Source: an uncultured Clostridia bacterium (GTDB lineage Bacteria; Bacillota; Clostridia; Oscillospirales; Acutalibacteraceae). Taken from it: a DNA stretch of 38,624 nt. This document shows positions 1-38,624 of this stretch, one piece after another. The translations under genes were made by a program, and so were the position numbers. The stretch lies in contig CANRAU010000020.1 of assembly GCA_947628665.1 (NCBI GenBank), positions 1 through 38,624 on the forward strand, read 5' to 3'. The notes below the pieces were generated by a model. The model had not been told where the DNA came from, ran no database searches, and saw only the letters and a program-made list of their open reading frames with translations. Positions within the stretch are counted from its first letter, which is position 1; each line of letters opens with the position of its first letter.

Positions 1-175
1 GCGAAAAACAGTCCAGTGGACTGTTTTTCGGTGGGGAACCCTCGCCGGGGGTTCCCCATAGTCTTACGCCTTTTGTGTATATTGCCAAGTGACACATACT
101 TTTTCTACACGCTGAGGCGATCCAAATTCGGACCGCCTGTCTTTTTATGATACGCTCGGAATCCATCACTTTGTG
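1..175. repeat. Non-coding block with two strong hairpins; possible dispersed intergenic repeat
   Basis: No coding region is supported here. Positions 2-14 pair perfectly with 18-30 (13 bp, 3-nt loop). Positions 32-41 pair with 49-58 (10 bp). The first hairpin is flanked by A and T runs on both sides, so it could terminate transcription in either direction. The minus-strand TetR gene reads toward this block and the hairpins may serve as its terminator. The adjacent hairpins followed by a T-rich non-coding tail to about 175 resemble interspersed intergenic repeats of gut Clostridia. That identity is inferred and cannot be proved from one copy. Confidence 0.4.
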
Positions 176-197
176 CGGGAAAATTTATCGTTATATC

Positions 198-788
198 TTA
201 TTTTGACGAGGGCGCGGCGACATCGAAGCAATTTTGAAATTTCAAAAGCATCTCAACGCCCTGCTCAATAAACGCCTCGCTGTCAAAGCGCGTGTTGCCT
301 ATCGCCGACTGCAAAATAATACCGTCGGAAACAAGTAAAATGAGCCACGTCAGAAAGTCGGCGGGAATATTCGTGCGCTCGGCGATTTTGCTGCTTATGA
401 GCGCTTCAAAATCTTCGTATCGGTGAATCAGCTTTTGCCGCAGAGCCTCATCGCCGAATTCCGCCTCCGCGAAAATGTGCATACGTATCTCAGGTGACGC
501 TACGTTGCGCTCCAAAACATACCGGACAAGTCGTCTAAGTGACGTATCTTTTTCTTTATTCTCCGTCCAGTTGATAAAATCCGACCATTGCTCAGTGAGA
601 TAGCGGTTTGCCAAATCAAAAAATATCTCGCCCTTGGTCTTATAGTGATAATACAGCGTGCCTTTTGATATGCCCGCCTCACTCGCTATGTCCGCAAGGG
701 AGATAACGCTCGGTGCGTGGGTTTTCAGCAGAGAACGGGTCGCCTTCAGTATCAGTTCTTTAATGCTTTCTTTTCGAGGCGCTGCCAT
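198..788 (-). CDS. TetR/AcrR family transcriptional regulator
   Basis: A 196-residue protein, the usual size for the family. Residues about 10-55 form the TetR_N helix-turn-helix, with the typical run SLADIASEAGISKGTLYYHY. The remainder is a helical ligand-binding and dimerisation region with no recognisable ligand signature. The start at 788 is preferred over an upstream in-frame ATG because a G-rich ribosome binding site lies 6-7 nt before it. The gene diverges from the FAD oxidoreductase/kinase operon starting at 979. The two promoters sit back to back, so it is probably the local repressor of that operon and of itself. The effector could be a polyol phosphate or lipid-related compound, but this is not shown by sequence. 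Confidence 0.9.
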   Translation of the reverse strand: MAAPRKESIKELILKATRSLLKTHAPSVISLADIASEAGISKGTLYYHYKTKGEIFFDLANRYLTEQWSDFINWTENKEKDTSLRRLVRYVLERNVASPEIRMHIFAEAEFGDEALRQKLIHRYEDFEALISSKIAERTNIPADFLTWLILLVSDGIILQSAIGNTRFDSEAFIEQGVEMLLKFQNCFDVAAPSSK

Positions 789-825
789 AGAATACTCCCC
801 CCCGTTGGTTACCATTTTATATGTG

Positions 826-855
826 ATTATAGCACACCGAGCTGTATCTTGTCCA
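826..855 (-). promoter_or_regulatory. Sigma-A promoter of the TetR gene
   Basis: On the minus strand, TGGACA (850-855) is separated by 18 bp from a perfect TATAAT (826-831). This places the start of transcription about 30 nt upstream of the TetR start codon. Confidence 0.7.
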
Positions 856-899
856 TATTAACATAATAAAAAAATAATTTTTAAAATTTTTATACACTA

Positions 900-928
900 T
901 TGACAAAGCCCTTGAAAGCGTGTATAGT
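900..928 (+). promoter_or_regulatory. Sigma-A promoter of the FAD oxidoreductase/kinase operon
   Basis: A perfect TTGACA (900-905), a 17-bp spacer and TATAGT (923-928) precede the operon. Transcription would begin near 935, at the edge of an inverted repeat. Confidence 0.8.
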
Positions 929-935
929 GAAAATG

Positions 936-959
936 AAAGTCGGCCATCTAACCGACTTT
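936..959 (+). promoter_or_regulatory. Inverted repeat at the operon transcription start; candidate TetR operator
   Basis: AAAGTCGG (936-943) and CCGACTTT (952-959) are perfect inverted arms around 8 nt. The element starts at the predicted +1 and ends just before the ribosome binding site (963-970). It could be a DNA operator for the divergent TetR protein or a stem in the 5' leader. No second copy is seen at the TetR promoter. Confidence 0.5.
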
Positions 960-978
960 GAAAGGGAGGGACGATCCG

Positions 979-2697
979 GTGGAACTGAAAACAATTCAAA
1001 AAAAACTGCAAAAGCGTTTCGGGGGTGCTGTCACCGCCGAGCTTGTCGCAAACAGGCGCGGAGGTGGTTCTGTTGTTCTCTCCGGCAGGCTCGCCACTTG
1101 GCAGGAGGTCATTGAGGCATGCTCCATGGCGGCGGAAAAATACAGCGAGATCCATGTAGTCAATAATATCGAATGCGACGAGGTAACGCCTCAGAAAATG
1201 CGTCTTCCGAAAATCGAGAACAACGATCTTGACGATCAGAAGCCCGACGTTTTAATTATAGGCGGTGGTATCTCCGGCGTTTCCATCGCAAGGGAGCTTT
1301 CAAAATGGAAGCTTGATATTCTGCTTTTGGAAAAAGAGGCGGACTTGGCGCTTCAGGCTTCCGGCAGAAACGACGGTGAGGTTCATCCGGGCATTGACCT
1401 TTCCAAGGGATCGAAAAAGCATTATTATGTCCGCAAGGGCAACGCGATGTATTCGCAGATATGCAAAGAGCTCGATGTTCCCTTTAAAAGGGTTGGTCAA
1501 TATGTGTGCTTCAACAATGCAAAGCTTAAGCCGTTTGTTCGCATTTATTGCCAAATCCGCAAAAAACGCGACGGGATTGCGGACACACGGCTCATCTCCG
1601 GCGAGGAACTCAAAAAAATCGAGCCGAATTTTGCCGACGGTTTTCAATTCGCCATTGCAAACCCCGATTCCGGATGCGTGTGTCCCTACGGGTTGACGAT
1701 AGCGTATGCCGAGAATGCCGTGCATAACGGAGCTCGAATCGCCCTTAACACGGCGGTACTCGATATGGAAGTCCAAGACGGCATCATAAAGAGCGTTCGG
1801 ACAAACCGCGGCACGCTATACCCCAAGCTTGTGATCAACGCCGCAGGCGTTTTTGCCGAGGACATCGCCGCGCTTGCAAATGACCGTTTCTTTTCGATTC
1901 ATCCCCGCCGCGGCACGAACTCGATCCTTGACAAAAAAGCCGGCGCGTTTATGCACTCCATAGCGTCGGTGATGGAATTCACCGTGAGCAAGACGCATTC
2001 AAAGGGCGGCGGCATACTGCACACGGTTCACGACAATCTGCTGATTGGTCCCGACGCGGTCGAGACATATGAAAAAGAGAATACGCAGACGCACCGTGAA
2101 AGCATTGAAAAGGTTTTTACAAAGCAAAAAAAGACGATGCCAAGGCTTACCGAGCGGGACATCATTACATACTTTACGGGTGTTCGCGCGCCTACATTTG
2201 AAGAGGACTTTATTATCGAACGCGGCAGGAATACCGACAACATTATCCACTGTGCGGGCATACAGTCTCCGGGGCTTACGACAGCGCCTGCCGTTGCGCT
2301 TGACATTGAAAAAATGGCGGTCGAAATTTTGTCGCAGACCGAGAGGGTCGAAAAGAACCCGGATTTTGACCCGATTCGTCACGGTGTGCCCGTGCTCAAA
2401 GAGATGGACGATGAGACGCGCGCCGAATACATTCGCAAAAATCCCGATTACGGCGTTATTGTCTGCCGCTGTGAAGAAATCAGCAAGGGCGAAATACTTG
2501 ACGCTCTGCATTCGCCCATTTGCGTGCCGACGGTGGACGGCATCAAAAAGCGCGTCCGCCCGGGTATGGGCAGATGCCAGGGCGGGTTCTGTTCACCGCT
2601 TGTCACAAAAATCATTGCCGAATATCTCAACGTGCCGATCAGCGAGGTCAAAAAGTCCTCCGCCGATTCGGCAATAACCTTTGGCAGAACCAAATAA
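979..2697 (+). CDS. FAD-dependent oxidoreductase, glycerol-3-phosphate dehydrogenase-like, with BON-like N-terminus and [2Fe-2S] C-terminus
   Basis: A 572-residue protein starting at GTG 979, 8 nt after the ribosome binding site AGGGAGGG; a TTG at 958 is less likely. Residues about 10-62 look like a BON domain, with the pattern VVLSGRLATWQEV then HVVNNIE. A DAO-type FAD domain follows, with its dinucleotide motif near residues 90-105 (IIGGGISGVS). The C-terminus is a BFD-like [2Fe-2S] domain with cysteines 496, 498, 533 and 538 (CxC and CxxxxC). This FAD plus BFD arrangement is that of GlpA-type anaerobic glycerol-3-phosphate dehydrogenases, which pass electrons to partner subunits. It is first in a five-gene operon with a second flavoprotein, a Cys-motif protein and a kinase, so oxidation of a phosphorylated polyol is likely. 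The exact substrate is unknown. Confidence 0.85.
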   Translation: MELKTIQKKLQKRFGGAVTAELVANRRGGGSVVLSGRLATWQEVIEACSMAAEKYSEIHVVNNIECDEVTPQKMRLPKIENNDLDDQKPDVLIIGGGISGVSIARELSKWKLDILLLEKEADLALQASGRNDGEVHPGIDLSKGSKKHYYVRKGNAMYSQICKELDVPFKRVGQYVCFNNAKLKPFVRIYCQIRKKRDGIADTRLISGEELKKIEPNFADGFQFAIANPDSGCVCPYGLTIAYAENAVHNGARIALNTAVLDMEVQDGIIKSVRTNRGTLYPKLVINAAGVFAEDIAALANDRFFSIHPRRGTNSILDKKAGAFMHSIASVMEFTVSKTHSKGGGILHTVHDNLLIGPDAVETYEKENTQTHRESIEKVFTKQKKTMPRLTERDIITYFTGVRAPTFEEDFIIERGRNTDNIIHCAGIQSPGLTTAPAVALDIEKMAVEILSQTERVEKNPDFDPIRHGVPVLKEMDDETRAEYIRKNPDYGVIVCRCEEISKGEILDALHSPICVPTVDGIKKRVRPGMGRCQGGFCSPLVTKIIAEYLNVPISEVKKSSADSAITFGRTK

Positions 2698-2715
2698 ATA
2701 AGGAGGGTGGGACTT

Positions 2716-3975
2716 ATGCGAAAATACGATTGTCTTGTCATAGGCGGCGGTCCCGCAGGTCTTGCCGCCGCAATCTCGGCACACAAAAACGGCGCCCACA
2801 CGCTGCTTATCGAGCGCGAAGCACGTCTCGGCGGCATTTTAAAGCAATGCATTCACGACGGCTTTGGGCTTGTGCGATATGGCGAAAAGCTCTCCGGCCC
2901 TGAATATGCCGAGAGGTTCATAGACGTCTTCAACGAAGAAAAGATAGAGGCGCTGACTTTAACATTCGTCACACGCATTGCAAAGACCGTTGAGGGGTTT
3001 GCCGTCACGCTCGTCAACCGCGACGGCGTTGAGATCGTTGCATCGAAGACGCTTATCCTCGCGACGGGCTGCCGCGAAAGGACCGCCAAGCAGGTTTCGA
3101 TACACGGCACACGTCCGGCGGGTGTTTTCACAGCGGGTACGGCTCAGCATTTTACAAACCTGCTCGGCGAGATGCCCACAAAAAAGTGTGTGATACTCGG
3201 CTCCGGCGACATCGGGCTGATTATGGCGAGAAGACTCACGCTTGAGGGCGCTGAGGTACTCGGAGTTTACGAGGCAAAACCGACCCCGTCGGGTCTTACG
3301 CGCAATATCCATCAATGTCTGCACGATTACAATATTCCGCTGTATCTTTCGCACACCGTCACGAGAGTGTTCGGCGAAGATCGCCTGAGCGCGGTTGAAA
3401 CAGCCGAGGTGGACGAAAAAATGCAGCCTGTTCCCGGCACCGAAGCAATCGTCGATTGCGACGCGCTGATACTCTCTGTCGGACTGATTCCCGAAAACGA
3501 GCTTGCCGAGGCGCTTGGCGTCGCGCTCGATCCAAAAACGAAGGGTCCCGTCTGCAACGCGCAGCTTATGACCTGCGTTGACGGCGTTTTCAGCTGCGGC
3601 AACGCCCTGCACGTCAACGACCTTGTCGATTACGTCTCCGAAAGCGGCGAGAATGCGGGCGAGAATGCCGCAAAATACGCAAAACGCCCCCGCAACGAGA
3701 TACCTGTTGATTCAAGCGGTGCGCTTTTATATGCCGTGCCGCAAAGGCTCGACCTTGCAGCGGACAATTCCTCTGTGCAACTGTATTTTCGGAGCCGCGA
3801 GGTGCTGGACGGCTGTACCTTTAAAATAATCGTGGACGGAGAAACGGTATTCTCGAAAAAATACCCGTTCCTGCGCCCGCCGGAGATGGAAAAGCTGACC
3901 GTGGATTTTTCCCGGTTCAACCTGACGCCGCAGTCAAAAATAACGCTGGATATCGAGGTGAAGCCAAATGCGTGA
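2716..3975 (+). CDS. NAD(P)/FAD-dependent oxidoreductase, GlpB-like partner subunit
   Basis: A 419-residue protein starting at ATG 2716 behind AGGAGGG (2701-2707). It has two Rossmann motifs: an FAD site at the N-terminus (VIGGGPAGLAAAIS) and a second nucleotide site mid-protein (ILGSGDIGLIMARRL). This is the pyridine nucleotide-disulfide oxidoreductase fold without a visible redox-active CxxC. The last roughly 80 residues form an extra beta-rich tail. It lies 18 nt after the GlpA-like gene and overlaps the DUF1667 gene by 8 nt. In Firmicutes these three proteins commonly occur together and are thought to form an anaerobic glycerol-3-phosphate oxidation complex. The electron acceptor cannot be told from sequence. 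Confidence 0.85.
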   Translation: MRKYDCLVIGGGPAGLAAAISAHKNGAHTLLIEREARLGGILKQCIHDGFGLVRYGEKLSGPEYAERFIDVFNEEKIEALTLTFVTRIAKTVEGFAVTLVNRDGVEIVASKTLILATGCRERTAKQVSIHGTRPAGVFTAGTAQHFTNLLGEMPTKKCVILGSGDIGLIMARRLTLEGAEVLGVYEAKPTPSGLTRNIHQCLHDYNIPLYLSHTVTRVFGEDRLSAVETAEVDEKMQPVPGTEAIVDCDALILSVGLIPENELAEALGVALDPKTKGPVCNAQLMTCVDGVFSCGNALHVNDLVDYVSESGENAGENAAKYAKRPRNEIPVDSSGALLYAVPQRLDLAADNSSVQLYFRSREVLDGCTFKIIVDGETVFSKKYPFLRPPEMEKLTVDFSRFNLTPQSKITLDIEVKPNA

Positions 3976-4327
3976 GCTTGTATGTATTGTGTGCCCGAAG
4001 GGATGTACCATGCACATAGACGAAAAAGACGGCGAAACGATCATTACCGGCAACACCTGCAAGCGGGGCGAGAAATTCGCCATATCCGAAATGACAGAGC
4101 CCAAACGCACGATTTGCTCAACGGTGCGAACATCATTCGACGAGATGCCGGTTCTGCCTGTCCGCGTCTCCGACGAGATACCGAAAGACCGTATCTTTGA
4201 TGTTATGGCAGAGATCAACAAGGTTTGCCTGAAAGAGCGCGTCCGACGCGGTGAGCCGGTCATAAAAAATGTGCTTGGGCTTGGGGTCGATGTTATAGCC
4301 ACGTCTGATATCCTGAAAGATATTTGA
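3968..4327 (+). CDS. DUF1667 domain protein, predicted iron-sulfur partner of the oxidoreductases
   Basis: A 119-residue protein overlapping the preceding gene by 8 nt, so translationally coupled. Cysteines 6, 9 and 13 (CxxCxxxC) with Cys31 resemble the N-terminal [4Fe-4S] site of molybdopterin oxidoreductases, and Cys50 is also present. DUF1667 proteins are typically encoded next to GlpA/GlpB-like flavoproteins. They are presumed to take the place of the cluster-bearing GlpC subunit or to help electron transfer. No membrane segment is visible, so membrane attachment would need another partner. Family assignment is firm; cluster binding is inferred. Confidence 0.85.
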   Translation: MRELVCIVCPKGCTMHIDEKDGETIITGNTCKRGEKFAISEMTEPKRTICSTVRTSFDEMPVLPVRVSDEIPKDRIFDVMAEINKVCLKERVRRGEPVIKNVLGLGVDVIATSDILKDI

Positions 4328-4380
4328 AAATAGGGGCAGCGCTCCAAAAGGACGCTGCGTATGTGAAAGGGGCAAAAAAC

Positions 4381-5940
4381 ATGGGGGATCCGCTGGTACT
4401 GACATTCGATATCGGTACGCAAAGTGCAAGATGTCTGCTGGTGCGCCCTGACGGGAGCTTTGCCGACATCTGCCAAATCAAGTACGAAGAGCCGTATTTT
4501 TCGAGAAATCCCGGCTGGGCCGAGCAACGCCCCGATTTCTATTACGACCACATCTGCAAAATCGGCAAAACGGTCTGCGAGCGCAATGCGGAGCTTTTGC
4601 CGGACATTATCGCCGTCACCCTGACGGTCATACGCGACACCGTGCTCTGCCTGGACAAAGACAACAAGCCGTTGCGGGATATCATTTTGTGGCTTGACAA
4701 ACGCCAAGCCGACTTCAACGACCCGTTCCCGCTTATCAGCAAGCTGTTGTTCAAACTGGTCGGTATGACCGAAAAAACCGAGATCATCTATCGGGCGACT
4801 GCGGCAAACTGGATCATGCAGCACGAACCCGAGATTTGGAAGAACACCGCGCAGTTTGTTATGCTCCCGACATATCTGAACTACAAAATGACCGGCGTTC
4901 TGAAAGACTCTGAGGCCAATATGATCGGTCACGTCCCGTTTGACAACAAACCGCGTACCTGGAAAAAGAAATCGGATATTACAAGATGCATCTATGACAT
5001 CGAACCCGAAAAGCTTTGCAGTCTTGTAAAATCCGGAGAGATCATCGGCAATATCACCAAAGAATTCTCAGAAAAGAGCGGAATCCCGGAAGGCCTGCCT
5101 CTCATTGCAACGGGATCTGACAAGGGATGCGAAACGCTCGGACTTTCTGTCGTGGAGTCAAATAAGGCGGCGATATCCTTCGGCACGACGGCGACAATTC
5201 AAATGGCGGTCAAAAAGTATTTTGAGCCGCAGCCGCATATGCCCGCCTATCCTGCCGTTCCGAACGACCTGTACAATCCGGAGATAGAGATATATCGTGG
5301 ATTTTGGCTTCTTTCGTGGTTTGTAAGGGAATTCGGCGCAAAAGAAAAGGCCGAGGCCGACAAGCTTGGCTGTGCGCCCGAACAGCTTCTTGATAAAGCG
5401 ATCGAAAATATCCCCGCCGGCTGTGAGGGCCTTATGCTTCAGCCTTACTGGACGCCCGGTATAGTCAGTTCCGCATCCCGCGGAGCTGTTATAGGCTGGT
5501 CGGACTACCACACGCATCTGCATTTTTACCGTGCCATAATCGAAGGAATCGGTTTTGAGCTTTACTACTCGTTGAAAAAGATGGAGCAGCGCTCCGGCCT
5601 TAAAATCGACGAGCTGTTCGTCGGCGGCGGCGGCGCAAGGAGCGATATAGTCTGCCAAATCACTTCGGATATTTTCAATCTTCCCGTCAACTGCATACAA
5701 ACCTATGAGGCGAGCTCAATAGGCGCGTCTATGGTCGCATTCATAAGCCGCGGCGTATTCAAGGATTACGACGAGGCGATAAACCATATGGTGCATGTCA
5801 CCAAAACGTATACGCCGCGCGCAAAAGAACATACCACATATATGGCTCTGTACGATACGGCATATCGCAAAATCCTTTTGCGCCTCGAGCCGATATACCG
5901 CCAAATCATTGAAATTACGAAAAGGAGAGATAAATCATGA
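4381..5940 (+). CDS. FGGY-family carbohydrate/polyol kinase
   Basis: A 519-residue protein, the normal size for FGGY kinases. The start at ATG 4381 follows GAAAGGGG by 8 nt; a TTG at 4324 would add 19 unrelated residues and is rejected. The N-terminal ATPase motif is FDIGTQSARCLLV, followed by GWAEQRP. The middle carries ATGSDKGCETLGLSVVESN and SFGTTATIQ, and the C-terminal domain has the adenosine-binding GGGGARSDIVCQITSDIF. The protein phosphorylates a sugar or polyol with ATP in the cytosol. The substrate could be glycerol, a ketose or another polyol. Adjacency to glycerol-3-phosphate-dehydrogenase-like genes favours glycerol or a C4-C5 polyol. Its stop overlaps the next gene's start by 4 nt. 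Confidence 0.88.
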   Translation: MGDPLVLTFDIGTQSARCLLVRPDGSFADICQIKYEEPYFSRNPGWAEQRPDFYYDHICKIGKTVCERNAELLPDIIAVTLTVIRDTVLCLDKDNKPLRDIILWLDKRQADFNDPFPLISKLLFKLVGMTEKTEIIYRATAANWIMQHEPEIWKNTAQFVMLPTYLNYKMTGVLKDSEANMIGHVPFDNKPRTWKKKSDITRCIYDIEPEKLCSLVKSGEIIGNITKEFSEKSGIPEGLPLIATGSDKGCETLGLSVVESNKAAISFGTTATIQMAVKKYFEPQPHMPAYPAVPNDLYNPEIEIYRGFWLLSWFVREFGAKEKAEADKLGCAPEQLLDKAIENIPAGCEGLMLQPYWTPGIVSSASRGAVIGWSDYHTHLHFYRAIIEGIGFELYYSLKKMEQRSGLKIDELFVGGGGARSDIVCQITSDIFNLPVNCIQTYEASSIGASMVAFISRGVFKDYDEAINHMVHVTKTYTPRAKEHTTYMALYDTAYRKILLRLEPIYRQIIEITKRRDKS

Positions 5941-7688
5941 GCAACAAACCGTATAAGGGATTTGAGCCCAAATGGGTTCTGACGCCCGCCCCCGAGGGCA
6001 GCTACCGTTCGATTTTCCGTTGGGGCGACCCCGAATTCTTTAAATATCCGAAAGAATCTCTTTACAAGCTGATGAAAGAGACTTTTAAGATGACGGACGA
6101 CGATTTCAGGGATTACACCGACGACATCGGCTTTGATCGGGTCGATTTATCCGATTACCCTTCAAAAATCGCTCCCGAGCACGTTGAAGCGCTCAAAAAG
6201 ATAGTCGGCGACGAATATGTCACAACAGAGGATTATCCCCGCCTTGCCGTCGCTTACGGCTGCACGGGCTATGATCTTTTGCGTTTGCGCCACAAGCAGA
6301 TAGAAAATGTGCCGGATGTTGTTGTTTATCCCGACACGACAGAGCAGGTCGAGCAGCTTGTCGCCTATGCCGTCGAACACAAAATACCGCTATATGTCTA
6401 CGGAGGCGGCAGCTCCGTCACACGCGGTGTGGAGGCTATGAAGGGCGGAATGACGCTGGACATGCGCAAGCGTTTCAATAAGGTAATCTCGTTTAACGAA
6501 ACAGACCAGACCATCACCGTTCAGTCCGGCATGTCCGGCCCGAAGCTGGAAGAGACGCTTCACAATGCGCAGAACCTCTTCGGGGCAAAGCGTGCATACA
6601 CCTGCGGGCATTTTCCGCAGTCATTTGAATTCAGCAGCGTCGGCGGCTGGACAGTCACCCGCGGGGCAGGGCAAAACAGCACATATTACGGCACGATAAC
6701 CGACATCGTGTTGTCTCAGAAATACGCCACCCCGATAGGGCGTATCGTTACGAGCCACTACCCGCGTGAGGCGACGGGTCCCAACCTCAATCAGATCATG
6801 ATGGGGTCCGAGGGTACATTCGGCGTATTGACCGAAGTAACGCTGCGCATCTTCCGCTGGATGCCCGAAAACCGAAAACGCTTCTCTTATATATTCAAGA
6901 ACTGGGATGTCGCCATGGACGCCGCCCGCGAAATGATGCAGTGCGAATGCGGCTATTCCTCGGTATTCCGCCTTTCCGATCCGGAAGAGACGCATCTTAT
7001 GCTAAAGCTCTATAACGTGGACGAAACGCCGCTGGAGCCGCTTATGAACAAGCTCGGCTATAACGATATGGAGCGTTGCATGTTCCTGGGCTTTACCGAC
7101 GGCGAAAAAGGTTTTTCGAAAAACGTCGCCCGCAACATAGCGAGGATCGCCTTAAAGCACGGCGCAATGCCCATGACCGGCTACGTCACAAAGAGCTGGG
7201 AGAAAGGGCGTTTCAACGACCCGTACCTGCGCGATACGCTGATGGATTTCAGCGTTATCACAGATACGCTTGAATGCACCGTCAACTGGTCGAATATGGC
7301 GCAGGTTCACCGCGACGTTCGCAAGGTCTGCCACGCGTTGCCGAACACGGTTGTCACAACGCACATGTCCCATTGCTACCCGCAGGGGGCTAACCTCTAC
7401 TTTATTTTTATCACAAAGATGAACGATGCAGAGGAATTCAAGCGTTACCATACCACTATTCTCGATGCCATTCAAAAATCCGGCGCGGCCATCTCGCACC
7501 ATCACGGTATTGGCAAAATGTTCGCCCCGTGGCTTGAGGGATATATCGGTGAAAAAGAATACGGTGTGTTTAAGACGCTCAAGAATTACTTTGACCCCGA
7601 TTATCTGATGAATCCGGGCGGAACGATAGGTCTTGACCTGCTTCCCGAGCAAAAGAAATTTTTAAACGAGCGCAAGGATTACCGTTAA
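5937..7688 (+). CDS. FAD-binding oxidase of the alkylglycerone-phosphate synthase (AGPS)-like family
   Basis: A 583-residue protein with ATG 5937 in an ATGA overlap with the kinase stop. It has a PCMH-type FAD domain (YGGGSSVTRGVEA near the pyrophosphate loop, then GSEGTFGVLTEVTLRI). The C-terminal substrate domain carries a triple histidine at residues 521-523 followed by GIGK, and ends with LMNPGGTIGL. The HHHGIGK run closely resembles the AGPS active site, where histidines help exchange the acyl chain of acyl-dihydroxyacetone phosphate for a fatty alcohol. True AGPS makes ether lipids. Related FAD oxidases act on 2-hydroxyacids such as lactate or glycolate. The operon context (kinase and glycerol-3-phosphate oxidation giving dihydroxyacetone phosphate) fits AGPS chemistry, but the reaction is unproven. 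Confidence 0.8.
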   Translation: MSNKPYKGFEPKWVLTPAPEGSYRSIFRWGDPEFFKYPKESLYKLMKETFKMTDDDFRDYTDDIGFDRVDLSDYPSKIAPEHVEALKKIVGDEYVTTEDYPRLAVAYGCTGYDLLRLRHKQIENVPDVVVYPDTTEQVEQLVAYAVEHKIPLYVYGGGSSVTRGVEAMKGGMTLDMRKRFNKVISFNETDQTITVQSGMSGPKLEETLHNAQNLFGAKRAYTCGHFPQSFEFSSVGGWTVTRGAGQNSTYYGTITDIVLSQKYATPIGRIVTSHYPREATGPNLNQIMMGSEGTFGVLTEVTLRIFRWMPENRKRFSYIFKNWDVAMDAAREMMQCECGYSSVFRLSDPEETHLMLKLYNVDETPLEPLMNKLGYNDMERCMFLGFTDGEKGFSKNVARNIARIALKHGAMPMTGYVTKSWEKGRFNDPYLRDTLMDFSVITDTLECTVNWSNMAQVHRDVRKVCHALPNTVVTTHMSHCYPQGANLYFIFITKMNDAEEFKRYHTTILDAIQKSGAAISHHHGIGKMFAPWLEGYIGEKEYGVFKTLKNYFDPDYLMNPGGTIGLDLLPEQKKFLNERKDYR

Positions 7689-7718
7689 GCAAAAAATATC
7701 CTTTGACTTCATAAAAAC

Positions 7719-7749
7719 GACCGGCAGTTCATCCTGCCGGTCATTTTTG
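7719..7749 (+). terminator. Rho-independent terminator of the polyol-kinase operon
   Basis: GACCGGCAG (7719-7727) pairs perfectly with CTGCCGGTC (7734-7742), with a 6-nt loop and a T run (7744-7748). It lies 30 nt after the last stop codon of the operon. Confidence 0.9.
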
Positions 7750-7985
7750 GGTATGACGGGGATTCTGTCGGTCTGTGGGGAAAGTCCGCAAAGGGCATAG
7801 CTGCCAACAAACCCCACCCTCTATATTCGGATGGGATACGCATTTGTGTCTCCGATTTTCGGCTTTGGCAGCCTGTAATCACCTTGATTCCATACGGCAC
7901 ACTTACATTTTCCATATTTCTTTTCGTTGCAAAATCCTCCTGCAATTTGATGATATCATCATTTTGCAGAAGGATTTTTGTTTTG
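7750..7985. repeat. Non-coding block ending in a 44-bp symmetric hairpin; possible dispersed repeat
   Basis: No start or ribosome binding site supports a gene here, although reading frames are open on both strands. At 7933-7976 lies a long, nearly perfect inverted repeat. Its core is the 14-bp palindrome TGATGATATCATCA (7948-7961), and its outer arms are AATCCT...AGGATT with a single mismatched pair. On the plus strand it is followed by T-rich sequence, so it could terminate transcription. The region sits between two other terminators where only one is needed. That suggests an inserted repeat or a stand-alone transcript. Confidence 0.4.
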
Positions 7986-8009
7986 CCAATGTGCCGATTG
8001 CAGAAAAAT

Positions 8010-8045
8010 GGGCATCGGCTCAATAAGCCGATGCCCACTTTTTGT
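8010..8045. terminator. Bidirectional terminator between the polyol operon and the spore lipoprotein/ypeB genes
   Basis: GGGCATCGGCT (8010-8020) pairs perfectly with AGCCGATGCCC (8026-8036). T runs follow on the plus strand (8039-8043), and a run of A (8005-8008) gives a U tract on the minus strand. It is the first strong terminator after the minus-strand lipoprotein gene. Between it and that gene's stop (8046-8208) only small hairpins are seen, for example GCGGC/GCCGC, and no gene. Confidence 0.8.
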
Positions 8046-8208
8046 CTTGCGATGCCGATTTGACAGTGTGTTTTGCATTACAACCTTATGCACACGCAGC
8101 ATTTCCCGCGTGCGGCTTTTGCCGCGCTTTGGGTGTCTTTCCGCTTGACTGCGCCGTGTCGGCAGTCGGGAAAAGGACCGCTACGGCGCTGTGTGCCGCA
8201 GCGCAGCC

Positions 8209-8538
8209 TTATCGAGCGGCGTTGTCCGCACCGGAAACGGCGTCACTGACGAGATTCCCCGCGCCGGTCGCGGCGTCTCCCACAAGGTCGCCCGCGTCAG
8301 AGGCGGCTTCGCCCACTGCGTTGCCCGCATCCGATACCGCGCCGCCCATGCCGCCCGCGTCGGACGTGTCGTTCATGCCGCCGCGCACACCGTCGGTCGT
8401 GTTATCCGTATTCCCCGCCGCATTCTGGGAGGACATGGGCGAAGAAGAGCCGCCTTCGTCGTTGTTGCCGCCGCAGGCGACCAAAGTCACTGCGAGCAGC
8501 GCGATCAAAAGGGCAATCAGAAATATACTTTTTTTCAT
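8209..8538 (-). CDS. Small lipoprotein with 11-residue repeats, downstream of ypeB
   Basis: A 109-residue protein. The start at 8538 follows GAGGAA by 6 nt. Residues 1-22 form a lipoprotein signal peptide ending at the lipobox TLVAC, so the mature protein should be lipid-anchored at the outer face of the membrane. A polar linker rich in N, D, G and S follows. The C-terminal half contains about four tandem 11-residue units of the form SDAGNxVGxAA, ending SGADNAAR. Such a period suggests an amphipathic helix like those of LEA or apolipoprotein-like repeats. No family is recognised. The gene lies 66 nt downstream of ypeB with no clear terminator between them, so co-expression in the developing spore is plausible. 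Confidence 0.75.
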   Translation of the reverse strand: MKKSIFLIALLIALLAVTLVACGGNNDEGGSSSPMSSQNAAGNTDNTTDGVRGGMNDTSDAGGMGGAVSDAGNAVGEAASDAGDLVGDAATGAGNLVSDAVSGADNAAR

Positions 8539-8604
8539 GCAAATTCCTCTTTCCGTTATTTTTCGGACGCCTTTAGTGTGTGCAGACGCATCCGCTTTAT
8601 ACAA

Positions 8605-9948
8605 TTATTTTGTCAAAACGCCGTCGTCCGAATACAGCAACAGCAAAATATCGTCCTCAAGTCCCGTCTGCACGTCGATATAGACGAGCAGCTCTTCGCC
8701 GTCCTTGTTTTTGCAGTGGAACTCATAGGTGAATTTTTCGCCTTTGCTTTCGGTCGGGATGACCGCAGGTTGCGTATCCATGACAGTGAGCAGCGGACTT
8801 ACATTTTTCTGCGCCTCGACCGTCGTCAGCATATTGGCGGGCGCGGAACGCGCTTTGTGATTCATCATATACCCCCGACAGTCCGCCGAGAGGATTGCTC
8901 CGTCCTCCAAGCTGACGCTGACTTTAATGAGGTCGGGATAACAAATATAGACGCCGTCCTGGTAGGCAAAATTGATGGTGCAAACGCCGTCGGAAATCGT
9001 GTAATAGCTTTCCGTCATATCGTTAAAGCCGTTCTTTTCCAAGAATTCCGATGCATATCGCCGCGCATCCTCATATTGCAGCTTGGCCTCGCCCGCAAAG
9101 CGGCTCGACAGCATATACAGCAGATAGCCGCCGCGCTTGGTGACCGCAATGCTTTGGTCGTCGCCGCCCGCAAAGCAGTAGGCCGCCGTAGCGTCGTTTT
9201 CTTCGTACAGGAAAGAGACCTTGTCCAAGGGCAACCCTAAGAATTTTGCCGCTTTTTCGCGCGCCTGCTCCTTGGTCACCTCCGCCGCATTTTTCAGCAG
9301 CTCGGATTCCATTTGGTTGATGTGGTCGGAGAACGGGCCGTCGTAAATGAGCGAGGGGTACTCGGTCAAGGACTGCTCCGCGCTCTCCATATCGGAGGTG
9401 AGGGACGCCGTTTGGCCGTCGTCGGCAAGCGTGCTTTCGGCGTTGTCAAAACTCAAATACCCGTCGAACAGCTGCTGCCGCATATTGGAGACGTCCTCGC
9501 TGAGCGTCTGGGAGAATTTCAACAGCGAGAACAGCTGTTCCCGCTCTTTGTCGGAAATCGTCTCGCCGGCCTCGACCTTTTTATCCAGCGCGTTTACGAA
9601 ATCGCCAATCTGCGAAAGGAATTTATAAATATTATTCAGCCGCACATCCGTCAGCGGCAGTACGGACAGACTGCTTTTTGCGCCTGTCGATTCGCGCAGC
9701 AGCCCCGTCGCCATGGAGCCGAGCATCGTCGGGGTGTTCGCGTAAGCGCCTTTTTTCAAATCCGTATGGATATTGCTCAAATAGGTGTCCAATTCGCACA
9801 GTGCGCGTTCACTCGAAAGGCGCACCTGCCGTTCCATGCGCGCAGCGCGCACACTGCCCGAGATCGCATAAGTCAACAGCACGGCCAAAACCGCCGCGCC
9901 GAATGCGTACAGGCGGATTTTGGAACGCCTTGACATCGTTTTTTCCAT
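8605..9948 (-). CDS. ypeB: Spore germination protein YpeB
   Basis: A 447-residue protein, the family's normal length. The start at 9948 has a strong GGAGGTGAAA ribosome binding site. An N-terminal membrane helix spans about residues 12-32. A long helical region then leads to C-terminal PepSY-type repeats (KAAKFLGLPLDKVSFLYEE and YASEFLEKNGF regions). In Bacillus, YpeB is required to place and stabilise the cortex-lytic enzyme SleB in the spore and is encoded beside sleB. Here no sleB is adjacent: upstream is a divergent cysteine desulfurase and downstream the repeat lipoprotein. A weak sigma-G-like match (GTATA, 17 nt, AAATCTA) lies upstream but is not convincing. Family assignment is based on overall sequence character. 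Confidence 0.85.
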   Translation of the reverse strand: MEKTMSRRSKIRLYAFGAAVLAVLLTYAISGSVRAARMERQVRLSSERALCELDTYLSNIHTDLKKGAYANTPTMLGSMATGLLRESTGAKSSLSVLPLTDVRLNNIYKFLSQIGDFVNALDKKVEAGETISDKEREQLFSLLKFSQTLSEDVSNMRQQLFDGYLSFDNAESTLADDGQTASLTSDMESAEQSLTEYPSLIYDGPFSDHINQMESELLKNAAEVTKEQAREKAAKFLGLPLDKVSFLYEENDATAAYCFAGGDDQSIAVTKRGGYLLYMLSSRFAGEAKLQYEDARRYASEFLEKNGFNDMTESYYTISDGVCTINFAYQDGVYICYPDLIKVSVSLEDGAILSADCRGYMMNHKARSAPANMLTTVEAQKNVSPLLTVMDTQPAVIPTESKGEKFTYEFHCKNKDGEELLVYIDVQTGLEDDILLLLYSDDGVLTK

Positions 9949-10037
9949 AGATTTCACCTCCGTGTTAGATTTTACGTATTTTTCAGAAATATACGGAAAA
10001 AAAGCGGAAAAAACTTTGAAAAAATGTGTCGTTTTGT

Positions 10038-10066
10038 TTGCCAAAGCGCGCGCTTTCGTGTATAAT
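10038..10066 (+). promoter_or_regulatory. Sigma-A promoter of the desulfurase-thiI-pncC-sortase operon, with palindrome in the spacer
   Basis: TTGCCA (10038-10043), a 17-bp spacer and a perfect TATAAT (10061-10066). A perfect 14-bp palindrome, AAAGCGCGCGCTTT, occupies 10043-10056 inside the spacer. A protein bound there would block RNA polymerase, so it is a candidate operator. No regulator gene is nearby. Confidence 0.75.
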
Positions 10067-10105
10067 AAAAAACTGCGGTAGTATACGAACGAAGGAGCGT
10101 CCACA

Positions 10106-11239
10106 TTGGAATGTTATCTCGACAACAGCGCGACCACCATCCCCTGCAAGGCGGCGGTGGCGGCGGCGAATACGGCGATGCTCGAGGTGTTCGGCAATCC
10201 TTCTTCCTTGCACCGTTACGGATTTGAGGCGCTGCAAATGCTGGAGCGTGCGCGCGCGGAGCTTGCGAAAAGCCTTTCGGCGGACAGTACCGAGCTCTAT
10301 TTCACACCGAGCGGCACGATCTCCAACAATACGGCCGTTTTCGGCGCGGTGCAGCTGGGGCGCAGGCGCGGCAATAAAATCGTCACGACCGCGATCGAGC
10401 ATCCGAGTGTGTCCAAGTGTATGGATCGTCTGGAGGAACAGGGCTTTGAGGTCGTCAGGCTCTTGCCGGACAGCGACGGCAATATTCCCTTGTCGCGGTT
10501 TGAAGCGGCCATCGATGCGCAGACGATTTTGGTCAGCGCCATGGCGGTCAACAATGAGGTCGGCAGCATTTTGCCGTTTGACCGCCTGCAAGCCGTCATT
10601 CGCCAAAAACAGTCTCCCGCGCTCTTGCATGTGGACGCGGTGCAGGGCTATATGAAGCTGCCCATCTCCCCGAAAAAATGCGGGATCGACCTGATGAGCA
10701 TGAGCGCGCATAAGGTACACGGGCTCAAAGGCATCGGCGCGCTGTATATCCGAAAGGGCGTGCGAATAAAACCCTATGTCTTGGGCGGCGGGCAGGAGGA
10801 AGGCATTTGCTCGGGAACGCAGGGCATGCCCGCCATTGCGGCGTTTTCTGCGGCGGTCGGGGAGCTTTCCGACACGCGCGAACGGCTGCAAAGGATCGCG
10901 GGACTTCGGGATATGCTTTTGGAAAAGCTGGACGCTCTACCCATTGTCACGCGCAATTCCCCCGAAAACGCGCTCCCGTATATCCTCAACATTTCTTTAA
11001 AAGGGATTCCCTCGCAGGTCAGCGTCAATGCGCTTTCCGCGCGCGGGGTGTATGTATCGGCGGGTTCGGCCTGTGCAAAGGGACACCGCAGCGGCGTGCT
11101 GACGGCCATGGGGCTGCCCGCGGAGCGCATCGACACCGCCATACGCCTCAGCCTTTCGTCGTATACCACAGAGGAGGAGATCGAATTCTGTGTCGACGCG
11201 ATTTGCGAAATCGCCGCACAGCTTCGGAAAAAGGGATAA
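10106..11239 (+). CDS. Cysteine desulfurase (NifS/IscS family), sulfur donor for ThiI
   Basis: A 377-residue class V aminotransferase starting at TTG 10106, 8 nt after GAAGGAG (10091-10097). It begins with the typical YLDNSATT motif. Lys203 (in SAHKVHGLKG) is the expected Schiff-base lysine for pyridoxal phosphate. Cys323 (in SAGSACAKGH) is the persulfide-forming cysteine on the active-site loop. The enzyme removes sulfur from L-cysteine as a protein-bound persulfide. The next gene, thiI, starts 3 nt after this stop. The pair matches the nifZ-thiI operon of Bacillus subtilis, so a dedicated role in 4-thiouridine formation is more likely than general iron-sulfur assembly. Confidence 0.92.
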   Translation: MECYLDNSATTIPCKAAVAAANTAMLEVFGNPSSLHRYGFEALQMLERARAELAKSLSADSTELYFTPSGTISNNTAVFGAVQLGRRRGNKIVTTAIEHPSVSKCMDRLEEQGFEVVRLLPDSDGNIPLSRFEAAIDAQTILVSAMAVNNEVGSILPFDRLQAVIRQKQSPALLHVDAVQGYMKLPISPKKCGIDLMSMSAHKVHGLKGIGALYIRKGVRIKPYVLGGGQEEGICSGTQGMPAIAAFSAAVGELSDTRERLQRIAGLRDMLLEKLDALPIVTRNSPENALPYILNISLKGIPSQVSVNALSARGVYVSAGSACAKGHRSGVLTAMGLPAERIDTAIRLSLSSYTTEEEIEFCVDAICEIAAQLRKKG

Positions 11240-11242
11240 AGT

Positions 11243-12421
11243 ATGCAGGAAATCATTTTGATCAAAAACGGCGAGCTTGCGCTCAAAGGGCTTAACCGTG
11301 CGACCTTCGAGAGCGTTTTGGTAAAAAATATCAAGCGCAGATTGCACGGCCTCGGGCATTTCGTCATATCCCGTTCACAATCGACGACTACAATAGAACC
11401 GACCGAGGAAGCCTTCGATATGGACGAAGCCGTTGAACGCCTTTCCAAGGTGTTCGGGATCGCGGCTTTTCAGCGCGCGGCGGCGGTTGAAAAGGATATG
11501 TCCGCGATTTTGTCGGCGGCGTGCGATTACCTCCAAGAGCCGCTTTCGCAAATTCGTACCTTTAAGGTCGAGGCCAAGCGTTCCGACAAGGACTTTCCGC
11601 TGACCTCTCCCGAAATCAGCGCCGAAGTCGGCGGAAGACTTTTGGAGACGTTCGGGCATTTGTCGGTCGATGTGCATCATCCCGACTGCGTGGTGACGGT
11701 GGAAATTCGCGAGCGCTTTGCGTATATCCGCTGTAACCAGATCAAAGGCGCGGGTGGTATGCCCGTCGGAACGGGCGGCAAGGCGGCGCTGCTCATTTCG
11801 GGCGGTATCGACAGCCCCGTGGCGGGCTGGATGATGGCCAAACGCGGCATCGTGCTGGATGCGATCCATTTCGCCTCTCCGCCGTACACGTCGCCGCAGG
11901 CGGAAATGAAGGTACACGATCTGCTGCGGCAGGTGGCGGCCTACAGCGGGGACATCGGACTTTATACTGTGCCGTTTACCGAAATTCAGGAGCAGATCCG
12001 CGACAACTGCCCCGAAGAGCTGTTCACGCTGGTGATGCGGCGGTTTATGATGCGCATTGCCGAACGCATCGCCCGCCGTGAGGACTGCGCCGCGTTGATC
12101 ACAGGCGAAAGCGTGGGGCAGGTCGCAAGCCAGACGATCCTGTCGCTCGGCTGTACCGACGCGGTGGTCGGTATGCCGGTATTCCGTCCGCTGATCGGCA
12201 TGGATAAAGACGAGATCATTGTCCGCGCGCGGGCGATCGATACGTTTGACATTTCCATTCGCCCCTACGAGGATTGCTGTACGGTGTTCACCCCAAGGCA
12301 TCCCCGCACCCGTCCGAAGCGCTCGCTTTTGGAGGACGCGGAGCGGGCGTTGGATGTGCCGGCCTTGGTCGAGCGCGCCGCCGCAGACGCAAAATTTGAA
12401 ATCATAAGGAACGAATTCTGA
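11243..12421 (+). CDS. thiI: tRNA 4-thiouridine synthase ThiI (short form)
   Basis: A 392-residue protein. An N-terminal ferredoxin-like/THUMP region (to about residue 165) binds tRNA. The adenylating domain has the PP-loop SGGIDSP at residues 186-192. Cys345-Cys346 (DCCTVFTPRHP) match the region that forms the catalytic disulfide in other ThiI proteins. It lacks the C-terminal rhodanese domain found in Escherichia coli. In such short ThiI proteins the partner desulfurase passes sulfur directly, consistent with the desulfurase gene immediately upstream. The enzyme uses ATP to activate U8 of tRNA and replaces its oxygen with sulfur. Its stop overlaps the pncC start by one base. Confidence 0.95.
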   Translation: MQEIILIKNGELALKGLNRATFESVLVKNIKRRLHGLGHFVISRSQSTTTIEPTEEAFDMDEAVERLSKVFGIAAFQRAAAVEKDMSAILSAACDYLQEPLSQIRTFKVEAKRSDKDFPLTSPEISAEVGGRLLETFGHLSVDVHHPDCVVTVEIRERFAYIRCNQIKGAGGMPVGTGGKAALLISGGIDSPVAGWMMAKRGIVLDAIHFASPPYTSPQAEMKVHDLLRQVAAYSGDIGLYTVPFTEIQEQIRDNCPEELFTLVMRRFMMRIAERIARREDCAALITGESVGQVASQTILSLGCTDAVVGMPVFRPLIGMDKDEIIVRARAIDTFDISIRPYEDCCTVFTPRHPRTRPKRSLLEDAERALDVPALVERAAADAKFEIIRNEF

Positions 12422-12900
12422 TGACTTTGGAAGCGGAAGTGATCCGTCTGCTCAAAGAAAAAGGCAAGACCCTGACCACGGCGGAATCCTGTACGGGTGG
12501 GTTGATTGCGAAGCGTCTGACCGATGTTTCGGGCGCATCCGCCGTATTTGAATGCGGGATCGTAAGCTACTCCAACCGTATCAAAACACAGCTTCTCGGC
12601 GTGCGGGAGGAGACCCTGCGGCGGTACGGCGCGGTCAGCGCGCAAACCGCGCGTGAAATGGCTGTCGGCGCGAGAAGGGCAGCAAACGCCGACTTGGCAG
12701 TAGCCGTTACGGGGATCGCAGGGCCGCTGTCCGACGATACCCAAAAACCCGTAGGGCTGGTGTTTATCGCCCTTGCAGACGGAAATGACGTGACCGTCGA
12801 AAGCTATCAAAACGATTTTTCGGACAATGTCCGCGAAAACAATCGCCGCGCGTCGGCGGATCGGGCATTGGAAATGGTTCGGAGGTGTTTGGCAAAATGA
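12421..12900 (+). CDS. pncC: Nicotinamide-nucleotide amidohydrolase PncC (stand-alone CinA C-terminal domain)
   Basis: A 159-residue protein made only of the CinA C-terminal domain. The signature TAESCTGGLIAKRL is at about residues 20-33, and AVTGIAGP and the GLVFIAL strand follow. The family converts nicotinamide mononucleotide to nicotinic acid mononucleotide and ammonia, recycling by-products of NAD metabolism in the cytosol. It has the full catalytic AESCTGG motif, in contrast to the degenerate copy I infer in the 707-residue protein three genes downstream. It is coupled to thiI (1-nt overlap) and to the first sortase (4-nt overlap). Confidence 0.92.
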   Translation: MTLEAEVIRLLKEKGKTLTTAESCTGGLIAKRLTDVSGASAVFECGIVSYSNRIKTQLLGVREETLRRYGAVSAQTAREMAVGARRAANADLAVAVTGIAGPLSDDTQKPVGLVFIALADGNDVTVESYQNDFSDNVRENNRRASADRALEMVRRCLAK

Positions 12901-13886
12901 GCAATAAGCGTTATTCAAACGCCGTGGACGAGGCGATTGCTTCGAACGGGCAAAAAAAGGCACGATCTCATGCAGGGTCGACGATCAACCGTATCGTTCT
13001 GATTTGTGCCATTGTGATCTTGCTGATCTCGGGTGCGTTTTGCGCGCGGTATTTTTACAATATGTATGCCGACAAGCAGGAAGCGGAGAAAATTGCCGAA
13101 ATGGTGGTTACCGAAACGCAGCCGCAGGAGACATACCCCGCCGAGCCGACCGAGGTGCAGCCGCAGTACCGCGAAGTGTATACGCAGAACAAAGATATGA
13201 TCGGCTGGATCACCGTACCCAACACCGCGATCAACCACCCCGTCATGCAGGCGGACGACAACAATTATTATTTGAAGCATAATTTCTACAGAAAGGTCAA
13301 GCGCGGCGGCTCGATCTATATGGATTATCGGAATTCTGCGGATAAGTTTGACAAAAATACCATCCTGTACGGACACAATAATCTGGATCACACCATGTTT
13401 TCCGATTTGGAAAAATATAAAGATATTGATTTCTACAAAACCGCGCCCGTGATCGACTTCAACACGATCCATGGGAATTACAAATGGAAGGTGTTTGCCG
13501 TTTTTCTGACGACGGCTTCACCCGAACTGGACAACGGCTATGTGTTCAACTACATTTACCCGTCTATGGACGACGACAATTTTATGGAGTTCATTGCCGA
13601 GGTCTCTAAGCGCAGCCTGTATCATACCGACGTGGAGATTTTGCCGACCGATAAAATTTTGACGCTGTCCACCTGCACACGCGATATGGATCTGAACCGC
13701 CGCGAGCAGCAGGATGCACGCTGTGTGGTCATGGCGCGTCTGGTACGCGACGGCGAGAGTACGGCGGTCAACGTATCGGCGGCGACCGTGAATCCCAATC
13801 CGAAATACCCGCAGCTGTGGTATGACAAATACAATCTGCAAAACCCATACCGCAACGATGAAAAATGGTATCCGAGAGGAGCATAA
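12897..13886 (+). CDS. srtB: Class B sortase, first of a tandem pair
   Basis: A 329-residue membrane-anchored transpeptidase. The start at ATG 12897 lies 9 nt after GGAGGTG and overlaps the pncC stop by 4 nt. A transmembrane helix spans about residues 32-54 with the catalytic domain outside. The expected triad is visible: His160 (LYGHNN), Cys260 (TLSTC) and Arg275 (DARCVVMAR). After the catalytic arginine it has a tail of about 50 residues (ATVNPNPKYPQ, YDKYNLQNPY, ending KWYPRGA) shared with the next gene product. Class B sortases cleave a sorting motif on secreted proteins and join them to peptidoglycan or to each other. No sorting-signal protein is encoded in this window, so its substrate is elsewhere. 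Confidence 0.9.
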   Translation: MSNKRYSNAVDEAIASNGQKKARSHAGSTINRIVLICAIVILLISGAFCARYFYNMYADKQEAEKIAEMVVTETQPQETYPAEPTEVQPQYREVYTQNKDMIGWITVPNTAINHPVMQADDNNYYLKHNFYRKVKRGGSIYMDYRNSADKFDKNTILYGHNNLDHTMFSDLEKYKDIDFYKTAPVIDFNTIHGNYKWKVFAVFLTTASPELDNGYVFNYIYPSMDDDNFMEFIAEVSKRSLYHTDVEILPTDKILTLSTCTRDMDLNRREQQDARCVVMARLVRDGESTAVNVSAATVNPNPKYPQLWYDKYNLQNPYRNDEKWYPRGA

Positions 13887-13890
13887 GGAT

Positions 13891-15360
13891 ATGCCGAAGC
13901 AAAATGGCTCGCCCGAACCCGAAGAGGTGCTTTCATTCGACGAATTGAAGAAAAAGCTGGCGGATGACGACGTACAGACGGACGCGCAGACGGATGAAGA
14001 GCTGGATTCCCTGCTGTCGGAGCTTCGGGACATCGTCCCGGAGAATTCACCGGCTGCGGACGATCCCACACCCTCCGCCGCCGAAACGTCCGAACCGGCA
14101 GACGACGCTCCGGCAGACGACGCCGAGCAGTCCGAGGACTATAAAAGCATTTACGACGATGTGCTGCGTTCCGTCATGGGCAAAACGCCGAACGCGAATA
14201 TGACCGGCCGCAAGAGCAAGTTCTTGTCGGGGGACGATCAGTTTGTGGATGTGACCGCGCATTATGAGGATTACGCGGATCTGACAAGTCAGCCGTCCGA
14301 GGAGGACGAACCGCCGCTGCCGGAACAGCCGCAGGTCGTACAGGACGCGGACGGGAGCGAGGAAAAGCATTACCGTACCTTTAACGAAATTTTCCGCGAC
14401 GGCTTTCGCAAGATTTTCCCGAATAAACACGACACGCTCGGCGAGGGGATACGCAAGGCGCTTTTGGATATCGCGGTCGTCACGCTGTGCGGCTGTCTTG
14501 TGTACTTCGGCGTGTATGCGGTGCAGAGCCGACAGGCAAAAAAACAAATTGCGGACATTAAGCAACAGCTTATAGACGATACGGACATTGCCAACGAATC
14601 CGATGTTTGGTCGGAATTTCTTTCCAAGTACCCCAACATTCGCCTGCCCGAGGGGATCATGCCGAAATACGCCTATCTTTACGCCATCAATCAGAATTTG
14701 GTCGGCTGGCTCAAAATCCCCAATACGATCGTCGACGTGCAGGTCGTGCAGGGAAAGGATAATTCCGAGTACTTGAAAAAGGATTTTTACGGCAATTACA
14801 GCCGTTACGGCTGTCCGTATATGGATTATCGGAACGATCCGAAATATTTACAGAAAAATACCATTGTATATGGGCATCATATGAGCGACGGGCTTGTGTT
14901 TGCCGATTTGAAAAAATACCAAACCATAGAGGGCTTTCAGGCTTCGCCCGTGATCCAGTTTGATACGCTTTACCGCAGCTATACCTTTAAGGTGTATGCG
15001 GCGTTCATCTCCAACAGCAAGGAAGAGGACGACGGCGGTTATATTTTCAATTATACGGTCACGGATTTCGGCTCGAACGATAAGTTCATGGAATACATTG
15101 CCGCCGTGGACGAGCGCAAATACTATACCACGGGCGTCGATATTTTGCCGACCGATAAAATTCTGACGCTCTCGACCTGTTCGTATGAGTTTTCCGACGC
15201 GCGTTTGGTCGTGATCGGCCGTATGCTTCGCGATGGGGAAAGCGCGGCAGTCGATACGACCTTGGCGACCGCCAACAGCAATCAGCGTTTCCCGCAGGCG
15301 TATTACGACAAAAAGGGACAGACCAATCCCTTTGCCGACGCGCCGAAGTGGACGCCGTGA
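13891..15360 (+). CDS. srtB: Class B sortase with long acidic cytoplasmic N-terminus, second of a tandem pair
   Basis: A 489-residue protein; ATG 13891 lies 4 nt after the first sortase's stop, behind AGAGGAG. About 190 residues precede the membrane helix (about 191-212). They are very rich in D, E, P and S and probably disordered in the cytosol. The outer catalytic domain has His329 (VYGHHM), Cys430 (TLSTC) and Arg438 (DARLVVIGR). The C-terminal tail (ATANSNQRFPQ, YYDKKGQTNPF, ending KWTP) mirrors the first sortase, so the pair arose by duplication. The long inside extension is unusual for sortases, which normally have only a short cytoplasmic stub. It could be a regulatory or partner-binding region. 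Confidence 0.88.
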   Translation: MPKQNGSPEPEEVLSFDELKKKLADDDVQTDAQTDEELDSLLSELRDIVPENSPAADDPTPSAAETSEPADDAPADDAEQSEDYKSIYDDVLRSVMGKTPNANMTGRKSKFLSGDDQFVDVTAHYEDYADLTSQPSEEDEPPLPEQPQVVQDADGSEEKHYRTFNEIFRDGFRKIFPNKHDTLGEGIRKALLDIAVVTLCGCLVYFGVYAVQSRQAKKQIADIKQQLIDDTDIANESDVWSEFLSKYPNIRLPEGIMPKYAYLYAINQNLVGWLKIPNTIVDVQVVQGKDNSEYLKKDFYGNYSRYGCPYMDYRNDPKYLQKNTIVYGHHMSDGLVFADLKKYQTIEGFQASPVIQFDTLYRSYTFKVYAAFISNSKEEDDGGYIFNYTVTDFGSNDKFMEYIAAVDERKYYTTGVDILPTDKILTLSTCSYEFSDARLVVIGRMLRDGESAAVDTTLATANSNQRFPQAYYDKKGQTNPFADAPKWTP

Positions 15361-15413
15361 CGAGCCTTCAAACCGAAGAAAACGGGATCTTGTAATTTCT
15401 GCCTTGTGAAGGA

Positions 15414-17537
15414 ATGATGAAGAATATGGATATGAAACTGCTGGCGCTTTCCGCCGGGGAAAATTCGGGGATTTTGGCGCGCATTTCGGGCGCACTGAGC
15501 AGCTTTGCACAGGAGAATGCCGCGTTTGCGGTGTACCCGACGCTCAAAGCCATGCTGCCCGATTTTGCCGCGGCCGTTAAAAACGCCCGGCTGATCGTGC
15601 TTGCCATCGACAAGAGCCAATACAACGTCGTCCGTGCCAAGCTTTGCGCGGCGCTGTCGCTTAGGGTGACGCAGGACGACAAAATCTATCGGCTGCTGTC
15701 GGAGAGTACGGGGCTTTCGCATGAGGAAAAATTGAGAAATGCCGTTGTCCCCGAAGGCGCGCGCGTATTTTTATCCGAGGACGGGATCCATTCGGGATTT
15801 GCCGTGCAGAAGGGCGCGCAGTGCATTTTGTTCCTGCCGCTGGACAGCGACCGTATCGACCGCATCTTAAAAAACGGCGTTGTGCCGTATTTGATGCGCC
15901 GCGAAGTGCAGCAAGCTCCCCAAAAAGCGCCAAAGGCCGAAGCAGCGCCGCGAGCGGAAGATTTCGACCCGTTTTCTGCGGATGTGATGCGGCACACCCT
16001 TAATGCGCTGCGGGAAAGCGGCGCGCGCGTGGCCGTCAGCAGCACGCCGGCGGCGCAGACGCTCAAAACCATGGGCGCCTCTCATGCGGATTTTGAGGAT
16101 TTCTTTGTGTTCACGCCGCACGTCGAGGATAAGGGCGATTACAATACGACCGATTACGCCGCGTTGACGGCGAAATCCGCCCGAGAGCTTGCCAAAACGC
16201 AGCTCGGCGCGTGCATTTCCGAAATGGACAGCGGCGAGGGCGGCGACTTCATTTACATCACGGTCGCGGACGACAAAACCGCCGTTGTGCGCAAGCTGTA
16301 CCGCGAGGATCGGGAGACGGAACGCGATTTCATGCAGGACGCGACCGAGGAATTGGTCGCCCTCATTGCCGAGAAAATGTCCGGCAGGGGTGCGGTCGGC
16401 ATAGAGGTCGCGGGCGCAGCCCCTTCGGAGCGCACGGGCTTCTTCTCGACAAAATCGGGGAAAATCGCCGCTGCGGTGTTTGCGTTGGTGCTGATCGCGG
16501 CCATCGTTCTCGGGTGCGTACTCTTTGTGCGCGAGTCCAAAAAGGCCGAGCAGCCGACCACGACCGCGCCGATCATCACGCAAAGCCAAACCGCCGGGGA
16601 AACGCCCGTGGTGACGAATACACTGTCGCTGTCGGAATTGATGTATAAAGAAATGCGCGAGGGCGTGGGGGAAACGCCTGCCGAAGTGACGACGGAGAAC
16701 CCCTCCGGCGCGGCGATCGACATCACCGGCAACGCCGGTCAAACGGCGTCGGATATTCCCGAAACCATGCTCGTCAACGGCCGCGAAATGGACGCGAAAG
16801 AGGCGCTTGCCAAAATGCTTGCGGCAGAGTCGACGGATACGATCTTAAACGAGGAAGCGCTTAAGGCGCAGGCGGTCGCGGCCTACACCTATTTGAAATA
16901 TCGAAATACCAACTGGAAAATTACGGGCGTTTCCTTAGCGGACGAATACAGCGACGAGGTGTATAACGCCGTGCGCGCGGTGTTCGGCGAATATCTTTCG
17001 TTCGGCAACGCCCCTGCGTTTACGCCGTTCTTCCGCCTTTCTGCGGGCAGAACCACTGCGGCCGATGCGGTATACGGAAAGAATTTCCCCTATCTGCGCG
17101 CGGTGGACAGCGTGTCCGACAAAACGCAGGACGAATACAAAACCGAACTGATTTTCTCCGCGACGGATCTGCGCGATTTGGTTTTGGCGTATGACGCCAA
17201 TCTGACGCTGGGCGACGATCCGAGCCAATGGATCGAGATCACCCGCCACGACGGCGCGGTCAATGTGGGCGTCGGCTATGTGGAGACCATATCGGTCGGG
17301 GGCAAGGAGATTTCCGGCATCGATTTTGTAAAAAAGGTCTTACAGGGCAAAAATCTGCCGTCGCAGTGCTTTTCCGTGACGTATGCGCCGAACACGGACG
17401 AATTTATGTTCGAGATTTACGGCGTCGGATACGGCGTCGGTATGAGCCTGCTCGGCGCGGACAAAATGGCGGCAACGGGTTCCGGCTATGCCGAGATCCT
17501 GTCAAAATTTTACGGCGGTACACAGTTGACCGCTTGA
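15414..17537 (+). CDS. Membrane protein with degenerate CinA-like N-terminal half and extracytoplasmic SpoIID/LytB domain
   Basis: A 707-residue protein. Starts at 15414, 15417 and 15426 are all possible behind GAAGGA. Residues about 7-147 follow the pattern of the CinA N-terminal molybdopterin-binding-like domain, including VFLSEDGIHSGFAVQKG and FLPLDSDRIDRILKNGVVPYL near its end. Residues about 190-322 follow the PncC/CinA C-terminal domain (TAKSARELAKTQLGACI, then a TVADDK strand), but the catalytic AESCTGG is replaced by VSSTPAAQ. One membrane helix spans 351-373, then a T/E-rich linker. Residues about 450-705 are SpoIID/LytB-like: EALKAQAVAAYTY after the candidate catalytic Glu472, and YGVGMSLLGAD at 673-683. 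SpoIID proteins are peptidoglycan lytic transglycosylases. The usual His of HGVGM is Tyr673 here. The SpoIID part is confident; the CinA relation is my inference from motif order. Confidence 0.75.
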   Translation: MMKNMDMKLLALSAGENSGILARISGALSSFAQENAAFAVYPTLKAMLPDFAAAVKNARLIVLAIDKSQYNVVRAKLCAALSLRVTQDDKIYRLLSESTGLSHEEKLRNAVVPEGARVFLSEDGIHSGFAVQKGAQCILFLPLDSDRIDRILKNGVVPYLMRREVQQAPQKAPKAEAAPRAEDFDPFSADVMRHTLNALRESGARVAVSSTPAAQTLKTMGASHADFEDFFVFTPHVEDKGDYNTTDYAALTAKSARELAKTQLGACISEMDSGEGGDFIYITVADDKTAVVRKLYREDRETERDFMQDATEELVALIAEKMSGRGAVGIEVAGAAPSERTGFFSTKSGKIAAAVFALVLIAAIVLGCVLFVRESKKAEQPTTTAPIITQSQTAGETPVVTNTLSLSELMYKEMREGVGETPAEVTTENPSGAAIDITGNAGQTASDIPETMLVNGREMDAKEALAKMLAAESTDTILNEEALKAQAVAAYTYLKYRNTNWKITGVSLADEYSDEVYNAVRAVFGEYLSFGNAPAFTPFFRLSAGRTTAADAVYGKNFPYLRAVDSVSDKTQDEYKTELIFSATDLRDLVLAYDANLTLGDDPSQWIEITRHDGAVNVGVGYVETISVGGKEISGIDFVKKVLQGKNLPSQCFSVTYAPNTDEFMFEIYGVGYGVGMSLLGADKMAATGSGYAEILSKFYGGTQLTA

Positions 17538-17562
17538 TTTCATTCCGGGAGGTTACATAGCC

Positions 17563-18576
17563 ATGGCGATTTTGATTACAGGCGGAACAGGGTTTATCGG
17601 CTCGCATACCTGCATTTCCTTAACGGAGGCGGGCTATGACGTGGTCATTGTGGACAATTACTACAATTCCAGCCCCAAGTCCTTAGCGCGCATCTGCGAG
17701 CTGTGCGGAAAGGATTTAAAATTTTACGAGTGCGACATTCGCGACAAGGCGGGGCTGCAGCGTGTATTTACGGAGAATAAAATCGATGCGGTCATCCATT
17801 TCGCAGGGCTGAAGGCTGTCGGCGAATCCTGCCAAAAGCCTTTGGAGTATTATGACAACAATGTCAACGGCACGCTCTGCCTGTGCGATGTCATGCGGCA
17901 AAACGGCTGCAAAAATATCGTGTTCAGTTCGTCCGCAACGGTTTACGGCATGCACAATGTCTCGCCGCTGAAAGAGACGATGCCCACGGGCGGCACCACC
18001 AATCCCTACGGCACCACAAAATATATGATCGAAATCATTTTGCAGGACATCGCGAAAGCAGACCCCGCGTGGAACGTCACACTCCTGCGGTATTTCAACC
18101 CCATCGGCGCGCACAAAAGCGGCAGGATCGGCGAAAATCCGAACGGCATTCCGAATAACCTCATGCCCTATATCACGCAGGTCGCCATCGGCAAACTGCC
18201 GGAGCTTTCGGTTTACGGCGACGATTACGATACGCCCGATGGCACGGGTGTGCGCGACTACATCCATGTGGTGGATTTGGCCGAAGGGCATGTGAAGGCG
18301 CTGGACCAGATGCTTACGGGCAACAAGGGCGTACAGATTTTCAACCTCGGTACGGGCGTTGGGTACAGCGTGCTGGATATCATTCATGCGTTCGAGGAGG
18401 CCAACGGCGTCAAGATCCCGTATAAGATCGTCGGCCGCCGACCGGGTGATATTGCGACCTGCTATTCCGACCCCACCAAGGCGCGCGAGGTACTCGGCTG
18501 GGAAACCAAGCGCGGGCTTCGGGAAATGTGCGAGGATTCCTGGCGCTGGCAGAGCATGAATCCTAACGGCTTTTAA
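17563..18576 (+). CDS. galE: UDP-glucose 4-epimerase
   Basis: A 337-residue extended short-chain dehydrogenase, the family's typical length, with GGGAGGT before ATG 17563. It shows the NAD motif GGTGFIGSHTC at the N-terminus, FSSSATVYG with the catalytic serine region, NPYGTTK with the Tyr/Lys pair, and RYFNPIGAH. The cytosolic enzyme interconverts UDP-glucose and UDP-galactose through a 4-keto intermediate. It serves the Leloir pathway and supply of galactose units for surface polysaccharides. It follows the SpoIID-like gene by 25 nt and no other gal gene is adjacent. A wall or glycan role is therefore as likely as galactose catabolism. Confidence 0.95.
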   Translation: MAILITGGTGFIGSHTCISLTEAGYDVVIVDNYYNSSPKSLARICELCGKDLKFYECDIRDKAGLQRVFTENKIDAVIHFAGLKAVGESCQKPLEYYDNNVNGTLCLCDVMRQNGCKNIVFSSSATVYGMHNVSPLKETMPTGGTTNPYGTTKYMIEIILQDIAKADPAWNVTLLRYFNPIGAHKSGRIGENPNGIPNNLMPYITQVAIGKLPELSVYGDDYDTPDGTGVRDYIHVVDLAEGHVKALDQMLTGNKGVQIFNLGTGVGYSVLDIIHAFEEANGVKIPYKIVGRRPGDIATCYSDPTKAREVLGWETKRGLREMCEDSWRWQSMNPNGF

Positions 18577-18607
18577 CGGATAAAAACAACCTGTCGAAAG
18601 GAGCAGT

Positions 18608-19180
18608 ATGATGAAGAAAAAAGGTTTGATCGCTTTGGCGGTCGTTATAGTGGTCGTGCTTATATTGGTTGGCACGGGCATCAGTTCTTATAACGAATTG
18701 GTGGAGGATCACGAGGAGGTCGCAGCAGAACAAGCCAATATTGAGACGTATTTGCAGCGCCGCGCGGATCTGATCCCGAATCTGGTCAGCACCGTAAAGG
18801 GTTACGCGGCACACGAGGAAGAGGTGTTCACCGCGCTTGCCGACGCGCGTGCGGCGCTGGCGGGAGCAAGCACCGTAGAGGAAATGAACCAGGCAAACGA
18901 TCAACTGGATTCCGCGCTTTCCCGACTTCTCGTCGTGGTGGAAAATTATCCGGAATTAAAGGCGGATCAGCAGTTTATCAATTTGCAGGACGAACTGGCA
19001 GGCTCTGAAAACCGCATTGCACAAGCGCGGAACGAATACAACGAAGAAGTGCGGGAATACAATGCCGAGATCCGCAAATTCCCGACCTCGATTTTTGCAA
19101 AAATGTTCGGTTTTGAATCGGCCGTGTATTTTGAGGCAACGGAAGCATCGCAAACCGTGCCGACCGTGGACTTTGATTAA
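18608..19180 (+). CDS. lemA: LemA family membrane protein
   Basis: A 190-residue protein. GAAAGGAG (18596-18603) precedes ATGs at 18608 and 18611; either may be used. A single N-terminal membrane helix (about residues 6-27) is followed by the LemA helical domain, with the family signature VEDHEEVAAEQANIETYLQRRADLIPNLV broken at usual positions. LemA proteins are predicted to expose a short N-terminus outside and a helical body inside. Their function is unknown. They commonly pair with a TPM-domain protein, as here 21 nt downstream, which suggests a joint membrane or envelope-quality role. Confidence 0.92.
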   Translation: MMKKKGLIALAVVIVVVLILVGTGISSYNELVEDHEEVAAEQANIETYLQRRADLIPNLVSTVKGYAAHEEEVFTALADARAALAGASTVEEMNQANDQLDSALSRLLVVVENYPELKADQQFINLQDELAGSENRIAQARNEYNEEVREYNAEIRKFPTSIFAKMFGFESAVYFEATEASQTVPTVDFD

Positions 19181-19201
19181 CGAGCGGAAGGAAACAGAGG
19201 G

Positions 19202-20029
19202 ATGAAACGATTGGCGGCTCTTTTGGGAGCAGCGCTTTTGTGCGTGGTTGTGCTTGTGCCCGCATCGGCGGCAAAAACGACCTATCCGCAGCCGACAAAC
19301 AGCTTTTTTGTCAATGATTTTGCAGACTGCCTGACCGAGCAGGACGAAGCCCAAATGCAGCAGCTTGGTGAAGAACTGTATCGGGCGACCGAGGCACAGG
19401 CGGTCGTGGTCACGGTGCGTTCTTTGGACGGCGAATCCATCGAAGATTACGGCTACGGCCTTGCAAACGCCTGGGGAATCGGGGAGGAGGAAGCGGATTC
19501 CGGCGTGCTGCTTTTGCTCTCCACAGAGGATCGCAAGGTGCGCATCGAAGTCGGCAAGGGCTTGGAAGGGCGATTGACCGACGGCAAGACAGGACGCATT
19601 TTGGACGAGTACGCCATTCCCTATTTGCGCGAGGACAATTTTTCCGAAGGACTTTTGCAGGCTTACACGGTTATCGTCAACGAGGTGTATACCGAATATG
19701 GAATAGAGGTTTCGGATTACACGCCCGTGGAGGAGAATAAACCCGTAAAGACGGAGAGTTATGTAGGGGCGGGCAAAGCGTTTGCGTTCATCCTGCCGAT
19801 CTTGCTTACCGTGGCCTTGATTCTCTGGAACAATATCAGCGGTCCGCGCCCAAGAAGACGACGCCACGGCGATAGCCCCTTTTACGGCGGCTTTTATGGC
19901 GGCGGGGGCGGCTCTTTTGGGGGCGGCGGTTCGTTCGGCGGCGGCTCATTCGGCGGAAGCGGCGGAGGAGGTTCCTTTGGCGGCGGAGGCGGCTCGTTCG
20001 GGGGCGGCGGCAGTTCACGCGGGTTCTGA
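19202..20029 (+). CDS. TPM domain membrane protein (YgcG-like) with glycine-rich tail
   Basis: A 275-residue protein. A signal peptide covers about residues 1-23 (cleavage near ASA-AK). The TPM domain lies at about 30-150, with FVNDFADCLTEQDEAQM, SGVLLLLS and GKGLEGRLTDGKTGRILDE. A second membrane helix is at about 193-209, followed by an arginine-rich patch. The last 45 residues are almost only G, S and F in GGSFGGG repeats. The TPM domain would face outside and the tail inside. Such tails are common in TPM/YgcG proteins next to LemA. Proposed roles range from phosphatase-like activity to envelope repair and remain unsettled. Confidence 0.9.
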   Translation: MKRLAALLGAALLCVVVLVPASAAKTTYPQPTNSFFVNDFADCLTEQDEAQMQQLGEELYRATEAQAVVVTVRSLDGESIEDYGYGLANAWGIGEEEADSGVLLLLSTEDRKVRIEVGKGLEGRLTDGKTGRILDEYAIPYLREDNFSEGLLQAYTVIVNEVYTEYGIEVSDYTPVEENKPVKTESYVGAGKAFAFILPILLTVALILWNNISGPRPRRRRHGDSPFYGGFYGGGGGSFGGGGSFGGGSFGGSGGGGSFGGGGGSFGGGGSSRGF

Positions 20030-20093
20030 CGCGGCGCGAAGCGGCTCAAACGTCTCCTTTCCCAAAGAAAGAAAAACAGAAAAAGGAAAAGAA

Positions 20094-20134
20094 AAAACGG
20101 CTTTTCGCTCCCTTTCGGGGCGGAAGGCCGTTTT
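20094..20134. terminator. Bidirectional terminator between the TPM gene and the HD-domain gene
   Basis: An 18-bp stem (20094-20111 with 20117-20134, three G-U pairs, loop CTTTC) begins with AAAACGGC and ends with GCCGTTTT. The minus strand reads into a T-rich tract, giving a good terminator for the convergent HD gene. The plus strand has only TTTTGC. Confidence 0.8.
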
Positions 20135-20154
20135 GCTGTATGCGGTTGAAACAG

Positions 20155-20736
20155 TTATTGCAGCTGATCCAGCGGCTGCCGATAAGCGGGTAAAAATTCC
20201 TCTAAAAATATCCGCAATTCCGGGCAGTCCATGTTTTCGAGCGCTTTTTTGGTTGCCTTTTGCGCGTCGGAAAATTCCGCGTTGCCCGCGCGCTGCTCCT
20301 CAATACATTTGATGTACGCCGAGAGCTTGTCCGCCGCCTTGACGAGCCGCCGAAGCTTGGCGTCCTCGCCCGTGTCAGCCAGCAACGGCTGATAGTCCGA
20401 CCGCAGATCGTCGGGCAGCATGGAGAGCAGGCGATCCTGCGCGTGCCGCTCCACATCGGCGTAGGCCTTGCGCATTTCGCCGCTGAAATATTTCACGGGC
20501 GTGGGCATATCGCCCGTAATGATCTCGGGTACGTCGTGGTAAAGCCCCAGCAGGGCAGCGCGCGCTACATCGTAGTGCTGCCCCAAACGCCGATTTCCTA
20601 TGACTGCCAAGGCATGCGAAAGCGTCGCGACCTCATAGGAATGCTGGCTCAGTGTCTCATAGGTGGTGTTGCGCATCAGCGCCCAGCGATTGATGTATTT
20701 GATGCGGGAAATAAAGGCGAAAAAATTGTTTTTCAT
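20155..20736 (-). CDS. HD-domain 5'-deoxynucleotidase, YfbR-like
   Basis: A 193-residue protein with GGAG 8 nt before ATG 20736. It opens with the YfbR-type RWALMRNTTYETLSQHSYEVATLSHAL. The metal ligands of an HD phosphohydrolase follow: His in SQHS, HD in GLYHDVPE, and a later Asp in KAADKLSAYIKC. YfbR enzymes remove phosphate from deoxyribonucleoside 5'-monophosphates in a divalent-metal-dependent way and help balance nucleotide pools. It is a single gene ending at a bidirectional terminator. An intrinsic terminator sits only about 4 nt upstream of its ribosome binding site, which is unusual for an independently transcribed gene. Confidence 0.88.
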   Translation of the reverse strand: MKNNFFAFISRIKYINRWALMRNTTYETLSQHSYEVATLSHALAVIGNRRLGQHYDVARAALLGLYHDVPEIITGDMPTPVKYFSGEMRKAYADVERHAQDRLLSMLPDDLRSDYQPLLADTGEDAKLRRLVKAADKLSAYIKCIEEQRAGNAEFSDAQKATKKALENMDCPELRIFLEEFLPAYRQPLDQLQ

Positions 20737-20751
20737 AGGTCGTTCTCCAAA

Positions 20752-20780
20752 GCAAAAGCCCGCGCGGTGCGGGCTTTTGC
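20752..20780. terminator. Terminator after the DUF4474 gene, directly upstream of the HD gene
   Basis: GCAAAAGCCCGC (20752-20763) pairs perfectly with GCGGGCTTTTGC (20769-20780) around 5 nt. On the minus strand it ends in TTTTGCTTT. A smaller hairpin, GGGTTC/GAACCC, lies at 20787-20807. No separate promoter for the HD gene is seen between this stem and its start. Confidence 0.8.
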
Positions 20781-20816
20781 TGTTTTGGGTTCGAGAGGGA
20801 TGAACCCATCTTCTAT

Positions 20817-21749
20817 TTAATAGTTGGTATTGCCTACGCTATGCCACAGGATGAAGTAATCAAAGCCTTCGCGTTTGTATGTGTCCATCTGGGAGGAAGC
20901 GTCACCCTTCTTAAAGCCTGCGCGCTGCAAACCGCCCTCCATCGCAGCGGCCATGTTGGCGTCATATGTACGAATGCGCGCCGACATGACAAGATCGGTG
21001 GGAACGACCACGCCGGCTTTAAACCCGGTCAGCCACCAGTGCTTTTGCCAGCCTCGGGTGAAATACTTGTGACCGCTGCGGTAATCGGCGGGGGTCAAAT
21101 ACATGGTGTAGGACATATACATCAAATGGTCGTCATCCGCGCAGAAATACAATTCCTCGGTTTCGCCCGGATTCTTGTAATACACGCCGATCTCCGCACC
21201 GCCGAACACACCGTACTGCCCTTTCCAGAACTGCAAACGCCAGTTTTTCCCGGCGTAATCAAAGTCTACCTTGGTGGTCAAATAGGTCATATTGCCAAAA
21301 GCGGCTACAGTGTCGTAATGCTTGATATAATTGCCTTCGCGCTGCCAACTGTCGATCTCGGTGTAGAACACGCCTTCATCGGAGTCGTAATTGTACCCGA
21401 ACGCGTTGATGAGCGCGGCCACCGTGGAAAGATCGACGCCACTGCCCTGCGCGGCGTTGGAGACCTCCTTGGAGGGCGCGGTCGTGGACGGCGCTTTTTG
21501 GGTAGTGCTTCCCTTGTTAGAAGTCGGCTTTTTGGTCGTCGTTTCAGGCGCGGTTGTGGCTTCGGTGGAAGGCGTCGTTTCCGTGTTCGTTTCCGCCGGC
21601 GTCGTCGCGGAAGGCGTAGGAGAAGCAATGCTGTTAGCGCCGCGCGTGATCTCCTCTTCCGTTTCCCCATTGCCGCAGGACGCGAAAACGCAAGTCATCA
21701 TCACGATGGCAAGAATCGCCGCAAGAGCTCTTTTCACCATGGGATTCAT
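20817..21749 (-). CDS. DUF4474 domain lipoprotein
   Basis: A 310-residue protein. The start at 21749 has GGAGGT about 8 nt before it; a much longer open frame upstream crosses ahcY and is not real. Residues 1-27 form a lipoprotein signal peptide with lipobox FASC. A low-complexity linker of T, P, S, E and K (about 35-95) follows, typical of surface proteins spanning the wall. The C-terminal domain, about 200 residues rich in aromatic residues (GNMTYLTTKVDFDYAGKNW, QFWKGQYGVFGGAEIGVYY), matches my recollection of DUF4474. The function is unknown. It stands alone, with its own promoter and terminator. Confidence 0.8.
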   Translation of the reverse strand: MNPMVKRALAAILAIVMMTCVFASCGNGETEEEITRGANSIASPTPSATTPAETNTETTPSTEATTAPETTTKKPTSNKGSTTQKAPSTTAPSKEVSNAAQGSGVDLSTVAALINAFGYNYDSDEGVFYTEIDSWQREGNYIKHYDTVAAFGNMTYLTTKVDFDYAGKNWRLQFWKGQYGVFGGAEIGVYYKNPGETEELYFCADDDHLMYMSYTMYLTPADYRSGHKYFTRGWQKHWWLTGFKAGVVVPTDLVMSARIRTYDANMAAAMEGGLQRAGFKKGDASSQMDTYKREGFDYFILWHSVGNTNY

Positions 21750-21783
21750 ATAGCAGACCTCCGTTACTTTTTCTCTACTTAAA

Positions 21784-21812
21784 ATTATCGCATAATTTTG
21801 TCGATGTGTCAA
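21784..21812 (-). promoter_or_regulatory. Sigma-A promoter of the DUF4474 lipoprotein gene
   Basis: On the minus strand a perfect TTGACA (21807-21812), a 17-bp spacer and GATAAT (21784-21789) lie 35 nt upstream of the start codon. Confidence 0.8.
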
Positions 21813-21859
21813 TAACATCTCTTGCATTTTTTGCGTCGCTGTGGTACGCTGTTCACGGC

Positions 21860-21930
21860 TTGACACTTCCTTCAAAGAAGGGTCATTTTTCGGGAAGAAT
21901 TTTATACGATGCCGCAGGACGCTCTGCGGC
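21860..21930 (+). promoter_or_regulatory. Leader region of ahcY with TTGACA box and two hairpins
   Basis: A perfect TTGACA lies at 21860-21865, but no good -10 stands at the right distance; TATACG at 21903 is a possible one. Hairpins CCTTC/GAAGG (21869-21881, followed by ATTTTT) and GCCGCAG/CTGCGGC (21911-21930) lie before the ahcY ribosome binding site. The first resembles a small terminator and could attenuate. No known S-adenosylhomocysteine riboswitch pattern was recognised. Confidence 0.35.
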
Positions 21931-21947
21931 AGGAAAAGGAAAGAATT

Positions 21948-23192
21948 ATGTCGATCATCCGAAATCCGGAGCTGTATGCATCCGGCGAACAAAAAATCGC
22001 TTGGGTCAAGGGGAATATGCCGCTTTTGCGGGGGCTTGAGGCCGAATTCCGAGACGAGCAGCCTTTTGTGGGGCTTCGCGTGGCGCTTTCGGTGCATTTG
22101 GAGGCGAAAACCGCGTATCTCTGCCGCGTGCTGCAGGCGGGCGGCGCGCAAATGGCGGTGACGGGCAGCAACCCGCTCTCTACCCAGGATGACGTTGCCG
22201 CAGCGCTCGTTCACGGCGGCATGGAGGTGTTCGCCGTACATGGGGCTGACGCGGCGGAATACCGTGCGCATTTGTGCGAGGTCATGGAGACAAGACCGCA
22301 GATCATCATCGACGACGGCGGTGATCTTGTCAATCTGCTGCACAACGACTATCCCGCGTATCTTGCAGAGGTACTCGGCGGCTGTGAAGAAACCACCACG
22401 GGTATTTTGCGCCTTATGGCCATGGCGAAGCAGGGAAGTCTCAAAATTCCGATGCTGGCGGTCAACAATGCAAAATGCAAATACCTCTTTGACAACCGCT
22501 ATGGTACGGGACAATCGGTTTGGGACGGCATCAACCGTACCACCAATTTGATCGTCGCGGGGAAGACCGTCGTCGTCGCGGGGTACGGCTGGTGCGGCAA
22601 GGGCGTGGCCATGCGCGCGAAGGGCTTGGGCGCGCAGGTGGTCGTGACCGAGATCGACGCGGTCAAGGCCATGGAGGCAGTTATGGACGGCTTCACCGTT
22701 TTGCCGATGGAGCAAGCCGCCGAAGTGGGCGACTTCTTCATTACCGTGACGGGCTGCAAGGACGTGATCACGGAAAAGGCCATGCGCCGCATGAAAAACG
22801 GCGCGCTGCTTTGCAATGCGGGGCATTTCAATGTGGAAATCAACGTCGGCGATTTGGAAAAGCTCTCGGTGGAGCAGTTTGAAAGCCGCAAAAATATCAC
22901 GGGCTACAGAATGGCGGATGGCCGCGTGCTACATTTGATCGCCGAGGGGCGGCTGGTCAATCTGGCGGCGGGGGATGGACATCCTGCGGAAATCATGGAT
23001 ATGAGCTTCGCCATACAGGCGCTTTGCGCGCGGCACATTGCAAAAAACGGCAAAACGCTTGCGGCGGGGGTGCATCCCGTGCCGGAAGAGATCGACCACG
23101 AGGTCGCGCGCCGGAAGCTCAGCGCATGGGGCGTTTCGGTGGATACGCTCAGCCCTGAGCAGGAACGGTATTTGAATAGCTGGAACGGCTGA
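21948..23192 (+). CDS. ahcY: Adenosylhomocysteinase
   Basis: A 414-residue protein, matching the shorter bacterial/archaeal form that lacks the insertion of the longer enzymes. ATG 21948 follows AAAAGGAAAG; upstream in-frame codons lack a site. It has the substrate region VTGSNPLSTQDDVAAAL, the lysine-bearing VNNAKCKYLFDNRYGTGQS, the NAD motif VAGYGWCGKGVAMRAKGLGA and NAGHFNVEI. The NAD-bound enzyme splits S-adenosylhomocysteine into homocysteine and adenosine, relieving inhibition of methyltransferases. It is transcribed alone and divergent from the DUF4474 lipoprotein gene. The 150 nt after it hold no gene before the shared terminator at 23324. Confidence 0.95.
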   Translation: MSIIRNPELYASGEQKIAWVKGNMPLLRGLEAEFRDEQPFVGLRVALSVHLEAKTAYLCRVLQAGGAQMAVTGSNPLSTQDDVAAALVHGGMEVFAVHGADAAEYRAHLCEVMETRPQIIIDDGGDLVNLLHNDYPAYLAEVLGGCEETTTGILRLMAMAKQGSLKIPMLAVNNAKCKYLFDNRYGTGQSVWDGINRTTNLIVAGKTVVVAGYGWCGKGVAMRAKGLGAQVVVTEIDAVKAMEAVMDGFTVLPMEQAAEVGDFFITVTGCKDVITEKAMRRMKNGALLCNAGHFNVEINVGDLEKLSVEQFESRKNITGYRMADGRVLHLIAEGRLVNLAAGDGHPAEIMDMSFAIQALCARHIAKNGKTLAAGVHPVPEEIDHEVARRKLSAWGVSVDTLSPEQERYLNSWNG

Positions 23193-23323
23193 TTTTAGAT
23201 TTTAGATAGTAGATAAAGAATGCGGTCACTACAGAAAGCCGCACCAAGCAAATAGCCCCCTCTGATGAGGAGAGACGCATAAAATTTTCGGTGTTTGCTT
23301 TCTCATACGCCGAAGTCTGTTAA

Positions 23324-23361
23324 AAAAGTGTCCGTCAAGTAGTTGCTTGACGGACACTTTT
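23324..23361. terminator. Bidirectional terminator between ahcY and nadC
   Basis: A perfect 16-bp stem (23324-23339 with 23346-23361, loop TAGTTG) starts AAAAGTGTCC and ends GGACACTTTT. Minus-strand readout continues TTTTTTAAC and the plus strand TTTTGG. It serves both converging genes. Confidence 0.9.
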
Positions 23362-23383
23362 GGTTTCGATATACGCACAAATT

Positions 23384-24223
23384 CTATTTTTCCATTTTCA
23401 TCGAAATATCAAACGCCTTGACCGAATGGGTCAGCGCGCCGAGCGAAATAATATCCACGCCCGTTTTGGCGACCTCGGCGACTGTTTCCGGCGTGATCCC
23501 GCCCGACGCTTCGGTTTTGGCTCTGCCGTCGATGTACTGTACAGCTTCACGCATCATCTCGACAGACATATTGTCGAGCATAATAATATCCGCACCCGCC
23601 GCGAGCGCCTCCTGCACTTCGGCAAGGTCGCGCGTCTCAACCTCAATTTTTACCATATGCCCGAGCTTTCCCCGCAGCGTCTCCACGGCCGCCGAGATCC
23701 CGCCGCAGGCGTCGATGTGATTGTCCTTGAGCATCGCGCCGTCCGACAGGTTGAAGCGGTGATTTTTGCCGCCGCCCATGACCACGGCGTATTTTTGTAG
23801 CGCGCGAAGTCCCGGGAGCGTTTTGCGCGTATCGGTGATCTGCGCGTTTGTCCCCTGCACCAGAGACACGGCCTGCGCGGTCGCGGTGGCAATGCCCGAC
23901 ATATGCTGCAGCAGATTGAGCGCGGTGCGCTCGCCCTTTAGCAAAAGCACGGTTTTTCCCGAAAATTCCGCGATCCGATCTCCCTTTTGCAGCCGATCGC
24001 CGTCCTGTTTATACACAGTCGCCTGGAACGTATTGTCCAAAAGCTCGAAGGTGCGCAGGGCGACGGACAAGCCGCAAAGCACGCCGTCTGCTTTCGCCAC
24101 GAAATACGCGGTATTCCGCTGTGTTTCGGGAATCAGAAAATCCGACGAAACGTCTAAATAATGGATGTCCTCCTCCAGTGCGCGGGTAATGATCCCGTCC
24201 ACATACATTTGGGGCAGCTTCAT
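23384..24223 (-). CDS. nadC: Nicotinate-nucleotide diphosphorylase (quinolinate phosphoribosyltransferase)
   Basis: A 279-residue enzyme of normal length. It shows ERTALNLLQHMSGIAT, the TRKTLPGLRALQKYAV motif with phosphate-binding residues, GGGKNHRFNLSDGAMLKDNH, the VEVETRDLAEVQEAL strand and the C-terminal ASGGITPETVAEVAKTGVD. It joins quinolinate with phosphoribosyl pyrophosphate to give nicotinic acid mononucleotide, the last committed step of de novo NAD synthesis. Its start overlaps the nadB stop by 4 nt (ATGA), so the two are co-translated. Confidence 0.95.
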   Translation of the reverse strand: MKLPQMYVDGIITRALEEDIHYLDVSSDFLIPETQRNTAYFVAKADGVLCGLSVALRTFELLDNTFQATVYKQDGDRLQKGDRIAEFSGKTVLLLKGERTALNLLQHMSGIATATAQAVSLVQGTNAQITDTRKTLPGLRALQKYAVVMGGGKNHRFNLSDGAMLKDNHIDACGGISAAVETLRGKLGHMVKIEVETRDLAEVQEALAAGADIIMLDNMSVEMMREAVQYIDGRAKTEASGGITPETVAEVAKTGVDIISLGALTHSVKAFDISMKMEK

Positions 24224-25674
24224 CCCTCATCGACCTCCTTTAATATGGTATGCGCCACGACGGCAAGGCTCAGGGCTTCGCAGTAATCGGGCGTGACGGC
24301 GAATTTGCCGTTTTGCAGACGGCTGATGATCGCATCTATGCGTTTTAAGCCCGTGCGTACCGCGCCCGGGTCGGGGATCACGAAATACGCGCGCTGCATA
24401 ATGGAGCGTATCTCCGTGCGCAGACCTTTCGGCAGCGGCGCACCCGCAATATCGGGCGTGAAAGGCGTAACGGCGACGTGTGCAAAGCCCGCCTGCACGC
24501 AGCGCGTAATGTCCTCTGCGGCACGGCGGCCGAACACCAGCGCTTCCAAAAGCGAATTGGAAGCCAAGCGGTTTTTGCCGTGGACGCCCGTACACGAGCA
24601 TTCGCCGACGGCGTACAGCCGCGCAATGCTTGTCCGCGCGTCGAGATCGACCGCAATGCCGCCCATCAGATAGTGCTGACAGGGGAATACGGGGATCAGG
24701 TCTTTTGTAATATCTACGCCGTGCGCCATGCAGCCCTCGTAAATGCCGGGGAAGCGGTGCAGCAGGTAGTCGCGGTCGCGGTGGGTGATGTCGAGATAAA
24801 ACGCGTTGCTGCCCGTTTTGCGGCTTTCCATCAAAATGCACTTGGAAACCACGTCGCGCGGGGCAAGCTCCAACCGCTGGTCGTAGCGGTGCATAAAACG
24901 CTCTTTTTTGCAGTTGAGCAGATAAGCGCCCTCACCGCGCACGGCCTCGCTGATGAGAAACTGCTCGCGATCCGCGCCGTTAAAGGCGGTCGGATGAAAC
25001 TGCACATAGCTTAAATTGCGGATCGTCGCGCCCAGCTCGCTCGCCAGACGAATGCCGTCGCCCGTCGCCACGGCGGGATTGGTGGTGTATTTGTAAACGC
25101 GGCCGATGCCGCCCGTCGCAAGTACGCAGTAGTCGCAGAATACGCAGCTCGGCTTTTCGTCCTGCAGAAGCTCCGCACGAAATCCGCTCTTGACCCTTTG
25201 AAGCCGATAGACCATGGTGTTTTCGCACAGGGTAATGTTTTTTCGCCGCCGCAATTCCAAAAGCAGCTTGTTGACGATCTCCGCACCCGTTGTGTCCCTG
25301 TGATGGACGATCCTGCGGCGACAGTGTCCGCCCTCCAAGGTCTTTTGAATGCTGCCGTCGGGATTTTTGTCAAAATCCACGCCGTACTGCATGATTTTGC
25401 GCACGTCGTCCGGCCCTTCGTGTACCAGCACCTCTACTGCGTCGGGATCGTTTTTGCGCTGCCCCGCGATCATCGTGTCCTCAAAATGCAGCTCGAAGCT
25501 GTCGTTTTCCGTACTCAGGACGGCGGCGACGCCGCCCTGCGCCAAAGAGCTGTTGGAAAGCGTATCGCTTTTTTTGGAAAGCACCAGCACCGAGAGCGTT
25601 TCGGGCAGGGAAAGCGCGGTATAAAGCCCGCCGACCCCCGCGCCGACGATCAACACGTCATATTTGGTTTCCAT
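24220..25674 (-). CDS. nadB: L-aspartate oxidase
   Basis: A 484-residue flavoprotein of the succinate dehydrogenase/fumarate reductase family. The FAD motif VLIVGAGVGGLYTALSL is at the N-terminus. SLAQGGVAAVL, EGGHCRRRIVHHRDTTG, QFHPTAF and RLASNSLLEALVFGRRAAEDI follow. It oxidises aspartate to iminoaspartate, using fumarate as acceptor in anaerobes. The ribosome binding site is weak. It is coupled to nadC, but nadA (quinolinate synthase), which usually accompanies them, is not in this window. Upstream, 114 nt separate it from murC on the same strand with no strong terminator, so read-through from murC is possible. That gap holds a small ACAGCCG/CGGCTGT hairpin. Confidence 0.95.
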   Translation of the reverse strand: METKYDVLIVGAGVGGLYTALSLPETLSVLVLSKKSDTLSNSSLAQGGVAAVLSTENDSFELHFEDTMIAGQRKNDPDAVEVLVHEGPDDVRKIMQYGVDFDKNPDGSIQKTLEGGHCRRRIVHHRDTTGAEIVNKLLLELRRRKNITLCENTMVYRLQRVKSGFRAELLQDEKPSCVFCDYCVLATGGIGRVYKYTTNPAVATGDGIRLASELGATIRNLSYVQFHPTAFNGADREQFLISEAVRGEGAYLLNCKKERFMHRYDQRLELAPRDVVSKCILMESRKTGSNAFYLDITHRDRDYLLHRFPGIYEGCMAHGVDITKDLIPVFPCQHYLMGGIAVDLDARTSIARLYAVGECSCTGVHGKNRLASNSLLEALVFGRRAAEDITRCVQAGFAHVAVTPFTPDIAGAPLPKGLRTEIRSIMQRAYFVIPDPGAVRTGLKRIDAIISRLQNGKFAVTPDYCEALSLAVVAHTILKEVDEG

Positions 25675-25788
25675 ATCGTATCACAACCGTTTGCAAAGCA
25701 CAGCCGCCGTTCATTTGGCAAGGCTTCGGCTGTCGCTTAAAAGTTTGTACATCCGTCGTGGGACATATCGGGTTCGACGCCCCTCAGC

Positions 25789-27165
25789 TTAAGCCTTCAG
25801 CCGCCCGATCATGATTTTGGCGGCCTTGTAAATGTCGCCGCAGCCGAGCGTCAAAACGAGATCGCCCGCCTCGGCGTTCGCAAGCACATGATCCGCCACC
25901 TCGTCAAAGGTGTTGAACCAGACAGAGCCCGGGATTTTTTCGGCAAGCTGCGCGGTATAAACATGGTAGGTGTTGCGCTCGCGCGAACCCATGATCTCGG
26001 TCATGACGCAACGGTCGGGAATTTGCAGCACCTGCGCAAAATCGTCCATCAGCATGAATGTGCGCGAATAGGTAAAGGGCTGAAACACCGCCCAAACCCT
26101 GTTGTAGCCCATTTGCATTGCCGCTTCCAGCGTCACGCGAAGCTCTGCGGGGTGATGGGCATAGTCGTCGATGAAGTCGATGCCCGCAAAGGTACCTAAG
26201 CGTTCAAAACGACGTCCCGCGCCGCCGAAAGTCTCTAAGCCCGTTTTGCAGACGGCGAAGTCCGCGCCCGCATGCATACTTGCGGCTGTCGCGGCAAGGG
26301 CGTTGAGGATATTGTGCCGCCCGGGGACTTGCAATTCGATGCGCCCGAGACACTCGCCGCCATGCATTACGTCGAATGCATAAAACGCCCCGCGCCGGAC
26401 TTCGATGTCGGCGGGATACCAGTCGTTCGTATCGGCAAAGCCAAAGGAAATACGCGCTTTGCCGTCCACACCGTTCAGCGCGGTCAGGGTGTTTCGGTCG
26501 TCGCCGTTGTAAATGACCGCATCCGTCGCCATGGAGGCGAATTTGTGGAAGCTCGCGATCAAATTGTCCAGCGTCTTGAAGTAATCGAGATGATCCTCGT
26601 CGATATTGAGGATCACCGCGACCGCAGGGGAAAGCTCCAAAAAGGTATCGACGAATTCGCACGCTTCGCAGACAAAATGCTCACTTTTGCCGACAAGGCC
26701 GTTAGAACCGATGAGCGGCAGCCGCCCGCCGATCACGGCGGAGGGATCAAGGCCGCCTTTCAGCAGGATCTGCGTGATCATCGAGGTCACGGTGGTTTTG
26801 CCGTGCGTGCCGCAAACGCCGATGCAGTCCTTATATAGCCGCGAGATCGCACCGAACAGCTTTGCACGCTCAAAGGTGGGGATCCCACTCTGCTTGGCGG
26901 CGACCAGCTCGGGGTTATCCGAAAGCAGCGCGGCAGTGTAGATCACCATTTCGGCGTCCCCGATATTTTCCGCGCGCTGTCCCATGGCGACGGGAATTCC
27001 CAACGCGCGAATGCGCGCAAGCGTATCGCTTTCGTTGTTGTCGGACCCCGAGAGAAGATAGCCTTCGTGATGCAGAATTTCCGCAAGCGGACACATCCCG
27101 CTGCCGCCGATGCCGATAAAATGAATGCGGCGAATCTGTTTTAACAAAGTATCTATATCTTGCAT
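25789..27165 (-). CDS. murC: UDP-N-acetylmuramate--L-alanine ligase
   Basis: A 458-residue Mur ligase starting at 27165. Upstream in-frame codons would add unrelated sequence, although the ribosome binding site here is weak. It has the N-terminal UDP-binding HFIGIGGSGMCPLAEIL, the P-loop GVCGTHGKTTVTSMI, the metal-binding NIDEDHLDYF, and the C-terminal DDYAHHPAELRVTLEAA and QPFTYSRT motifs. It adds L-alanine to UDP-N-acetylmuramic acid with ATP, the first peptide step of peptidoglycan synthesis in the cytosol. Its own promoter is at 27288-27316, with a leader of about 115 nt containing a GCGGTTT/AAACCGC hairpin (27187-27210). Confidence 0.95.
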   Translation of the reverse strand: MQDIDTLLKQIRRIHFIGIGGSGMCPLAEILHHEGYLLSGSDNNESDTLARIRALGIPVAMGQRAENIGDAEMVIYTAALLSDNPELVAAKQSGIPTFERAKLFGAISRLYKDCIGVCGTHGKTTVTSMITQILLKGGLDPSAVIGGRLPLIGSNGLVGKSEHFVCEACEFVDTFLELSPAVAVILNIDEDHLDYFKTLDNLIASFHKFASMATDAVIYNGDDRNTLTALNGVDGKARISFGFADTNDWYPADIEVRRGAFYAFDVMHGGECLGRIELQVPGRHNILNALAATAASMHAGADFAVCKTGLETFGGAGRRFERLGTFAGIDFIDDYAHHPAELRVTLEAAMQMGYNRVWAVFQPFTYSRTFMLMDDFAQVLQIPDRCVMTEIMGSRERNTYHVYTAQLAEKIPGSVWFNTFDEVADHVLANAEAGDLVLTLGCGDIYKAAKIMIGRLKA

Positions 27166-27287
27166 AGTTTTACCATAGCCATGGGTGCGGTTTTGAAAAC
27201 GGCAAACCGCTTTTCCGATGGCTTCCTTTCTGCGTGCAGAACACGCGTACACAGCCTTTCATGGTTGCAAAGACTGTAATCTATCTT

Positions 27288-27316
27288 ATTATATTGCAAA
27301 GCGCGAAAAATTTAAA
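27288..27316 (-). promoter_or_regulatory. Sigma-A promoter of murC
   Basis: On the minus strand, TTTAAA (27311-27316), a 17-bp spacer and a perfect TATAAT (27288-27293). It is divergent from the dpaA promoter, with about 20 bp between the two upstream edges. Confidence 0.65.
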
Positions 27317-27336
27317 CCCCCAAACGCAAGTTTATC

Positions 27337-27364
27337 ACAATAAATTGCGGCATTTCATAATATA
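27337..27364 (+). promoter_or_regulatory. Sigma-K-like promoter of dpaA
   Basis: AC (27337-27338), 17 nt and CATAATATA (27356-27364). This matches the sigma-K consensus AC-N16/17-CATANNNTA. It fits the known mother-cell expression of dipicolinate synthase late in sporulation. It lies 31 nt upstream of the TTG start. Confidence 0.6.
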
Positions 27365-27395
27365 CTTTAGAAATCGGAAAAAGGGGTGCCGCATT

Positions 27396-28229
27396 TTGCA
27401 GACCGTTGTATTGATCGGCGGCGATGACCGCAGCCGCTATTTGAATACGTATTTTCATAAACAGGGCTTTCTTACATATTGCTTCGGTTTAGACTGCGCC
27501 ATAGACATGGATTCCCTGCAAGCGGCGCTTCGGAGCAATATTGCGGCGGTGATTCTGCCGCTGCCGGCGACCCGCGACGGCCAAACCGTCCATATCCCCT
27601 TAACGGGGGACATTCTGCCGTTTGAGACACTGTGCGCGCTTTTGAGAACGGACACGGTCGTTTTCGGCGGGATGCTTCCCGAAGCGGTCACGGAACAATT
27701 CTTCAAACGGGGCATACGGACGGTGGACTATTACGACGACTCGGTCGTTTTGCAAAACGCCGTGCTGACGGCCAAGGGCGCGATGCAGGTTTTGCTTCGG
27801 CACAGGCATGTGCCGATCGGGAAGCTGCGGATCGCCGTGGCGGGCTACGGCAGAGTAGCCCGCGCCGTCGTCGGGGAGCTGCTTCCATGCGGCTGCACGC
27901 CGACGGTCGCCGCACGGCGCGAAGAGGCGCGATCTGCGGCGAAAGAGAAGGGCTGTAAGGCGATCTCTGTCGCGGAGCTTCAACAAGACCCGTCGGCATA
28001 CGATGTGCTGCTCAATACCGTTCCCGCGCGCCTGTTCTCGTGGGAGACCCTCGAAAAAACCAAGCCGGATGTACTGCTTGTGGAGCTTGCCTCTGCGCCG
28101 TTCGGCTTTGATTTTGAAGCCGCCCGTGCGATCGGGCGGGAGATCGTCAACGCACAGTCGCTTCCCGGAAAATATGCGCCGCAGGCCGCCGCAACCATCA
28201 TAGGCGAGAAAATCAAAAGTCTTTTATAG
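27396..28229 (+). CDS. dpaA: Dipicolinate synthase subunit A (SpoVFA)
   Basis: A 277-residue protein starting at TTG 27396, 9 nt after AAGGGG. The open frame extends upstream through the promoter, which argues against an earlier start. It opens with VVLIGGDDRSRYLNTYF. Its second half is a Rossmann domain with IAVAGYGRVARAVVGEL. With DpaB it converts the diaminopimelate-pathway precursor dihydroxytetrahydrodipicolinate to dipicolinic acid in the mother cell. Dipicolinic acid is then loaded into the spore core as its calcium chelate and gives heat resistance. dpaB follows after a gap of 133 nt, longer than in Bacillus. Confidence 0.93.
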   Translation: MQTVVLIGGDDRSRYLNTYFHKQGFLTYCFGLDCAIDMDSLQAALRSNIAAVILPLPATRDGQTVHIPLTGDILPFETLCALLRTDTVVFGGMLPEAVTEQFFKRGIRTVDYYDDSVVLQNAVLTAKGAMQVLLRHRHVPIGKLRIAVAGYGRVARAVVGELLPCGCTPTVAARREEARSAAKEKGCKAISVAELQQDPSAYDVLLNTVPARLFSWETLEKTKPDVLLVELASAPFGFDFEAARAIGREIVNAQSLPGKYAPQAAATIIGEKIKSLL

Positions 28230-28362
28230 CCGGGGGAAGTCGAGCTGCCGCAAAGGCGTCAAACCCGTCTGCGGCGTCTCGGCCGTTTTTGTCTCGCGAT
28301 ACGGTTCGTATCGCTTCGCCGAAAGGACGCCCCTCGGCTGCCAGAAAGGGAGGGAAAGCAAA
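28230..28362 (+). other. Spacer between dpaA and dpaB with hairpins
   Basis: No gene is present. GCCGCA (28247-28252) can pair with TGCGGC (28270-28275), followed by CTCGGCCGTTTTT, a possible weak terminator. GCGATACG (28296-28303) pairs perfectly with CGTATCGC (28307-28314) around GTT. These could adjust the ratio of DpaA to DpaB or process the transcript. That reading is inferred. Confidence 0.4.
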
Positions 28363-28935
28363 ATGTCCCCAATTACAGTGGGATTTGCCATGTGCGGCTC
28401 GTTTTGTACATTCCACAAGGTGATCCCCGAGGTCGAGCGCTTGGTGACGCTCGGCTATCATGTAATTCCGATCATGTCCGAAACCGCATACTCGACGGAC
28501 ACACGCTTCGGCAAGGCGGCGGATTTCAGAAATAAATTGCAGACGATCACAGGAAATGCCATCATTCATTCCGTGTTTTCCGCAGAACCCATAGGCCCGA
28601 AAAAGCTGCTGGATCTGCTGGTGATCGCGCCCGCGACGGGCAATACGCTCGCAAAGCTTGCCAACGGCATTACCGACACGCCCGTTACGCTCGCGTGCAA
28701 GGCGCACTTGCGAAATGCCCGTCCGGTGCTCATCGCGGTCTCCACCAACGATGCGCTCGGCACGGCCGCAAAAAACATAGGACTTTTAATGAATGCGAAG
28801 CATATGTTTTTTGTGCCGATGCGGCAGGATGATCCCGTCAAAAAACCCAATTCCATTGTAGCGGATTTCACCCAAATTCCCGACGCTGCGGCCGCCGCCC
28901 TCGAAAACCGGCAGTTGCAGCCGATGTATTGCTGA
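28363..28935 (+). CDS. dpaB: Dipicolinate synthase subunit B (SpoVFB)
   Basis: A 190-residue flavoprotein-like protein of the HFCD/phosphopantothenoylcysteine-decarboxylase fold, with GGGAGGG before ATG 28363. It starts VGFAMCGSFCTFHKVIPEVERL and contains LLVIAPATGNTLAKLANGITDTPVT, both typical of SpoVFB. It is the second subunit of dipicolinate synthase, working with DpaA. It is followed 14 nt later by a strong hairpin, so dpaA-dpaB is a two-gene sporulation unit. Confidence 0.94.
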   Translation: MSPITVGFAMCGSFCTFHKVIPEVERLVTLGYHVIPIMSETAYSTDTRFGKAADFRNKLQTITGNAIIHSVFSAEPIGPKKLLDLLVIAPATGNTLAKLANGITDTPVTLACKAHLRNARPVLIAVSTNDALGTAAKNIGLLMNAKHMFFVPMRQDDPVKKPNSIVADFTQIPDAAAAALENRQLQPMYC

Positions 28936-28949
28936 AAAAATCGGACAAT

Positions 28950-28990
28950 GAAGCGTCGTTCGGACTTCCGGACGGCGCTTCGTTCGATTT
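28950..28990 (+). terminator. Terminator after dpaB
   Basis: A 14-bp stem with two G-U pairs (28950-28963 with 28968-28981, loop ACTT) begins GAAGCG and ends CGCTTC, followed by a short T tract. The next 115 nt hold no gene before the ABC transporter promoter. Confidence 0.7.
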
Positions 28991-29106
28991 TGATGTGCGA
29001 ATCGGAAAAGGCAGATCCCCTACGCTTCAAAATTCCTCCGTCAGATTGCTCAGCACGGCATGGGGCTTTTTGTGTTTTTTGCCTAATTTACAGGAAAAAA
29101 TATTTT

Positions 29107-29160
29107 TTGATAGAATTCTTTATCTGTATATGCTATACTCTTAATATCTGTATATGATAT
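29107..29160 (+). promoter_or_regulatory. ABC transporter promoter overlapped by two direct repeats
   Basis: An extended -10 element, TGCTATACT (29131-29139), lies downstream of TTGATA (29107-29112, 21 bp spacing, too long to be ideal). Two 15-bp direct repeats, ATCTGTATATGmTAT, are at 29122-29136 and 29146-29160. They start 24 bp apart, and the first covers the -10. Such a layout is that of a repressor operator. The AT-rich 5' flank may be an UP element. The leader also carries a GGCGG/CCGCC hairpin (29209-29222) before the start codon at 29258. Confidence 0.55.
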
Positions 29161-29257
29161 GACCTTATTATCAATATCGAAAAGAAAGGAACGCACCCAA
29201 ACGGAAAGGGCGGAAATCCGCCATGGAATGCGGTGTGCGGGCAGTAGGGAAAACGGT

Positions 29258-29959
29258 ATGTCTTTTATTGAAATGAAAAATGTAACCAAAACCTACAGAA
29301 TGGGCGAGGTCGAGATCAAAGCGTTGGACGAAGTGGGCTTCGGCATCGAAAAGGGCGAATTCGTTGTGATCGTCGGCCCTTCGGGCGCGGGCAAAACCAC
29401 GATCCTCAACATTTTGGGCGGCATGGATACCGCCACTTCGGGAGAAATTTATGTCGATAACGAGACGATCACGCAATTTGACGAAAAGGCGCTGACGACC
29501 TATCGGCGCGACGACGTCGGCTTTGTGTTCCAGTTCTACAATTTGATCGGAAACCTGACTGCTGTGGAAAACGTGGAGCTTGCGCTGCAAATTTCCCAAA
29601 ACCCGTTAAGCGCGAAAACCGTTTTGCAGGAAGTAGGTCTTGGCAACCGTATGGACAACTTCCCCGCGCAGCTTTCGGGCGGTGAGCAGCAGCGCGTTTC
29701 CATTGCGCGCGCGCTTGCCAAAAATCCGAAGCTGCTTTTGTGCGACGAGCCGACGGGCGCGCTGGACTACATCACAGGCAAATCCATTTTAAAGCTTTTG
29801 CAGGATACCTGCCGCGAAAAGGGCGTTACGATCGTGGTCATCACCCACAATCTGGCGATCGCCCCCATGGCGGATAAGGTTATCAAGGTCAAGAACGGGA
29901 AAATTGACCAGATCCTGATGAACAAGCGACCCACCCCCGTCGAATATATTGAGTGGTAA
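29258..29959 (+). CDS. ABC transporter ATP-binding protein (MacB/LolD type)
   Basis: A 233-residue ATPase. ATG 29258 gives the family's usual N-terminus [16 protein letters not shown]; an upstream start would add 33 unrelated residues. Walker A is GPSGAGKTT, the signature is [16 protein letters not shown], Walker B is [12 protein letters not shown], and the switch histidine is in VITHN. It powers the FtsX-type permease encoded 12 nt downstream. Such pairs export peptides, antibiotics or lipids, or act mechanically on envelope enzymes, and they are not importers. No two-component system is adjacent. Confidence 0.93.
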
Positions 29960-29971
29960 AGGACTTCGGCT

Positions 29972-32900
29972 ATGACAAAGGGAATGAGAAAAGACTTCCG
30001 CAGAGAAGTCAAACACAGCTTCAGCCGATTCCTGTCGATCCTGCTGATCTCCGCGCTCGGCGTGGCGTTCTTTGCGGGCGTGCGTTCGGCGTCCCCCGCC
30101 ATGCTTGCGTCTGCGGACGCCACCTATGACAGCGAAAATCTGACGGACATCCGCATTCTCGGCACGCTCGGCATGACAAAAGACGATGTGGCGACGCTTT
30201 TGAGTCTCGACGGCGTTCAGGGCGCGGAGGGCATTTTCACCAAGGATCTTCTCTGCGAGACCGACAAGCAGATCGTCGTGGCAAAGGCGCTTTCGCTGAC
30301 CGACAGCATCAATTTGCTCAAGGTCAAACAGGGGCGTTTCCCCGAAAGCTACAACGAATGCATCGTAGACGGCGCATTTTTGGAGGCGTCGGGCTATACG
30401 CTCGGGGATACGGTGCGCCTGAAAACCGGTACGGAGGAAAAGCTCTCCGATACGCTGGCGGAGGATGAATTCCTGATCGTCGGCGTGGGGGAGACCGCCT
30501 ATTATATGGATGATGACCGCGGCTCTGCCGCCATCGGCGACGGCACGGTCGACGGCTTGGTTATTATCCCGAAAGAGGCGTTTACGCAGGAATTCTATTC
30601 CGAAGTGCTGGTGACCATGACGGGCGCGGCGGAAATGAGCTGCTTCTCCGACGAATACGACGCGCTTTTAAACCGCGTGCGCGCCAATATCGAGAGCATT
30701 GAGGAGCAAAGCTGTGCGGCGCGCCTTGCAAAGTTTCGACAGGATGCCGACAGCAAGCTCAACGACGCCAAATTCGAGTTCCAGAAGAAAAAGGATAAGG
30801 CCATCAGTGACTTGGGGGACGCGTACCAAACGTTGATGAACTCTCAGGCGGAGTTGGAAAGCGGCAGACAGGAGATCGAGCAGAAACGCGGGGATATAGA
30901 AGAACTGCGCATGCTGCTGGATTCCGGCGATGAGCGCGTGGAGAGCGGCAAGACGCAGATCGCCGAAGCGCGGCAGGCAATCAACGATCTCGAAGCGCAA
31001 AAGAACGAGCTGGAAGCGGAGATCGAGCGTCAGGAAGCCGCCGTTGTCGAAAAGGAAAAACAACTGCAAAAGGACGCGCCCTATATTTCCAATCAGGAGT
31101 ATTATCAGCGCAGTCTGGAGATCGTGCGGGATACTGCGACGGTCGAATATTATAAAAATCAACTGCCGACCATCGAGCAGAGCATCGCGGCCGTCAATGA
31201 GCGCGTCGAAATCGCCGAGGCGTTTATAGAGGATTACCCCAAGGCGGCGGCCACTGCGCGCGAACGCATTGCGGAGGGCGAAAAACAGCTTGAAGAGGCG
31301 GAAAAGAAGATCCAGGACGGTGAAATTGCGCTGGATCGCGCCAAAGAGGATTACGAGGTCGCGAGCGAGGACGCGGAAGCGGAGATCACCGCGGCGGAGG
31401 AGCGTCTCCAAAAATCCGAGGACGAGATCAACAATATGCAAATGCCGAAGTGGTATATTTTGGATCGCACGTCGATCTCCAGCTATGCCGCCTTCAAAAA
31501 CGACGCGGACAGCATCCGCGCCGTCGGCACGGTGTTCCCCGTGATCTTCTTTTTGGTCGCCGCGCTCGTATCGCTGACGACAATGACGCGCATGGTCGAG
31601 GAGGAACGTACCGAGATCGGCACGCTCAAGGCGCTCGGCTACAGCAAGCGCGCCATTACCGCGAAATTTGTGCTGTACGCCCTGCTCTCCACGCTGATCG
31701 GCAGCATTTTGGGCGCGGCGCTCGGCGAAGCGCTGCTGCCGACGCTGATCATTCGCACCTATCGGCTGGTGTACACCAATTTGACCAAAGTCGTGATCAC
31801 CGTACAACTGCTCAACGCCGTGATTGCCGCACTCCTCGCCGTGCTCGCTACGGTCGGCGGCGCGATGGCGGCAAGTGTGCGCGTACTGTTTGAAGAGCCT
31901 GCATCGCTCATGCGTCCCGCCGCGCCGCAGATGGGGAAACGCATCTTTATGGAAGATATCGACTTTATTTGGTTGCGGTTGAATTTCGCGCAGAAAGCTG
32001 CGTGCCGTAACCTGTTCCGTTATAAAAAGCGGTTGTTTATGACCATTCTTGGCGTCGCGGGCTGCACCGCGCTGTTGCTTGTGGGCTTCGGCATCCGGGA
32101 TTCGGTGAAAATGGTACCCGAAAAGCAGTTCGGCGAGGTCGTGGCGTATCAGGGTACGGTCGGCGCGGATACGTCCCTGTCGCGCGCGGAACGCCGTCAG
32201 CTGCTTGCGAAGGTCGCTTCGGTCGAGGGCGTGACGGATTATCTGCAAACCAAGAGCATCGTCACCTATGCCCAAACCGAAAAGGGCGAAACCACGGCCT
32301 ATCTGATCGTACCGCAGGATACCGCAAAGTTGGGCGAGTATGTACATCTGCGCACAGCGCGTTTCCCGCATGAGGACTGCCGGCTTACCGATGACGGTGT
32401 GCTGATCACCGCGAAATTCGCCAAGCTCTTGGGCGTTTCTGTGGGCGATATGATCACGATCAAAGAGGATAAAACCGCCGATCCCGTGGGCGATGTGCGC
32501 GTGGCGGGCATTGTCGAAAATTATCTCAACCACTACATTTACATGACGCCCAATATTTACAAGGCGCTCTACGGCGAAACAGCCTCTTTGAACGCGGCGC
32601 TGATTCAAACACAGGAGGGCGCCGACGCCGGAAAAATCGCCGAGTCTCTGCTGCAGATCAACGGCGTGACCTCGGTCACCATGAATGCCGACACACAGCG
32701 GCAGGTCAATGAAATGCTCGGCAATCTGACCGTCATCATCGCCGTGATGATCCTTGCGGCGGGGCTGTTGGCGTTCATCGTCCTTTACAACCTCAACAAC
32801 ATCAATATCACCGAACGGCGGCGAGAGCTTGCCACGCTGCGTGTGCTGGGCTTTTACGACGGCGAGCTTGCCGCCTATGTCTACCGCGAAAATGTGATCC

Positions 32901-33127
32901 TGACGCTTTTCGGGATTGTATGCGGTCTGCTGTTGGGCTTCGTGCTGCACTGGTTCGTCATGCAGACCATCGCGACCGAAATGGTGATGTTCGGCGTCGG
33001 GATTCGCGCGCTAAGCTATCTGTTCAGCGTGCTGCTGACTGTGGTATTTGCGGCGCTTGTCAACTTCATTATGTATTTCCGCTTAAAGAAGATCGATATG
33101 GTCGAATCCCTCAAGAGCGTGGAATAA
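29972..33127 (+). CDS. FtsX-like ABC transporter permease with long extracytoplasmic coiled coil
   Basis: A 1051-residue membrane protein. One membrane helix lies near residues 20-40, followed by a large outer domain. Within it, about 250-488 is a strongly charged, heptad-like coiled coil rich in E, K, Q and R. Three membrane helices form the first FtsX domain at about 520-650. A further helix is near 687-710, then a second outer domain, and the last three helices (second FtsX domain) lie at about 920-1045. The doubled FtsX layout resembles large efflux-type permeases of Firmicutes. The coiled coil recalls the rod-like outer domains of permeases that reach across the wall. The substrate is unknown. 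Confidence 0.88.
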   Translation: MTKGMRKDFRREVKHSFSRFLSILLISALGVAFFAGVRSASPAMLASADATYDSENLTDIRILGTLGMTKDDVATLLSLDGVQGAEGIFTKDLLCETDKQIVVAKALSLTDSINLLKVKQGRFPESYNECIVDGAFLEASGYTLGDTVRLKTGTEEKLSDTLAEDEFLIVGVGETAYYMDDDRGSAAIGDGTVDGLVIIPKEAFTQEFYSEVLVTMTGAAEMSCFSDEYDALLNRVRANIESIEEQSCAARLAKFRQDADSKLNDAKFEFQKKKDKAISDLGDAYQTLMNSQAELESGRQEIEQKRGDIEELRMLLDSGDERVESGKTQIAEARQAINDLEAQKNELEAEIERQEAAVVEKEKQLQKDAPYISNQEYYQRSLEIVRDTATVEYYKNQLPTIEQSIAAVNERVEIAEAFIEDYPKAAATARERIAEGEKQLEEAEKKIQDGEIALDRAKEDYEVASEDAEAEITAAEERLQKSEDEINNMQMPKWYILDRTSISSYAAFKNDADSIRAVGTVFPVIFFLVAALVSLTTMTRMVEEERTEIGTLKALGYSKRAITAKFVLYALLSTLIGSILGAALGEALLPTLIIRTYRLVYTNLTKVVITVQLLNAVIAALLAVLATVGGAMAASVRVLFEEPASLMRPAAPQMGKRIFMEDIDFIWLRLNFAQKAACRNLFRYKKRLFMTILGVAGCTALLLVGFGIRDSVKMVPEKQFGEVVAYQGTVGADTSLSRAERRQLLAKVASVEGVTDYLQTKSIVTYAQTEKGETTAYLIVPQDTAKLGEYVHLRTARFPHEDCRLTDDGVLITAKFAKLLGVSVGDMITIKEDKTADPVGDVRVAGIVENYLNHYIYMTPNIYKALYGETASLNAALIQTQEGADAGKIAESLLQINGVTSVTMNADTQRQVNEMLGNLTVIIAVMILAAGLLAFIVLYNLNNINITERRRELATLRVLGFYDGELAAYVYRENVILTLFGIVCGLLLGFVLHWFVMQTIATEMVMFGVGIRALSYLFSVLLTVVFAALVNFIMYFRLKKIDMVESLKSVE

Positions 33128-33180
33128 ACGGTTTTCCTCCGCTTAAACAGCGGCAAAGCCTAAAAAACCATAGAAAAAAT

Positions 33181-33232
33181 CCATATCTTGTGCAAATTGC
33201 ATATTGCATCTAACCACAAGATATGGTATACT
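33181..33232 (+). promoter_or_regulatory. pflB promoter embedded in a 12-bp inverted repeat
   Basis: The extended -10 is TGGTATACT (33224-33232), with TTGCAT at 33204-33209 as a weak -35 and a 17-bp spacer. CCATATCTTGTG (33181-33192) and CACAAGATATGG (33215-33226) are perfect inverted arms; the right arm fills most of the spacer. Between them are two contiguous heptamers ATTGCAT (33196-33209). This is probably a regulator binding site. Confidence 0.65.
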
Positions 33233-33249
33233 GTCGATACAATTCAACG

Positions 33250-33334
33250 AAATGTGCGACTGACGGGAATTCCGATTCGGAACGCAGAGTACTGCGGGGG
33301 AGCACATTTCGATTTGGCCGACCGTCTGGGCAAT
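33250..33334 (+). ncRNA. ZTP riboswitch (pfl motif)
   Basis: P1 is formed by AAATGTGC (33250-33257) and GCACATTT (33302-33309). ACTGACGG follows the first strand. CGCAG/CTGCG (33283-33296) makes an inner hairpin, then GGGGGAGC. The second subdomain has GGCCGACCGTCTGGGCA (33317-33333). GACGG (33262-33266) can pair with CCGTC (33322-33326) as the defining pseudoknot. The order and conserved bases match the pfl motif, which binds ZTP or ZMP, the alarmones of folate/one-carbon shortage. It would link formate production by PFL to the need for formyl units. Confidence 0.9.
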
Positions 33335-33366
33335 CTTGCGAATGCGCAGGGTTGCCCTTATTTTTT
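33328..33366 (+). terminator. Attenuator terminator of the ZTP riboswitch
   Basis: GGGCAATCTTGCG (33328-33340) pairs with CGCAGGGTTGCCC (33345-33357), 13 bp with two G-U pairs, followed by TTATTTTTT. Its left arm includes the GGGCA of the riboswitch. Ligand binding should therefore prevent terminator formation and turn the gene on. Confidence 0.9.
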
Positions 33367-33387
33367 GCCGATTGGGGAGAAAAAGAT

Positions 33388-35619
33388 ATGGATTTTGCAC
33401 AGTGGCAGGGCTTCCAAAGCGGGGACTGGACAGAGACGATCAACGTCAGCGATTTTATTAAGCGAAATTATACGCCGTACACGGGCGACGCGTCCTTTTT
33501 AGCAGAGGCGACGCCGCGCACCAAGGCGCTTATGGAGAAGTGCAATGCGCTGTTTCAGGCGGAGCGCGAAAAAGGCGGCGTTCTGGATGTGGACACCGAA
33601 CACGTTTCGTCCCTGATCTCCTATGACGCGGGCTATATCGACCGCGATAACGAATTGATCGTGGGCTTGCAGACCGACGCACCCCTAAAGCGCGGCGTCA
33701 ATCCGTTCGGCGGCATCCGTATGGCGCGCAGCGCGGCGCAGGCGTATGGCTATACGCTTTCGGATACGATCGAGCAGGAATTTCGCTATAAGACGACCCA
33801 CAATGACGGCGTTTTCCGCGCCTATACCGATGAAATGCGCGCGGTGCGGCACATCGGGCTTTTGACTGGGCTTCCCGACGCATACGGCAGAGGGCGCATC
33901 ATCGGCGACTACCGCCGTGTGGCGCTGTACGGCGTGGATGTGCTGATCGAGCAGAAAAAGCAGGACAAGTCCCGTTTGGGACAGAAAAATATGGACACCG
34001 ATACCATCCGCCAGTGCGAGGAGCTGTACCAGCAGATCCATTTTTTGGAGTTGTTGAAGGATATGGCTCAAATGTACGGCTATGACATCAGCCGTCCCGC
34101 CGCGAACGCGCGCGAAGCCGTGCAATGGCTGTATTTTGCGTATCTCGCCGCGATCAAGGAGCAAAACGGCGCGGCCATGTCCCTGGGGCGCACCAGCACG
34201 TTTCTCGATATTTATATGGAGCGAGACCTTAAAAACGGCACGCTGACGGAGAGCGGCGCGCAGGAGCTGATGGACGATTTCGTGATGAAGCTGCGGCTGG
34301 CGCGGCATTTGCGCACGCCCGAATACAACGAACTGTTTGGCGGTGACCCGATGTGGATCACCGAGAGCATCGGCGGCATGACCGTGGAGGGGCAGACGCT
34401 GGTCACCAAAAATTCTTACCGTGTGTTACATACGCTCTATACGCTCGGCTCGTCCGCAGAGCCGAATTTGACGGTGCTGTGGTCGGAGCGCCTGCCCGAA
34501 CCGTTCAAACGGTTCTGTGCCAGGGTCTCTATCGATACCGATTCCATTCAGTATGAAAACGACGACGTGATGCGCCCGATCTACGGCGACGACTATGCGA
34601 TCGCCTGCTGTGTTTCCGCCATGCAGGTCGGCAAGCAAATGCAGTTTTTCGGCGCACGCTGCAATTTGGCAAAGCTGTTGCTGCTTGCCATTAACGGCGG
34701 CTACGACAATATGTCCGAAATGCAGGTCGGCCCGCAAATGGGGCCGCTCTCGGGCGATACGCTCGACTACAATCAGGTCGCGGGGCGGTTCTCGGTCTAT
34801 CTGTCGTGGCTTTGCAGGCTGTATGTCAACACCATGAACGTCATTCACTATATGCATGACAAATACGCCTATGAAAAAATCCAAATGGCGCTGCATGATA
34901 CCGACGTTCAGCGGTTTATGGCGTTCGGCGTGGCGGGACTTTCCGTTGCGGCGGACAGTCTCTCCGCCATTCGCTATGCCAAGGTGCATCCCGTGCGCGA
35001 TGCAAACGGGTATATCGTCGATTTCCAAACCGAGGGCGAATTCCCGACCTACGGCAATGACGACGATCGCGTCGATACCATAGCCAAAGAACTGCTGGAA
35101 AATACGATCCAAGAGCTTCGCAAAACACCCGCGTATCGCGGCGCGACGCACACGCTCTCCGCGCTGACGATCACCTCCAACGTCGTTTACGGCAAAAAGA
35201 CGGGCAGTACGCCGGATGGGCGCAAACGCGGCGAACCCTTCGCCCCCGGCGCGAATCCCATGCACAACCGCGAAAAGAACGGCGCGCTGGCCTCTCTGAA
35301 TTCTGTGGCGAAAATGCCCTATGACGCGTGCCGCGACGGCATTTCCAACACGTTTTCCATCGTGCCGCAGGCGCTCGGCAAAACGGACACGGAGCGCGTG
35401 GAGAATCTGGTCGCGATTTTAAACGGCTATTTCAAAAACAGAGCGCACCATATCAACGTCAATGTGATGAACCGCGAGATGCTGTTGGAAGCATACAACC
35501 ATCCCGAGAAGTACCCAAACCTGACGATCCGCGTTTCGGGCTATGCGGTCAATTTCCATAAGCTCTCGCGCGAGCAACAGCGGGAAGTGATCATGCGCAC
35601 ATTCCACAGCGTGATGTAA
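33388..35619 (+). CDS. pflB: Formate C-acetyltransferase (pyruvate formate-lyase)
   Basis: A 743-residue glycyl radical enzyme starting at ATG 33388, 7-8 nt after GGGGAGA. Upstream in-frame codons lie inside the riboswitch and are rejected. It opens with [19 protein letters not shown]. The active-site pair Cys407-Cys408 is in [21 protein letters not shown]. The radical-bearing glycine is Gly718 in [12 protein letters not shown] near the C-terminus. The enzyme splits pyruvate with CoA into acetyl-CoA and formate under anaerobic conditions. No pflA activase gene is adjacent; the next gene is a bile salt hydrolase. Control is by the upstream ZTP riboswitch and probably a DNA-binding regulator. 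Confidence 0.95.
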
Positions 35620-35738
35620 GATATGCACAAGACGTGACGAGCGAAACGAAAAAAGAGAGCGCGGCGGGCGTTCCCTGAAAAATGCATTGTAACCGGATTG
35701 GATTGCCTATGCAAACCAAAGAGAAAGGAGAAGCAATT

Positions 35739-36710
35739 GTGTGTACAGCGGCAACTTATAAAACAAAAGACCATTATTTTGGGCGCAACTTAGACTATGA
35801 GTTTTCCTATAACGAGACGGTGACGATCACGCCTCGAAATTATCCGTTTCATTTTCGGCGCATGGGCGAAATCCCGACGCACTACGCTATGATCGGAATG
35901 GCTTTTGTGCAGCAGAATTATCCGCTTTATTATGATGCCACCAATGAAAAGGGACTGAGCATGGCGGGACTGAATTTTCCCGGGAATGCAGACTATAAAT
36001 CGGAAGACCCGAAGAAGGACAATGTGACGCCTTTTGAGTTTATTCCCTGGATTCTGTGCCAGTGCGGCACGGTGGACGAAGCGCGGGAAAAGCTGGCCAA
36101 TTTAAGTCTCCTCCATGAAGATTTTTCCGAGCAACTTTCTCTGTCGCCTCTGCACTGGATGATCTCCGATCGAAACGAGAGCATTGTGGTAGAGTCTGTC
36201 AAAGAGGGGCTGAAGGTCTATGATAATCCTGTAGGCGTCCTGACCAACAATCCTCCCTTTGATTTCCAGCTGACGAATCTTGCCAATTATATGCACGTCA
36301 GTCGGAAAGACCCTGAGAATCTGTTTTCGGATCAAATCCAATTATCGCCTTACAGTCGGGGAATGGGCGGCATCGGCCTGCCGGGCGACTTGTCCTCTGC
36401 GTCACGGTTTGTAAAAGCGGCCTTCACAAAGCTGAATTCTCTCTCCGGAGACTCGGAGTCGGAGAGCATCAGCCAGTTTTTCCATATTCTCGCATCCGTG
36501 GCACAGCAGAAAGGATGCTGTCAGGTAGCGCACGGCTTTGAGTACACGATCTATTCATCCTGTTGTAATACAGACAAGGGCATCTATTATTACACCACCT
36601 ATGAAAACAGCCGGATCACCGGCGTAGATATGCACCGCGAAGATTTGGACGGCGCACATTTGGTAAGCTATCCTCTGGTGGAAGGACAGCAGATCCATAT
36701 GCAGAACTGA
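35739..36710 (+). CDS. bsh: Choloylglycine hydrolase / bile salt hydrolase
   Basis: A 323-residue Ntn-hydrolase. The start is GTG 35739, since the codon after it is the catalytic Cys2 that becomes the N-terminal nucleophile; AAAGGAG lies 8 nt upstream. Other active-site residues are Arg16 and Asp19 (GRNLDYEF), Asn79 (MAGLNF), Asn170/171 (LTNNPPF) and Arg223 (SSASRFVKAAF). The enzyme removes glycine or taurine from conjugated bile acids; related members act on penicillin V. The LTNNP and SASRFVKAAF motifs favour bile salts. No signal peptide is present. The gene looks less GC-biased than its neighbours, which hints at transfer. The 119-nt gap after pflB shows no terminator or clear promoter. 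Confidence 0.93.
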   Translation: MCTAATYKTKDHYFGRNLDYEFSYNETVTITPRNYPFHFRRMGEIPTHYAMIGMAFVQQNYPLYYDATNEKGLSMAGLNFPGNADYKSEDPKKDNVTPFEFIPWILCQCGTVDEAREKLANLSLLHEDFSEQLSLSPLHWMISDRNESIVVESVKEGLKVYDNPVGVLTNNPPFDFQLTNLANYMHVSRKDPENLFSDQIQLSPYSRGMGGIGLPGDLSSASRFVKAAFTKLNSLSGDSESESISQFFHILASVAQQKGCCQVAHGFEYTIYSSCCNTDKGIYYYTTYENSRITGVDMHREDLDGAHLVSYPLVEGQQIHMQN

Positions 36711-36754
36711 TATGCCTGCCATACCTGTGGCTTTTGTCCTGTTACGACATTCCG

Positions 36755-36787
36755 AAAAAGGCGTCCTCATAGCGAGGACGCCTTTTT
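36755..36787. terminator. Bidirectional terminator between bsh and putP
   Basis: A perfect 14-bp stem, AAAAAGGCGTCCTC (36755-36768) with GAGGACGCCTTTTT (36774-36787), around ATAGC. It gives T runs on both strands and serves the two converging genes. Confidence 0.93.
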
Positions 36788-36811
36788 GATCAGATATTCT
36801 TTCTGCCTTAC

Positions 36812-36846
36812 AAAGGGAACGCGAAGCACGCTCCCTTTATTTTGTT
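36812..36846 (+). terminator. Second hairpin after bsh
   Basis: AAAGGGA (36812-36818) pairs with TCCCTTT (36832-36838), followed by ATTTTGTT. It is a weaker back-up terminator for plus-strand transcription. Confidence 0.45.
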
Positions 36847-36879
36847 GCTTTGGGATACAAAGCGCGTTCGTCTCGGCGT

Positions 36880-38448
36880 TTATTCCTTGTAGGCTTTCGC
36901 GCGCTCGAATTCCTTGAGGATTTCCTTGTCGGGCGCTTTGGTCAAAAGGGAGACGACAACGATCGTAAGGCTCGACAGCACAAAAGCGGGGAACAGCTCA
37001 TAGATATCCAAAATGCCGCCTAAGGGGCGTATTGCCAAATTCCAAACGAACACGGTGATACCGCCGACGAGCATACCCGCGATTGCACCCGCACGGTTGG
37101 TGCGCTTCCAGAACAGGGAGAACAGCATGATCGGCCCGAATGTCGCGCCGAAGCCCGCCCAGGCGAAGGAAACGACCTTGAAAATAACGCTCTGTTCGTC
37201 CCACGCAACGAGAATACCGACCAACGCAATGGTGAGCAGGATGATGCGCGAGACCCACATGACTTCTTTATCCGAAGCCTTTTTCTTAATAATACCCTCA
37301 TACAGATTCTTGGAGAACGCGGAGGAGGCGATCAGAAGGTAAGAATCCGACGAGCTGATGGTCGCGGCCAAAATACCCGCCATCACAATGCCCGCGAGCA
37401 TGGCGGGGAAGAGTGCACGGCTCATCACGATGAAGATGTTTTCCGCACCCGAAGCGGTCGCAAGCGCGGCGTGCGTGGGGAACATCGCTCTGCCCATCAG
37501 ACCGATGTATACTGCGGCGGTCAGCGAGATCACGACCCAAACGGTGGCGATGCGGCGCGAACGCTTGAGCTCCTTGCCCTTGCGGATGGCCATAAAGCGC
37601 AGAAGCACCTGCGGCATACCGAAATAACCAAGTCCCCAAGCCATGTTGGAGATGATCGTCAAAAGGCTGTAGGAGCTTGCCTCCCCAAACAGAGGCCTAC
37701 CCAAAAGCGCCTGCTGTACACCGCCTTCGGTGGTCAGGGGCGTTGCAAGCGAGGTCAATGAAAAATACCCGGGGATCGCACGCGCGTTTTCCATGACTGC
37801 CGCGAGTCCGCCCGCGTTGCGCGTGCCGACGATCAGCACAAGAACCAACGCGCAGAACATCACAATGCTCTGCATGAAGTCCGATGCGCTCTCCGCCAGG
37901 AATCCGCCGAGAAAGGTATAGATCACGACGAACACTGCGCCGACGATCATCATGGAGTGATAGGAAAAACCGAACAGCGTGCTGAACAGCTTCCCGCAGG
38001 TCACAAAACAGCTTGCTGCGTACACGGTGAAGAACACCAGGATGAACATCGCGGAAATCGCAAGAATGATTTTCTTTTTCTCATGGTAACGGTTGCTTAA
38101 AAAGTCGGGAATGGTGATGGCGTCCCCCGAAACGATAGAATAATTGCGCAGCCGTTTGGCGACGATCAACCAGTTGATATATGTACCGACCGCAAGACCC
38201 GCCGCCGTCCAAAAAGCATCGGCGAGGCCGCACCAATATGCGACGCCCGGAAGCCCCATCAGCAGCCATCCGCTCATGTCCGAGGCCTCCGCGCTCATGG
38301 CGGTCACCCACGGCCCTAACGAACGCCCGCCCAGGAAGTAGTTTTCCGAGTTCTTTTGCGAGCGTTTGGCAAAAAAGACGCCGATCGCAATGACGATGAG
38401 CATATAGCCGACCATTGCGATCAGGGTCTGTATGGTATCGCTTGACAT
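36880..38448 (-). CDS. putP: Sodium/proline symporter (SSS family)
   Basis: A 522-residue transporter with AAGGAG 7 nt before ATG 38448. It has about 13 hydrophobic helices over the whole length. It shows the early SSS motif SENYFLGGRSLGPWVTAMSA broken only by expected changes, DMSGWLLMGLPG, the unwound-helix region and the family signature GLGYFGMPQVLLRFMAI. AATISSSDSYLLIASSAFSKN contains the second sodium-site serines. It takes up L-proline with sodium across the membrane. It is transcribed alone from a strong promoter. Substrate assignment rests on overall resemblance to PutP rather than one decisive residue. Confidence 0.9.
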   Translation of the reverse strand: MSSDTIQTLIAMVGYMLIVIAIGVFFAKRSQKNSENYFLGGRSLGPWVTAMSAEASDMSGWLLMGLPGVAYWCGLADAFWTAAGLAVGTYINWLIVAKRLRNYSIVSGDAITIPDFLSNRYHEKKKIILAISAMFILVFFTVYAASCFVTCGKLFSTLFGFSYHSMMIVGAVFVVIYTFLGGFLAESASDFMQSIVMFCALVLVLIVGTRNAGGLAAVMENARAIPGYFSLTSLATPLTTEGGVQQALLGRPLFGEASSYSLLTIISNMAWGLGYFGMPQVLLRFMAIRKGKELKRSRRIATVWVVISLTAAVYIGLMGRAMFPTHAALATASGAENIFIVMSRALFPAMLAGIVMAGILAATISSSDSYLLIASSAFSKNLYEGIIKKKASDKEVMWVSRIILLTIALVGILVAWDEQSVIFKVVSFAWAGFGATFGPIMLFSLFWKRTNRAGAIAGMLVGGITVFVWNLAIRPLGGILDIYELFPAFVLSSLTIVVVSLLTKAPDKEILKEFERAKAYKE

Positions 38449-38482
38449 AGCCGTTCTCCTTCTTTCCGAAAATTTGTCTTAT

Positions 38483-38511
38483 ATTATACTGGAATTCTCC
38501 GAAAATGTAAA
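38483..38511 (-). promoter_or_regulatory. Sigma-A promoter of putP
   Basis: On the minus strand, TTTACA (38506-38511), a 17-bp spacer and a perfect TATAAT (38483-38488). The 9-mer ATTTTCGGA occurs twice, at 38466-38474 and 38498-38506, flanking the -10. It may be a regulator site. Confidence 0.8.
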
Positions 38512-38603
38512 TAAAAAATTTCAGCGTCCCGCGCGCGTCGCCGCAGCTCTAAATTGCAATATCAAATAGGACAGGATAGAAAAGGTCGTCAGAGGAGCGG
38601 TAA

Positions 38604-38624
38604 TTGAAGATTTTACGGGGTAAA
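38604..38624 (+). CDS. Possible start of a gene cut by the window edge
   Basis: AGAGGAG is followed 6 nt later by TTG at 38604, opening seven codons (MKILRGK) to the end of the window. The spacing is good for a Firmicutes start, but nothing more can be said of the product. The 90 nt before it hold no clear gene or promoter. Confidence 0.35.

Follow-up and report, generated by a model that had tools for sequence, protein, structure and literature searches.

A gene in the window, the 38,624-nucleotide stretch of clostridial DNA analysed here, is predicted to encode a single-pass membrane protein in which a dead descendant of full-length CinA would lie inside the cell and a SpoIID-type lytic transglycosylase outside it. 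Taken with the class B sortases encoded beside it, this combination suggests a wall machine working from inside to outside that has not been described before, novel as a system although each of its domains has a known fold. The dead CinA may dock SpoIID onto a living CinA or PncC and a sortase in one membrane complex; this is the reading that we favour, and we hold it as a serious possibility, short of calling it probable.

The fusion gene and its locus

The features of the locus are collected in Table 1. Since its open reading frame overlaps that of sortase 1, sortase 2 probably has its real start downstream of the annotated one. Beyond galE, a lemA gene and one for a TPM-domain protein whose tail is rich in Gly (window 18608-20029) follow in many loci of the genus. 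A promoter and terminator scan gave 9 and 22 sites, where chance alone would give 6.8 and 16.9. An artefact of gene calling or assembly is rejected, with zero inner stops in the listed genus matches from 35 separate genomes. The same fusion protein was also present in 34 of the 35 named-record loci, the exception being truncated where its contig ends, many of these loci coming from the same assemblies as the genus genomes and so not being independent samples.

Table 1. Features of the fusion gene and its neighbours, in window coordinates
Feature	Position	Strand	Evidence
iscS-type cysteine desulfurase (presumed from the sequence), marker of conserved locus	10106..11239	+	
thiI, marker of conserved locus	11243..12421	+	PF02568 E 1.8e-66
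Stand-alone pncC (NMN deamidase), active-site motifs present	12421..12900	+	PF02464 E 2.6e-55; alignment
Class B sortase 1	12885..13886	+	TIGR03064 186.2 bits, cut-off 153.75
Class B sortase 2, long acidic N-terminal part	13822..15360	+	TIGR03064 160 bits, cut-off 153.75
Pseudo-CinA / transmembrane / SpoIID fusion protein, 707 aa	15414..17537	+	
Degenerate CinA MoCF-like (COG1058) domain, residues 5-167	15426..15914	+	
Degenerate PncC-like domain, residues 186-325; active-site Tyr/Lys loop is a gap	15969..16388	+	
Predicted transmembrane helix, residues 351-372	16464..16529	+	Sequence; hydropathy and flanking charge, 44 relatives
SpoIID/LytB lytic transglycosylase domain, residues 451-707, predicted extracellular	16764..17534	+	5i1t E 1.4e-21
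Glu472, aligned to catalytic E101 of C. difficile SpoIID	16827..16829	+	
galE-type epimerase, conserved 3' neighbour	17563..18576	+	PF01370 E 6.4e-60

The CinA-derived half and its lost active sites

The sequence-only reading had recognised in the N-terminal half the domain order of CinA, MoCF-like and then PncC-like, and this order is borne out. Profile-profile comparison matched the two parts to CinA MoCF and to PncC with probabilities of 97% and 90%, respectively (at most 5% in 100 column shuffles of either), and the AlphaFold model of the CinA-like part has Thermus CinA as its top PDB match, so that the structural check proposed for the MoCF/CinA folds ended in a match and not in the lack of one. 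A Pfam search for PF02464 and PF00994 returned no match in the fusion protein up to E 1, and the CinA model NF001813 scored 17.3 bits, missing its cut-off of 379. No KH domain was matched between the MoCF and PncC parts in any dead-CinA architecture read. A hidden one is ruled out in the fusion, residues 168-185 being too short to hold it; residues 167-180 form a low-confidence linker in the AlphaFold model.

The active sites were compared in an alignment of 44 CinA rows (15 from sortase fusions), 32 PncC rows that lack a recognised living MoCF (29 PncC alone and three joined to a sortase) and 51 dead rows (45 with a PncC part, six lacking it). Passages of the Thermus thermophilus CinA study name Lys301, with Tyr296, Thr340 and Arg377, as deamidase residues and Glu12, Asp45, Asp76 and Glu156 as pyrophosphatase residues (PMC4246079). 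Tyr296 and Lys301 are kept in 44/44 CinA and 32/32 PncC rows and gapped in all 51 dead rows, in agreement with the earlier claim of a dead PncC site. Arg377 is likewise kept in 44/44 CinA and 31/32 PncC rows and is mostly acidic, otherwise replaced or gapped in the dead rows; the Thr340 position is the exception, with Ser in 35 dead rows and Thr in 10. On the pyrophosphatase side, Glu156 is kept by 44/44 CinA rows and is Arg in 36/51 dead rows. In the N-terminal third, which aligns poorly, Glu remains at E12 in 9/51 dead rows and Asp at D45 in 5/51, and at D76 Asp falls outside the six commonest letters. The fusion itself fails both as an NMN deamidase, scored on Tyr296, Lys301 and Arg377, and as an ADP-ribose pyrophosphatase, scored on E12, D45, D76 and E156. 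To judge by sequence, both CinA active sites are lost from its cytoplasmic half.

The membrane helix and the outer SpoIID half

The proposed membrane helix is well supported, a hydrophobic helix following the PncC part in 44/44 dead-CinA proteins and in 0/29 CinA and 0/29 PncC proteins. Its N-terminal flank is more positive than the C-terminal one in 33 of these 44 proteins, equal in five and less positive in six, so the CinA-derived part most likely lies inside the cell. Likewise, the outer SpoIID/LytB domain named by the sequence-only reading is recovered by PF08486 (27.6 bits, cut-off 23), by TIGR02669 (90.1 bits, cut-off 83.3) and by a fold match to the SpoIID structure 5i1t. The fusion scores 113.2 bits against the sporulation SpoIID equivalog TIGR02870 and misses its cut-off of 234.75. 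The catalytic glutamate of C. difficile SpoIID is given as Glu101 in the portion of PMC6221140 consulted. At the aligned Glu472 position, 34 members of the genus carry Glu (30), Asp (two) or Ala (two), and the catalytic Glu is kept in 42/45 SpoIID domains across the architectures read. The outer half is therefore predicted to be a SpoIID-type lytic transglycosylase with its catalytic Glu in place.

A neighbourhood of iscS, thiI, pncC and class B sortases

Eighty loci were read: 20 from the genus, 20 from other families of the order and 40 from the family, the last chosen for strong dead-CinA matches or long frames and thus a non-random sample. A class B sortase stands directly upstream of the fusion in 20/20 genus loci (of 36 genus genomes), pncC is present at the locus in 18/20 and absent there in two, and galE lies downstream in 19/20, so that the suggested adjacency of pncC and sortases holds. 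No frame with both living CinA domains was matched in the 36 genus genomes; PncC frames in the genus span 60-226 aa, and MoCF matches occur in six genomes, elsewhere than pncC. In the 20 loci that represent the order's other families, thiI or iscS lies near cinA or pncC in 14, and a sortase is found in four, adjacent in one and fused in three (PncC-SrtB twice, CinA-SrtB once). PncC-SrtB and CinA-SrtB fusions (L103:5773-7578, L104:4252-6486 and L105:10201-12921) occupy the same iscS-thiI locus in three other families of the order.

A sorting-signal scan of the open reading frames of the 80 loci and the window produced one candidate sortase substrate, a protein of 892 aa with an IPDTG-type C-terminal signal encoded next after a dead-CinA-SpoIID gene (L184:10305-12980). 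Elsewhere, a PncC-sortase fusion adjoins a SpoIID-like protein (L036:5633-7810) whose linker is a long Gly-Ser-Thr repeat. Three class B sortase-type proteins (L181:5521-8355, L188:4081-6927 and L190:3495-6311) carry about 700 unrecognised residues before the sortase domain, for which no Pfam match was found up to E 0.1. The L190 protein has zero Pfam matches, and its sortase domain, called by a purpose-built profile, has lost His and Cys.

Sister architectures and their dead partners

Beyond what the sequence-only reading had noticed, the same few domains recur in other combinations across the 80 loci. Dead CinA, followed by the helix, was found with SpoIID in 30 proteins and without it in 14, and a pseudo-MoCF domain with SpoIID in three and alone in two. 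Living CinA is joined through a helix to sortase B in 10 proteins with all CinA domains, in one more without a KH match and in another cut by a contig end; two are PncC-SrtB fusions. Four proteins are triple CinA-TM-SrtB-SpoIID fusions, one is pseudo-MoCF-SrtB-SpoIID and four are SrtB-SpoIID; SpoIID lacks a CinA-type or sortase partner in three. Each of the 42 multi-domain SpoIID chains read has at least one dead partner, whether CinA, sortase or the two together.

The sortase side was scored for its His, Cys and Arg triad in an alignment of 105 domains. The triad is kept in 10/10 complete CinA-SrtB and 2/2 PncC-SrtB proteins and in 74/82 free sortases (78/82 keep His and Cys), and 0/9 sortase domains that share a chain with SpoIID keep His or Cys. 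Among CinA-sortase chains without SpoIID, it is intact in 10 of the 11 readable, L202 being dead and L215 cut. SpoIID therefore rides on dead partners, and living CinA goes with living sortase (10/11). A dead MoCF domain stands at the N-terminal end of three of the five SrtB-SpoIID proteins (L209, E 2.5e-27; L213, 1.4e-9; L204, 3e-6) and was looked for and not found at that of the other two, L201 and L200.

A Pfam check of seven sister proteins confirmed the CinA and sortase domains of three CinA/PncC-SrtB proteins and the CinA domains of two triple fusions. Neither triple fusion received a sortase call, and SpoIID got no call in one and scored below cut-off in the other; a SrtB-SpoIID protein had SpoIID above cut-off and no sortase call, and a dead-CinA-SpoIID protein of another genus scored 22.6 for SpoIID, just below the cut-off of 23. 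Sister domains without a Pfam call above cut-off rest on purpose-built profiles. At 1064-1196 aa, each of the triple fusions L212, L214, L211 and L208 unites living CinA, a transmembrane helix, a dead sortase and SpoIID in one chain; three of them (L208, L211 and L212) also have, between iscS and thiI, a free-standing sortase that keeps His and Cys.

The 14 dead-CinA proteins without SpoIID include two (L192 and L195) that adjoin a second dead-CinA protein with SpoIID and two (L194 and L197) with a separate SpoIID, while the stretch read holds none in the other 10. Cutting is therefore not the constant part. The separate SpoIID of L194 (L194:6948-7724, an open reading frame reaching the contig end) adjoins the dead-CinA gene and follows a dockerin type I domain (PF00404, E 1.5e-12), possibly making it a scaffold-docked wall enzyme. 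In two genomes of one genus, the dead-CinA matches (G631:C29:14327-15367 and G562:C54:41006-42040) each cross one TAG, perhaps through a frameshift, an alignment artefact or recoding.

Spread, origin and selection

The fusion is present in 35 of the 36 genus genomes, the one without it being 75% complete; it is cut by contig ends in G005 and G007, and one genus copy, at a contig end, shows no MoCF part. Together with its occurrence in other genera, this answers the proposed search for the architecture in other Clostridia. The genus members on record are metagenome-assembled genomes and uncultured isolates, mostly gut-labelled, two of them Candidatus Fimenecus. Among 300 sampled genomes of the GTDB family, 74 matched the dead-CinA profile at E <=2e-14, 28 of them in frames of at least 700 aa. 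They are called dead CinA because ordinary CinA from the phylum sample scored at best 9.5e-12, and for four, in frames of about 205 aa, the call rests on the profile score. At least 41 further family genomes gave weaker matches in frames of at least 650 aa; among 17 of these loci, 15 proved to be CinA or PncC fused to a sortase and two dead MoCF-SpoIID. An order-wide profile search covered 394 genomes and is represented here by its stronger-scoring matches among those listed. Across 299 genomes sampled from the phylum, dead CinA was matched in the window's own genome alone, the other 33 matches (frames of 413-467 aa) being taken as ordinary CinA. Among 148 genomes of the class (five from this order), no open frame with PF02464 exceeds 532 aa, so that in this sample the association is confined to this lineage.

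In a tree of the MoCF domain (82 rows), the dead CinAs form one clade of 38 rows (100/100) and the CinAs one of 44 rows (100/100); thinning left out 13 genus-member loci, together with rows shorter than 110 residues. Since the tree is midpoint-rooted, has several long branches and a bootstrap that had not settled, a single origin of dead CinA is likely, not proven. The sequence-only reading had suggested that the fusion may have arisen from the stand-alone pncC near it. That origin is not supported, since the fusion has a MoCF domain, the dead CinAs form their own clade, and in several other genera the same iscS-thiI locus holds both a dead copy and, next to it, a full-length CinA. For the same reasons, gene order and tree make the fusion look like an older duplicate of full-length CinA, and the stand-alone pncC like the reduced original.

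The dead domains are under purifying selection and are not decaying. Across 11 pairs of related genus members, dN/dS lay at 0.012-0.105 in the PncC part, at 0.057-0.200 in the MoCF part (computable for 10 of the 11 pairs in each) and at 0.018-0.180 in SpoIID (11/11), ratios that are rough because dS exceeds 1 in many pairs. MoCF exceeded PncC in eight of the nine pairs with both computed.

Proposed role and alternatives

In the docking reading, the dead CinA domain would act as a docking subunit, its partner being the living CinA or PncC encoded beside it, and the pseudo-sortases of the sister proteins would pair likewise with a living sortase. Wall cutting by SpoIID and wall anchoring by sortase B would thereby be brought into one membrane complex, with glycan strands opened where the sortase attaches proteins, and the living CinA-sortase and dead-SpoIID fusions would be the same complex in different cuts. 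According to passages of the Thermus study, the NMN deamidase domain dimerises through an extensive interface (PMC4246079). Dead and living copies could therefore pair in this way, which would be the simplest reason for keeping two dead domains folded. Homology, active-site loss, the membrane helix, the kept SpoIID glutamate, purifying selection, the constant sortase neighbour, the sortase triad pattern and the fusions among CinA, sortase and SpoIID speak for docking. The triple fusions combine living CinA with a dead sortase and therefore fit it on the sortase side only; the dead-CinA proteins without SpoIID, the two genus loci without pncC, the four members of 34 without Glu472, the dead L202 sortase and the confinement of the association to this lineage count against it.

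Alternatively, the dead CinA domains might bind a small molecule, a nucleotide and perhaps a new one, and switch SpoIID across the membrane, in line with the signal-coupled enzyme first proposed. Residues F233, T234, P235, E238, D239, G241, T246 and Y248 of the PncC-like part are invariant in the genus and sit about where the catalytic loop was deleted; with the low dN/dS, they have the look of a new binding site. However, the motif is only loosely common to dead CinAs of other genera, the NMN/NaMN and ADP-ribose residues are gone (Tyr296/Lys301, R377 and E156 above), and a single helix with a Thr-rich linker is, in our judgement, a poor signal path. Because the known ligand residues are gone, we prefer docking to sensing, which we regard as rather unlikely.

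That the CinA part is cytoplasmic ballast, holding SpoIID at the membrane with neither partner nor ligand, is less credible still. SpoIID is elsewhere anchored by one N-terminal helix, which shows that one suffices, and the higher dN/dS of MoCF is in keeping with ballast; yet a plain anchor needs no two folded domains kept under purifying selection in 35/36 genomes, and it leaves the matching dead-sortase pattern unneeded. A second sporulation SpoIID, acting in engulfment with the CinA part setting its place or time, seems very unlikely: the outer domain does match the SpoIID structure, and SpoIIP, described in part of PMC6221140 as the partner that prepares the SpoIID substrate, is found in 22/23 genus genomes searched, but a separate SpoIID is matched in 36/36 genus genomes (35 frames of 326-386 aa and one of 222 aa), and the fusion falls below the equivalog cut-off and sits with sortases in the loci read.

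Comparison with known systems

Most of the class has CinA, its PncC domain being present in 131 of the 148 genomes sampled, and its role beyond NAD recycling is little understood. A role of cinA in pneumococcal transformation was ruled out by a cinA stop mutant, according to the part of PMC11708029 consulted. In the portions seen of a 2013 survey of NMN deamidases (PMC3855486), the CinA domain is occasionally fused to other domains, which were set aside there, and the word 'sortase' is absent from its main text. The titles and abstract openings returned by a literature search, mostly outside subscription journals, report no CinA-sortase, CinA-SpoIID or SpoIID-sortase proteins. The living CinA-sortase fusions and their dead twins on SpoIID make a testable claim, namely that two wall enzymes and an enzyme of NAD salvage form one complex. 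If true, paired pseudo-enzymes on both faces of one membrane would recruit an active enzyme. The whole proposal, that a gut-Clostridia family built a CinA-fold transmembrane wall-remodelling machine in which living CinA is joined to sortase B and SpoIID is carried by a dead twin of CinA, of the sortase or of both, with twins pairing on both membrane sides and the NAD-salvage enzyme tying nucleotide recycling to surface-protein anchoring, is more speculative than docking itself, and we advance it as a tentative idea that may well prove wrong.

Gephyrin is a MoCF-fold enzyme reused as a receptor scaffold beneath a membrane; it differs in being eukaryotic, in its other domain partners and in not deriving from CinA, and any likeness of role would be a guess. 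With CinA itself (T. thermophilus, 4ct8), the fusion shares the folds and the order of MoCF (COG1058) and PncC, whereas it has no KH domain, has both active sites lost and has gained a transmembrane helix and SpoIID. With SpoIID (C. difficile 5i1t and 5txu, B. anthracis 4rwr) it shares the outer fold and the catalytic Glu, but its SpoIID follows 345 residues of cytoplasmic pseudo-enzyme, scores under the equivalog cut-off and has a SpoIID paralogue of normal size in its own genome. The class B sortase, the fusion's constant neighbour, is in sister genera itself fused to living CinA.
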